Shown: piece by piece, positions 1-64,000 of the stretch
Numbering within the stretch: the first letter of the stretch is position 1
Layout: each line of letters starts with the position of its first letter
Assembly (NCBI RefSeq): GCF_024713945.1
Contig: NC_134682.1
Coordinates: forward strand, 3,479,001-3,543,000
Length of the DNA stretch: 64,000 nucleotides
Source: Dermatophagoides farinae
Lineage: Eukaryota; Arthropoda; Arachnida; Sarcoptiformes; Pyroglyphidae
Direction of reading: 5' to 3'
Made by a program: the position numbers and the translations under genes
The notes under the pieces: model-generated
The model's database searches: none
What the model saw: only the letters and a program-made list of their open reading frames with translations
What the model was told of the DNA's origin: nothing

Positions 1-3000
1 ATACATACAAGATGTCATGTCATGTTTTTCAAACAAATGGCAAAAAAATAAAGGCGCGAGCAATAATGAAACAAATATGGACAGCATATGAATACGAATG
101 CAAATTGAATGAATTCCAAGACAATAAAAATATGGAAATTGAGGAATGAAAGAACAAAAAAAAATTGATTTAAATTCAATTCCAAACAGGTAATAAATCA
201 TTAATCAACAGGAAAAAAATTGGTGTTAATTTTGATTGGATTTAAATTAGACATCGACAACAGCAAAAATTTTTTTTGTACCAATTGGAACCTAGTCATC
301 TCTCATAGGTAGAAAAAAAAGTGTGATGGACCTACCACATGCCATTAATCATCATACACACGCACACACAGTATGAATTCTCGTCGTGGATAAAAAAATA
401 AAATGTTTCAATATTTACCCACAACTGGAAACACAGCAAGAAAACATAAACAAACATGTTACAAACGGGGAAACAAATTGTCAAATAATTCAAAAAAAAT
501 TGTCAACAACGAACAACATGTAACAAAAAAAAAACAAAAATTTATTGGTTGTTCCAAATGGAACTTCTTGAAAGATGAATCTCTCTCTCTCTCTTGGTGC
601 TGTCGTCATATTTTTTACTGCCATAATTTGAACTTTCAACTTTTTTTTTAGAAATGAATAAACTGAATTGTTGTATTTATAAATTGCATCACAAATGACA
701 TGGGTATGAAAATGTTTTGTTGTTGTTGTCTTGGGTCAAATGAAAATTTTTTTTTATTTCTTTTTGTCCACTTGCTTTTGTTGTTTTCATCATAGCCGTT
801 TGACCCTCCATGTCCATTAATGATGATGATGATGATGATTGTTGTTGTTGTTGTTGTTGCTATTTATGTAACAAATGAAAAATTCAATTTTCATTATTTA
901 TTTATTATCGTCATCGTTGTAGTCGTTTTGGAGCATATTTTTGAAATGGGCCATATTTAGATCCAGTATGTCTATATATAATGCAAAATGTCTACAAGAC
1001 AAGTGTCCAAGAAGAAAAATATTGATATTCCCTCGATGATGATGAATGCAAGTTCGATTCAAATAAATAGAAAAAAAAAGAAAATCAATTTAAAGAAAAT
1101 TTTTTTTTATTCTTTTCGGTACATTTAAATTTTTTCTTTCATTTCATTTATTCATCAACATTCGGGACCTTGAACTTTCACTTATGATATATACGGTATT
1201 TCATTTCATTCAGGTAAAATTGATAACATTTTGTAGCAAAAAAAAACATCGATTCGATTGATACAATTGAAATTTATTTTCATATCGAATAATTATCAAT
1301 AGAAAAAACATCTGCATTTGAACAACAACAACAAGAGAATCGAACAAATAAACAAATGTTTTTCCTTTTTTTTTACTTTCTTTCGGTATATTATAATATA
1401 TGACAGTGGACATGTTGGACACATGTTTTTTTTTCTCTTAACACCACCGCCAATAATAATAATGGTCAACACACCAATAACAACAACAACAGTGAGTGGT
1501 GATAAATGTTATCGATGATGATGATGATGATGACCATAATCGTTTGGACAACAACAACAACAACAGAATTTTAAATGATCCATTTAAAAGAGACAGTTTA
1601 GAGAAAAAAAAATCTTAATATTTCAACAATGTTGTTGTTGTTGTTGTTGTTGCTAGAAATAATATCAACAATAACAACAAACCCCTTTTTTTCTAAAATA
1701 TGAATCAATCAATCAAAATGATGATAGACGAATAAGTCAACACTTTGGCACCGAAAATGAAAAATTGAAAAAAACGACGACGACGAAATGATTCCATTTT
1801 TTTTTGTCGTTAAAATCGATCGATCATTTTTTCTCCTGGTGTGTGTGTGTGTGCGTGTAAACATGATATCTGTATATGGTATTCAAAGTTCCGTTTTTTT
1901 TTCGTGAAAAAGAAATTCTTTCATTTTCTCTTGATGAAGAGAATAAAGATTGAGACAATTAAGACACATTTTTTTTTGGCTGGTAAGCCTCATTTACATT
2001 AGACGTTTTTCTTGCAAAAAAAAATTACATTTAATTATCTTTCGGGTTTCACAGTTAAGGTCATCATCATTATCAACAATAAAATTTAATTCCCATGAAC
2101 TATGCTTGAATTCTTAGTGTGGACATGGCCGATTTCATCATCATCATCGTCATCATTCAAGGTTCAGATATGTCCATCAAAGTTCCATAATAATTTTCGT
2201 CTTTCTATTTGATTGATAACTGGTAACTGGTAATATGTCTCTGTACTGTACTTTTCAATGGAACATTTTTTTTTCGTCCATAACCGAATTTTTTTGTGAT
2301 TTGTAATAATGTATGGCCAAAAGAAAAAAAAAGATTTTTGATTTGATTTCACTTCTTTTTGATGGACTTCATCCATATCTTTGAATTGAATTTGACCGAA
2401 GTACAGAAAAAAAATGTACGATAAAAAGAGTGATCATACTGGTCCAGACTGACCTCTTGCTCTTATTTTTTCATCAACAACATTGGGGCAATGGCAAGCG
2501 GACAATCAATGTTGTTGGTGTTGCTATAGTTGTTCATACTCGATCATATCGGTCAAGCGTCAAACAATTAACTCTCGTGTATATGTGTGTGTGTATTTTG
2601 CGCTAAACTCTTCATATTTTCATCATCATCATCATCGTCTTCGTTTTCGTCTTAACCGAAAATCATCGTTTTTGTCCAGACTAACCAGAAAAAAAATCGG
2701 ACAAAGTTTTTTTCATGTCTAATTTACTTTCTCTCTTCGGTTTTGTATCACGGTCCAGGTTTCTTCTTCTTTTCATTTTTTTTTTGCGAGACCATTGGGC
2801 AGCCACATGTGTTTTTTTTCTGTTGTTGTTGATTCCATACTGGCCGCCACATATATATAGATGATGTGTATGGATGATTATGATGATGATGACCTTTGAC
2901 CAAATTTATATATGGATACACAGTTTTTTTTCTCTGTGGTCTTGTATTACGTAGTTACAGTGACCAAATGAATGAATGGCTTAACATGACCAAAGTTTTT

Positions 3001-6000
3001 TTTTTCTTTTTTTTTGCTTTGAAACAAAAAAAAAACGTGCATGGTTGTAAGCTATAGAAGCTCGAGCCAGAACGCGCGACATTTCACGCGGCTCCAAGCA
3101 TTATGGGGAAAAAAAGGAGAAAGAGAAAAAAAAATACAAACCTTTCGGCTCCACACACACACAGAAACACACACAAGACAGATAGAAACTAAATTTGATC
3201 AAATGACCATATGGCCCCTTTATATGAATATTGACCACATACGACAAACATTGAACATGTTTTTTATTTTTTACTTCTCTTTCTCCTTTGACATTTTATT
3301 TTAGTTTTTTTTTTTGTTTTCTGGTTCAAGATTTATACACAAAAGAGTTGTTGCATGTATATATATGGCTAGATGGATATCCACCTATGCACATTACCTT
3401 TGACCTTTTTTTCTCTTTCTTCTAAACTGTCCTGAACAAATTTTCATATAATCAGAGAAAAATGTCATGAATTTTTTAAAATAGAAAAAAAAATCCCGAA
3501 AAAAAATAAATTTTAATGATAATCCATACCCTGGCTATGAATGAAGATTTAACCATCACCATCATCCATTGAAATGGAATTTCTAGACAAGAAAAAAAAA
3601 TCCAATGTAATTACGAAATAAATTGAAGAATTATATATGTCTAGTGAAAAATGAAAAAATTTCACCCAAAAAAAGGGTCTGACCCAGTAAATTATGGTGT
3701 TTATGGTTCGATTTTTATCTTTTGTGCAAGACTTAAAATAACGAACAATAATGAAGAATTAACCAATTTGTTTTTTTTTGTCGTTGAAAGGTTCATTTCT
3801 TTTTCTATTCGTAGTTTTCAATAGTAGCACTTAATTTTAATAAATGAGATTGGTCATTAGCCTGACCACAATGACAACAGCAGCAGCAGCAGCAACAACA
3901 ACTGAAACACCATTGAACTTTGAACCCCGAGGGGCCACGTTCGGCTTTGTTACAGCGAAAATTACGCAATCGGCTACCATCGATATCGGTGGACAAAGAT
4001 TTGAAAACATTATTTTTTTACACCAAAAAAAAAATACCAGTATATCTGTAGCCTGAAGCCAAGAATTTTTTTTTCAATTCATTTTCAATGTGAATGAGTA
4101 ACCTACGTGTGTTTGATTCATTATTCGTGTGAATGAACATTCATGACACCCATTCATACGGTATTTTGAAGATTATGTAACAAACATTTTTTACAAGGAA
4201 CGATTCGAGACTAATTGATTTCGTTCGTTTGTGGCCATAATCGAAAATCCTTTTTTTTTGATTAGCGAAAAAACAGAAAAAAAACATTCATAACGGGAAA
4301 ATATTCAAAAAGCGAAGGAGAGAACACAAATTACGAATAATTTATGTGACATAACCCGTGAAGAAGAAAAAATATGCCATTTCGTTGTTATTTGAATTCA
4401 AGTGCAACGAATTATCTTGAGAAAAAAAAATTCAATTTAAAATTTTAGAGGCTAAGATTCAGGTGTGTATGTGCGAATGACTGACCAGAAAAAAAATCTT
4501 GTCAGAAACCAAAAAAAAAAAAAAAACACGGGCAAAATTCACGTCACATCAAACAAGATAAAATCCCATTGACCCTCATTATTTGATAATCTTTTGATCG
4601 AACCAAATCGGACAAAACCTTAAAAAAAAATTATCACGATGTTGTTTTCATCACAATCCAATCAATTAATTTAAATGGAACCAAATTGTTTATTATTGTT
4701 TTGGTGTGTGTATGTGAAAACCGAAATAGCCAATAGTTGGGGGAGGTTTAATCAACCAAAAGAGAAAAAAAAACATTCAATGTTATCATTGGATTTGAAT
4801 CAGAAGAAAAAAAAAACTGAACAACTTTGTGTGTATGTGTGTGAGTGACCCATCATGGCTAATCAAATCAAATCAAGAACTGGACAAACAAATAAATAAA
4901 ATGCAGAAAAACAAACTTATTCTTTTTTTCATGATGAAGAGTTAAAAGTTACTTGACGTAATAAGTTATTTCTTTTTTTTTCTTTTTCTTTGCAAAATAA
5001 TAATGAAAACAAACGTATTTGTTTGATTTTTTTTTTGAAATTTGAAAAGAAAGAAATTTGAGTATTTAAAATTGGAATAGAAAATCTTATTGAAATCAAA
5101 AAAAAAAAGATAAAAGAAATAAGAGATAAGACACACAAACACACACACACAGGAAATAATAAAGACTTTATTAGGCACATTGAATATTATTGAGACTAAA
5201 AAAAAAAAAAAACAAATTGATAAAATGACAATTGATAACAACAACGATGACGACAACAACAACAAATAACTGTTGTGACCACAAACAATGTTGTCACGTA
5301 AATCAGTGGCCCATCAAATGTCTTTCAGATGGAACATGTGTGTGTGTGTGTGTGTGTGGCCAATCTTATCACATTATCTTTTGGATTCAATCTTTTCTGG
5401 CAAAGAAAAAAAATGAAATGATCCAAAAATATAATAAGAAGACGAGACTGACAATTTTTTTTTCATGTGGGTTTTTTTTTGGGGGGGAAACAACAGAGAA
5501 AAGAAAGATCATAAATTGAAAATTAGCCATTGGATAGCTGCTGGACAGCCACTGCAACACAATCATTTTTTTTTACTTTTATTGTGTAAACACAAAAAAA
5601 AGCAGAAGCAGCAACCACAATGTTCTTTAGATGGATACCTTTACCTGAAAAACCTAAAGAAGATGAACTTTTACTTTTTTTTTAGTGCCAAAATCGTAAA
5701 TTACTTTTGGGATTTTTGTATTAGTCACCAATGATCAAATAATAAAACCATCTGTGATGAGATTACAATAAAATAAAATAATGAGCCATGGATATTTGAC
5801 ATCGGAAACAATTTCCAACATCCGGTGGTAATTCGGACGATATTTTTTTTTAATGTTCAAGCGATAAAAAAAAGTTTGAATTTTTTTTCCTGAAGATACA
5901 ACGGGCACTGAATCTCTTTCATCATTTAAAACAGCAACAGGTTAGAGACATCTGTTCTTGGGCCATTGGAGAAAAAAAAATTAACCGAATTTTTATTTTG

Positions 6001-6695
6001 CACAAATAACCAGTCAAAGATGATGATGAAAAAAAATTCGGTTGTATGTGTAGCACCTTTTTCTAGGATCTCAAGGATTTCAAATATACTAAGATTACAG
6101 GTATACACGTTATACAAGTTATATGATTTTAACGGTCATTCAGGAATTTCATCCACCACCTTAAGTGTTAGTGGAATCATTGAAGAAAAAACGACTTTTT
6201 TTTACCCACTGCACCGACATAACCGATGAAAAAAAAACATTCAAACCACTTTGGAATGTTTGTCCGTTTTCTTTTTTTTTTTTTTTTTGTTTCACTCCAG
6301 TCATAATAAAAAAAATACGTGCACATCACTCAAACACACAGGTATATATTGAAAAAAAATGACAATCTACAAAGTCGATCCAACATTGTCTATTGTTATT
6401 TGCAACAACAATAAAAAAAATCTAGATTGGAATGCGGGACATGTGACCTATGTGGATGGAAAAAAATTTCCGTTTTTTTTTCATTCAACCAACCAACCAA
6501 CCATCATTTACTTTCTTTGATGCAATGGATAAATGAATGAATAAAAAAAAAAAAAAAAATTCAACGACTTTGCCTGTTGCCTGAGTTTATTGGTTTATGT
6601 GGTCGGTTGAATTTTTTTCATGTTTTGAAGGTGAAACGATAATGATGAGAATACAGGATACAGGGTAATGGGTTTAAATGTCACGATTTTTTTGC
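1..6695. other. No gene seen; simple-repeat-rich AT DNA
   Basis: Open frames here are short and made largely of poly-A/T, (CAA)n, (GAT)n and (CA)n tracts, so I support no coding gene. Two patches stand out from the background by higher GC and lack of simple repeats: about 3055-3105 and about 3925-3990. They could be regulatory sequence or an unrecognised exon; nothing in them identifies a product. Confidence 0.6.
6663..6694 (+). repeat. 32-bp duplicate of sequence at 8021-8052
   Basis: The stretch beginning GGGTAATGGGTTTAAATG is repeated at 8021-8052 with a single mismatch (31 of 32). The second copy lies inside the small membrane-protein ORF; this one abuts the stop codon of the Nopp140-like gene. 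Confidence 0.85.
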
Positions 6696-7528
6696 TTATT
6701 CATCTGAATCACTATCATCCGACGACGATGACGAGGAATCTTGCGGTTTTTTAGCCAATGTTTGTTTTTGTCCAATTGAAACGTGAATCTTAACTACTGG
6801 AGCTGGTGTACCCGGTTTTTTAGCAGAAATAATAGCAGCTGATTTTTCATCCGAACTACCATCTGTTGAAGCCGAAGAATTGAATCATCTAATGCCGAAC
6901 TATCATCGGATGATGATGAATCATCTGATGACGAACTATCATCGGATGATGATGAATAATCTGATGACGAAATATCATCGGATGATGATGAATCATCTGA
7001 TGACGAACTATCCATTGCTTTTGCAGTTTTTTGCAGTGTTGGTTTTACGACAAGCAATGGTTTCACTGCAGCTGGTCCCTTTTTCAATGGTGGCTTTCCA
7101 TTATCATCATCATCATCGGAACTGGAATCATCTGAACTCGATTCTTGTGGTCGTGGTCTTTTTGATGATATATCAATATTCTGTGGTGGCTGTATCGATG
7201 TTGGTTTTTTAATCGTAGAATTATTTTTTTTATCATCATCATCATCATCGCTTGAATCATCCAAACTACTTGAATCTTGGGCCATTTTTGATTTATTGTT
7301 AATATTATTATTCATATCTTTCTTGTTGATATTCGATGACCAATTAGTATACAATTCTTTCAATGAAGGATATTTAACATTTTTTGATCGATTCAATTTA
7401 TTCATTGTCAATTTCATTTGACGAAATTCAGGATATAATTTCGAAAGACGTTGTTGATTTTGAATCACATATTCAATGACAATCGAATCGATTGTCTGCT
7501 GTTGTTGTAGATTCATTTTATAGATCAA
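6696..7528 (-). CDS. Nopp140/NOLC1-like Ser/Asp-rich nucleolar phosphoprotein, frame change near 3' end
   Basis: From the ATG at 7528 the frame gives an N-terminal helical segment of about 55 residues ending in SLKELYTNW, which parallels the LisH-type N-terminus of Nopp140. Long Ser/Asp blocks then alternate with Lys/Pro/Ala segments such as GKPPLKKGPAAVKP. That acidic/basic alternation is the Nopp140 hallmark; the family acts as a nucleolar and Cajal-body chaperone of snoRNPs and is a CK2 substrate. Near 6880-6890 the acidic repeat frame runs into non-family sequence, while the frame shifted by one base continues with the same style (KKPGTPAPVVKIHVS, then SSSSSSDDSDSDE) to a stop at 6696-6698. 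So either one base is missing in this copy or assembly, or the gene is broken. The C-terminal SRP40-type domain was not seen. It shares a 272-bp upstream gap with the divergent gene at 7801. Confidence 0.6.
6897..7015 (-). repeat. Tandem coding repeat (Ser/Asp-rich)
   Basis: About four imperfect units of roughly 39 bp, each carrying a TCATCGGATGATGATGAATC-like core on the plus strand, encode repeating SSSDDSSSSDD. The tract lies directly beside the place where the reading frame of the host gene changes, so slippage or misassembly here is a natural explanation. Confidence 0.7.
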
Positions 7529-7800
7529 TGGAATTTTAATTATCTAAAAATGAAAAATGCTGATTTTTTGTTTCAATTTAGAAAGATCGACACATCAACA
7601 CGAGCATAAGAATGCACCACACACAACATTCGAAACACGAAAGCATGGAAAAATGTGGTTCCCGTGATTTGTGATGGTCGAATACTATCGATGTAATCGA
7701 TTAATTTTTTTTTTATTTTAAAAATTCGAAATTTTTTTTACTCCACCTGCATGGAATAAATTCAAATCTTTGAATCGAAAACACATTAAATCATGAAAAA
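7529..7800. promoter_or_regulatory. Bidirectional intergenic promoter region (inferred)
   Basis: The 272 bp lie between two divergent start codons (7528 minus, 7801 plus). No TATA box is obvious. Assignment as a shared promoter is positional only. Confidence 0.35.
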
Positions 7801-8079
7801 ATGTTTGGTTTTGGATTTTCTATCGCCGATTTCGATGCCATTGATTGGTCGATATTATTTTTTCTATCATTCATATTGGCCATTATTTATACATTGATCA
7901 CTGGTTATCTGATTGGCATGAGAAGTTTTCATATATTCCTGAAATGCGTTCTTGTGAATCCAAGATTATTTTTCTTCATTCTAAGACGACCATCTTATTT
8001 GTTTAATTTTACACTTCAATGGGTAATGGGTTTAAATGTCCCGATTTTTTTGAATCTGCTATTGACAACAACTACATGA
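7801..8079 (+). CDS. Small hydrophobic membrane protein, unknown
   Basis: A 92-residue frame starts at an ATG with AAAAA just upstream and has ordinary, non-repeat codon composition. It contains one strong membrane segment (about residues 16-40, with LFFLSFILAIIYTLITGYLI) and a second hydrophobic stretch near 55-90. No family was recognised. The last third includes the 32-bp sequence duplicated at 6663-6694. It could be a complete micro-protein or the first exon of a larger gene; no convincing splice donor was chosen. The gene lies head-to-head with the Nopp140-like gene. Confidence 0.4.
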   Translation: MFGFGFSIADFDAIDWSILFFLSFILAIIYTLITGYLIGMRSFHIFLKCVLVNPRLFFFILRRPSYLFNFTLQWVMGLNVPIFLNLLLTTTT

Positions 8080-11000
8080 ATGTTTGGAATGCGAATGGCA
8101 CACGTTTTTTTTATTTTGATTGTGATGCTGGAGATTGAGAAAAAAAAATTCAAGACATGTGTGTACTACTTACCATCATCACCAGCAGCAGTGTTTGTGT
8201 GTGTGTGTGTATGTGTGATCCAGGTGTTATGGAATCCAAATTTTGTAAGGATTTCAACGGAAATCGTGAAAAGAAAAACAGTTTTAACGAATAAATTTTT
8301 TTTCTCGCTCTCTTACTCATTCACAAAATGCCTTGATTCAACTATAAAATGAGTTCAGAATAATCTTTTTCATTTGATTTTTAAATAATCGATAACAAAA
8401 AAAAATTTATATGATATGGTCATCTGTTGTTGCCACTGATGCTAATGATAATGATAATTGTCCATGTTTCATCAAATTTTTTGATTGTTGAGGTCGGATA
8501 ATCGGATACAAAATACATTTTGAAAACAACAACAACAACAACAACAACGACGACAACAACAAAAAAGCAATAACAATAATAATTTGATATGACCGAGATA
8601 AAATTCAGAAAATAGAAGAATGTTGTCGGTTGTAGTGTGCATACCAAACATTTTTTATTAGACCGTTTTTTTTTCATTATCCATCCATTTATTCATCCAT
8701 CCACGTTCTCTACATTACTATACATGTACACACACACACCTTAAATTGCGTAATACCAGGCCAAATGATATGTATATTCAGTAGAGACCAGACACCATTT
8801 GGTGTGTGGCACTATACATACATTTGACATGTGTAGAGATAACCTGAAAAAAAGGGCACGTGGTATTTGATTTTTTTTCTCTTGGTACGTGGTTGTTGTT
8901 GCTATCACACGCATACACACACACACAAACACACACTCACTTCCTTGCTGTCCCGGACACATACACACATATTTCGGGTCCCGTCACTACAAAGAAAAAC
9001 ATTCCACACTTTCAAACTTATTGTCGATTTCTTTCCTTTTTTATACTGTTGACAGTCATTATATTAGAAACTAAGAAAAGAGAAAAGAAAAATGCAACAG
9101 ATGCTTTAATCGATTACGATCACGATCACGATTATCATCATCTGATACCATATTTTTATCTTTTTTTTAAAAACTTTTAGGTCAAAGTTCATTCATCTTT
9201 TGGTTAATCATCAATATAAGATTGGCTACTACTGTAAAATTTTTTTTTTTTGAATTTCTTTTTCTTTTGGATGCTCGCGTGCCATTTTCTTGTGAAAATG
9301 AAAAAAAAACGACGACTAACGACAAAGATGAAGATCGATCGATGATATTAATTCGTAGTAACTTGTGTGTGACCTTGATGTTAAAAGGAGGTCGCGTGCA
9401 ACGTGTGCTTGGGACCAAGGAAGTGAAAATTTTATCTTAGTTTTTTTTTCATCGACAATTTTCTATGGAACCAAGAAAGGAAAAAAAATTTCTCATCAAT
9501 ATGTTCATTGGTGATTCATTTCTAAAAAAAATAACAATCAAACTTTCAATCCTTACCTTACAAAAAAAAATTCCAAAAGGGCTAGCTAATTTGTCAAAAA
9601 AAAAAAAAAAAAAAATTTCCAAATGGACAAACGATATCAAGATCCATATCATAAGTGTCATAACGATTATGTATACCAGATATATCATATCACCACCGCT
9701 ACACATATACAGGTTTGTGTGACCAAAACCAAAACGTCACCGGATTGATCGTTATCAATTTATCGTTATCATTTGATTTGGATCTAGTAATTTTTTTTCC
9801 AAAATTAATAAAGATATCAAAGCAAGCAAGCACTATTGATCCAGGAACAACGAAATGATCGATACATAATTTGCAAATGAAAAAAAAGGGTTGAGCACTC
9901 TCTTTCTCTCTCACGAACACGCAACATTTTGGCAAAAACAACAACAACAACAAAAGTTTGAGTTAAAAATAACAGAAAATATTTTATTTTCAATATTTTT
10001 CAAAAAAAAAAAAAAAAAAATTCAATTGTCATACGATCAAAAAAAAAAAAAAAATTTTTCAAATCTTGAAAATGTCATTTGTCAAAAAAAAGTAAAAGTC
10101 AATGCTTCCATTCTATTCTGTTCTGTTCTGTTATCCAGAAAAAAAGTGTACCCCAAAAAAAAATAAATAAAACTTTTTTGACTGGAACTTGGACGACTAG
10201 CAACAATTGCCATTGTGAATTGTTATTGCCTGTAACAACACATGTTAAAGTCATAAAAAAATTATTATTATTTTAACTTTTAACTTGTCAATTTTTTTCT
10301 TTATTTTTGAAAAGTTCAAAAAAAAAGTTTATTCGTTTTTGTTGTTGCCCCAATACCAGATATCTACTGGTCATGATGTTTTCCTGTTGGAAAAGTTATG
10401 AAAAAAAGTGTCAATGAATGATGATGATGATGATGATGATGATGACCATATGTCCATGATTATGAATGCCGAAAATTAACTTGTCACGTAAAACAAATAA
10501 AAAAAAATTTTTTATTATCAAAAATTATTGTTATTTTGACAACAACAGATCGATATATATCCCAATTAATGACATACACATTGTTGATTCCGGTTGGTTA
10601 AACATTTGGTCAAAAAAAAAATCTTGTTTCAAATGCTAAAAAAAAGTCAGAATAAAAGACGGAATTCTTTGGTACAAATAATGAAATTTTGAAATTGACA
10701 AGCACGTGTATTGAAGAATTGTTGTTGTTTTTTCTCGATGACCTTTGATCACGATCTTTTCACAAACAACAGCAACGATATATAATTGGATTTCGAAAAC
10801 AATATTGGCAATTATCAATGTTTTTTTTCTTTTCATTTATTTTTTTTGAAACCTAAAAGAAAATTACTTTCATTCACAAAACGGGTTGATCATCATCAGT
10901 CATCTTAGATCAAGTTGTTGTTGTTGTTTAGCTGAAAATAAATTAAAGGCTTGAAAATTTCAGGTTCAGAATCATCATAATCATAATGATTATGGTTAAA

Positions 11001-13056
11001 ACACGTGATCGTGCTATGTATGTGTAAGTAAATGATCATCACAACAATCAAACTCGTGCCAGAACAATAAAAAAATGATAATAATAATTTGACATGACCA
11101 AAATGATGATCGTGGTGGTGGTGGTGGTGGTAGTGCTGGTAATGGACACCTAAATTTATGTAGATTATACGTTTTTGACGGTACCAACGTCATTGACAGG
11201 TTTCAATAATTTTTTTTTCGTATTCAGAAATAAATCATCATCAATATATACGCCTCCACCAATTAAACCCATTTACCATTTGCTTTATTCACGTATCTCA
11301 ATACCAAATAATCAATCTGATTTTCATTTTATCGTGACCTGACTGATGATGGCCATCATGTTTAAAGGGTTCAAAATTCGTGAGTCGTCCAAGTTTCAAA
11401 TTGTTTTTATATTTTTTTTCGCTGGATGGTTGTTGGTTGATGTTGTCCATCAACCATCAATGTGATCCGCCTTTTGGACCAATGGCCACCAGGTGATGGC
11501 CGATTGATAATTTTTTTTTGTGGTGGGTGGGTGAAAAAACAAAAGAGGAAAATTGCCATAAATTTTTATATCGAATATATCATCAACGATTGACTCTGGT
11601 CAACGATGATTTTTGTTTATTTCCTTTCAATTTCTAGCCATCTGATATATCCAGCCTACTGATGGTATCAAAATATTTGCAAAAAAAATAAGAAAATTCA
11701 AATCACAAAACATTATTATTACCTATTCATAATACGGATTCTTACACTTGATTTAATCTAATGTGTTTGTTGAGCTAGAGAGAATGAAATTTTTTCACTC
11801 TTTATTTATTTACCAAAATCGATTGAAATCCGATTCCATTCGCGATCATCAATCAAACACACACACACACACATGTATAACCCTTTTGTATATATCTCGG
11901 TTATCATCGGTGTCTGTGTTTATGCGTAGGTGTTTTTTTTCTGACTTTCAAAATTCACATTTTCAGTCGATCAGTTTGATCCAATGTGATCAATTCGGTC
12001 GAATGATTATGGACAAAAAAAAAAAAAAATAAAAAATAACCGGGTAAGAAAAAATCTTTCTGTGAAAATTATTAAATGTGCCAATTGATGAGTGATAGAA
12101 AGAGAGAGAAAGAGAAAAATGAGACTGATACCACACGAAAATTTTTAAATATTACGTCGTGCACCCACACACACACACACAACCGATTTGGTTCACTTCA
12201 ATGATTATGGAAGAAAAGAATGGTGGAAAAGAAAAGAGGACAAAAAGAATTGGTGGTCAAATTTCTCACCATTTTTTTTTTTTTTTGAAATATCAAATAA
12301 GCAGAGATACCGACACACAAATAATGGAAATGATCCTGAAACACTGATTAGTTTGGTCGAATGAAAATGAACAATATATTGATAATCATCATATGCATAA
12401 TACTATCTATCTATCGATAGTATCGATAGATCAAAATTTCTATATCCTTTCTTTTCAAAATACATTCATGGTCATGGTCATTGCCATATATTTTTTTTTT
12501 TTTTTGTTTAGAAAAAAAACCAGTGAATAACCGTATCATTATTATCGATTATTGTTACCATCATCACCATCACTATGATTATCATTATGATTGACCAACT
12601 GACCATTAATGATTATATTGATTGCCATTATAATGTGTGGTAACCAACTGTGTGTGTGTGTTTTGGCTAAAACGCGTTGAACTTACATACAAACAATGAA
12701 ATTCAAAGAAAAAATTGACTACTGGGGGCCGAGACCAAAAAAAAGACCTTATTTATTTATTTATAACACCATCAACAACAATTAGAATCTGCGAAAAAAA
12801 ATAGTTTGAGGACAAAGGGTGTTGTTGTTGTTGTTATGGTTTTGACGACAAAAAAAAAATATATTCGTGGGCCAATGATAAACAGTCGAATATTGGTATA
12901 CAAACAAACGGTAGGTTTATAATCATTTATTCGTTTGCGATGGTGAGTAATATTTTAAATATCGTAACAACGTAACAGCAAGTTTTATTCGTAAAAATTT
13001 TGTTTTCCACTCGACGATGTGTGTTTTGGTTTTGATTTTAATTTTGATTGTTGTGG
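8080..13056. other. No gene seen; simple-repeat-rich AT DNA
   Basis: All frames are short and contain low-complexity residues (poly-Val from GTT tracts at about 8523-8565, Thr/His from CA tracts at about 8920-8970). A (GAT)n run lies at 10418-10444 and a GGT run at about 11110-11135. No splice-consistent exon or RNA gene was recognised. Confidence 0.55.
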
Positions 13057-14605
13057 TTAACCAGACAATTTCGATGATAACATTGTAAAACGTGCATAGA
13101 ATAACATTAGCTATTATGAAAATGTTTAAAAGGTGGACATTAATATTTATATGAATTGAAAAACAAACAAAATTTGTTAATATTTACCTTACAGAATATT
13201 CCTTTAGTCAATACGGTAATTGTACCGATTTTAATTCCCCATGGTTTTATATTCACCATACGTTCATAATAATTCATGATTAGAAATTTAAATCTTCTAC
13301 ATGATTGTTTATCAATCACTATGATCATTCGTTGTAAATCAAAACGTATTGCATTCAATTTTGAATTGAATTTCGATATGAAATATGTTAATGCGATGAT
13401 AAAATTAAAATAACATACCAATGTATAATATAGAAAAAATATTAAAAAAATTTGATCATTTTGTATCTGTTTCAACAGATATAAAACTAGCTGTGTTCCA
13501 ACAGTACCGATAATCAATATCCATAATATTAATCTTGACATATAAAGTTGTATTTCTTCACTAAATATTATTAAACGTGTATATAGCTTTAATAAACGAT
13601 TTATGTTATATTCAATTAATCGTATATTCATTCGATCATTGATATTTAATTTTTTTCGTTTATTTGTAATCCATTCATATAATGTTAATATTTTTCGTAT
13701 ATCCATACGAATTTGTCGTACAGTTTTCATGCCCAACATCATTGTATATGATCCAATAAAGAATGGACTATATGCAAAAATTGCTGTAAAATTCATTGAA
13801 ATTGGCAATAGTTGTATCATCAATATAGAGATTATTAGCTGCCATAATGGACGATTGATATTGATTAATTTATCAAATATAAATATAAAGAAACATAAGT
13901 TCAATAATGCTAATCGATTGATTGATTGATTGATTGATAAAAAAAAAATATAGATTAGATGATGATTTGATATGAAAAATGTATTATGATGAACTTACCA
14001 TGAAATATTTGTCCAATAGAAATCCAACGATTCATAAATAAACGAAATTGTTTAAAATTTGTGGAAAATTTTCTTAATGAATAATTAAATAACAAACATG
14101 ATGATCGAGAATAATTTCCACATTTTTCTATCATTATTCTATACATTTTATCAAAATCATCATTAAATTCTTGCATATAAATAATTAACGTACGAAATGC
14201 TAATGAATTCTGTGTATAGAATGTATTATAAATAACAATTTCTGATACAAGACAAATATTTGCAATGAATAATGATATAATTTTTTCAGTCATTTGTTGA
14301 CCATCCGGAATGATGATTGTGGTTAAATCACCGATTAAAAAACGAAATGTATCCGAATATTGGATATAATTGAAACTTTTTGTTATATAAAATATGCCCA
14401 ATAATGTGGATAGGATAAATTGTAATTTTTCCAACAATGGTAACAATATGAATAGATGATAAAATCCATATTGATTATTTAACAATAAGAATGATGTTTG
14501 ATATTCGAACACTGTTCGATATGATGATAATGAATAGGAATTTAGATAGATAATTGAAAAAATTTGATAAATAATTTGTAATTGATTATCCAATTTGGTC
14601 ATCAT
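13057..14605 (-). CDS. Chemoreceptor-like 7TM protein A (gustatory-receptor-like), 3 exons
   Basis: Proposed exons are 13999-14605, 13188-13909 and 13057-13110; introns of 89 and 77 nt have GT-AG ends. The join gives 460 residues with multiple membrane segments and no other recognisable domain. The end of exon 2 carries YYERMVNIKPWGIKIGT followed by VLTKGIFCK. Exon 3 is a 54-nt exon encoding LMLFYARFTMLSSKLSG and a stop. Arthropod gustatory receptors also end in a short, phase-conserved terminal exon, so a chemosensory receptor of that superfamily is the best guess, though the insect TYhhhhhQF signature is not exact. The paralogue at 16939-18556 has the same exon layout and phases (1, then 0), which supports the model. 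Assignment to the Gr family is inference; the gene model itself is stronger. Confidence 0.65.
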
Positions 14606-15056
14606 TTTGGTTTATATTGATGAATGATGATGGTGATGATTTTTTTTCTCTCTTGAAATTCTCAAAATCGACAGATAGTAGTGTGGCTGATATCACTCTA
14701 TACAATGGAATCGTTTGCCATGTAAAATTTAATCATTCTGATCTAAAAGTGAAAAAAAATTTTTTCCATTACATTTCAAATTCCATATATCATGAAATGA
14801 AACTTGGAAGATGAAAATTAAAAAAAAAAAATTTTAATAATAACAAAAAATTCTAGCCAATCAATCAATCGACCATGAGAGAAAAAAATTTTTTCATTTT
14901 TTCTTTTCTTGAAAACAATGCCATTAATTATGACTATGACTACGATGAACTAATTTCAAAATGAATGAATGAGAAAAATGAAAAATTTGTTGAATCGAAA
15001 TCGATCCACCATCATTTGATTGATTGATGGATGATGATGATGATGAATCGTTGTGT
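14606..15056. other. Intergenic
   Basis: Upstream region of receptor A. It contains poly-A/T runs and a block (about 14855-15060) that recurs downstream of zinc-finger copy 1 (about 16700-16940), showing that the flank was co-duplicated. No gene seen. Confidence 0.6.
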
Positions 15057-15335
15057 TTATGTGAACAATTTACTCCATAACATTGTGAAACGTATGAAAA
15101 ATATCATTAACTATATTTGTTTTGTTTTAAAAAATTGTTTTCGTGCAAAAATAAAAATAAAAGAAAAGAAAATATTAATTTTTTTTGCTAGTTGATCGAT
15201 TAGAATAAAATATATATAAATTTACCTTACTAAATACCGTTTTTGCCAATATAGTAATAATTGTACCGATGGTTTCGTTGTAATTAGCCGTTCATAATAC
15301 GGTATTTAGATGAAAAAATGTTTTGTGATATTGTG
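15057..15335 (-). pseudogene. 3' fragment of chemoreceptor gene (copy i)
   Basis: On the minus strand this has the 54-nt terminal exon equivalent (ending FTMLWSKLFT, stop at 15057-15059), an intron-like stretch, and the tail of exon 2 (through about 15330), all closely matching receptor B at 16939-17250. The exon 2 part has lost the PWGI segment and stops after roughly 100 bp. It is a truncated duplicate with no start and lies directly upstream of zinc-finger copy 1. Confidence 0.75.
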
Positions 15336-15651
15336 AAATATATTTCAACAAAAATGTTTGTTCGAAATTTTTCGTGTTATTATTGTGTTCAATCTAGCGC
15401 CATCTGTACGTTGAATTTTGTATTTTAAAATTTCGTATTTATACATGACTAACACGTGTCTGAGTAGATATAGACATTATATTGTATTTAGAGCTTAGAG
15501 AGTATTTTATACAGTTCAACAAACGAGCAATTCGAAATTCTACTTACATTCCTTTTTCCTATTCGTGAATATTCGAATTTGATCATCTAATCATTGGATT
15601 TTTCTTTAAAAATATTGATACTTGTTATTCATCATTTTTTTTTTCGCCACA
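15336..15651 (+). promoter_or_regulatory. Conserved upstream block of zinc-finger copy 1
   Basis: This block recurs almost unchanged before all five zinc-finger copies. It includes GCGCCATCTGTACG (15397-15410; reverse strand AGATGGCGC, a CTCF-like core), a CACGTG E-box about 15448-15456, and a TATTTTATACAG element about 15500-15515. Its conservation suggests the promoter; sites are assigned by eye. Confidence 0.45.
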
Positions 15652-16550
15652 ATGTTTTCATCGTCCACAAAGGCCTATGTTGATAGATTTCTATCAGTAT
15701 TGGATCAAAATGAAAAAAATTTGATGCAATTTTTGGAATCATCATCGGTTGATGAAGAATACAATGAACTTATTGATGAATATCGACGTCAAAGCATTAT
15801 GGAATCAACAAATCTTTCTGAATTGGATCGCATCGAAAATCGTTATATCGAGGTTGAATCATTATCATCATCGAGTGATGAATACGATGAACGTATTGAC
15901 CACGAAAATCAACGACTAAATAATAATATACATAGAAATCGACCGATGACAATGGATTGTTCAACACAGGTAACCATGGCCAACAAACATTTGTTGATTA
16001 TTGTGATATATGATGCCGAATCTAATTTGGTTTTTTTATTCAATTCATCTAGACAGAAGATACCATGGCCACCATAAGTGATAACCATTGCGAAATGATA
16101 TCATCCGAATTGGAAAAAATGAAATCTAAATTTGACAATTTTTCACAACAAATCCAATCTATGAGTAATGTTTTCAACCATCATCGACAACAATCACCGT
16201 ATCATCAAGACCAACAAACATCTGTTTCAACGAATGTGGCATCTACTAGTTCCGGAGATAGTTCGATCAATAACGACAATGTAAACATGATGGATGATTG
16301 GAAATTTTCCTGTACAAAATGTCGATTCAAATTCGAAACAAAAGCTACGTTTAGTCGTCATTTAAGAAGTCATCGTCCGGGTCAAAAATATTTATGTGAA
16401 AAATGTGGCAATCTTTATAAATCTAGATCAATTCTCCGAAAACATTATCAGTTACATTCGAATTTGGAACCATTTAAATGTCACAAATGTAATGATAAAT
16501 TTAAACGTCGTGATTATCTTTACCAACATATGAGACGAAAACATTCTTAA
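15652..16550 (+). CDS. C2H2 zinc-finger protein, array copy 1 (2 exons)
   Basis: Exons are 15652-15969 and 16053-16550, with an 83-nt GT-AG intron in phase 0. The protein is 271 residues. The N-terminal half is acidic and helical (DRFLSVLDQNEKNLMQFLES). The exon junction creates DCSTQTED, a Thr-Gln-Thr motif typical of dynein light chain LC8 ligands. Exon 2 begins with a short coiled-coil-like helix and a Gln/Ser linker, then three C2H2 fingers at about residues 191-213, 219-241 and 248-270 (FSCTKC, YLCEKC, FKCHKC). I chose the ATG at 15652 because all five copies share it; the intron itself reads through in frame, so unspliced transcripts would give a shorter acidic protein without fingers. 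It is probably a DNA-binding regulator; its targets are unknown. Copy 5 is the nearest relative. Confidence 0.8.
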
Positions 16551-16938
16551 ATTGTGATTATGATGATGATGATGATGTAATTCACAATAGAAATGATAAA
16601 CATGATAACAGATATCTATATAGAATTTGTGGAAATAGATTTAAATTCAATTCCAACCCGTCCATAATGTAATTAAAAAAATTTTATATTAACAAAAATT
16701 CTAGACTATCAATCAATTGACCATGAGAGAAAAAAAACAAGCGATATTTCAATGAGCAAATTTTTTCATTTTTTCTTTTCTTGAAAAAAAAACGCCATTA
16801 ATTACGACTATGACTACGATGAACTAATTTCAAAATGAATGAATGAGAAAAATGAAAAATTTGAAAAATCGAAATCGATCCACCATCATTTGATGGATGG
16901 ATAATGATGATGATGATGATGATGATGAATCGTTGTGT
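16551..16938. other. 3' flank of zinc-finger copy 1
   Basis: Contains a (GAT)n run just after the stop, then a block repeated from about 14855-15060 upstream of the array. No gene. Confidence 0.6.
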
Positions 16939-18556
16939 TTATGTGAACAATTTACTCCATAACATTGTGAAACGTATGAAAAATATCATTAGCTATATTT
17001 GTTTTAAAAAATTGTTTTCGTGAAAAAATAAAAATAAAAGAAAAGAAAATATTAATTTTTTTCTTTGCTAGTTGATCGATTAGAATGAAATATATATTAA
17101 TATATAAATTTACCTTACTAAATACTGTTTTTGTCAATATAGCAATTGTACCAATACCAATACCCCATGGTTTTGTTGTAATTAGCCGTTCATAATATGT
17201 TGTCATATGGTATTTAAATGAAAAAGATGTTGTTCTGGCCAAACATGGCCTACTTAATAACTGAAAACGTATTGAATTCAATCGTGAATTTAATGTTGAT
17301 ATTGTAAATGTATAAACGATTATCATCAATATATTCAATATTAATGCATAATAACAGATAACCAATGAGATGAATTGATTTAGATCAATTTTTTTAATAC
17401 ATACAATAAACACTTGACTACTTATCATGTTGACCACTAATGACCATAATACTAATTTCGATACATATGGTTGTATATCTTCTATGAATAAAATCAATCT
17501 TGTATACATTTCATAGAATTTTTTCAATTTTTTTTCCACCATCATTTTACGTAATCGTAGCATTAAATTCATTTTATAATTTTTATCAATAAAAACAATA
17601 ATTGATTCATATTCTTTTGTTGTTTGATTAATATCGGATTTAAATTTTTTTATCGATCTATTTGCAACACTCATTGCATATGATCCAATCAATAATGCAG
17701 AATAGGCAAATGTTGTACAGAAATTGATAAAAATGAATATTATTTGTAATGAACTAAATCTTATAATCATTTGCCATATTGTTTCATCATCATATGATGA
17801 TGATGTATGAAAATCCAACAGATAAACACAAATATTTAACATGACTGAAATGAAATGAAATGTAGAGAACAAAAATCAATTATCAATTAAATCAAATCAT
17901 CATCATCACTTACAATGTAATATCTGTACTAGATAGTAGAATCGATTCATAAATTTTTTAAATTCAATTGCTTTCATTAAATTATTAATGGTCAAATAAT
18001 CAAATAATTTACATGTTTTTATTGAATATTTTTGATGATAATAATAATAATTATTATTATGTTCAATTATTTCCACAATTTTATCATCAGAATTTCTATC
18101 ATCATTCAATTCACGTAAATAAATGATCATTGTACGGAATGCTGATGAATAATGTGTATGAAATGTATAATAGATTAATATTTCAGCCGCAATAATACAA
18201 TGACAAAAACAAATGGAAATAATATTTTCAATAAAAATTGAATAGCCTGCAATCAATGGTGTTAAATCATTGATTAATCGTTTGAATGTTGGCGGATATT
18301 TGATCAAACCAATACCTTTGGTTAGAAAGTATATAGCTTGTATTATTCCGATCAGGAATTGTATTTGTTCGTATTTTGTCAATGATAATATCAATAATGG
18401 CCATGATTCGGATGATGATGGAGGATTTAATAGTAAAAAATGTGTATAAAAATCAAATACAGATGGAAATATTTTTGATGAATATGATGATAAATAGAAT
18501 TTTGATAATATATGATATGTATTGTGTAAAATATTATCCAATTTGAATATTTTCAT
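16939..18556 (-). CDS. Chemoreceptor-like 7TM protein B (gustatory-receptor-like), 3 exons
   Basis: Exons are 17914-18556, 17114-17844 and 16939-16992, with GT-AG introns of 69 and 121 nt in phases 1 and 0, exactly as in receptor A. The product is 475 residues and polytopic. Near the end of exon 2 it has YYERLITTKPWGIGIGT then AILTKTVFSK, and the 54-nt last exon encodes LMIFFIRFTMLWSKLFT. This copy, not A, is the source of the antisense fragments lying before the zinc-finger copies: the intron 2, exon 3 and flank sequences match. It sits between zinc-finger copies 1 and 2 on the opposite strand. The receptor-family call rests on topology, the terminal-exon layout and the conserved PWGI/LTK motif. 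Confidence 0.65.
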
Positions 18557-19079
18557 CTTCTTTATGTATGGTTTTTTTTCTCTCTCTCTCTACGTTGATA
18601 ATAATACGTCGTGATGATGACTATGTTTCGAATGTGAATGATAATAATTATTCAAAAAAAATTTCATCTTGATATCAATTCCAGGATCGATAATAATAAC
18701 AACATATAAATCAAATTGTTTATGTTGTCATTACATATCGAAAATGTCATTTTGTGCAATGAATTTCTCTTCATTTCAAAAAATAATTTCTTCTTTTTTT
18801 TCTGAATAAGATTCTAAAATAAGGGTTATATATTAATATTTATTATAATACAATGGGAACTCTACTCACGAACAATTGTGTGTTTCAGAAGAATCGTTCG
18901 TCACTCGAATTTCTGACATTTGAATGGCGAACAATTTATTTTATTCAAAATTTGGAAATCAATTTGAATAGAATAGAAAATTATTTTAATCAAATTATCA
19001 TCATCATCATTCATTAACTTTAATTTCAACATGTTTGTTCGAAATTTTTTGTGTTATTATATTATTGTGTCCAATCTGT
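18557..19079. other. Intergenic, upstream of receptor B
   Basis: AT-rich with CT and (CAT)n runs. From about 19030 it enters the conserved zinc-finger-type upstream block (with an AACGCCATCTTTATG variant at 19080-19094). No gene seen. Confidence 0.55.
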
Positions 19080-19125
19080 AACGCCATCTTTATGTTGAAT
19101 TTTGTATTAAAATTTAGTATTCATA

Positions 19126-19165
19126 CATGACTAACACGTGTAATATATTGCACGTGTTAGTCATG
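19126..19165. repeat. Perfect 15-bp inverted repeat with 10-bp loop
   Basis: CATGACTAACACGTG (19126-19140) is followed by a 10-nt spacer and its exact reverse complement (19151-19165). Each arm contains the CACGTG E-box found once in the other upstream blocks, so this is an inverted duplication at the junction where the zinc-finger upstream block meets unrelated sequence. Confidence 0.85.
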
Positions 19166-19226
19166 TTTAATGTTTTATTCCTTTTGTATTGAAATTTGTG
19201 CATTTTTTCAGTTTCTCGTAAAAATA

Positions 19227-19406
19227 ATGGACACATTGTCTAATAAAGACAAACGGTACATTCGCGAAAATTTGGCAAAAATAAGCGAGCAGATTATTTG
19301 TAAGAAGCCAAGAGCTCAAATAATCGCCGCTTATTCTTGGCTAATTAAAAGAATGTGGGAAATTTCACAAAGCAAAATGAAACATATGAAACGAAAACAT
19401 CCTTAA
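19227..19406 (+). CDS. Chimeric short ORF: unknown N-terminus joined to zinc-finger tail
   Basis: This 59-residue frame starts MDTLSNKDKRYIRENLAKI, continues in a basic helical segment (KKPRAQIIAAYSWLIKRMW), and ends in HMKRKHP followed by the same 3' flank as zinc-finger copies 2 and 4. The last eight codons are thus the end of a zinc-finger gene fused to another gene. A 40-bp stretch (AATCGCCGCTTATTC and onward) from the unknown part occurs before the fused tail (about 19314) and again after it (about 19453), as if the tail had been inserted with duplication. Whether it is expressed is unknown. Confidence 0.4.
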   Translation: MDTLSNKDKRYIRENLAKISEQIICKKPRAQIIAAYSWLIKRMWEISQSKMKHMKRKHP

Positions 19407-19450
19407 TTTGTGATTATGATGATATTGATGTGATTCGCAATAGAATTTGT

Positions 19451-20135
19451 GGAAATAATCGCCGCTTATTCTCGGCTAATTAAAAGAATGTGGGGAATTG
19501 CCGAGAAAAATGAAACAATTTGTTTCGAGGTGTTTTGCAATATTGAAAGCAAAATTTGATTGTTGTATTGAATTATTGTATTTTGAATTATACTATTGTC
19601 TAAAAAGGTCGATATTGATTCATGGAAACGAATCAATATTCACATGTCATCGATTTCACAAAGCAAAATGCCGGAGTTTCTTTTAATGAAACTGAAACAA
19701 GATCTGAAACGGGCTAATCGTTTAAAAATTCAAAATCAGTAAGTTACGACTAAAATACGTAATTCAAACTAATTGTGTAAATTTTTTCGATAATCGTATT
19801 GTAGACGGCACAAAAAAGAAAATTTGATCCCAACCATGAACTGGTTAACGAATGCAAGAAATTGCGAAAGGGGATCATTGCATCTGCCAATTGTTCTGAA
19901 CATGGCACCTTTTTCACCAATTACAAAGACCTATATTATCATTTATGCGAGGACCATCCGTAAGTGTAAATGTAGACAATTTATTTATATAATTTTTCAT
20001 TACATCTTGTCTATGATGCTATAGAGAAACATTTGTCTGTCCATCAAATGAAAGATGACGATGTTCGTGATGTCCTGCTGCCAGTCAATAATGATGGTGA
20101 AGAAACGAAATCCAGTTCTGAAGTAGATTGGAATT
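19451..20135 (+). pseudogene. Degraded multi-exon gene, unknown family
   Basis: Beyond the chimera, exon-like pieces of one gene can be read. One is around 19669-19738 (MPEFLLMKLKQDLKRANRL, ending at a GTAAGT donor). A second is about 19805-19951, ending CEDHP before a GTAAGT donor, in a frame rich in Cys/His (NCSEHGTFF, YYHLCEDHP). A third is about 20025-20137, ending SSSEVDWN and a stop. The pieces do not join in one frame: the second needs a shift at an A-run near 19813 and the third is off by one base. The host gene was not recognised; the Cys/His spacing hints at a zinc-binding module. Confidence 0.4.
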
Positions 20136-20186
20136 AATATTCCACTGGCCATGAGCAAGCAGTTATACATGAAGATATCTAACTGG

Positions 20187-20515
20187 GTAGATCGTTTTTT
20201 GACATTGTCAAATACGAATTGCCAGTGGAATTGTATTCAAAATTCATTGAATTTTGCAAATCGGTAAACAAGTGTCGATTAAAATTTCATATGACACAAA
20301 AAGCCATTTCGTCATTTCACGAAGCATATACAAATATATTTGAATTGGACAGTTTGAATCAAAAATTGCAAAATTTTATGACTAAATTTGCTAATTCAAA
20401 ATATTTACAAAAAAAAAAAAAATTCTCTTTAGAAAAATTGTTAATTTCTAATTTATTTTTTGTAAACTTCAGAACTCACTTATGATTCGATATTTTCATA
20501 TAATTTCAATTGTGT
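20187..20515 (+). pseudogene. Exon-like segment, copy 1 of a duplicated pair
   Basis: An open stretch of about 88 residues (PVELYSKFIEFCKSVNKC and onward) has ordinary coding composition but no upstream start that fits. A second copy, almost identical, follows zinc-finger copy 2 at 22131-22473. It may be a further exon of the degraded gene just upstream. Family unknown. Confidence 0.4.
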
Positions 20516-20957
20516 TTCAAGTATTATTTTCTTCAATTTCAAGAATTACCAATGGATCAACATGGATAATTTCAGTTTTCTTTTTAATTTCATTGTCTTC
20601 AACATTCTGAAACTTTTGATTAGAATAATTTTAACTCTGTAAATAGATATGTTCGTATTTAAACAATCTTAAATCAATAATAATTTAATAACAGAATTGT
20701 TTGTTTCATTTGACCAACTACAACACTTCCAATTATTGCTAAATTAAATTACAATAACTGCCACGTTTTTTAACAGTGGTTGAAGTGAAGTAGCAGTTGA
20801 AGTGGGGGTGGTGGTTGAAATTTTGGTTTTTGGAATTTCGGCATTACATTTTTTCATGAAGATAGATTTTTGTTAATTAGGAAAAGGATATGGTTGTGCA
20901 CTCCTGATGAAGAAGGGTCAAAGACTTAGCAAAGTTCATAATTTTTCGACCGTCCGA
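20516..20957. other. Spacer; includes segment recurring before copies 3 and 5
   Basis: From about 20858 to 20957 a block (GCACTCCTGATGAAGAAGGG and flanks) recurs at 22485-22575 and 26622-26715, each time leading into an antisense receptor fragment. The rest is AT-rich with no gene. Confidence 0.6.
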
Positions 20958-21060
20958 TTAGCCGTTCATAATACGGTATTTAAATAAAAAAATGTTTTGG
21001 TCAAACTTGGCGTACTTAATAGCTGAAAACGTATTGAATTTAATCGTGAATTCACGTTTG
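20958..21060 (-). pseudogene. Chemoreceptor exon 2 fragment (copy ii)
   Basis: Antisense to the zinc-finger copies, this matches receptor B around 17183-17290 (the NYYERL to LNSIRFQL region) with small deletions. It has no exon 3, start or stop of its own. It directly precedes the zinc-finger upstream block. Confidence 0.7.
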
Positions 21061-21353
21061 TTCAAAATTTTTCGTGTTATTATTGTGTTCAATCTAACGC
21101 CATCTGTACGTTGAATTTTGTATTTTAAAATTTCGTATTTATACATGACTATTACGTGTCTGAGTAGACATATAGACATTATATTGTATTTAGAGCTTAG
21201 AGAGTATTTTTTATACAGTTCAACAAACGAGCAATTCGAAATTTTACCTACATTCCATTTTCATATTTTTGAATATTCGAATTTTATCATCTAACCATTG
21301 AGTTTTTCATTAAAAATATTGATACTTAATATTCATCATTATTTTTCGCAACA
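21061..21353 (+). promoter_or_regulatory. Conserved upstream block of zinc-finger copy 2
   Basis: Same block as before copy 1. The CTCF-like AACGCCATCTGT is at 21096-21107; the E-box is altered here (ATTACGTGTC instead of ACACGTGTC). Confidence 0.45.
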
Positions 21354-22096
21354 ATGTCCACAAAGGCCTATCTTGATAGATTTCTATCAGTAGTGGATCA
21401 AAATGACAAAAATTTGATGCAATTTTTGGAATCATCATCGGTTGATCAAGAATACACTGAACTTATTGATGCATTTCGACGTCAAAGCATTGAAGAATTA
21501 ACAAATCTTCTTTCTGAATTGGATCCCATCAAAAATCCTAATATTGAGGTTGCATCATCTCATGATGAATACGGTGAACGTATTGACCACCAGAATCAAC
21601 GACTAAATAATGTGCTTAAAAATCGACCGATGACAATGGATCGTTCAACACAGGTAACCATGGCCAACAAACATTTCCATGGCCAACAAACATTTGTTGA
21701 TTATTGTGATATATGATGCCGAATCTAATTTGGTTTTTTTTTATTCAATTCATCCAGACAGAAGATACCATGGCTAACATAAGTGATAACCATTGCGAAA
21801 TGATATCATCCAAATTTGGACAAATGTTCTTTCACTTTCAAGATGGGAAATTTTCCTGTCCAAAATGTACATTCAAATTCGAAACAACATTAGCGTTTCG
21901 TCGTCATTTAAGAAGTCATCGTCATAGTCTAAAATATTTTTGTGAAAAATGTGGCGATCGTTTCAAAAGTAGAATAACTCTCCGCAAACATGTTAAGTTG
22001 CATTCGAATTTGAAACCATATAAATGTCCCAAATGTAATGCTGAATTTAAACGTCATGATCAATTTTACATCCATATGAAACGAAAACATCCTTAA
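21354..22096 (+). CDS. C2H2 zinc-finger protein, array copy 2 (short linker)
   Basis: Exons are 21354-21653 and 21758-22096, phase 0. The product is 212 residues, about 58 fewer than copies 1, 3 and 5, because the coiled-coil/Gln-Ser linker between the splice junction and the fingers is missing. The start is also shorter (MSTKAY; the FSS residues are absent). The junction reads DRSTQTEDT, so the Thr-Gln-Thr motif is kept, with Arg before it. Three intact C2H2 fingers remain (FSCPKC, YFCEKC, YKCPKC). Fingers 2 and 3 are nearly identical to those of copy 4. It is the most diverged copy in exon 1. Confidence 0.75.
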
Positions 22097-22130
22097 TTTG
22101 TGAATTATGATGATATGGATGTGATTCGCA

Positions 22131-22473
22131 AATATCGAACTGGGTAGATCGTTTTTTGACATTGTCAAATACGAATTGCCAGTGGAATTGTATTCAAAAT
22201 TCATTGAATTTTGCAAATCGGTAAACAAGTGTCGATTAAAATTTCATATGACACAAGAAGCCATTTCGTCATTTCACGAAGCATATACAAATATATTTGT
22301 ATTGGACAGTTTGAATCAAAAATTGCAAAATTTTATGACTAAATTTGCTAATTCAAAATATTTACAAAAAAAAAATTCTCTTTAGAAAAATTGTTAATTT
22401 CTAATTTATTTTTTGTAAACTTCAGAACTCACTTATGATTCGATATTTTCATATAATTTCAATTGTGTTTCAT
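22131..22473 (+). pseudogene. Exon-like segment, copy 2 of a duplicated pair
   Basis: Almost identical to 20187-20515, including the PVELYSKFIEFCKSVNKC frame. It is fused directly to the 3' flank of zinc-finger copy 2; the following roughly 340 bp present after the first copy are missing here. It is fragmentary and of unknown family. Confidence 0.45.
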
Positions 22474-22574
22474 TATTAAGAAGATAGATTTTTGTTAATT
22501 AGGAAAAGGATATGGTTGTGCACTCCTGATGAAGAAGGGTCAAAGACTTAGCAAAGTTCATAATTTTTCGACCG

Positions 22575-22680
22575 TCCGATTAGCCGTTCATAATACGGTA
22601 TTTAAATAAAAAAATGTTTTGGTCAAACTTGGCGTACTTAATAGCTGAAAACGTATTGAATTTAATCGTGAATTCACGTT
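22575..22680 (-). pseudogene. Chemoreceptor exon 2 fragment (copy iii)
   Basis: Nearly identical to the fragment at 20958-21060, with the same breakpoints (ATTAGCCGTTCATAATACGG). The two therefore descend from one event followed by duplication of the whole unit. Confidence 0.7.
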
Positions 22681-22971
22681 TGTTCAAAATTTTTCGTGTT
22701 ATTATTGTGTTCAATCTAACGCCATCTGTACGTTAAATTTTGTATTTTGAAATTTCGTATTTATACATGACTAACACGTGTCTGAGTAGATATAGACATT
22801 ATATTGTATTTAGAGCTTAGAGAGTATTTTATACAGTTAAACAACCGAGCAATTCGAAATTCTACCTACATTCCTTTTTCCTATTCTTGAATATTCGAAT
22901 TTGATGATTTAAATATTGGATTTTTCTTTAAAAATATTGATACTTGATATTCATCATTATTTTTCGCCACA
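22681..22971 (+). promoter_or_regulatory. Conserved upstream block of zinc-finger copy 3
   Basis: Same block; CTCF-like core at 22718-22729, CACGTG E-box about 22775, TATTTTATACAG element about 22825. Confidence 0.45.
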
Positions 22972-23858
22972 ATGTTTTCATCGTCCACAAATGACTATGT
23001 TGATAGATTTCTATCAGTATTGGATCAAAATGAAAAAAATTTGATGCAATTTTTGGAATCATCATTGGCTGATGAAGAATACAATAAACTTTTGGATGAA
23101 TATCGACGTCAAAGCATTATGGAATCAACAAATCTTTCTGAATTGGATCGCATCGAAAATCGTTATATTGAGGTTGAATCATCATCATCGGATGATGAAT
23201 ACGGTGAACGTATTGACAACGAAAATCAACTACTAAATAATAATGTGCATGAAAATCGACCGATAACAATGGATTGTTCAACACAGGTAACCATGGCCAG
23301 CAAACTTTTGTTGATTATTGTAATACATGAATCTAATTTGGTTTTTTTATTTAATTCATCCAGACAGAAGCCACCATGGCCACCATAAGTGATAAACATT
23401 GCGAAATATCATCCGAATTGGAGCGAATGAAATCTCAATTTGACAATTTTTCACAACAAATCCAATCTATGAGTAATGTTTTCAACCATCATCGACAACA
23501 ATCACCGTATCAACAAGACCAACAAACATCGGTTACAATGAATGTGGCATCTACAAGTTCCGGAGATAGTTCGATCAATAACAACAATATAAACATTATG
23601 GATGATCGGAAATTTTCCTGTCCAAAATGTCGATTCAAATTCAAAACAAGAGCTACGTTTAGTCGTCATTTAAGAAGTCATCGTCCAGGTCAAAAATATT
23701 TCTGTGAAAAATGTGGCAATCTTTTCAAAAATAGAATAACTCTCCGCAATCATTATCTTTTACATTCGAATTTGAAACCATTTAAATGTCACAAATGTAA
23801 TGATAAATTTAAACGTCAAGATTATCTTCACTACCATATGAAACGATACCATCCTTAA
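22972..23858 (+). CDS. C2H2 zinc-finger protein, array copy 3
   Basis: Exons are 22972-23286 and 23364-23858 (phase 0, 77-nt GT-AG intron); 269 residues. Exon 1 has the variant SLADEEYNKLLDEY, shared only with copy 4. The junction reads DCSTQTEAT. Exon 2 keeps the full linker and three C2H2 fingers; finger 2 (FKNRITLRNHYLLH) and finger 3 (FKRQDYLHYHMKRYH) differ from the other copies at helix positions that usually contact bases. If they bind DNA, the copies may have different targets. Confidence 0.8.
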
Positions 23859-23932
23859 ATTGTGATTATGATGCTGTTGATATGATTCACAATAGAATTT
23901 GTGGAAATTCCAACCCATCCATAATGTAATTA
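23859..23932. other. 3' flank of zinc-finger copy 3
   Basis: Short copy of the shared 3' flank. It joins receptor-derived sequence near 23933. Confidence 0.5.
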
Positions 23933-24260
23933 TAATACATTGTGAAACGTATGAAAAATATCATTAGCTATATTTGTTTGTTTTGCCCCTATATATTATG
24001 GAATAGGGGTTGTCTCTGTTTTTTCATTAAAAAAATATTTGTTTTAAGTTGTTTTCGTGAAGAAATAAAAATGAAAGAAAATAAAATATTAATTTTTTTC
24101 TAGATGAACAATTAAAATGAAATATAAATTTACCTTACTAAATACCGTTTTTGTCAATTTAGCAATTGTACAGATACCAATACCCCCATTGGTTTCGTTG
24201 TAATTAGCCGTTCATAATACGGTATTTAGATGAAAAAATGTTTTGTGATATTGTGAAATA
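23933..24260 (-). pseudogene. 3' fragment of chemoreceptor gene (copy iv)
   Basis: On the minus strand this has most of the terminal exon (LMIFFIRFTML), the intron with an extra insertion of about 60 bp (near 23985-24045), and the tail of exon 2 with loss of the PWGI coding part. It resembles copy (i) at 15057-15335 and lies before zinc-finger copy 4. Confidence 0.7.
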
Positions 24261-24566
24261 TAGTTCAACAATGTTTGTTTGAAATTTTTAGTGTTATTAT
24301 TGTGTTCAATTTAACGCCATCTGTACGTTGAATTTTGTATTTTGAAATTTCGTATTTATACATGACTAACACGTGTCTGAGTAGATATAGACATTATATT
24401 GTATTTAGAGCTTAGAGAGTATTATATACAGTTCAACAAACGAGCAATTCGAAATTCTACTTACATTCCTTTTTCCTATTCGTGAATATTCGAATTTGAT
24501 CATCTAATCATTGGATTTTTCTTTAAAAATATTGATACTTGATATTCATCATTATTTTTCGCCACA
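24261..24566 (+). promoter_or_regulatory. Conserved upstream block of zinc-finger copy 4
   Basis: Same block; CTCF-like core at 24313-24324, CACGTG E-box about 24370. Confidence 0.45.
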
Positions 24567-26457
24567 ATGTTTTCGTCGTCTACAAATGACTATGTTGATA
24601 GATTTCTATCAGTATTGGATCAAAATGAAAAAAATTTGATGCAATTTTTGGAATCATCATTGGCTGATGAAGAATACAATAAACTTTTGGATGAATATCG
24701 ACGTCAAAGCATTATGGAATCAACAAATCTTTCTGAATTGGATCGCATCGAAAATCGTTATATCGAGGTTGAATCATCATCATCATCGAGTGATGAATAC
24801 GATGAACGTATTGACAATGAAAATCAACTACTAAATAATATTAGGAAATTAAGAAAGTACTGTCGTTTTTTGTATATAACTTTTTGGAATTGTTGTCCCA
24901 AAAATTTGGTAAAGGTTTTGACATCGTGTATGACCTCGATTTATTCTTTGATAACCAGGCTTTAATTCAAAAATAAATTTTTTCCAACTTTGGCTACCGG
25001 AAGTGCTAGCCAGCCTCTGGTATTCGACCCATTAAAAATCAAAATTTTAGCCATTTCGATTTTTTGCTCGTGGTGACCCCGACGAAAGAGGTAATGGTCA
25101 TCTGACCACTCAATGAAAATTCCACATGTCCTGGGAGTTGAAAAAAATTATGAGCGTAATTCTCCCGCAACTCATTTTTTCTAGAGGGCGGGTCAAAATC
25201 CATTGATTGAGTGATTGCCAATGGTATTGCCCATTAACAAATTCAATGGGCAATGCCATTGGCAGAGTGGCTGACGGCACATGCATTGCATGGTCGGTTA
25301 TGCGATTTTTAAAATTTCTAAGAATTTGGAATTTTTCTTCAACCAAAATTTTTTGTTGATTTTTTGGTTAGCCAAAATCGTTTTGTGCAATAATTGATCA
25401 AAATTTTTAAAAAATTTTATTTTGAAGCATATTTTTCCTATGGCGGAATAACACAGTGGCTGATAGCGGCCGACCGGATTTTGACCCGCCCTCTAGAAAA
25501 AATGAGTTGCGGGAGAATTACGCTCATAATTTTTTTCAACTCCCAGGACATGTGGAATTTTCATTGAGTGGTCAGATGACCATTACCTCTTTCGTCGGGG
25601 TCACCACGAGCAAAAAATCAAAATGGCTAAAATTTTGATTTTTAATGGGTCGAATACCAGAGGCTGGCTAGCACTTCCGGTAGCCAAAGTTGGAAAAAAT
25701 TTATTTTTGAATTAAAGCCTGGTTATCAAAGAATAAATCGAGGTCATACACGATGTCAAAACCTTTACCAAATTTTTGGGACAGCAATTCCAAAAAGTTA
25801 TATACAAAAAACGACAGTACTTTCTTAATTTCCTAATAATATACATAGAAATCGACCGATGACAATGGATTGTTCAACACAGGTAACCATGGCCAACAAA
25901 CATCCGTTGATTATTGTAATACATGAATCTAATTTGGTTTTTTTATTCAATTCATCCAGACAGAAGATACCATGGCTACCATAAGTGAAAAACATTGCGA
26001 AATGATATCATCCGAATTGGGACAAATGAAATCTAAATTTGACAATTGTTCACAACAAATCCAATCTTTGAGTAATGTTTTCAACCATTATCGACAACAA
26101 TCACCGTATCAACAAGACCAACAAACATCGGTTACAATGAATGTGGCATCTACAAGTTCCGGAGATTGGTCGATCAATAACAACAATATAAACATGATGG
26201 ATGATCGGAAATTTTCCTGTCCAAAATGTCGATTCAAATTCAAAACAAGAGCTACGTTTAGTCGTCATTTAAGAAGTCATCGTCATAGTCTAAAATATTT
26301 TTGTGAAAAATGTGGCGATCGTTTCAAAAGTAGAATAACTCTCCGCAAACATGTTAAGTTGCATTCGAATTTGAAACCATATAAATGTCCCAAATGTAAT
26401 GTTGAATTTAAACGTCATGATCAATTTTACATCCATATGAAACGAAAACATCCTTAA
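24567..26457 (+). pseudogene. C2H2 zinc-finger gene, array copy 4, split by a transposon
   Basis: Exon 1 starts at 24567 and is interrupted at 24841-25836 by a 996-bp foldback element; it resumes to the donor at 25882, and exon 2 is 25960-26457. The two exon 1 parts, counting the TA target once, sum to 318 nt, the exact length of exon 1 in copies 1 and 5, so the gene was intact before insertion. Reading into the element stops at 24963-24965 after 132 codons, so a full zinc-finger protein is not made unless the element is spliced out or exon 2 has its own start. Exon 2 is open with three intact fingers. The sequence is a mosaic: like copy 3 through finger 1 and like copy 2 for fingers 2 and 3. 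Confidence 0.8.
24841..25836. mobile_element. Foldback MITE with 361-bp terminal inverted repeats, mariner-like ends
   Basis: The ends are TTAGGAAATTAAGAAAGTAC and its inverse. The left arm 24841-25201 and right arm 25476-25836 are both 361 bp and almost identical in reverse complement. A TA dinucleotide lies on each side (24839-24840 and 25837-25838), as for Tc1/mariner insertions; the TTAGG start fits mariner termini. The 274-bp centre has no transposase and holds a second small hairpin (about 25216-25262, 19-bp arms with one mismatch). It is non-autonomous. High arm identity suggests a recent insertion, but sequence exchange between arms could also explain it. Confidence 0.85.
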
Positions 26458-26711
26458 TTTGTGATTATGATGATATTGATGTTATTCACAATAGAAATGA
26501 TAAACCAGATATCTATGTAGAATTTGTGCAATGTCATTAGTTATATTTGTTTTGTTTAAAAATTTTTTTTCGTGAAAAAATAAAAATAAAAGAAAAACAA
26601 AATATTAACATTTTTTCATGAAGATATATTTTTGTTAATTAGGAAAAGGATATGGTTGTGCACTCCTGATGAAGAAGGGTCAAAGACTTAGCAAAGTTCA
26701 TAATTTTTCGA
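26458..26711. other. 3' flank of copy 4 and unit junction
   Basis: Begins with the common 3' flank, includes a short receptor-intron-like piece (about 26530-26605), then the GCACTCCTGATGAAG spacer block. No gene. Confidence 0.5.
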
Positions 26712-26820
26712 CCGACCGATTAGCCGTTCATAATACGGTATTTAAATAAAAAAATGTTTTGGTCAAACTTGGCGTACTTAATAGCTGAAAACGTATTGAA
26801 ATTAATCGTGAATTCACGTT
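26712..26820 (-). pseudogene. Chemoreceptor exon 2 fragment (copy v)
   Basis: Same fragment and breakpoints as copies ii and iii, placed just before the upstream block of zinc-finger copy 5. Confidence 0.7.
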
Positions 26821-27112
26821 TGTTCGAAATTTTTAGTGTTATTATTGTGTTCAATCTAACGCCATCTGTACGTTGAATTTTGTATTTTAAAATTTCGTAT
26901 TTATACATGACTAACACGTGTCTGAGTAGATATAGACATTATATTGTATTTAGAGCTTAGAGAGTATTATATACAGTTCAACAAACGAGCAATTCGAAAT
27001 TCTACTTACATTCCTTTTTCCTATTCGTGAATATTCGAATTTGATCATCTAATCATTGGATTTTTCTTTAAAAATATTGATACTTGTTATTCATCATTTT
27101 TTTTTCGCCACA
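26821..27112 (+). promoter_or_regulatory. Conserved upstream block of zinc-finger copy 5
   Basis: Same block; CTCF-like core at 26858-26869, CACGTG E-box about 26915. Confidence 0.45.
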
Positions 27113-28008
27113 ATGTTTTCATCGTCCACAAAGGCCTATGTTGATAGATTTCTATCAGTATTGGATCAAAATGAAAAAAATTTGATGCAATTTTTGGAAT
27201 CATCATCGGTTGATGAAGAATACAATGAACTTATTGATGAATATCGACGTCAAAGCATTATGGAATCAACAAATCTTTCTGAATTGGATCGCATCGAAAA
27301 TCGTTATATCGAGGTTGAATCATTATCATCATCGAGTGATGAATACGATGAACGTATTGACCACGAAAATCAACGACTAAATAATAATATACATAGAAAT
27401 CGACCGATGACAATGGATTGTTCAACACAGGTAACCATGGCCAACAAACATTTGTTGATTATTGTGATATATGATGCCGAATCTAATTTGGTTTTTTTAT
27501 TCAATTCATCTAGACAGAAGATACCATGGCCACCATAAGTGATAACCATTGCGAAATGATATCCGAATTGGAACAAATGAAATCTAAATTTGACAATTTT
27601 TCACTACAAATCCAATCTATGGGTAATGTTTTCAACCATCATCGACAACAATCACCGTATCATCAAGACCAACAAACATCTGTTTCAACGAATGTGGCAT
27701 CTACTAGTTCCGGAGATAGTTCGATCAATAACGACAATGTAAACATGATGGATGATTGGAAATTTTCCTGTACAAAATGTCGATTCAAATTCGAAACAAA
27801 AGCTACGTTTAGTCGTCATTTGAGAACTCATGGTCCGGGTCAAAAATTTTTATGTAAAAAATGTGGCAATCTTTTCAAATGTAAATCAAATCTCCGAAGA
27901 CATTATCAGTTACATTCGAATTTGGAACCATTTAAATGTCACAAATGTAATGATAAATTTAAACGTCGTGATTATCTTTACCAACATATGAGACGAAAAC
28001 ATTCTTAA
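27113..28008 (+). CDS. C2H2 zinc-finger protein, array copy 5
   Basis: Exons are 27113-27430 and 27514-28008 (83-nt intron, phase 0); 270 residues. Exon 1 and the linker are almost identical to copy 1, and the junction again reads DCSTQTED. The three fingers are intact, but finger 2 (FLCKKCGNLFKCKSNLRRH) has several replacements relative to copy 1, an uneven spread of change given the near identity elsewhere. It is the last unit of the array; its 3' flank runs to about 28135 and then to the DRAM-like genes. Confidence 0.8.
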
Positions 28009-28261
28009 ATTGTGATTATGATGATGATGATGATGTAATTCACAATAGAAATGATAAACATGATAACAGATATCTATATAGAATTTGTGGAAATAGATTT
28101 AAATTCAATTCCAACCCATCCATAATGTAATTGAAAATTTCAACTAAAACCTCTTAAAACGATCATATAAAACAAAATTATACTGATGTAAAGCAATCAT
28201 AATTTTCGTAAATAAACATTGATAATTATATTGATATATAATCAACACACACACAACACAT

Positions 28262-29183
28262 TCATAGTTTAATACAATTCCAATATTGAAACAATCTAAA
28301 ACGTCTGCTAATAATAATATTAAGTGGACCAAATGAAAGTAAAGCAATCCATTCACAAACATTTCCCATTGTATGTAACCAATAGCCAGGCATCATTGGT
28401 TTCCAATGTAAACGTAATTCATTATTCCACATGTCCCATATGGATCCATATTTTAATACTGATGAAATGGTGAAAATTCCACAACCAATTGTGAATACAA
28501 TACCAATCATTATGATGATTGTAGTCGTAATCGGTTTCGATTGTATACCATGTGAATAAAGAATTTCATATACATAAATCTAAATTGATTGAAAATAAAA
28601 TAGAAATAAAAATAGTCAGAATAGAGATTGGTTTCAAAAAAAAAAAACAAAAAAAAAAAATACAAAAATGATACCAATGCACAACCAAATAGCAGACCGG
28701 ATGGTAGAAAAAGTGTAACACCAATCATATGACCAGTAAGATTTTCGGTTGAACGAAAATTTCCGGTTAAAACCAAACCAGTTGACATGAATATTGTCAT
28801 AATGATTATTATTCGGTTACATAGTTTAAGATGATCGATATTTTTATATTCATCATCATTATTATGTTTCGAACCTAACGGAAGCCGTTGATTTAATTCA
28901 CATCGATAATAATGGATTTGTTTATACAGGATTATTCCTACAAAAGCAGCTGAAAATTGAACAAGATTTATTTATTTTTTTGATTATTCTGGTAAGAAAA
29001 TTTATTTTTATGTTACTATTATTATTTACTTAATGCAGCGATAATATCAAGAAATGTTGAAAAATAACTTGCAGCCGGTAATATGGCACCAGCATCACTG
29101 ACCATTGGCCATATTGGATATATTAATCCTTTCAATACAGTAACGATGTAACTTGTTGCCGAAAATAAAAATAAATAAATAAA

Positions 29184-29216
<33 letters not shown>

Positions 29217-29458
29217 CCATTTACAACTTACGGTATAACACATGCAATAACAATCATAATACCATTGATAAATGGAATTAACCATAACTGTCGTTTTATA
29301 TTTATAGTTAATAATCCTGATTTTTGAATAAAATGATTATCATGATCATGATCATTATCATTATCATTTATCATTGTTAATGATTCGGTTGTAATTATGG
29401 AATATGTGGTTGTATTGTTAGATTTTTTACTATTATTATCATCCGTACTACAATTCAT
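28262..29458 (-). CDS. DRAM/Frag1/Sfk1-family membrane protein, paralogue A (4 exons)
   Basis: Exons are 29232-29458, 29030-29151, 28675-28949 and 28262-28579; all introns are GT-AG and 80-95 nt. The 313-residue product has an Asn/Asp-rich cytoplasmic start, then a first membrane segment (WLIPFINGIMIVIACVIP). An extracellular loop with YPIWPMVSDAG and LPAASYFS matches the family signature (PxxPxISDxG...PE). Later segments include TGNFRSTENLTGHMIG, and the last exon contains WLHTMGNVCEWIALLSFG. DRAM proteins sit in lysosomal or plasma membranes and link to autophagy or lipid handling; the exact role here is unknown. Exon sizes and phases match paralogue B. Confidence 0.8.
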
Positions 29459-29780
29459 TGGTTGAATGATTAACCATTATAATGGTAATTATATAAATTA
29501 TATAAATTAGATTCACAAAACAAAACAAACAAAAATGGTTCCTTTTCATATAAATATATATATATGGTCAATTAATTTGTTGTTTCATTCGATTAGACTG
29601 GATCTCTGTACATATTGTGTTTTATTAAATCGAATGTAACAAATTGAATTAAATCATCAAAATTATTATTATGTCATTTATTTAAAAAAAGAATCAAAAG
29701 AAATCGAATTGGAAAAAAATAATAAAAATCAGAAATAGTGGGTTTATATGTATATAATGGATTGATATATTATCCAGTGA
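29459..29780. other. Gap between the two DRAM-like genes
   Basis: AT-rich, with a short TA run about 29555-29570. It holds the promoter of paralogue A and the 3' end of B; no separate feature seen. Confidence 0.6.
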
Positions 29781-30939
29781 TTAGAATGAAACTTGATCCC
29801 AATGTTGAAATAATCGTAATCGTTGTGATGTTGAAAATAATAATGGTGCAAATGAAATAATAGCAGCCCATTCAGCAATGGTACTTGCTAAATGCCATTC
29901 ATAACCATCCATATCGGATGACCAATATAGTCGGAAATTATTATCCCAATATTTAAATGGTGAACCATGATATAAAACAGCGATTAATGCTGTTAAACTG
30001 CTAGTAAATGTGGATATGATGTTGAATGAAGTAATAATCATCAAACTGATTGCACGTGATTCTATTCGATCACATCGATATAATTGTTCAATCAGGTAAA
30101 TCTAGAACCAGAATTAGATAGTTATGAGAAAATGAAAATATGAAATACATTTAAAGCTACGAAATACCTGTATAAGCATGATTATTGGAATGAAACCAAA
30201 CAACACTGTTACACCGAACATATGTCCAGTCATATTTTCAACGATTCTAAAATTACCAATTAACACTAGACCAAATGGAGCTATTAATCCAAATATGAGA
30301 AAATAAAAATTCATTTGATGTAATAATCGTAGTTTATATGGATTATTAATATGTTTGTTCGTTGAATTCGGTAATAAACGGGTTAGATAATATTTGAATT
30401 GTTTATAACGGGCCCATATTGTTATGGTGACTGATGATGATCAGACAATCGGAAAAAAAACATTAATTCATAATAGTTAATTTACATATATATGCGACAA
30501 CACTTACATATGATGGCAATCATGTCCAATAATTGTGAAAAATAATTAGCCGCAGGTAGAAATGATGCCGAATCTGATACATATGGAAAAATTGGATGAT
30601 AATGACCTTTTTGCCAAGTCAATGCATATCTATCATATAGAAAGCCAATTATTAATGAATTCGAACAATTTTTTTTTCTACTTACGATAAACCACATAAT
30701 AATGGAATGGATAAACTTCCTAAAAATCCTAATATCCATAGATTGTTTTTGATACGTGTATAGAATCGTCGTTTCCATACCAATATATTGTTGGTGGTGG
30801 TGGTATTTGAATTTAAATGATGATCATTAATTTTTTGAAAACCATTATTATCACATTGTGATGAGGATGATTCTGATTCATTATTAGTATTTAAATCTGA
30901 ATTCTGAATCGAATTGGAATTTTCTATAGAAGTAGCCAT
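29781..30939 (-). CDS. DRAM/Frag1/Sfk1-family membrane protein, paralogue B (4 exons)
   Basis: Exons are 30686-30939, 30508-30629, 30168-30430 and 29781-30101, with GT-AG introns of 56-77 nt. The 122-nt second exon and the phases 2, 1, 0 are the same as in paralogue A. The product is 319 residues. Family marks are HPIFPYVSDSASFLPAANYF after the first membrane segment, GNFRIVENMTGHMFGV in the middle, and IAEWAAIISFAPLLF near the end. I use the ATG at 30939 (MATSIENSNS); an upstream in-frame extension is dominated by simple repeat. The pair arose by tandem duplication and has diverged strongly in sequence. Confidence 0.8.
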
Positions 30940-33123
30940 ATTTTCTTTAGAAAAAAAAGAGAAAACGACAGCACACACACACACTTTGTTATTAGGTATA
31001 CGATTGGCGGTATACAAAATGCACAAATCAAAGAAACAAAATCAATATTTATTATTATGGATGATGAAAAGAGAAGAAAAAAAAATTTTTTTTCTTCCGA
31101 AGATTTTGATGATGATGATGATGACATATGTACGTTGTTTGATGTTTGATGTGTGTCTGTTATTATTATGATAATCAAAAGTATTCAATTTCAATTATTC
31201 ATCAATTCAATCGAATTTTTTTCTGAATACTATTTATCATTCATTCATTCATCATAGATTCGAATTGATTTATTTTTCAACTTTTAATACGCACACACAC
31301 ACACACACAGAGAGATATTTGAAACAAATGTCCATTGATGATTGTGATAATTTTTGTTTCGTTATAAAAAAGAGAAAAGGAAAAGAGGCAATCAGACACA
31401 GGGACACAATGATAAAAAGGGAACATTTCACATTTATAACATTTTGTGTGATGATTTTTTTTCACTGTTTCTTTCGAAATTTAATTTTCATAATATTTTA
31501 AAACATTCGTTGTCGTTGTTGTTGTTGTTGTTTGGCGTTTGTCGTTTGTCTTTGACCATGATCATATACCAAACATAAATAATTACAACAAATACAATAA
31601 TGACTTATGGCTTTAATATTATCAACATCATCATATGATGACCGAGAGAGAGCATATGTGGCAACGAACAAAAAAAAAAAAAAAAAACACATACAACCCC
31701 AACAAAAGTCTAAAACAACTATAGTAAAAAATTATTATTATTATGGTCAATCAGTCGAAGGTTAGAGAGTGGACAAACTAGTTTTTAGTTTTTTTTTTCG
31801 TATATACGATACGATACCATGTTGATTATGAAATTTTGCTATGAATATATGGGATTCACCATTCGAGGTATCCATGATATATATATAGTTAGCAATTGAA
31901 TTAAATCCTTTTCCTCATTACTAAAATAGTAGTGATCTTTATTTTCAATATTTTTTTTCCCAATCTATAAAAGACGTCAAACTTATATTGATATTTTTTA
32001 TAGTCAATATAAGAAAAATAGGGATTTCTTTTTCTTTTTTTTTGAATGAAAAAATTCCTCGAATATATTCAATTTAATTATCGATTTATGATTGAATGAA
32101 TGACAAGTGATAATGATGATGATGACATGATGTTGATTGAATATAATCGCGATTATTTATTTAGCCATCCAACACGTGTTATTACGCATATTTTTCATTG
32201 GCCAATCATTGATGATGATGATGATGATTATTATTATTATTATCAAAAAAAAAAAAATCCCTTTTTAACCACAATAAGCTTCCTACGTTTTTTTTTCTTT
32301 TGTTCATTATCGATTGATTGAAATGACAATGAAATCAATTGTTGTTTCAATATATATTTATTGAATAATATAATACCATGTCCGCACGTCAAGATGTTAT
32401 TTTTAATAATTTTTTTTTCTTTGTTGTTCTGATAAAATTATTATTATTATTTTTGCTTGTCATCGTGATGATAGGTTGATGGATGATGAAAATCACTTGA
32501 TGAAAAAAAAAGACAAACAAACAAACAAACAAAAAAAATCTAAAAAATTCATTTCATACGAAAATAGAAGTTGTTTTTTTTTTCTTTCTGGTTTCCTCTA
32601 TCGCACATATATATGACATAATGATGATGATGATGATGATATCTACTAAAAACGTTCGAAATAAAAGTTTGGAAAAAAACCCGATTCATAATTGTATACA
32701 ATTTCAATGGAATTCTATTTTTGAATTTTTCTTTTATTTTTTTTTTCGTTGAATGATAACGAAATGAAATTGAAATTTACATTATAATCTCGTGACATTA
32801 CATTAATCAATATATGATCATGATGATGATGATGATGATGATGATGAAGCGGAAAAAATGAACCAACAATGTAGGTGTGTTTGATAAGACTTGAAACAAG
32901 AGAATGTGGTGAATGAACGATCGAATTATAATGATTTTGTTTTTTTTTGATCAATATTTTCCATTGTTGTTCACTGTGTCATATATGACAGTTGAAAATT
33001 TCATAATCATTATTCCGGTGATAGAGTATTGGAATTTTTTTTTTACCAAATTCCCTCACAACAAAATCGATTCCGGTGATTCATTGAATCCATCCGATCG
33101 ATGTATAAAAAAAAGTCACTCAA
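30940..33123. other. No gene seen
   Basis: AT-rich with (CA)n at about 31291-31310 and (GAT)n or (CAT)n at about 31110-31125, 32116-32126 and 32815-32848. Frames are short and repeat-derived. Confidence 0.55.
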
Positions 33124-33649
33124 TCATATGTTTTGTTCGAATCCATTCGATGGAAAATAATCACGAATAAAATCTTCACATATACGGATGAATGTTCGAC
33201 AATTTTGTAGATTAATATTCAATTCAATACTGTCTTCTTGGCTACGATACGGAACTGTTTCGATTATCTCATAGATTCGTCCTTTTATTATTTCTACTTC
33301 GGATTGTTTACGACGAATTTCCTCCAAAAGCATTTGACGACCATCATGATCATTGGCGGTTTGTCGTATTCTTTCATTGATTGTTTTCAGAAAGCCAACA
33401 TATGGATATAATGCTTTTGTTAGCTGTGCAATTGTTTCGATTTGTTCTAAATATGAAAAAAAAGAATCTTTGTAAACAATACAATTGGCAAAATGAAATC
33501 AATAACCTACCTATAGAATCTTTCGGTGATGGATAAAGATGTACACGAATCTTATGATAACTAGGCTGACAGAGTAACATTATCATGATGATCAATATAG
33601 TAATCGAGATGGCCATTAAGGCATTGTCAAATTTAATTTTTACCGACAT
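33124..33649 (-). CDS. Small single-pass membrane protein with C-terminal coiled coil, unknown (2 exons)
   Basis: Exons are 33511-33649 and 33124-33446 (64-nt GT-AG intron, phase 1); 153 residues. An N-terminal membrane anchor (about residues 10-28, ALMAISITILIIMIMLLC) is followed by a helical, charged region (EEIRRKQSEVEIIKGRIYEI) likely to be a coiled coil, ending in DYFPSNGFEQNI. The start at MSVKIKF is the first ATG. The family was not recognised; the type II topology is a guess. Confidence 0.6.
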
Positions 33650-34339
33650 TATTTTCTTTCGTTTTTTAAACTCGTTCCATCCACCCAACCAGCCAACAAC
33701 AACAATAATAATCGCATACCAATATCGATATGATGATTGATCAATCAGACATATTTAGGAAGAAATCATTATCAAAACATCTTATCAACAAATTGTTACC
33801 AATTGATATCAATTTAGGTTATCATAAGAAATGCACAATTTTGCACAGAAAAAAAAATCATCCACAATTATGATTGTCTATCAATAGATGGCATGATTGA
33901 AAAAGAAGGTGAAAAAAATGCCATGCATTTACACCAATTGACATGCATTGTTTTTTTGAAAAATGATTTATGGCCACATAAAACCTTGAGATGATTGGAT
34001 TGATTAAAAGTTTTCAATTATTTGTTGATCAAAGTACGTGTAGTTACCTTAGTAATATAAAACGATGTATAATAATAATCATAAAAAAATATATGGAATG
34101 CAGATCGAAATCCAAAAAAAAAAACCCAAACAACGACATCCTGTTAAAAAAAGCAAAAAAAACACCATTCAATTAAGATTCCATCATTACAAGTTTAAAA
34201 TTGAAAAATAATAATTCGAAATTTCGAAGGTTTTGATACACACACACACACACCGTTTATACAACTTTATGTGAAGGGGCTATTTTGATTTGAGTTGTGT
34301 TTTTTTTTTTTTTTTTTTGGTGGAAAAAAACATTCGAAC
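33650..34339. other. Intergenic
   Basis: Short divergent gap between the two small membrane-protein genes, AT-rich, with (CA)n at about 34240-34253 and a T run about 34300-34318. No gene seen. Confidence 0.55.
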
Positions 34340-35185
34340 ATGTATTATTATTATTATTATCAACCGGTAATAAAATTAGCTTATATTTGGCAAACGATCA
34401 ATGTTGCCATCACGGTGTCGGCATTGATTTGTTTGAAATATGACGACAATCCTATGATAATCGTTGGATACAAATCATGGATAAAGTATAGGAATCAAAG
34501 TGAATTATTGGATGATGATGGTGGCTATAATTATCATCCATATCGTCTATATATGATATTTTTGGCCACATATACAGCATTTACAGCCATCATTATGGCA
34601 ATGTATTTATCATTTATGGTAATTCAGTTGTCAACCATTTTCTTGAACAATTCTAATTTTCAATTCTAATTCTTTTTTTTTTCTCTCTCTCTCTCTCTCC
34701 ATTCATCGGTAATTAATTATAAAAAGTTTGTACGACGTATTTTTCGACGATTCTCATCATTTTGGTCAATACACAAGATGTTGATAACATATTCATTCAT
34801 TTTTGAAACCGATTGTATATGTAATTTTATTTGGAATATTATTGAAAATGGTGATCAAGTGATCAATACTATTGGTATTGAACAAGAATGGATTATAATC
34901 AAAACATTAATCATTGCCATTTGTCGTTGGTTTTTATTAATCATATCAACAATGTTTACATTTGGTTATCTAAAACGATTAATGATTTCTGGCCGATATC
35001 GTCCAAAATTTGGTTGGTTTTCACAGAATCTATGTGATTATCTTATCATTCGTTATCTATATTATTGTTATCATCATAATCATATGTCAAATTGGTTATT
35101 ACATTGGACATTTACAATGATCATATTTTGTTTTTATTTTGTTGACATTCGCCCACTTGTAACTATTTTCCGTAAGACAATTTAA
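34340..35185 (+). CDS. Polytopic membrane protein, unknown (2 exons)
   Basis: Exons are 34340-34618 and 34727-35185 (108-nt GT-AG intron, phase 0); 245 residues. It begins MYYYYYYQ. It has about four membrane segments (for example VAITVSALICL, FLATYTAFTAIIMAMYLSF, IIIKTLIIAICRWFLLIIS and the last, LHWTFTMIIFCFYFVDI), with a basic loop (FVRRIFRRFSSFW) after the second. No family motif was recognised. An upstream in-frame extension exists but is a T run, so the ATG at 34340 is preferred. It is divergent from the gene at 33124-33649. Confidence 0.6.
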
Positions 35186-38100
35186 ATTCTGAATTTTTTT
35201 TTTGGAGTTTCCTAATATATCGTCCTTCTTTGTGTTATTTACTATCACATAAAGAAAAAAAATGAGGAAATTTTCTTTTTTTTTTCGTTTGACAAATTGA
35301 ATACTGATAAGCCATATATAATTATCATCATAAATGGTAACCATGATATTATTTGGTGGATGATGATGAAAAAAAAATTCAAATTTGAATTTTTTTTCCT
35401 TCTTGGAAGCTATTTCTACATACACACACAGCTGTTATTATAGCTGAACAGTTGAAAAAAAAATCATTCTCTCTCTGTCCAAAAAAAAAAAAATATCAAA
35501 TCAATGATAAATCTTGAATTACCTTGAGAACAACGAAATAACGTTCATCATTTCAAGATGATAATCATAAATTTTTCAAAAATGCAAAATTATCATCTTG
35601 GAACATCAACTAATGCAATGAAATGAAATGATGATTTGGTGATGAATACATCAAGGTTAGTAAAAAAAAAAATTTTTCTTTTTTTTCTGATAATAATTTA
35701 TGCACCATCATCAATCAATCAATTAATCGATTTATCGATCAATTATTGATTATCCTGGTTTTTCTGAATGATCATCATCATCATCTTGATCATGTTGATG
35801 ATGATGAGAACAAAGTCCAACCAACTTATATCCATCATCATAAAATAAATCTGCTTACACAAATGTGGCTTAACAATCAAACATTCGATCATCAGGTTTT
35901 CGATAACATGATGATGAGCTGATTAAATATCAAACATTTGTTTCATGCTTTAATCACATGTTTTTGTTGTTGTTCGCATTCTATTCCGGATGAAAATTTG
36001 TTACTCGTTTTTTTTGGTTTTATTATTTCACACACAAAAAAAAAACACAAAGGTTCATGTCCTAATAGTTAACAAGATGTTAAACAAACAAACAAACAGA
36101 GTGAAAAATAAAGAGAGAGAGAGGTAAATGACATAGAAAAAAAAACGAAAATCAATCAATCAATCAAAAAGAAAAACCCTGGTTTTAATCAAGAATCGGA
36201 AATTATTATTTATGGAATATTCTTATGACATGTTATTCACCCGCTATGTGATTGACAAGCTGTTAAATCATCATCAAAATCATCATCAACATCGTCAATA
36301 GTAATTGGATTCATAATTTCAATCGTTCGAAAGCATCAAAAATATAAAAAAAAAATCGATACCGGAAACAACAACAATGAATGGCAAGTAACAGATAGTA
36401 AAAAAATAAAAATAAACAAACATTTCAAATGTACAAATAATCATCATCATTAATGATCATTTTCTTTCTTTCTAGCAATTTTTTTTTTATTATTATCATG
36501 GCCAACCACCATCATCAAAATTGTGACATCGGTCATCATCATTGTTGAATAAATGAATGAATGAATGAATAAATAAATGGTCAATTCGGAATATAACAAC
36601 AACAACAACAACAACTAAAAATGAAGAAATCTCATTAAAATTTAAACCGATTGTCATTGATCATTGATCAATCAATTGCCAACATTTGAATGAATCAATC
36701 CGGATTGTTCACTTGATTTATCCAAGTTCAAATGAATTTCTAATCAAAAAAAAAATTTTGAATATATTTAATATATGTTCTCGACATTTAGATATCTGTG
36801 TCTATGTGTGTTTTGAATTAGACAGAGAGAGAGAGAGAGAAAATGTATATGTACGCGTCTAATATACAACAAAACAAGTATATTGTTGATAAAATATATA
36901 CATTTCACTTTTTTTTCATATATAAAAAAAAATCATACGATTCATCGTCATCATCATCATCATCATCATTGCCGAATGATTTGTTTTTCTTGTTTACGTT
37001 TTTTGTTTTGTTTTTGTTTTTGTTATGTTTGTAGACCAAACCACACTCCATTATAATGGATATATATGGTGTGTCTACATACAACGAAAAACGAAAACCA
37101 ACCATATGGTTGAAGAGATAATCAAAACAAAACAAAAAACACACCATTTCCAAATGGCATCGTACACGAGTTTTTTTTTTTTTTTTTTTGGTTATCACAT
37201 AGGAAGATTTTTTTTCTTTCTTTCTTTCTTCATCCACTTTTCAGTATTGAATTTCCCTAATCATCAAGATAATCATCGGTATGGTTGTTGTTGTTTTTTG
37301 TTGTCACTATGGTTTGTATTTTTTTTTCTGGAGCATCAAAAACATTATCATTATCATCATTACAATTTAATAATGTGTTTGTGTATATATTTCACATTCA
37401 ATTATATTATTATGGATTATTTTGTTCTATCTATTTCGGTTACAATTATCCTTGTCCGTGTTTTTTTTTCTGGTTTAATCTCTTTTTTATTTGCCTTGGC
37501 TCTTTAGATGACAAAATCCCTCGTATTCATCGTATGTGTTTGGTTATATTTATAAACAAAAACAACGACAACAATAACAACAACAACGACAACAAAACAC
37601 GAACGGGAATATATAAAAATAATGGGCTAAATTCATTATGAAGCACACACGTACATATATCATAATGTTATGGCTGGCTGGTTGGCTGGCATTAACATTG
37701 GAATTTTTTTTATATATTCATTCAATTTTCAAATGATGAAAAATGATAAAGGAAAAAAAATTGGTAGGAAAAAAAAACACGCACACACACACACACACAG
37801 AACACATCTTTACAGAATTTGAACCACACAAACGATTTTTTGGTTGATTGTTGTTGTTGTTGTTGTTGTTGTTGATTGTTGATGATGATCTCTATATGAT
37901 CGCCTACGTTTTTTTTTGTGTGTGATTCTCTATGTAATAACATGATGTTCATACCATTGACGTCAATAATCATAAATAATGATGATGATGATGATGATGA
38001 TGTTTGTTTGTTTGTTTGTTTGTTTGCCATAGCAATAGGTTTACCATGATGGAATTGTCAACAATTGTTGTAATTAATGTGCTGTAATAATCTTGTAATG

Positions 38101-41100
38101 TCATTAATTTTGACCATCATCAGCCATAGCCAATCCATAGTCAAATATAGTTGATTATTGTGGCTAATTAAAAAATAAAATTTTTTTTATTATTATTATT
38201 GTATAATTAATCAAACACACACACAGTGGATTGTGGATGATATGCATTATTTTTTTTTTAATATCTAATTTCCAAGATTCAATAAAAAAAAATGACGACC
38301 TTTAAACGAAACAAAAAAAAACTGCTTTTGGAAAACCAAATGAATGCATAGAATGAATGGTTTTTTCCCAGTTTCATATAATAATCACAAATTTTTTTTT
38401 TTCGTTGTCAAAATCATATTCACAAACGATGGCAATGACAATTAAATTTTCAAAAAAAAAACTAACGAATGTATCTAATTGATTTTGTTCTATGGAAATC
38501 CTGTCTCTTTTTTTTCTATTGAATGTCAATCACAATACAAAAAAAAAAAAAATACCACAGACACATACATTGGAAAAAAAACAGGTTGGCAGCCATATAC
38601 GATTCTTTAATCAAATTATCGGCCAATCAATTGGGTTTCTTTTTTCTCTTTATAACCAAATTGAATCCTGTGTGTTTGTATGCAATGGAATTGGATCAAG
38701 TTTTGTTTCATCAACAACAAGAAAAATGGACAAAAAAACTCCTTCATGAAACAATGCAATTAATACTTTGTATTTGTATTTTTTTTTTTTACTAATAATT
38801 TGATTTTTATTATGTCAAGTCATCATTATCCAAAAAAAAAACGATGCAGTGATTTTTGGGTGATATAAATTTTTTTTTTTTTTTTTTGATCATCCATATT
38901 GTTCATGCATGTTGTATGATCAAATAAGTTAGTGTTGATGATATCTGATGATACCTGTGTGATATAATAATCATCAGTCTATATATATTACAACACACCT
39001 GTTGATATTGCTATTTTACTTGGCTATTAGTACCGATTGGTACAACAAAACTAAAACATAAAAAAAATGATGGGCGTTTATTTTCCCTTTACATAGACAT
39101 CTAACCTGTATGGATGAATGAATGAATGAATAAAAATTCGAGGACATAGAAAAGAAAAAAAAATAAACAAATTTTCACTTCCTATTTCGTTTTTTTTTTC
39201 ACGAATGTTTTGGCCTCGAAATTGATCGATATTTATCGTCTGTTGATTTAAAACAAAAAACGATGATGATTGGTAACCCGTTTTTTGTTGTTGTTGTTGT
39301 TGAATGTTGAAAAAAAATTAGATAGGCCAAATGAATGAAAAAAAAAACAAATTAACTGATCAGGTAAGATCGATTATTATTATGCGAATTACCAATTGGA
39401 TTGTCATCATTCACCGGTATTGCAAAAAAAAAGAGATCAAGAAAATAGAACTATAGTTAGCCTCGATTCTTAGATAGCTTGTTTGTTTGTTTCTGGTTTT
39501 ATCATTATCTGTCATTATCGTGATGTGTGTGTGTATACATTCGTCAATTATTATGTCAGTTTGTGTTTGGTTAATGTCAGTGATGAGTATGTACTGATTT
39601 CGATGGTAACTTGTTGATTTCAATGGTAGTTGGCTTAGTTTCATTATCTGGGCCAATATCGTGTGTTTCAATAGAACAAAAAAATTCAAACAAAATTTCA
39701 AACAAACGAATTCACATCTGGAATTTAATTTCAAAATTTTTTTTCTTTGTTATGTCAATGGCTACTTAGTCGATGGACACACTTTTTTTTGTTTTTATTT
39801 TAGCCTAGTTATGAGGCAAAAAAAAATTCCAAATTTGGTCAAAGCTAAATTATTGAGAATTCATTACATTCCAAAATAGGATAGGAATGTTTTTTTTTAT
39901 TTTGGCCAACAAGCTAGGTGCTAGCTGCATTGTCCATCGGTTTTGTTTTGTTTTTTTTCCATTTAACAACAACCTGATTGATTGATTTTTGAAATGAAAA
40001 CCAGAAACAAAATGGAAATAGAAACAAAAAAAAAATTTCCAATCACAATTTTTTTTTGGAGGAAAATTTCCTACCAATGTCGAAATAGGAAAATTTTTCA
40101 AAAACAAAAAAAAAAACATTCGAATCAATAAACCTTCCAATTTCCTCAATTTCGGTGGATTCACAATTGTTGAAACAATGTTTATCATCATCATCATCAT
40201 CATCACAACAACAATCAATTGGTACCCAAAAGAATTAATTCGGATCATCATATTATGATATATCTAATCAGATCGATAATCGTGATTAAATCAGAAAAAA
40301 AATGTTTTCTAAGGATCCTATGATCATCATCATCATTATCAAAGTATCAATGTTAATATAAATGCCGCCAGTGATCATAGTTGACAGACACAGATTTGTT
40401 TGTAATAAATACATACGTTGGATGCAACAGCAATGGCAACAACAACAAAAACAACAACAACAACAACAAAAAACAAAAATATCTCCTCCTTTTTTGTATG
40501 ATTGCGGTTTTTTTTACATACATTGCAGCATTGTATATTTTGTTGCTGTTGCTGCCGCTACTTGTCGATAATATGATTTGTGTTTTGTGGCAGTAATGAT
40601 GATGATCATCATCATTTGCCATTTAGACATACGGCTGGTGTGTACACACACACATTGTGATTTTTTTTGTCGTTTTTTATATTTTTTGTATGTGATATTC
40701 ATTCATTTCAACGAAAAAAAAATACTTTTTTTCTGTTTTTCTCTTTTTCTCTGGATGTACATTTTTTCTCATTCAAAATCAATCAGATTTCATTATTCGA
40801 ATTTATTTTATTGGATGAATTTTTTTTTTGATTGATCGATTGATTGATTGATAATAGTGTGAAATCCAAGTGTGTGTATGTTTTTTTTTGTTTTGTTTTG
40901 TTTTTGTACCTGCTTTCAACGGTGTACTAAATATAACACACACACACACGTACCTGTGTTTTTTTAAAAATTTCAATTTTTTTTTCATTCATTCTTCATT
41001 TCATACCGAAATTGTCTTTACTGTGTACCATACATACATACATAACATCCTTAATTGTTTGGACACGTATCCACGGATCTAATAAACAATAATAACATCT

Positions 41101-41112
41101 AATCCATCTATA
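35186..41112. other. No gene seen
   Basis: About 6 kb of AT-rich DNA with GA run 36825-36840, GAT/CAT runs (36948-36968, 37978-38002), (CA)n 37783-37799 and GTT runs 37848-37874. Frames are short or low-complexity. It could be intergenic or a long intron. Confidence 0.5.
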
Positions 41113-41646
41113 ATGAAATTGAAAAGTTTTAAAAATTATGTACGACAACGTACAATTAGCAATAGTAATAATAGTAATAATAAAAAAAGTCAAAAATCAA
41201 AAGATCATCATCTATCATATGATACAATATCATTGGCCGGTAATTTATTTCGTACAGAATTAAATGAATCACGACGAAATTCTCGTTCCAATTCTATTAG
41301 TTCAACACGAACCGATATTATGGATAGTTCAACATCAACATCAACATCATCATCTTCATCGTCTTCATCATCATCATATGGCCGATTATTATCACAACAT
41401 TATGGACAAAATTCCTACAGTTCATATGAAGATAATGATGATAATGTTGACCAACGGTCATCATCAGATACAATAAATTCATCAAATGAATTGGCTCAAT
41501 TAAAAACCATACATCATATGTCGGCATCATCACCATCCATATCGTTTCATCATTATCGACCACAACGATTATCAACAACAACAACGACGACAAAAACAGC
41601 AGCAACAACAACAACAACAACAACGGTTATCATAACTCCATGTTGA
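41113..41646 (+). CDS. Ser/Thr-rich protein, unknown
   Basis: A 177-residue frame starts MKLKSFKNYVRQRTISNSNN and has a basic first third, a long Ser block (about residues 72-88), a moderately complex middle (LLSQHYGQNSYSSYEDNDD) and a Thr-rich end. The first 60 codons are not simple repeat, which argues for a real protein or exon. No domain is recognised; an arginine/serine-rich disordered protein is the only safe description. AATAAA-type sequence is present near 42158-42170. Confidence 0.4.
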   Translation: MKLKSFKNYVRQRTISNSNNSNNKKSQKSKDHHLSYDTISLAGNLFRTELNESRRNSRSNSISSTRTDIMDSSTSTSTSSSSSSSSSSYGRLLSQHYGQNSYSSYEDNDDNVDQRSSSDTINSSNELAQLKTIHHMSASSPSISFHHYRPQRLSTTTTTTKTAATTTTTTTVIITPC

Positions 41647-42310
41647 ATGGAAACATTTTACACATAAACATTTTTTTAGTGATATACACACACATACATA
41701 CACAACACAATTTGAAAAACATCAATTGGCCAATTTTCATTTTGGATCTCACAGACACACACACACAACAACAACAACAAAAAACAAACAAAAATCCATT
41801 TGAATTCAATTTCAAATGGTTTCTATTTATTTTCTTTTTTTCAATCATCACTTTTTTTTATCGAAAAACAAATGATCATCAAATGGCCACAAAAACAATT
41901 TCCATTTCGATACAATGACAATCGCGAGACAATTATTATTATTATTATTATTGTTATTTTATTGTTATTGATGAAACAAAAAAACAACAAATTGTAAATT
42001 TTTTTTCCTTCGATTAATTGATTGATATTTGTATTTACACAACAACGAAAAAATGTGCAATAATAATGGCACAATCGCCTTTCTATCTCTGTGGTTTTTC
42101 TCTCAATTTTATTTGCTTGGATTTTATATTCTATTTACAATCCTAGTCAATTGTGACGAAATAAATAAATAATGATTTTATTTGATCAATTAATTTTTCT
42201 GTTTGAAAATTTTTTGTTTTGAAAAATATGATCATTCGATGGGTAAAAGATTAGAACGCCATCTGTTGGTGACGGTTTAATGGACAAAAACGCTATTCAA
42301 GTAACAGAAA
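41647..42310. other. Intergenic / possible 3' UTR
   Basis: AT-rich with (CA)n and (ATT)n tracts. A CTCF-like GAACGCCATCTGTTGG lies at 42253-42268. Confidence 0.5.
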
Positions 42311-42332
42311 GCGCCATCGTCTAGTTGGTTAG
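42311..42332 (-). pseudogene. tRNA-Thr 5'-half fragment (sense on plus strand)
   Basis: GCGCCATCGTCTAGTTGGTT and the next two bases (AG) match the first 22 nt of the tRNA-Thr gene at 47006-47121 except one base, reading on the plus strand. It covers the acceptor 5' strand and D arm only, so it is a remnant. Confidence 0.5.
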
Positions 42333-42357
42333 AAAAGTATTTCAAAATTTAAAAATA

Positions 42358-43131
42358 CACTCATACCTCGATATACGGCCGCTCTTTATACGTCATTTCG
42401 CTATAACGGCACTCTTCAATTAAGGCACGTTTTCGATTTACGGTCTAAAATGTTTCGCTATAACGGCACTTGACATATAAAAAATTTTTTTTCGAAATAG
42501 CTACATGTTGCCAATCTCATTCAGCATACGTGCTTTATGTATGACACATAGCGGTATATATATAAGACAATGTAAATTGTAAATGTAAATGTAATTTCTA
42601 TTCGAATAAAGTTCACTGTTGCTCACTTCGATGATCATTGTTGACTTGTTTTGTGATTTTTTAGAAAAAATGCCAAAAGTACAATTATCGACTTCGATTA
42701 AAAGATGCCGAAAATCAATCACGCTTGAAACAAAACTCGAAGTATTACTTCGTATAGAAGCTGGAGAGAGAATTGTTGAAATTTGCAAGGCAATGGGGCT
42801 TGCAAAATCTACCATTCAAACTATTCGTGATAAAAAAGAAGAAATCAAAGCATATTCGCAATCTGCTGCACATACAAATGTCGCGAGATTAACCCGACAA
42901 CGATACTGGGTTATTGAAAAAATGGAAAAACTATTGTTTATATGGATTCAAGACAATAACAAACGTAAAATACCAATGAATCAAATGACTATACAGCAAA
43001 AAGCTTTAAGCATTTTCGAAAATTTGAAGAATGACCATACCGATGAATCTGTTAAAGATGTCACATTCCAATCAAGCCGAGGATGGTTTGAAAAATTTAA
43101 AAATCGATTCAATTTGCGTAATATCGAGGTA
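42358..43131 (+). mobile_element. Truncated pogo/Tigger-type DNA transposon
   Basis: The left end starts after TA with CACTCATACCTCGATATACG, the classic Tigger-like terminus, with two subterminal copies of TTTCGCTATAACGGCACT (about 42397-42414 and 42454-42471). The transposase frame begins at the ATG 42670 (MPKVQLSTSIKRCRKSITLE). It has the psq/CENP-B N-terminal HTH (about residues 16-60, with ICKAMGLAKSTIQTI) and the second CENP-B HTH (IPMNQMTIQQKAL to SSRGWFEKFKNRFNL). The DDE catalytic domain and right terminus are missing; homology ends near 43131. The element is dead in this copy. Confidence 0.8.
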
Positions 43132-43740
43132 TTAGTGTATTTTTATTATTATTGGATCCAATGCAAGATGATTCACATTTGAAATCAATTGCAAATATTC
43201 TATGTACTGGTAGTGATGTAATGTTATGACCATTTCTGTTGATATATCTAATAAAGAGATATATTTAATTGGTTAGTATTTTAAGGGTATTTATATATAT
43301 TAATTATTAATATTATATATTATATATATTATAAATAAATAAATGTAAATTAACCAATAAAGAACCACATCATCACTCTCTATCAAAAACAATAAAAAGG
43401 AAAAGCCTTTTTTAAAATGCTCATAAAATTTTAGCCCCTTCAAAGCTAACACCTATCAAGCTAAAAGCATAAATAAATATATATAATTGCTATATATAAA
43501 AACACCCCAAAAAACACAAAACTCGAAAGATAAAAAGATTTTATATTGACTCTTGAAACAAAAAAAAACACTTGTATTGTATTGCTGCTCTTTTGTCATA
43601 CACAAACACATCATCGACTCACTGCATTTATTTTCATCTTATACTTATTGTTTGTCTTCTTTCCATGTTCTCATTTTATATTCTTTTATTTTGGCTAAAT
43701 TAATAAACACCATATTAAAAATAAATTCAACAGAATGCGA
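43132..43740. other. AT-rich, no gene seen
   Basis: A short frame (DPMQDDSHLKSIANIL) at about 43156-43230 is not recognised. Then TA-rich low-complexity sequence (43300-43340). Confidence 0.5.
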
Positions 43741-44115
43741 TAAAAAGATTCATGAATGATTTTGGATACCCGACAGTGGTATCAAGTGATAATTCGAAAG
43801 CCTTTATAGTCATCGAAAAAATGTATAACAAGCATGTTAATGAAAATAAAACTGATCAAAATGTTTCATTGAAATGGCATCATATAACGGTTTACTCCCC
43901 ATATCGTGGTGGTCTTTGGGAGCGAGCTGTCAAAACAGTTGAAGAAACGATGCAAGCAATGTCGTTTGGAAAATCGTATAAATTTGAAGAATTTGTATCA
44001 CAAATATCAGATGTTCAATACATTGTAAATTCTAGATCTGGGGCCAATGATTTTGATGCGCCTATAACCCCTTTGATGATGCTTAAGGGGGATAGGAACT
44101 GTAGAGGGCGTAAAA
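43741..44115 (+). mobile_element. Retroelement fossil: BEL/Pao-like integrase fragment
   Basis: Only part of an integrase core is left, recognised by SDNSKAF and GGLWERAVKTVEE, the latter typical of BEL/Pao elements. No LTRs, gag or reverse transcriptase were found beside it. It is an old, broken remnant, abutting the truncated BTB/AT-hook-like gene. Confidence 0.65.
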
Positions 44116-44137
44116 AAACGCATTTTTTGTTAAATGA

Positions 44138-45209
44138 TTGCTCTTCAATGAAACGTTAATTGATTCAGCCAAATCACTTGGTATTGTTGGTCTAGCTACA
44201 TTACAAATGAATATTATTGATAATAATCAAAATAATGGAAATTTATCGATAATCAAAAATATTACACAAAATGATGACGATAATAATAATGATTATAATA
44301 ATATTGTTAATGATAAAAATATTGATATATCATCATCATCGGCTACAATCAATCAAAATAATAGTAATACAACGAATAATAATAATAATAAATTACATAC
44401 TGGTTGTAAAAAACGTGGCCGTAAACGTAAATTACCAATTGTAAGTTTAATAATTTTGTTACGATTTCTTTTTTTTGATTGATTTTTTTTTTTGGTTAAT
44501 TTTTTTAATTTTTTTCCGTTTCATCATATATTAGTCAAATGATAATAATAAACCGGTTGTTGTTAATAATAATAATTCTAATGATGATCTCAGCACTACT
44601 ACTATTACTACTATTGTTACTAATCCCGTCAAACCTATCAATGATAATGATAATAATCAATTTAATAATGGTTCAAAAATACATAAATCATTCTCATCAA
44701 CAACAACAAACCATCAATCGAATGGTCTCAATCAAAATTTAAATGATATTAAAATATCAGATAAACCGATTATAGAATCGATCACATCATCATCATCATC
44801 ATCATCACCACCATCATTGTCATCATTATTATCATCATCATCGTCATCGTCATCGCCACCAAAATCCAATGGTTTAGATAATAGAAATGATAAATGTAAT
44901 GTGAATCATACACAATTGAAAATTGTAAATAATTTACAAAAATCGATAATTACGAATGAAAAATCCATTGTATCATCATCATCATCAACAACAACAGCAG
45001 CAGCAGCAGCAAATGTTGGTGTTGGTAGTATAATTTCCGAAACAACATTTAAAGCCAATGATACAAAAATATTGAAAACAACACCAGCAAATGTTGATAT
45101 TAAATATGAAATACCTGAAGGAAATTTAATACGTGTAGAACCACGTCGTGGTAGACCACCAAAAATTAAGCAAACATCAACATCATTTACTACCATTCAA
45201 AATCAACAG
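44138..45209 (+). pseudogene. Truncated BTB/AT-hook-like regulator (2 exon pieces)
   Basis: The piece 44138-44440 begins abruptly with NETLIDSAKSLGIVGLATL, which looks like the last helix of a BTB domain, runs through an Asn-rich stretch and ends in an AT-hook-like KKRGRKRKLPI. A GT-AG intron (44441-44534, phase 0) leads to 44535-45209, which is Asn/Ser-rich and ends near a second AT-hook (RRGRPPKIK) and a CAG/GT donor. The 5' part, including most of the BTB fold, is missing at the join with the retroelement fossil, and the 3' exon beyond 45209 was not found. The intron and open frame are intact, so a transcribed remnant or misassembly remain possible. Confidence 0.45.
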
Positions 45210-45245
45210 GTACCAAGATTAAGTCCATTGGTTCTGTCAACAAAA

Positions 45246-45312
45246 TCAACAAAAAAATTAATCAATGGATTGTTCGCTTACTGTATAATGGACAATCAAC
45301 GTTCAATACCCT
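45246..45312 (+). pseudogene. DNA topoisomerase II fragment, piece 1
   Basis: LINGLFAYCIMDNQRSIP resembles the topoisomerase II segment FINKEL...DNERSIPS just before the A' domain. It breaks off in CA repeats; the homologous continuation is found at 45675. Weak because it is short. Confidence 0.4.
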
Positions 45313-45674
45313 ACAATCACACACACACACACACATTGGCTTCCACACACTTCTTGACCTAACTCGTTGGCCATCAAGCAAGTCGTGTTTTCATTGATTC
45401 CATTAGCCAACACAGACTTTCAATTTTCCTTTCACCTTTTTTGGATACACACACACACACTACAAATGAACACAATTTAATTTAATTGAAATGTATTTTT
45501 TATTTCATATTTATATTCTTTGTTAGGCTTTTATTTTTATTTTATTGTTGTTGTTTCCTTTTTACTACTTGATCGATTATCATCCTTTCCTGGCTTATTT
45601 GTATTGTTATTATTTTGAATGCCTTGATTGGCCATCGCCGATCTATTGGAAAGAGAATAAAATTAGTTTTATTT

Positions 45675-45935
45675 AAAAAAATACCCTCTTTGGTCGATGG
45701 TTTCAAACCCGTACAACGAAAAATCATCCACACGTGTTTTAAACGTGATGATCAACGTGCAGTAAAATTGCTACAATTAGCCGGAACGGTTTATGAATTG
45801 TGTGCATATCATCACAATGAAATGTATTTGATGGAAACTATTATCAGGTTTGCACAAAATTTTACTGGAAGTAATAATATCAATCAACTTCGAAGACATG
45901 GTCAATTTGGTACAAGATTTGAAGGTGGCACAGAT
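45675..45935 (+). pseudogene. DNA topoisomerase II fragment, piece 2
   Basis: About 87 codons match eukaryotic topoisomerase II from IPSLVDGFKPVQRK through CFKRDD, AYHHNE, FAQNFTGSNNINQL to GQFGTRFEGGTDAA. In the family the catalytic tyrosine follows immediately (SPRYIFT); here homology ends just before it, so the piece cannot cut DNA. No introns, start or remaining domains. It is a fragment of a duplicated host gene. Confidence 0.75.
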
Positions 45936-46189
45936 GCGGCTCAACCACCTTCAAACCTTGTTCCAAATTGACTTAGTGCTTAGTCTGTGAGCTGTAACTT
46001 TGACAATGCTTTTGAGAACTGTGTTGGCAGCGACATTTCTGTTGTTGCGGTTATAAACAGCAACTTTTGAACTTGCATCATCGATTTATTCGCTGCAAAG
46101 ACTGTTTTGTTGTTGTCTTTGTCATTTTTGCTTTAGAAAAGCAATATTTTCGTTTTTTTTTGGTGTTTTTTTTACCTTTATTTGTTATA
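45936..46189. other. Spacer between topoisomerase fragment and LINE tail
   Basis: No feature recognised; T-rich toward 46150-46180, which may be the A tail of the minus-strand LINE. Confidence 0.4.
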
Positions 46190-46672
46190 TAAAATGTCCA
46201 GCTTCAATGTAATGGTATGTAATAATGTATTGATATGTGTTTACATAAGTGTGTAAATGCTATGTAATTTTGTTTTGTGTCTATGTATTTGTGATATTAT
46301 GTTTTGTTTATGAATGAGTGAAAAGGCCCGTGACTGGTGAAGAATAATATGGTGTATCTGTTTGGTAGAATATGGTCTGGAAGGGAGGAGTGAAAGAATT
46401 TTCTAAAATTTTCATTTGAGTTATCCAGGTATTTTTTGAATTTTTTTGTGATGTGAGGAAACCAGATTTCGGCACCGTAGGATAACGCAGGTCTAAGGGT
46501 TGCCGATATGAATGCCCAATATTTTGACGGTGTCTGATGGTTGTATGAGGAGATTGTTGAGAGACACTGGTAGTTTTCCTTGATTATGTAGACATAATAA
46601 GATGCTAGTCACCATGATTGAATTTGGTTGAAGCAGGAGATGATTTCTGATCTGAGACCGTGAATGTCGTTA
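46190..46672 (-). mobile_element. LINE (non-LTR retrotransposon) 3' fragment
   Basis: On the minus strand the frame includes VKILGIHI and, in a second frame, RPALSYGAEIWF, the late reverse-transcriptase region of Jockey/CR1/I-type LINEs, followed by a 3' UTR. The UTR segment (about 46205-46285) matches 52755-52825 in opposite orientation. The body is 5'-truncated, and the coding part changes frame near 46495-46500, so it is inactive. Confidence 0.65.
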
Positions 46673-46871
46673 TTCCAGACTACAGCAAAAGTTGCATTGG
46701 TCTTACAAGCTAAAAATGCTGGTGCTGTGCTTCAAGATGATGTAATAATAAATTTTTTGTTAAATTCCTTGCTAAATGATTATGAAAAAATTAAAGAAGA
46801 TATCCTTGATAATACTGACAATATTCCTATTTCTTTGGATAAAGTCATTGTTATTTTCTATTTATTTTTCC
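46673..46871 (+). mobile_element. Retroelement fossil: copia-like gag fragment
   Basis: A short frame with FLLNSLLNDYEKIKED and ISLDKVI resembles the gag region of Ty1/copia elements. No LTRs or pol were seen nearby. A broken remnant. Confidence 0.45.
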
Positions 46872-47005
46872 CGTACCTTACTTGAGTGAGAAAGGATAAC
46901 CTTTCTGTTCGAAAGAAAAGATAATTTCATTTATTTTGCGTTAGGTTAGGTTATGAACCTTCCTATGCTTATAAAATTTTAAATTTATAAAAAAAATTAG
47001 CAAAA

Positions 47006-47121
47006 AGGCACCACCGGGATTTGAACCCGGGACCTTCTGTTGACCGGAAGCAAATTCAAAAGACCCTAAAATGGGCGTAGTTTTACTAGACAGACGTCCT
47101 AACCAACTGGACGATGGCGCC
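47006..47121 (-). tRNA. tRNA-Thr (AGT) with 42-nt intron
   Basis: Minus strand: acceptor GGCGCCA pairs with TGGTGCC (one G-T pair), D arm GTCC/GGAC, anticodon stem TCTGT/ACAGA with loop CTAGTAA, anticodon AGT, and T arm CCGGG TTCAAAT CCCGG. Exons are 47084-47121 and 47006-47041; the intron 47042-47083 follows position 37 as usual. Box A and B are intact. Confidence 0.9.
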
Positions 47122-47619
47122 CTCCATTTACTGTAGATTGCTAAGCATTCACTAAATGGAGAATTTTAATAAATGCAACACCCTTTCATGAATACAACAA
47201 ATGACATATTACCAAATGGTAATGTGGCATTTGTACATCCGATTGTTAAATCAAAACAAATTGTGAATTCAAAATTATTATAAAAGCGAATTGAAAATAA
47301 TAATAAAGCACGATATGTGTTATTCTCGTCTATTTTGATATCCATGTAATGAATTAATTACCATCAATGATTAACATTTAAATCGAATCAATTTGTTCCA
47401 GTTATGAACGATTAATTGTTTGGATTCCGAATATAGACTGTAAGTAAAAAAGAAAAAATCTCAAAACACAATGCTCATTTCATATTTATATGCGTGTGAG
47501 CAGTTTGTTTACTATAGTGGTGGTGGCGTTGGCGGTTGAGAAATTCATTTATTCCTCATGGTTTTCATTTTTTTGATGTTTTCTTCAAATTTGAATCACC
47601 ATTCATCATCATCACCAAA
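47122..47619. other. Intergenic, upstream of the zinc-finger gene
   Basis: No gene seen. A GGTGG-rich patch at 47518-47535 precedes the start region. Confidence 0.5.
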
Positions 47620-48384
47620 ATGAACGAAGCAGTGATCATGTCTAACGATGGTAATGATGAGATCAACAATTCATTGGAAAAACTTGTGGCCGAAATTCAT
47701 GCAATGAAAAATGCTGAATATCGATTAATCGAAAACAAACTTAATGAAGTTCAGAATCGAGTGTTAACACGAATCAAAACGATTGAATCAAATTTGGCAA
47801 TTTTTGAATCAAAATCCAAACAATTATTTGAAAATGTTGCCAAAACAATGGAAACAATACCATGGGAATGTAAAATATGTTTGGAAACGTTTGATAATCA
47901 AAAAGAACGTGATGATCATCAAAAACAATCTCATATTGATGATCATCAAGAACAACCTCAAACTAAGAATGATCATCAAGAACAACCTCAAATTAAGAAT
48001 GATCATCAAAAACAAAAAAATGATAAACGAAAAATTGTAAATCCTCAGCCACAATCTACGGAACCTTTAATGAATGAATGTGTATTCTGTGAAAAACAAT
48101 TCATTAGTAAAGATAATCTACTCAGACATATCCGCAAGAATAAATGTTCAACACTAAAATGTCAATCATGTGAAAAATATTTCAACACTTTGAAAGAAAT
48201 GGATCTTCATAATGCTATTCATCATAAAATATTTAAATGTTCAAAATGTATGGAAAAATTTAGGAATAAATCTCTACTTGAAAAACATATCAAAACGAAA
48301 CATGATGTAAAAGTTTTAGTTATCGATTCTACTTCGTCGGGTGCTGAATCTCCCGAAGAATTCATAGCATCATCATCAGATTAG
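47620..48384 (+). CDS. Coiled-coil C2H2 zinc-finger protein (not part of the array)
   Basis: A single-exon frame of 254 residues starts at the first ATG (MNEAVIMSNDG). Residues 17-75 are heptad-like (EIHAMKNAEYRLIENKLNEV). Finger 1 (84-105, WECKICLETF) is followed by a linker with tandem DHQEQPQ repeats (108-130). Finger 2 (154-176) ends in Cys instead of the second His, then fingers 3 (181-202) and 4 (207-228), and an acidic Ser-rich tail. The layout, a coiled coil followed by fingers, resembles the array proteins at 15-28 kb, but sequence similarity outside the fingers is weak. Probably a nuclear DNA-binding protein; targets unknown. Confidence 0.75.
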   Translation: MNEAVIMSNDGNDEINNSLEKLVAEIHAMKNAEYRLIENKLNEVQNRVLTRIKTIESNLAIFESKSKQLFENVAKTMETIPWECKICLETFDNQKERDDHQKQSHIDDHQEQPQTKNDHQEQPQIKNDHQKQKNDKRKIVNPQPQSTEPLMNECVFCEKQFISKDNLLRHIRKNKCSTLKCQSCEKYFNTLKEMDLHNAIHHKIFKCSKCMEKFRNKSLLEKHIKTKHDVKVLVIDSTSSGAESPEEFIASSSD

Positions 48385-48539
48385 CCAAGGTATGAATTTT
48401 TTTAAATGTTGCATTTGTAATAAACTATATTTATTTGTTTTTATTACCAGATTGTAACACAATATTTCAAGATTAATTGAATGGAAAAATTTTATACACC
48501 ACTGGCCATCAAACTTATTTACAAATATTATTTTTTTTT

Positions 48540-48825
48540 TTTTTGAATGTATCATGTCGAAAAGTTTGGAATTCCTCAACATTTTGTCTATAAAATAAAA
48601 TTCCATAATCATCATTTTTTTGAAATTCATTTGAATTTGGTTGAAACATTTGTCCTTGTTGTCTTGTTGTCCTTGTGATGTTAATGATTTTTTTTTTGGT
48701 GATGAAGGTAGCACATGATCATCATTACAAAACAAAACATAGGACGACGACCAATAATCAGTTGATTCATCAATATGAAAAAAATGTGAAAACGAAACAA
48801 ACTTAGCGGAATATTTTCCAATCAT
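48540..48825 (-). pseudogene. Possible degraded ORF, unknown
   Basis: Reading MIGKYSAKFVSFSHFF and HIDESTDYWSSSYVLF on the minus strand gives protein-like sequence; after about 48660 a different frame (FQPNSNEFQKNDDYGILF) looks more protein-like. This suggests a frameshifted relic or an unresolved exon. The family is unknown; I am not confident it is a gene. Confidence 0.25.
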
Positions 48826-49201
48826 AAAATTTGTTGAAAGAAAACGATTGTTTATTTATATTCGATAGTCTTGAACACCACCAGATTAATGTAGTTATAA
48901 ATAGAGTGTAATAAACATTGTGTATAAAACAAACGGAATATAATTGAGAAAAATATTTCATGCAAAACATATTGAACATACACAGTAAACGCATTTTTAA
49001 AAATTGAAGCAACGAGATGGCGTCGTTGTTGACTCTCTTAAAACTTGTTTTTTCCATCCATAGTCATCGGAAAAAAAGATCATCTTAAAATGATCTAACA
49101 CAAAATCATAATGATCAAAACAGTAGCCGAAGCCGATCTTATTATTCAATGGTCCAAAATGGTTCAGACGAAATTTGAGCTTTTAAAAATCGAATTTATA
49201 A
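48826..49201. other. Intergenic
   Basis: No gene seen. An AGATGGCGTCG motif lies at 49014-49024, similar to the CTCF-like core in the zinc-finger upstream blocks. Confidence 0.5.
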
Positions 49202-49301
49202 GCGTCGTTGGTTCAGTGGTAGAATGCTCGCCTGCCAACAATTTCCGCCGGAAGTAGGAAGTAGTGCGCGGGCGGCCCGGGTTCGATTCCCGGACGACGC
49301 A
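49202..49301 (+). tRNA. tRNA-Gly (GCC) with 29-nt intron
   Basis: Exons 49202-49237 and 49267-49301 give a standard 71-nt tRNA-Gly: acceptor GCGTCGT/ACGACGC, D arm with AGTGGTA, anticodon loop CTGCCAC (anticodon GCC), T arm CCCGG GTTCGATT CCGG, discriminator A. The 29-nt intron (49238-49266) lies after position 37. tRNA-Gly genes usually lack introns in animals. Confidence 0.9.
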
Positions 49302-49497
49302 ATGGGTCAATTATTTTTTTTGACCAATTAATTTCCAAACGAATTTTGAGAATCTGGTTAAATGTTAATTTAATTTAATTCTAGATGGCGTTGTTTTTTT
49401 TAATCAAACCGCAATATTGATAGCTTTTCTTCAAACTTGGCACTTGGCGAGTGTAAAAGTTGCAGTTAATCACAAACGCAAGCGACATAGACTAGTA

Positions 49498-49633
49498 CAG
49501 TGATTCCCAACCGGTGGTTCGCGAACCCCTGGGGGTTCGTGGGATATGCAAAAGGGTAACTTTGTATGTACTCGAATTTTGTAAAGAAAAAACCACCGGG
49601 GGTTCGCGAAGAAAAAAAGGTTGCGAAACACTG
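49498..49633. mobile_element. 136-bp hAT MITE
   Basis: The ends are CAGTGATTCCCAACC and the inverse of CAGTGTTTCGCAACC, flanked by an exact 8-bp target duplication GACTAGTA (49490-49497 and 49634-49641). Internal GGTTCGCGAA occurs in both orientations. No coding capacity. Confidence 0.85.
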
Positions 49634-49837
49634 GACTAGTATATAGTAGATCAGTGATTCTCAACCTTTTTTTTGTTGCGGCACACATTTTACGATTTCA
49701 AAATTTGGCGGCACACAAAGAAAAAGCACTGCGTAAAATAGATTGTGATAATGATTTTAAATGTGCTAAATAAAATAATATATAATATGTACTACAAAAA
49801 TAACAGTATGTAGTGTATTTGTTGTTAATTCGTTTAT

Positions 49838-50412
49838 TCCAGTTCAGAATCGAGAAAATGACAAATCCAACCTAACACGATCAGTTCAGAATTCAAAATT
49901 CACAATCGAGAAAATGACAAGTCCAAACTAACACGACCAGTTCAGAATTCAAAATTCACAATCGAGAAAAAGGCAAATCCGACCTAACACGACCAGTTCA
50001 CAATCGAGAAAATAACAAATCCAACCTAACACGATCAGTTCAGAATCGAGAAAATAACAAATCCAACCTAAGACGACCAGTTCAGAATTCAAAATTCAAA
50101 ATAAAAAAAATAACAAGTCAAACTTTACACGACCAGTTCAGAATTCAAAATCAAAAAAATGGCAAATCCAAACTAACACGACAGTTCAGAATCGAGAAAA
50201 TAACAAATCCAACCTAAGACGACCAGTTCAGAATTCAAAATCAAAAAAATGGCAAATCCAAACTAACACGACAGTTCAGAATCGAGAAAATAACAAATCC
50301 AACCTAAGACGACCAGTTCAGAATTCAAAATCAAAAAAATGGCAAATCCAAACTAATACGACTAGTTCAGAATCGAGAAAATAACAAATCCAACCTAACA
50401 CGAGCAGTTCAG
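49838..50412 (+). repeat. Tandem array, left arm (about 40-56-bp unit)
   Basis: About a dozen units built from CAGTTCAGAATTCAAAATTC, ATCGAGAAAATGACAAATCC and AACCTAACACGACCAG, in short (about 41 bp) and long (about 56 bp) forms, with local triplication of an approximately 97-bp higher-order unit (50126-50400). Confidence 0.85.
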
Positions 50413-50580
50413 ATGGTTAGTTATTGGAATTAGTTACCAGAATTGGTTGGTTTCTATTCCGTTTTTTAGATTCATTAAAAATTATTTTCAATGATGAATT
50501 GTGTTTTCCAAGATTCAGAGTTAAATAATGTTTGTTACATTTAATTAATTCGATATGTATCGGATGTTCTGCCATTGAAG

Positions 50581-51325
50581 ATGAACTGGTCGTTTTAGTT
50601 TGGACTTGTTATTTTTTCGATTCTGAACTGGTTGTGTTAGGTCGGATTTGCCTTTTTCTCGATTGTGAATTTTGAATTCTGAACTGGTTGTGTTAGTTTG
50701 GATTTGCCATTTTCTCGATTGTGAATTTTGAATTCTGAACTGGTTGTGTTAGTTTGGATTTGTTATTTTCTTGATTTTGTACTGATCGTGTTAGGTCGGA
50801 TTTGCCATTTTCTCGATTCTGTATTTTGAATTCTGAACTGGTCGTGTAAAGTTTGACTTGTTATTTTTTTTATTTTGAATTTTGAATTCTGAACTGGTCG
50901 TCTTAGGTTGGATTTGTTATTTTCTCGATTCTGAACTGATCGTGTTAGGTCGGATTTGCCTTTTTCTCGATTGTGAATTTTGAATTCTGAACTGGTCGTG
51001 TTAGTTTGGACTTACCATTTTTTCCATTTTGAATTTTGAATTCTGAACTGGTTGTGTTAGTTTGGATTTGCCATTTTCTCGATTGTGAATTTTGAATTCT
51101 GAACTGATCGTGTTAGTTTGGATTTGTTATTTTCTCGATTCTGAACTGGTCGTGTTAGGTTGGATTTGTTATTTTCTTGATTTTGTACTGAACGTGTTAG
51201 GTCGGATTTGCCTTTTTCTCGATTGTGAATTTTGAATTCTGAACTGATCGTGTTAGTTTGGAATTGTTATTTTCTCGATTTTGAATTCTGAACTGGTCGT
51301 GTTAGTTTGGACTTGCCATTTCTAG
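50581..51325 (-). repeat. Tandem array, right arm, inverted
   Basis: The same units in reverse orientation (GAACTGGTCGTGTTAGTTTG, GGATTTGCCATTTTCTCGAT). Together with the left arm it gives a potential hairpin with a loop of about 170 bp. The arms are not perfect mirror images, so the units have turned over since inversion. Confidence 0.85.
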
Positions 51326-51631
51326 AATCTAGCACTTTTTGTAAAACATTGATTAATAAAAAATTGTTTAAAGAAGAATTGCTTTTATTTGTTTGTTTAA
51401 TTATACTTATTTTTCCTATGTTGGTTCCACTACAAACAATTCGCACAACTATTAATAGATATTTGACTAATCGAAGTACATGTTTTTGATTCAGGATTAC
51501 CATAATATTCAAATGTATCAAAACAAAAAATATTTTCATTTTATTAAATCTAAAATTTGGCGGCACAATCTTAGAATTTCGCGGCACACAAAAGTGCCGC
51601 GGCACAGTGGTTGAGAATGACTGTAGTAGAT

Positions 51632-52124
51632 AGATAAAATAGATGATGATTGCCAAGGATGTTTGAAAGCCATTTTTATGCGTTTTCAGATTAGTATTGC
51701 CATGAGAATTTATTATTTGTTCAAGAAAGTTAATTACATCTTCAATAGTTGAGATCATCTTTCCAGAGGATGACCTGTCTTCTTTTTCCAGTAATATTTA
51801 ATGTTTATTGTTGAACCAAGTATCAAATTAACCAAGGGATTTCGAGGAATTTTTTGAGCTCTGAAAAGAGCTTTTTAGATCGGTGTTGATAAAAAGATGA
51901 GTAAAAATTCACCGATTTCCCCACAAAATTGGTACACAACAAAGAACGTCAAGTAGTCATAAGTAGCTCACGTTTATTTTTCAATACTTCAGTAATATTT
52001 ATACAATAACAAATAGTTCTATAATTCAATTATAATTTTGAATTGAATTCAATTTTTTCGGTGATATTCAAAAATTCCAGAAAAAAAAACAAAACAAAAA
52101 CAACAACTGTTACTTTATCTAACA
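51632..52124. other. No gene seen; isolated histone-like stem-loop
   Basis: 51857-51872 on the minus strand reads AGCTCTTTTCAGAGCT, a 6-bp stem with TTTC loop like the 3' end of replication-dependent histone mRNAs, but no histone frame lies upstream of it. It may be chance or a relic. Confidence 0.3.
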
Positions 52125-52290
52125 CTAAAATCTTGTATATTCTGCGCCAATCAGTGTGGTAAACATTGGCGGCCGATATCCTAATGTATAAAACCATTGT
52201 GGGAAAGGCATAAAAAGGCCAACTGGTGCCAGTAGATTTATATTATTGGTACCCACAAAATTCTGGGTTGTCAGTATGATGGTGATCAAA
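52125..52290 (-). pseudogene. DNA topoisomerase II fragment, piece 3 (minus strand)
   Basis: TTQNFVGTNNINLLAPVG on the minus strand matches the conserved NFVGSNNINLLQPIG of topoisomerase II. Homology fades beyond it. It lies tail-to-head with piece 4 on the opposite strand. Confidence 0.6.
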
Positions 52291-52500
52291 AAATTAAACC
52301 GAAATATTTTGTTCCAATATTGCAATGGTTTTAGTTAACGGTAACAAAGGTGTTGGTAGTGGTTGTAAAAGTGATATCCCTAATTACAATCCACGCGACA
52401 TTATTGACAACATTAAACCAATGCTTTTGATATGGACCAATGGTATAAAGGTTTCAATGGTACCATAGTCAAAGTGGGACCACTGAAACAGTCCAGGATC
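52281..52500 (+). pseudogene. DNA topoisomerase II fragment, piece 4 (plus strand)
   Basis: The frame reads KPKYFVPIL, then MVLVNGNKGVGSG and DIPNYNPRDIIDNIKPM, matching topoisomerase II YIPIIPMVLVNGAEGIGTG and IPNYNPREIVDNI. A frame change near 52430 leads to QWYKGFNGTIVKVG, again family sequence (WYKGFKGTI). One missing base also separates PIL from MVL. This is a decayed copy, more C-terminal than piece 2. Confidence 0.75.
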
Positions 52501-52689
52501 CTTATTTGACATGTGTCATATCGATAAAGATAATTATTTTCATTTTCGTCATTAATCAACTTACTTACAGTTTTTTTTTAATATTTACAAATAACCCCTT
52601 TACGCCTTTATTAATAGTGGTAAAAATAAAAATTATATACAAAAAATAATCAATTATAAACATTTGTAAATTAATAATAAATAAAACCT

Positions 52690-52990
52690 CTTCACTTGCT
52701 TACGGACTGTACTCACACACAAAACATAATCTCCAAATTTTTCACCACAAGAACACCACACCAATACATAGACACAATACAAAACTACTTAGCATTTACA
52801 CACATATGTAAACACATACTAACTAGAATACAACACAGGACACAACACTAATTCTTTCTTTTTTTTTGTAAATATTCTTCTTTTTCATCGGTACAAGAGT
52901 CTTCGGACTTCGTGCCATTTATTTCGTTTCAAATAAAATTATTATTATTAATAATAAATAAAAATAAAAATTCACTTAAGATAAGGGGAA
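52690..52990 (+). mobile_element. LINE 3' UTR fragment
   Basis: The stretch 52755-52825 matches 46205-46285 in opposite orientation; the fragment ends in TTCAAATAAAATTATTATTA and an AT-rich tail, as at the 3' end of a LINE. No coding part remains. Confidence 0.6.
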
Positions 52991-53501
52991 GAAAATAAAT
53001 TATAAATTTTTAAAATGATATTTAAAGAATTATAGCCGAATATACATAAATTCTCTTCATGTAGATTTACAGCAGATTGATTGTATAAATATTACTGAAG
53101 TATATTGAAAACTAGACGAGAGGAGAGCTTTTTTCACCATATATAAATGGATGTTTTTATTTTAAATTTTACATTTCATAACAATAGATGGAACAGTAAT
53201 CAAATGATAACGTAATATTTCATCCGTTAGATGGTGGTTCGTGTACCATTCGAATCGTAATTGGCTACCTGTTTGATTGATGAAAAAAAAAAGATTTGTA
53301 ATGATTATGATGAATAAAAGACCGCCCTTGTTCGTCCAGGTGCAACATAGAAACTTGAAGCCAGTTAGTTCTTTTTTTTGTTATATACCTATGGTTATAT
53401 TTTTTTCCATTCATTTTCCACTTTACAACCAGCCTTCTTTTTCGAATAGACTGCCTCTCTTCTTCAACATTTGGATGTTCATCATTGAGTTGCCGTCAAA
53501 T
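52991..53501. other. Upstream region of the HLH gene
   Basis: No gene seen. It leads into the promoter at about 53490. Confidence 0.5.
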
Positions 53502-53510
53502 ATATAAAGG
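53502..53510 (+). promoter_or_regulatory. TATA box of the HLH gene
   Basis: TATATAAAG followed by GCC, 222 bp before the start codon; transcription would begin near 53532-53545. One of few clear TATA boxes in the window. Confidence 0.5.
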
Positions 53511-53731
53511 CCAAACAAATGCAAAGAGTCGTATTCATTCGACTTTTGTCTCGTCTCACATTTCGATCGGTCACAAATTTCGTAGTAGCAAACGCGGCCA
53601 CATTTGGCAAATTTTGGACTTTGATTTTTTTTCTCTTTTCCAATCTTCAATAACATATATCATATCATATTCGATTTGTTTCGAAACTAATGTTTATACC
53701 ATCACCATAAGTGCCTTGTCAAGAATATAGA

Positions 53732-53758
53732 ATGACATCATCATCATCATCGTCATCG

Positions 53759-53794
<36 letters not shown>

Positions 53795-54460
53795 TGTAAT
53801 CAACAACAATCGAATCATTTTTGTTGTTCACTATCATCGTCGTCGTCACAGCCGTCAACATCGTTGTTAAACACTGTATCTCCACATTCATCACGACATA
53901 ATCGAATCATGTCATCGAATCGACGTACGACGACATTGAGAGATCCATCATCTGTTTTACGTTCGATTAATAATTCAACTACATCCCCATTGTCGATGCC
54001 CATGATGGTCGACTTGAATAACAACAACAATGATAACCATATCAACATTCCTCATATAAGTGCATCAACATCAAACATCAGTGATCCAATCCTATTAGAT
54101 CGTATGGCTATTCTTAAAGCTTTTGCTCCACCAACGACGACAAACACAACGGGTACAACAACGACGATTCGAAATGGTTCAAGATCTAGCTCAAAATTTG
54201 AAAAACCAACCACAGCACGTGAAGCTAGACGACGATCAAAACAACGTAGACATAGGCAACCAGCCGTCTATGATCCAGCTGTTGAAGAAGAATTTCTTCG
54301 ACTTCGAGATTCAGTACCATCGATTGCTGGCCAATCGAATGTTACCGATTTGACCATAATCAACGAAGCGATCTCACTTATCTGTGATCTTGAATCTCAA
54401 TTATTACATAAAATTTGTTGTCAATCATTACCAGAATTACGGCAACAATTTATCAAATAA
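53732..54460 (+). CDS. HLH-domain transcription regulator, Id/emc-like or divergent bHLH
   Basis: An intronless frame of 242 residues starts at the first in-frame ATG (MTSSSSSS). A Ser run and an 11-His run (residues about 11-21) open it. The middle is disordered. Residues 166-178 are Arg-rich (REARRRSKQRRHRQPA region). A helix-loop-helix follows: helix 1 EEEFLRLRDSVPSI (185-198), loop with GQSNVTDLT, helix 2 INEAISLICDLESQLLHK (210-227). Helix 1 and the short loop resemble Id/extramacrochaetae proteins and class A-like bHLH alike, but the basic block lies 6-18 residues before helix 1, separated by PAVYDPAV, which does not fit a normal DNA-contacting basic region. So DNA binding is doubtful and an inhibitory dimer partner is possible. 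Confidence 0.7.
53760..53793 (+). repeat. (CAT)n in coding sequence, polyhistidine
   Basis: Encodes 11 consecutive His in the HLH protein; likely length-variable. Confidence 0.8.
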
Positions 54461-57400
54461 TGATCAGATTAGATGAATAGACTTGTGATCACTGACTCCC
54501 ATTTCCCTAAACACAATCCACCAATTGGCGTCAATTTGGCACCATCATTGTACATACGTTGAATGAATCTCAATCTATCAAACAGCTATTATACCAAAAA
54601 AAAACAAAACAAAACAAAACAAACAAATAGTATCCAAAATCCAGAACGTAAACATATCATTGAATCTTCAAAAAAAATAAAAAATCTCAGCCAATAAAAA
54701 ATGCAAAAAATTTGGCTCCTTTTACTATTTCTTTTTTACATCATATCCAAAATGCTCAACATTTTTTTTTATCCACCTCCTAAAAGTTCTTTCAGCCAAA
54801 ATTGGCTTGTAACATAACTAAATGAACAAAACATATCTTTTTTTTTATTTTCTCTTTTCATCTATCTAATATGACAACCTAATACACAAAATGTATATCC
54901 ATCAATCACAGTCTAACGGTGTATATCGTCAACAAAAATGAATTGTATAACATATCAAATCAAATTAATAATAATAATAATAATAAAAAAAAGATAAAAT
55001 TATCATGACAAAAAAAAATTTTGATTTTTTTTCAAAAAAAAATTGGCGCCAAATTGGATTTTCGAATAGACCACCACCACCACCATCATCATCATCATTG
55101 ATCAAATAGATCCTTGTTGTTGTTGTTGTCCTTGGATTTTTTTTTGTTCACAACAAATTTGCAGCTGTCCTTACCAAAAAAAAAACTAGAAAAACTGTGG
55201 GAGTCCAAAGAAACAAAAATCAAAAAGGCCCTTCATTTTAACCATATAAATATCTTGCATAAACATACTCACACGCTTACTAACAGCCCAAATGAGATTG
55301 AATTGAAGAAAAAAAAAATACCGACTATAAGGCCCAAGGGGTCTTATTGGCCATTTGACCGCTGTTGCTGCTGCTTTTACTTTTGTTTTGTTGTTGCTAT
55401 CGCTTCTCCATTGCAATTCGTTGATGAAACGTTTTCTTTCGTTTTTTTTTTTTTGCTTTTTGACCAATAGTGGCGGCAACTCTTTGTCCATTGTCAATAA
55501 GTGATGATGGCAGATGGTCGGTTGTAGGTTTAAATATTTGTAGCTATACTGTATGTTGTTGTTGGGTCCAATCTGAAACCTTAGAGACCATTTTTTTTGA
55601 TGACACATATACACACATAACAAACAAAAACAAACAAGGTAAGAATTTGTCTCTTTCGCTTTATTGGCTACCTGATTTCTGTGTGTGTTCCAATCATCAG
55701 AAGCGCAGATCACACACACACACAAAGTATATGGTTGGTGGTATCAGAATTTCTACCTTTTTTTCAAGAAAAAAAAAACGCAAATCTTTTATGGTGGGCG
55801 ACACTCAAATACAAAAAAAATGTCATATGATGGATGCAGGTGAGTCAACAAATGGACACCACACACACACACACACACACACATGTTGACCATTATTATA
55901 TTGACCAATAATTGGCATGGCCTCAATTCTTTGCTAAGAAACAGAAAGAAAAACCATAGAAATTAAAGAATCGAATATCTAGTTTTGTGCTTGAAGCCCA
56001 TATTATGTATTTGCATGAGGAGGTTGGATTGGTCACGATTCAACAAATGGAAAACAAAAAAAAAAGAAAAGAAAAAAAACCATTGACCAACAATAACAAT
56101 CATTCATTCATCGTCAATGTTTTGTACGAATAAATAACGATGCTAGGCATGGATCGTTTCTTCTTTTTTGTGTTTTGTTTTGTTTCGTTTTTTTGCTATG
56201 AAGAACCTAGAAAAAACGTTTTTTCATTGTTTTGTTCATAATTTCTTCATATTGTATTCGACCATTGTTGATGCAAATTTGATGCACGTGCCATAAGGAA
56301 ATTTACAATTTTTTTCTGGTTTAGTGACACACCACGCCCGAACAACAAAAAACCCAAATCGGTCAAGTCTCATCATCATCATCAAGTGTTTATCTCACTT
56401 TATGTTTGTCACCAAAAAAATTTCGCATTCATTCTGTAATTTTCACTTTCATTTATAATTATTTATTATCAGGTATATTTTTTTTTCACTGGAACTGATT
56501 CATCATCATCTGATGCTAAGGTTCATGGCCACCACCATTTTTATTAACAAATGATGATGATGATGATGAACCATAATAGAGTACACACTATATAATTGTA
56601 AATTGAGGAAATGGACAATTACTGATGATGATGATGATCGTCATTGTAGTTGGTCGGTAGGCCTTATCTACTTTTATTGTATTATTTAAGTAAAAAATTT
56701 TTCGTTGTTATTTTCTATGAATGAAATACCAACCATCTTCACCAAATGGTTGGCTTGGAATTCAATATAGAATGGAATCACTATTTGCTCGAACACCTGG
56801 GCGATGATGATGATCATTAGTTGATTCAATTCAATTCAAATGTTCAGGCATCTGTGTATGCCATGTTATTATGAATGAATGAATGAATGAATGGATGAAT
56901 GCCATTCACCAAGAAAAAAAAATTAAACCACCAGGATTGAAGAAAGAAAATAAAAAACGAAAAATTCATTCATTGAATTCGGATTCCATATACACAAATA
57001 GACACCTAAAAACATTAGTTGGCTTTTTGTGTCAATCTTTCAAGGTCTTCAGAATCGTGGCCACCTGACACAAACACACACACACACACACAATAATAAT
57101 AATCTTTTGAATCGATAATAATCTTTTTTTCTTTGTTGAACAACAACATTGACCTTTGAACCAAATTTTTTTTTTGTTCCATTACATAAGACTGTAGTAT
57201 ATAGTTGAAATGGCCATGGTATGTGATGAGATTTATTTATTATTATTTATTCGTCATGGGAAAGTGTAGGCTGAAAGCATTCAACATTTGATAGATTCAA
57301 CTAACCAATTATCGACTGATGATAATAATGATGATGGAATTTTTAAAAGTAAAAGTGACATTGAAATCAAAACAAGTGTCACCTGTCTACAACCAATCAT

Positions 57401-60400
57401 CATCATTTATTCCCGATCAATCCAATGATATTATCAATATGACAGGATGTGTGTGTGTGTGTGTGGGAATGATGATGGTGAACAATGAACAATGGAGCAA
57501 TTTTTTTTGGGTGACAATTGGTGATGGTAGCCAAGCTATGCATCAATGATTACACCATCTTAAGATCATCATCGTAGTCGTCGTTGAATAAGAATCGTCT
57601 TCGGACAGTGCAAAAAAAATGTTTCATTCAATCCCTCCAAACAATTCGATCATTATAATTTCGTCGAATAATAATGATTCTTCTTGCTTCTTTCACATGA
57701 AAGACACACACACACATTATTTCAAGTTCAATCAACCAAACACACACACATATGGATGAATTGAACACCTGTGTTGTTGTTGATGATGATGATGAAAGAA
57801 TTTAAAAATGTCCTGTAGTTGAAGCCATTTTGGTTTAGTTTAAGAATAGGATGATTTGTCTATGTGCGTGAGAAAGAGAAAAAAAGGGTTAAATCAAAAA
57901 AAAAAGTTTTTATACGAATTTACATTTCTATATGTAGTGTATACCATCTTGAGAAGCAATAAACGAAATAAATACCCGAATAATTTTCGATGAGAAAAAA
58001 AAAACATTTGTTGGCTGCTGCTGTTCTGTTTTGCTGTCGTTGTTGTTGTTGTTGTCTTTATCTGATTGTAGAAGTGAAATCGATTATTTTTTTACAATCA
58101 GGCGTCTCTGTTGATGCTGCTGCTGCTTATCTGCTTATCATCGATGATCAAATCAAGATGGAAATAAAATCTTATTTAAATGTCCTTGGTCATCGTTTTT
58201 TTTTTCGTTTGTTTGTTTGTTTTTCAATCATTGCACAGCAAATAAAAAAATAATGGTCATCGTTTTTTTTCCTTCACAAAATGCATTTTCAACATTTACG
58301 CGTAGGTGTATTAATAATATCGTTCGTTTAAAAAAAAAACATCATCAGCAACAATAATAATGGCAATGACCACATATCTGTCAAAGAATGTAAATGAAAA
58401 AAAAAATTTTATTTTTTTTTATTTACGATCAATTTAATGTATACTCGATTGATTGATTGTTTGATCGATTGATTATTTTGTATCGGTGATGTTTCATTCT
58501 GATTGAAATTTATTTTATTTTCATTCGAAAATTCACCAACCACCATACAGGAACAATTATCCGGGGATTATCAACGATTTTTTTTTCCAATCGATGGTTA
58601 TTTATATGATATAAATCTTTCTTTTTTTTTGATGATGTTGAAATCTTAGCAGGTGATTTGTCATGACATTTTCATTTGAAATTATATATGACTTTGTGTG
58701 TGTGTGTGTGTGTGTGTAAAAATCTTTTTCAAAACGTAAACAAAAACATGGTTGTCATTAAGAAACACAACATTCGAATAAATAAATAAAACTACTATAC
58801 TATATTCACTCATATTGGATGACACAACCAACCATCACATCAACACATTGATTTTTTTTTTATAAATTTTGTTTTTGTTTCGAATAAATGTTCAACTAAA
58901 TTTTATTTCAGTCTTGATTATAGATAAGATTCGTTCATCATCATCATCATCATCGTTTTCCATATAATAATATTCTTGGTAAATAGATGAAGTTTTCAAA
59001 ATTCAACACAGGGTGATGATGGAAACCATATATCGAACTGACCAAAATGAAAATGTCCAAAACAAAAACAAAAAATTGACTGAATGAATGATGAATATAT
59101 GTGGTCACCATCATGATTGGAGACATCTTGGCATCAAATATATCATCCATTCCATATACACAAGTTTTATCCATTACCACCATCATCATTATCCATAACA
59201 TACATGGTGGCCATTTATTTATTCATGAATCCATCTCTAAAATGATGCTGGGATTATGATGTGATTGAAATTCGATTTAAATCAATGACTTGAATGAAAT
59301 GAATTAATGATTTTTTTTGTCCATGTCAAAAGACCAGTAGCAGCCAATTTTTCTGTCTTTTTTTTCTCTCTCTTTCTCTATAGCTGCGATAATGATATCG
59401 TTATGGTCGATGGTCGAAAATATCAACAATCATGGTGGTAGCCACAATAATCGTTGATCATTCAATCTGGAAAAAAGAACCATCAACGAAAAAAGATATC
59501 ATATTCGATTCATCGAATGTATCATATTCGATCATAAGAAATACGAATGGCGGTGGTTGGTCGTCGTCATCTTTGCAGTCTGTTGATGATGAGAAGAATG
59601 TCAGGTGAATCTGGATCATCAAACCATGGCCATTTTCATCATCATCGTCGTCGTTGTCCTGCTGTCATAACTATGACTACTACTATCATTTAGTTTCTTA
59701 CAATGATGCTCTAATGTTTAAAGTTTGAAGAATGATGTCCAAGATCCGTGAGAAAATTTTTTTTTTCTGTTTTCACTTACAATATAAGATGAAACCCGCT
59801 GCTGCTGCTGGTTGTCGTTCATCCATTTCTTAGAGCTAATGGACGGTGTGTGTATTTGTTTGTTTGTGCAAGGTAAGCTTAACTTTGTTCAAATCAAATA
59901 CAACCAAACGGTATAACTTGATTTTCAAACAAAAAAAACAGCCATGATATACGTTTTGCATTTGTTTCATCATCATTATCAAAAAAAGATCATTATTTTC
60001 TTAGTGTCTTTGGTATAGAAAAAAAAAATGTAAATTAGTCTAGATTGTCTGAAATGACCATCAAATCAAGAAAACAAGAAAAGATTTTCACACGAAAAAA
60101 CATTTTTAGTTCATAAAAACAAATGATATGATTTGACATTTTGTTGTTGTTGTTGTTGTTGTTTTTTTTGTTGGTTAAGCAAAGTCAAGAAATATATCAT
60201 GTGATGAATGTTAGTGAAAGAAACCCGGTAATTATCCATTTCTCTCTCTCTCTCTTTTATGTTATCATCTGCGCTAACAAACACACACACACATACAAGT
60301 TTGATTTGTTTCTCATTCACTTGCACATTCATCCGTGATTTGTTAATGAAACCCTATCGTATCGTATATGGCCAGCTGGACTTTGGAAATAAATATCATC

Positions 60401-63400
60401 ATTAAACACAATGATGAATGAATGAATGAATGAATGGATCAAAAACAACCCTTTCACCTGGGCATACAAAATAAATGATAATTATAGGGTATCAAACATA
60501 TTCAATGAAATTACTGGATCATTTGATTGATTGATTGATTTGATTTGATAAAAAAATTTTAAAAACAAAAAAAAATAGCCTGTATTTTGACCATAAGTCA
60601 GAAGAAGAAGAGAATAAAGTGGAAAGTGAAAGTCTCATTTATGGATTGATAATTTTGAAATTAAGAAATTATTCCACCTAAGAAAATTTTTTTTGTTTTT
60701 TTTAATTATTAGTTTTCAGCTACCAATAGCTAATCAATATGATCATCATCAAGCATTATAATGGCAGCATATGGTACGCGCGTAAATTTTGGTTTCTTTT
60801 CTTCTTCAGAAAAAAAAAACAAAAAAAAAATTGATGACACACACACACACACATTGGTCTTTGGTAGCACACAAACAAGATGCAAATTATCAACCAGAAA
60901 AAAAAATTTCGAATAAACAAATGGTAAGCACGAGCACACAAACATACACAGGTGTAGCAGAATTGGAAAAAAATTCTCCAAAAAATGCCGTAACTATGAT
61001 TACTATGGCCAAAACATCGACAATGATGATGATGATGATGATGATAATGGTAGCTCTCTTTCTCCTTCTTTCTCGAAACAATGATTAGCATCCCAAACCA
61101 TCATATTGTGTATTGTATTCGTTATCATCACAATCAGCAGCAGCATGAAAATAATAACAATTGAATAGTTGATGGTAAAAAGAGAGAGAGAGAGAGGAAT
61201 CTTTTGTTATCATCATTGAATCCAAAAGATTTCGTATATGTGCTCCGATTTCAATCTTTAGAAAATTTCTTATGATTTTTTTCTCTTTTCTTGTTTTGTT
61301 TTGTTGTTATATAACCACGATGATGACTACCATCACGGTGATGATGATGATGATGATGATGATGGTCATTTATTTCATCGTTCGGTATTATTTGCGATGC
61401 TTCAAGGCTTCAGAAACATCATCAACAACAACAACATTTGAAAAGAGCAGCAGCCAAGTCATTTAGAAAGTTTTTTTTCCATTCATTTCAAACGATAGAA
61501 AGAGAACGACGACCTACGCACAAATTTTCGATTTGCATTCATCAATTCGTAATGCTTGCTTGCTTACATTTAGGTTTTCGATGATGATGATGATTGTCCA
61601 TCGTTTTTTTCTTTCTTTCTTTCTTTTTTTTGTTTTGCTGATGCTTTGGCTCTCTATTGGATTGTCATGTATGTATAAGCTAATTTGATGCTTACTAAAA
61701 AAACAACCATCTATCGTGTATACTGTGTATATTGAAAGCGAATCACATCATCATCCAGGCCCAAAGTGATGGTGTCGGTATTCAAAATTTAAAATTTAGA
61801 TTTTTTTTTCAAAAAAAAAAAAAAATCAACACGAATGACGTAATGAACTCATGAGATGTGTGTGTGTGTGTAGCTCATCATCAGCATTCGTGATGATGAT
61901 GATGATGATGATGGTGGTTATTATTATTATGGTAATTACGTTTTGTCGATTTGAAGTAAGCAAATCAAGGATCAAGAAGCGGCCACACGTTCTTCTTGTC
62001 GGGGTGATCAATGTTGTTGTTGTTGTTGTTGTCAATGTCCACATATCTTCAATGATGATGATGATGATAATAATAATGCTGATGATCATGATGTTGATGG
62101 ACATTGAATTGAATGTATACCATTTTAATATCAACAATAAAGATTTTCACGATTCTTGGAGCAAGAAGAATTTCGATTTAGAAGAAATGAAGCTTTTTCA
62201 TTTTCTTATTCTTCGTTCTTCTTTCATTTACGTATATAGAACACATGATGAAGATTTGAATCCGAATAATAATTTTTTTTTCCACAAATACACAGACACA
62301 CACACACAAATAGCATTTGTTCTCCAGACTTTTCCGTTGTCATTATCGTTTCGTTTGTTTCGGTGGATTGTTGTTGTTGTGAATAGATAGTCGTCGGCCA
62401 AGACAAAAGGCTAATCTGATTTTTATGATGTCCCTTTTTTTCCATCTTCTTCATCACATTTGTCTAGGTCTGTGTACCTGTTGTTTTTTTAAGAAAAAAA
62501 CCGATTGTAATCGTATTAGTACATATTATGTTCGAATCAAACAGTGATAACAACAACGTACCAACGTACACAGGTGAGGAACTCAAATCCATCTGGAGTG
62601 TAGTGAAAAATTTTTGTCTTGGTTTTTTTTTCTCGGTAATAAAATCACCATTTATTGTCTAATAATATACACACATACATCGATGATCAGGGCAAATCAA
62701 TACAACAAGGACGACACAATGGATGTTGATGATGTGAAGACAGGTGAATGTGTTGTTTTGGTTGGCCATCCCGATTTTAAATCCTGATGATTCGAAAGAT
62801 TGTATTATTATTATTTTGATTTCGAAATATTATTTAGGATTTATACTTACATATATGTAATAATCAATGTCGGTATTTTCATTCGATTTGGTGTGGCGAT
62901 GGGAAAAATATTGATAAAATCTGTTTGTATTTTTTTTTTGACTTTTTTCTGTTGTTGTAAATAAATTTTTTTGTTTCTTCGTTGCCGACGATTTAGTTTA
63001 GAATTTGATTTTCTTGTTATTGTATTATCGGATATATGATGATGGTGACGATGAAGATGATGATGGATATGAATTATCTGATCTGTGTTTATCATCACAA
63101 ATGAATGATTACATTTGTAGCTAATTGAATCATCAGATTTATTCAAATTTCAAAAAAAAAAAATTCTTCTTGCAATGATAGATTATTATTGTTCCAGGAT
63201 CATTGTAGCGTTTTTTTGTTTTGTTTTCATATTCAAATATTTATATATTCTTATTGAATTGACGACTCAATTCATTTTGGCTGGAATGGAATAAAGGTGA
63301 AACAGACAGATGGTCAATTCATATTCAAATTTTTAAAGCCAGGCAGTGTCATCTTCATTCATTCATTCATTCATTCGATTGTTGGATGGCTACCTGATTT

Positions 63401-64000
63401 TCTCGGTGGTCAATGAATAAAGAGAGAAAGAAAAAAACATTATTTTGTGACAAATATTGTCAATAGTGTGTTAGTTTGTTGATTGTAAAGATTGGCATGA
63501 TGATGATCTTCCTACTGATTTGGTCATTATTTATTTTTGATTCACTTTTTTTCTGTCTATTGTTGTTATATATTCGAATGTCAAACACAATCCACCAGAT
63601 GACCATTCATTGGTGTGTGTGTGTGTGGTGTCTATTGTCATCCAAATCGGCTGATCCGATAACTTTTAGCAGTAGTAGTAATAATAGGCTATACTTCGAT
63701 ATAATTGGGTTCTTATTATTATCAATTATCAATCAATTTCTATTGTAATCATTTTTTATTTTTGACCAAATGGCCCCAAATATTTGTATTTGTATAATAA
63801 TAATAATAATAAAAAAACTAAATATTTGGAAACAACAAGATTGAGATATTTTTTTTTTGTTCATACATTCATTCATTCATCACTATGATGAATATAATTG
63901 AATTGAAAACTAAACTTTTCATTCGAACACAAGAGAAACACGGTTCACATTTTTACTGATCACCAATGATAGATTGGACATAGATTTGACCAATGGTCGA
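54461..64000. other. No gene seen; simple-repeat-rich AT DNA
   Basis: About 9.5 kb of AT-rich DNA with long (CA)n/(GT)n tracts (55857-55883, 58694-58717, 57073-57092) and many GAT/CAT runs (for example 61023-61046, 61339-61363, 61890-61913). The longest frames cross these tracts. The first part is probably the 3' UTR of the HLH gene. Possible small exons near 62529-62572 and 62690-62740 could not be joined in frame. Confidence 0.5.

What the first reader, a model, noticed from the sequence alone, without database searches (positions are those of the whole stretch)
15057..28130. Five-copy zinc-finger array in which every unit carries an antisense piece of a chemoreceptor gene
Seen directly: each of five two-exon C2H2 genes (plus strand) is preceded by a minus-strand 3' fragment of the receptor whose intact copy lies at 16939-18556. 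Units 2, 3 and 5 share one fragment breakpoint; units 1 and 4 share a longer one. So two classes of unit spread by duplication, one of which still contained the terminal exon. Expansion of a DNA-binding family together with receptor debris is an unusual pairing.
Basis: partly seen in the sequence, partly recalled or inferred. Interest (0 to 1): 0.75.

Follow-up and report, generated by a model that had tools for sequence, protein, structure and literature searches.

The report
Dust-mite zinc-finger array, receptor scraps hitchhiking
A dust-mite chromosome carries a row of five young zinc-finger (DNA-binding) genes copied together with the broken end of a neighbouring receptor-like gene; the receptor scraps look like passengers, but the DNA-reading parts of the zinc-finger copies seem to have changed unusually fast.

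Summary
Five plus-strand, two-exon C2H2 units lie at 15342-28140, each preceded by a minus-strand 3' fragment of a three-exon receptor-like gene (R, 16939-18556). All five fragments share the same 10-bp and 4-bp gaps relative to R, so they descend from one frame-shifted receptor pseudogene. The cluster is a mosaic of unequal crossing-over and gene conversion; the receptor pieces are hitchhikers. A promoter remnant about 470 bp beyond R suggests an ancestral head-to-head R-ZF pair. Unit 4 is broken by a ~1 kb palindromic transposon; units 1, 2, 3, 5 are open. What deserves attention is the fingers: zinc ligands are unchanged, while DNA-contact positions carry 18 replacement changes per 27.5 sites against 9 synonymous per 46.5 (p about 0.002; five linked sequences; two Fisher tests not significant). 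The genome is very probably Dermatophagoides farinae. Ordinary birth-and-death evolution with a hint of diversifying DNA recognition.

The parts
15057..15341 (-). Receptor pseudogene fragment of unit 1 (class A): last exon, last intron, part of the exon before it
   Evidence: 92% over 238 aligned bases to R 16962-17235; junction
15652..16550 (+). ZF unit 1 CDS: exon 1 15652-15969, intron 83 nt, exon 2 16053-16550; 271 aa, three C2H2 fingers
   Evidence: Pfam zf-C2H2 for exon 2
16939..18556 (-). Intact receptor-like gene R, three exons, 475 aa, seven hydrophobic segments
13080..14611 (-). Second receptor-like gene of the same family (36% identical to R over the middle exon)
19023..19141 (+). 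Remnant of a further ZF unit: 5' end of the ZF promoter, about 470 bp beyond the start of R
   Evidence: 84% to 15342-15459; distance
19383..19456 (+). 74-bp tail of a ZF gene inside a copy of an unrelated repeated gene, flanked by a 67-bp direct repeat
20846..21052 (-). Class B fragment of unit 2: ~110-bp segment plus receptor piece equal to R 17181-17290
   Evidence: 90.6% over 96 bases to R
21354..22096 (+). ZF unit 2 CDS: exon 1 21354-21653, exon 2 21758-22096; 212 aa, shortened linker, three fingers
22480..22674 (-). Class B fragment of unit 3; 195 of 195 aligned bases identical to unit 2
22972..23858 (+). ZF unit 3 CDS: exon 1 22972-23286, exon 2 23364-23858; 269 aa
23937..24262 (-). Class A receptor fragment of unit 4, with an internal insertion
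   Evidence: 90.5% over 242 bases to R
24567..26457 (+). ZF unit 4: exon 1 from 24567 interrupted at 24835; exon 2 25960-26457 intact
24835..25842 (.). Palindromic DNA transposon-like insert, 367-nt arms 99% complementary, apparent TA target duplication
26530..26814 (-). Class B fragment of unit 5: piece of last receptor intron/exon start (26530-26616), ~110-bp segment, receptor piece 26719-26814
27113..28008 (+). ZF unit 5 CDS: exon 1 27113-27430 (318 of 318 identical to unit 1), exon 2 27514-28008; 270 aa

Best explanation
A young tandem cluster of short C2H2 zinc-finger genes in a dust mite, grown by unequal crossing-over and reshuffled by gene conversion. The starting unit was probably a receptor-like gene and a ZF gene lying head to head. 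One receptor copy died by frameshift, lost its 5' part in two different ways, and its 3' stub was then copied each time the ZF cassette was copied. The stubs most likely do nothing. The ZF genes are the selected part: four open copies encode three-finger proteins whose zinc-binding skeleton is kept while the DNA-reading residues differ, so the copies probably read different DNA sequences. Shown: copies, junction classes, shared frameshifts, mosaic structure, insertion in unit 4, finger pattern. Inferred: ancestral head-to-head pair, order of events, DNA binding, selection rather than drift.
For: Copies and junctions. Shared 10-bp and 4-bp gaps in all five receptor fragments; the related receptor has no gap against R at the larger one, so it is a loss. 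Promoter remnant beyond R. Recombination: 63 informative sites with junctions left out, 73 vs 126.1 incompatible neighbours, p 0.0002; same p with exons, intron and fingers alone, 55 vs 90.7; units 2/3 upstream 195/195 identical yet fingers 84.7%; units 1/5 exon 1 318/318 and intron 83/83 identical despite different upstream class. Fingers: contact positions 18 N per 27.5 sites vs 9 S per 46.5 in all fingers, p 0.0018; versus other finger positions p 0.0023; over all subsets and both contact definitions tried p runs from 0.0016 to 0.0118; permutation p 0.0066. Zinc ligands: 0 changes in 12 codons, 6.2 expected at the synonymous rate, P 0.002. The dispersed copy at C6:1.148 Mb, 5'-truncated and with a stop, has lost a zinc cysteine. 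Promoter and intron change at 0.10 per site.
Against: Fisher tests on contact versus other positions are not significant (N/S p 0.21; variable positions p 0.30). Only five sequences, linked by gene conversion, so changes are not independent. Apart from contacts, finger replacement and synonymous rates are about equal, and exon 1 is similar (pN 0.070, pS 0.051), which could be relaxed constraint. No expression data. The ancestral head-to-head order rests mainly on one 119-bp promoter remnant. No relative's genome was available.
Confidence: 0.78

Rival explanations
1. The array is decaying: duplicated ZF genes under no constraint, with random change and occasional gene conversion.
For: Whole-gene replacement rates are near the synonymous rate; unit 4 is broken, unit 2 lost most of its linker, the copy at C6:1.148 Mb is dead; Fisher tests for the contact positions are not significant.
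Against: Four copies keep open frames and splice sites, and all five keep all twelve zinc ligands; contact residues exceed the synonymous rate.
Confidence: 0.2
2. The receptor fragments are kept because they matter, for example as part of the ZF promoter or as antisense RNA feeding the dust mite's siRNA pathway against the intact receptor.
For: All five units retain one, always in the same position and antisense; dust mites lack piRNAs and make siRNAs from dsRNA (PMC5805368, abstract and one section).
Against: Fragments differ in length and breakpoints, and share only about 43 bp; related ZF loci L051 and L052 carry matching promoter sequence with no receptor match in the 9.9 kb fetched.
Confidence: 0.05
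3. Assembly artefact: fewer copies, multiplied by misassembly.
For: The matching published assembly was merged from three assemblers (PMC11074847, passages).
Against: Units differ by about 2-14% by segment, have unit-specific insertions and deletions, and different junctions.
Confidence: 0.03

Closest known systems
KRAB zinc-finger gene clusters of mammals
   Same: Tandem C2H2 clusters, duplication and gene conversion, excess replacement at DNA-contact residues (PMC2604467, passages; PMC5363842, passages)
   Different: No KRAB domain found in unit 1; three fingers rather than many; mite; five copies
ZAD-ZNF genes of insects
   Same: Lineage-specific arthropod C2H2 expansion with an N-terminal non-finger region; some show adaptive change in the finger region (three genes named in PMC7655104, passages)
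   Different: No ZAD found in unit 1. In ZAD-ZNFs positive selection is reported as not primarily in the fingers but in the linkers (PMC7655104, passages); no positive selection was found in fly and mosquito poly-ZF expansions (PMC2604467, passages)
FiNZ-ZNF genes of cyprinid fish
   Same: Independent ZNF expansion with its own N-terminal region; base-contacting residues enriched for dN/dS above 1 in two of seven clades tested (PMC10547256, passages)
   Different: About 700 genes in zebrafish with tested transposon repression; here five, untested
Gene fragments carried along in tandem duplications (recalled, no call)
   Same: A neighbour's truncated end copied with each unit
   Different: Nothing essential

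Membership tests
Tandem C2H2 ZNF cluster of the birth-and-death kind | Several neighbouring paralogues in one orientation | tested here: met
   five units plus remnants
Tandem C2H2 ZNF cluster of the birth-and-death kind | Zinc ligands conserved | tested here: met
   12 ligand codons unchanged in all five units
Tandem C2H2 ZNF cluster of the birth-and-death kind | Excess change at DNA-contact residues | tested here: inconclusive
   binomial p about 0.002 and permutation p 0.0066, but Fisher tests p 0.21 and 0.30; five linked sequences
KRAB-ZNF or ZAD-ZNF | KRAB or ZAD domain | tested here: not met
   Pfam scan of unit 1 exon 1 (E up to 10) and exon 2 (E up to 0.1) shows neither; only unit 1 of five was scanned
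KRAB-ZNF-like transposon repressor | Binds and silences transposons | not testable with these tools
   needs binding and expression data
Insect-type chemoreceptor (gustatory receptor) family, for R | Seven transmembrane segments | tested here: met
   seven hydrophobic segments by a simple hydropathy window
Insect-type chemoreceptor (gustatory receptor) family, for R | Sequence match to a receptor profile or solved receptor | tested here: inconclusive
   no Pfam match to the spliced R at E up to 10; no receptor among PDB sequence matches to the middle exon, one unrelated hit at E 7.2
Insect-type chemoreceptor (gustatory receptor) family, for R | Receptor fold | tested here: inconclusive

The most novel reading that the evidence does not exclude
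The array is an arthropod counterpart of KRAB-ZNF clusters: short, fast-changing zinc-finger genes, largely confined to one chromosome, whose DNA-reading residues are renewed by finger-level gene conversion from older many-fingered paralogues, serving sequence-directed silencing of repeats in an animal that has lost piRNAs. The roughly 70-bp tract in unit 5 (unit 1 coordinates 16364-16432), which follows the paralogue at C6:4.41 Mb, would be an example of such renewal.
Probability: 0.12. Interest if true: 0.65.

Novelty: new member of a known kind. Interest (0 to 1): 0.36.

Why it matters
The receptor debris is ordinary. The finger pattern may matter: selection on DNA-contact residues is well documented in vertebrate ZNF clusters and was reported as absent or secondary in the insect ones examined (passages of PMC2604467 and PMC7655104), although one survey finds contact residues among the most variable positions in several animals, with fruit fly as the possible exception (PMC10547256, passages). 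A small, tractable case in a mite without piRNAs would let that difference be tested.

Tried and rejected
Receptor fragments as mobile-element cargo: rejected; none of the eight ZF loci fetched (L049-L056) gave a receptor match, and the unit 5 DNA gave no match at the receptor clusters at C6:0.70 or 2.65 Mb. Origin of the ~110-bp class B segment: no match outside the array in one genome search, which skips very common words. The 19142-20519 segment as ZF-related: it is a copy of an unrelated dispersed gene or element. Proof that R is a gustatory receptor: Pfam, PDB sequence and fold searches were inconclusive. Pure point-mutation explanation for the unit 2/3 divergence: rejected, because synonymous divergence is raised too (0.164 in exon 2) while flanks are 99-100% identical. 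My first split count gave units 1+4 17 sites upstream; 15 of these lay at the class junctions, where the sequences are not homologous, so the count was redone without them (2 sites); the recombination result stayed. Parallel with mouse receptor and ZNF clusters: the passages seen in PMC5363842 compare them only as separate families. In the nine paper searches no listed title or abstract start described this cluster; I did not search for it by locus name. No other mite genome was available to compare.
Full report
Setting. The window is contig C6:3,479,001-3,543,000 of a genome of 62,435,336 bases in 22 contigs. The published chromosome-level assembly of Dermatophagoides farinae is 62.43 Mb (PMC11074847, passages), so the species is very probably D. 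farinae; this rests on size and general fit, not on a marker gene.

Observation. Self-comparison shows five plus-strand units. Units 1, 2, 3 and 5 each have an open two-exon frame with a GT-AG intron of 83, 104, 77 and 83 nt and encode 271, 212, 269 and 270 residues with three C2H2 fingers (Pfam for unit 1). Unit 4 is interrupted in exon 1 by a ~1008-bp palindromic element with 367-nt arms, 99% complementary, with an apparent TA target duplication; relatives of the element occur across the genome. Every unit has an upstream minus-strand receptor piece. Against R these are 92% (unit 1, 238 bases), 90.5% (unit 4, 242), 90.6% (units 2 and 3, 96) and 89.6% (unit 5, 96), gaps left out.

Receptor fragments. 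Class A (units 1, 4) holds the last exon, last intron and the end of the previous exon, with an apparent internal loss of roughly 60 bp. Class B (units 2, 3, 5) holds R 17181-17290 preceded by a ~110-bp segment found only in these three units. Unit 5 keeps 26530-26616 of the last intron as well. All five lack the same 10 and 4 bases relative to R. The second receptor, 36% identical, aligns without a gap to R at the larger one, so it is a loss, and neither number is a multiple of three: one dead receptor was the ancestor of all five pieces. R itself remains open for 475 aa. About 470 bp beyond the start of R lies a 119-bp piece of the ZF promoter (19023-19141), and the left flank of unit 1 (14825-15079) is 94% identical to the stretch between unit 1 and R. 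I infer an alternating, head-to-head R-ZF ancestor.

Mosaic. Informative two-state sites by segment, class junctions left out: shared receptor piece, units 1+4 2; promoter, units 2+3 3, 1+5 3, 4+5 2, 3+4 1; exon 1, units 3+4 9, 2+3 3; exon 1 end and intron, 2+3 3, 3+4 2, 1+5 1; exon 2 before the fingers, 2+4 2, 3+4 1, 2+3 1; fingers and 3' end, 2+4 18, 1+5 11, 3+4 1. Of these 63 sites, incompatible neighbour pairs number 73 against 126.1 in 5000 shuffles (p 0.0002); without the receptor piece and promoter 55 against 90.7 (p 0.0002). An earlier count (79 sites, 76 against 199.6) included the non-homologous junctions and overstated the upstream grouping. Units 2 and 3 are identical over 195 bases upstream and differ at 3 of 341 bases in a neighbouring repeat, yet at 38 of 249 in the fingers. 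Units 1 and 5 are identical in exon 1 (318) and intron (83) but differ at 14 aligned bases and one codon deletion in exon 2, 11 of the 14 within 78 bases. At those 11, unit 5 agrees with the paralogue at C6:4.41 Mb at 8, unit 1 at 1, neither at 2. That suggests a conversion tract from an older type of finger, or retention of it.

Fingers. Counting minimum changes over the last 84 codons of all five units: contact positions -1, 2, 3, 6 (numbering recalled and as in PMC2604467), 18 replacement changes per 27.5 sites and 1 synonymous per 8.5; zinc ligands 0 and 0; hydrophobic core 4 and 1; others 35 and 7. Contact replacement exceeds the synonymous rate of all fingers (p 0.0018) and replacement elsewhere in the fingers (p 0.0023), and p stays between 0.0016 and 0.0118 in the five subsets and two contact definitions tried. 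Permutation gives p 0.0066, but Fisher tests on N versus S (p 0.21) and on variable positions (p 0.30) are not significant. With five sequences and gene conversion this is suggestive, not proof.

Family. Of the ten matches outside the array to the unit 5 exon 2 protein at E up to 1e-12, nine are on C6 (86 matches in all); C6 is 5,241,854 bases, 8.4% of the genome. The nearest, at C6:1.148 Mb, is a 5'-truncated pseudogene with a stop and a lost cysteine. L050 and L051 have six fingers by pattern and share the exon 1 region, so the array genes look like three-finger derivatives. The receptor family has 14 matches including R, 13 on C6. Neither Pfam nor PDB sequence searches name R; a low-confidence model of its middle exon lists insect receptors BmGr9 and AgamOR28 among unrelated helical proteins with higher scores. 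'Receptor-like' is the fair label. [quoted passage not shown] pteronyssinus.

Verdict. The finding is real and its explanation mostly ordinary: a tandem duplication carried a dead neighbour along. The part worth a specialist's time is the contrast between frozen zinc ligands and changing contact residues, which in the passages read is documented for vertebrate clusters (PMC2604467; PMC10547256) and reported as absent or secondary in the insect ones examined (PMC2604467; PMC7655104), though contact residues are also said to be among the most variable positions in a range of animals (PMC10547256).

Noticed in passing
24835-25842: Palindromic ~1 kb transposon-like element, arms 99% complementary, in unit 4 exon 1; 78 matching stretches in the genome including itself, arms counted on both strands.
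   Followed up: partly
19142-20519: Degenerate copy of an unknown multi-exon gene or element with relatives on C2, C3, C5 and C6; its 3' part is repeated at 22132-22472 and a ZF-gene tail sits inside it between 67-bp direct repeats.
   Followed up: partly
C6 of G000 (window contig): Both the ZF family and the receptor family are concentrated on this one chromosome (9 of the 10 matches outside the array at E up to 1e-12; 13 of 14 receptor matches).
   Followed up: partly
L052 (C6:4,020,400-4,030,300), 4618-4701: About 80 bp of the array's ZF promoter lies between two divergent ZF reading frames without a receptor match.
   Followed up: no
49839-51330: Dense direct and inverted repeats at about 76-96% identity in the window.
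   Followed up: no
19118-19165: Near-perfect palindrome with two CACGTG cores at the edge of the promoter remnant (seen).
   Followed up: no
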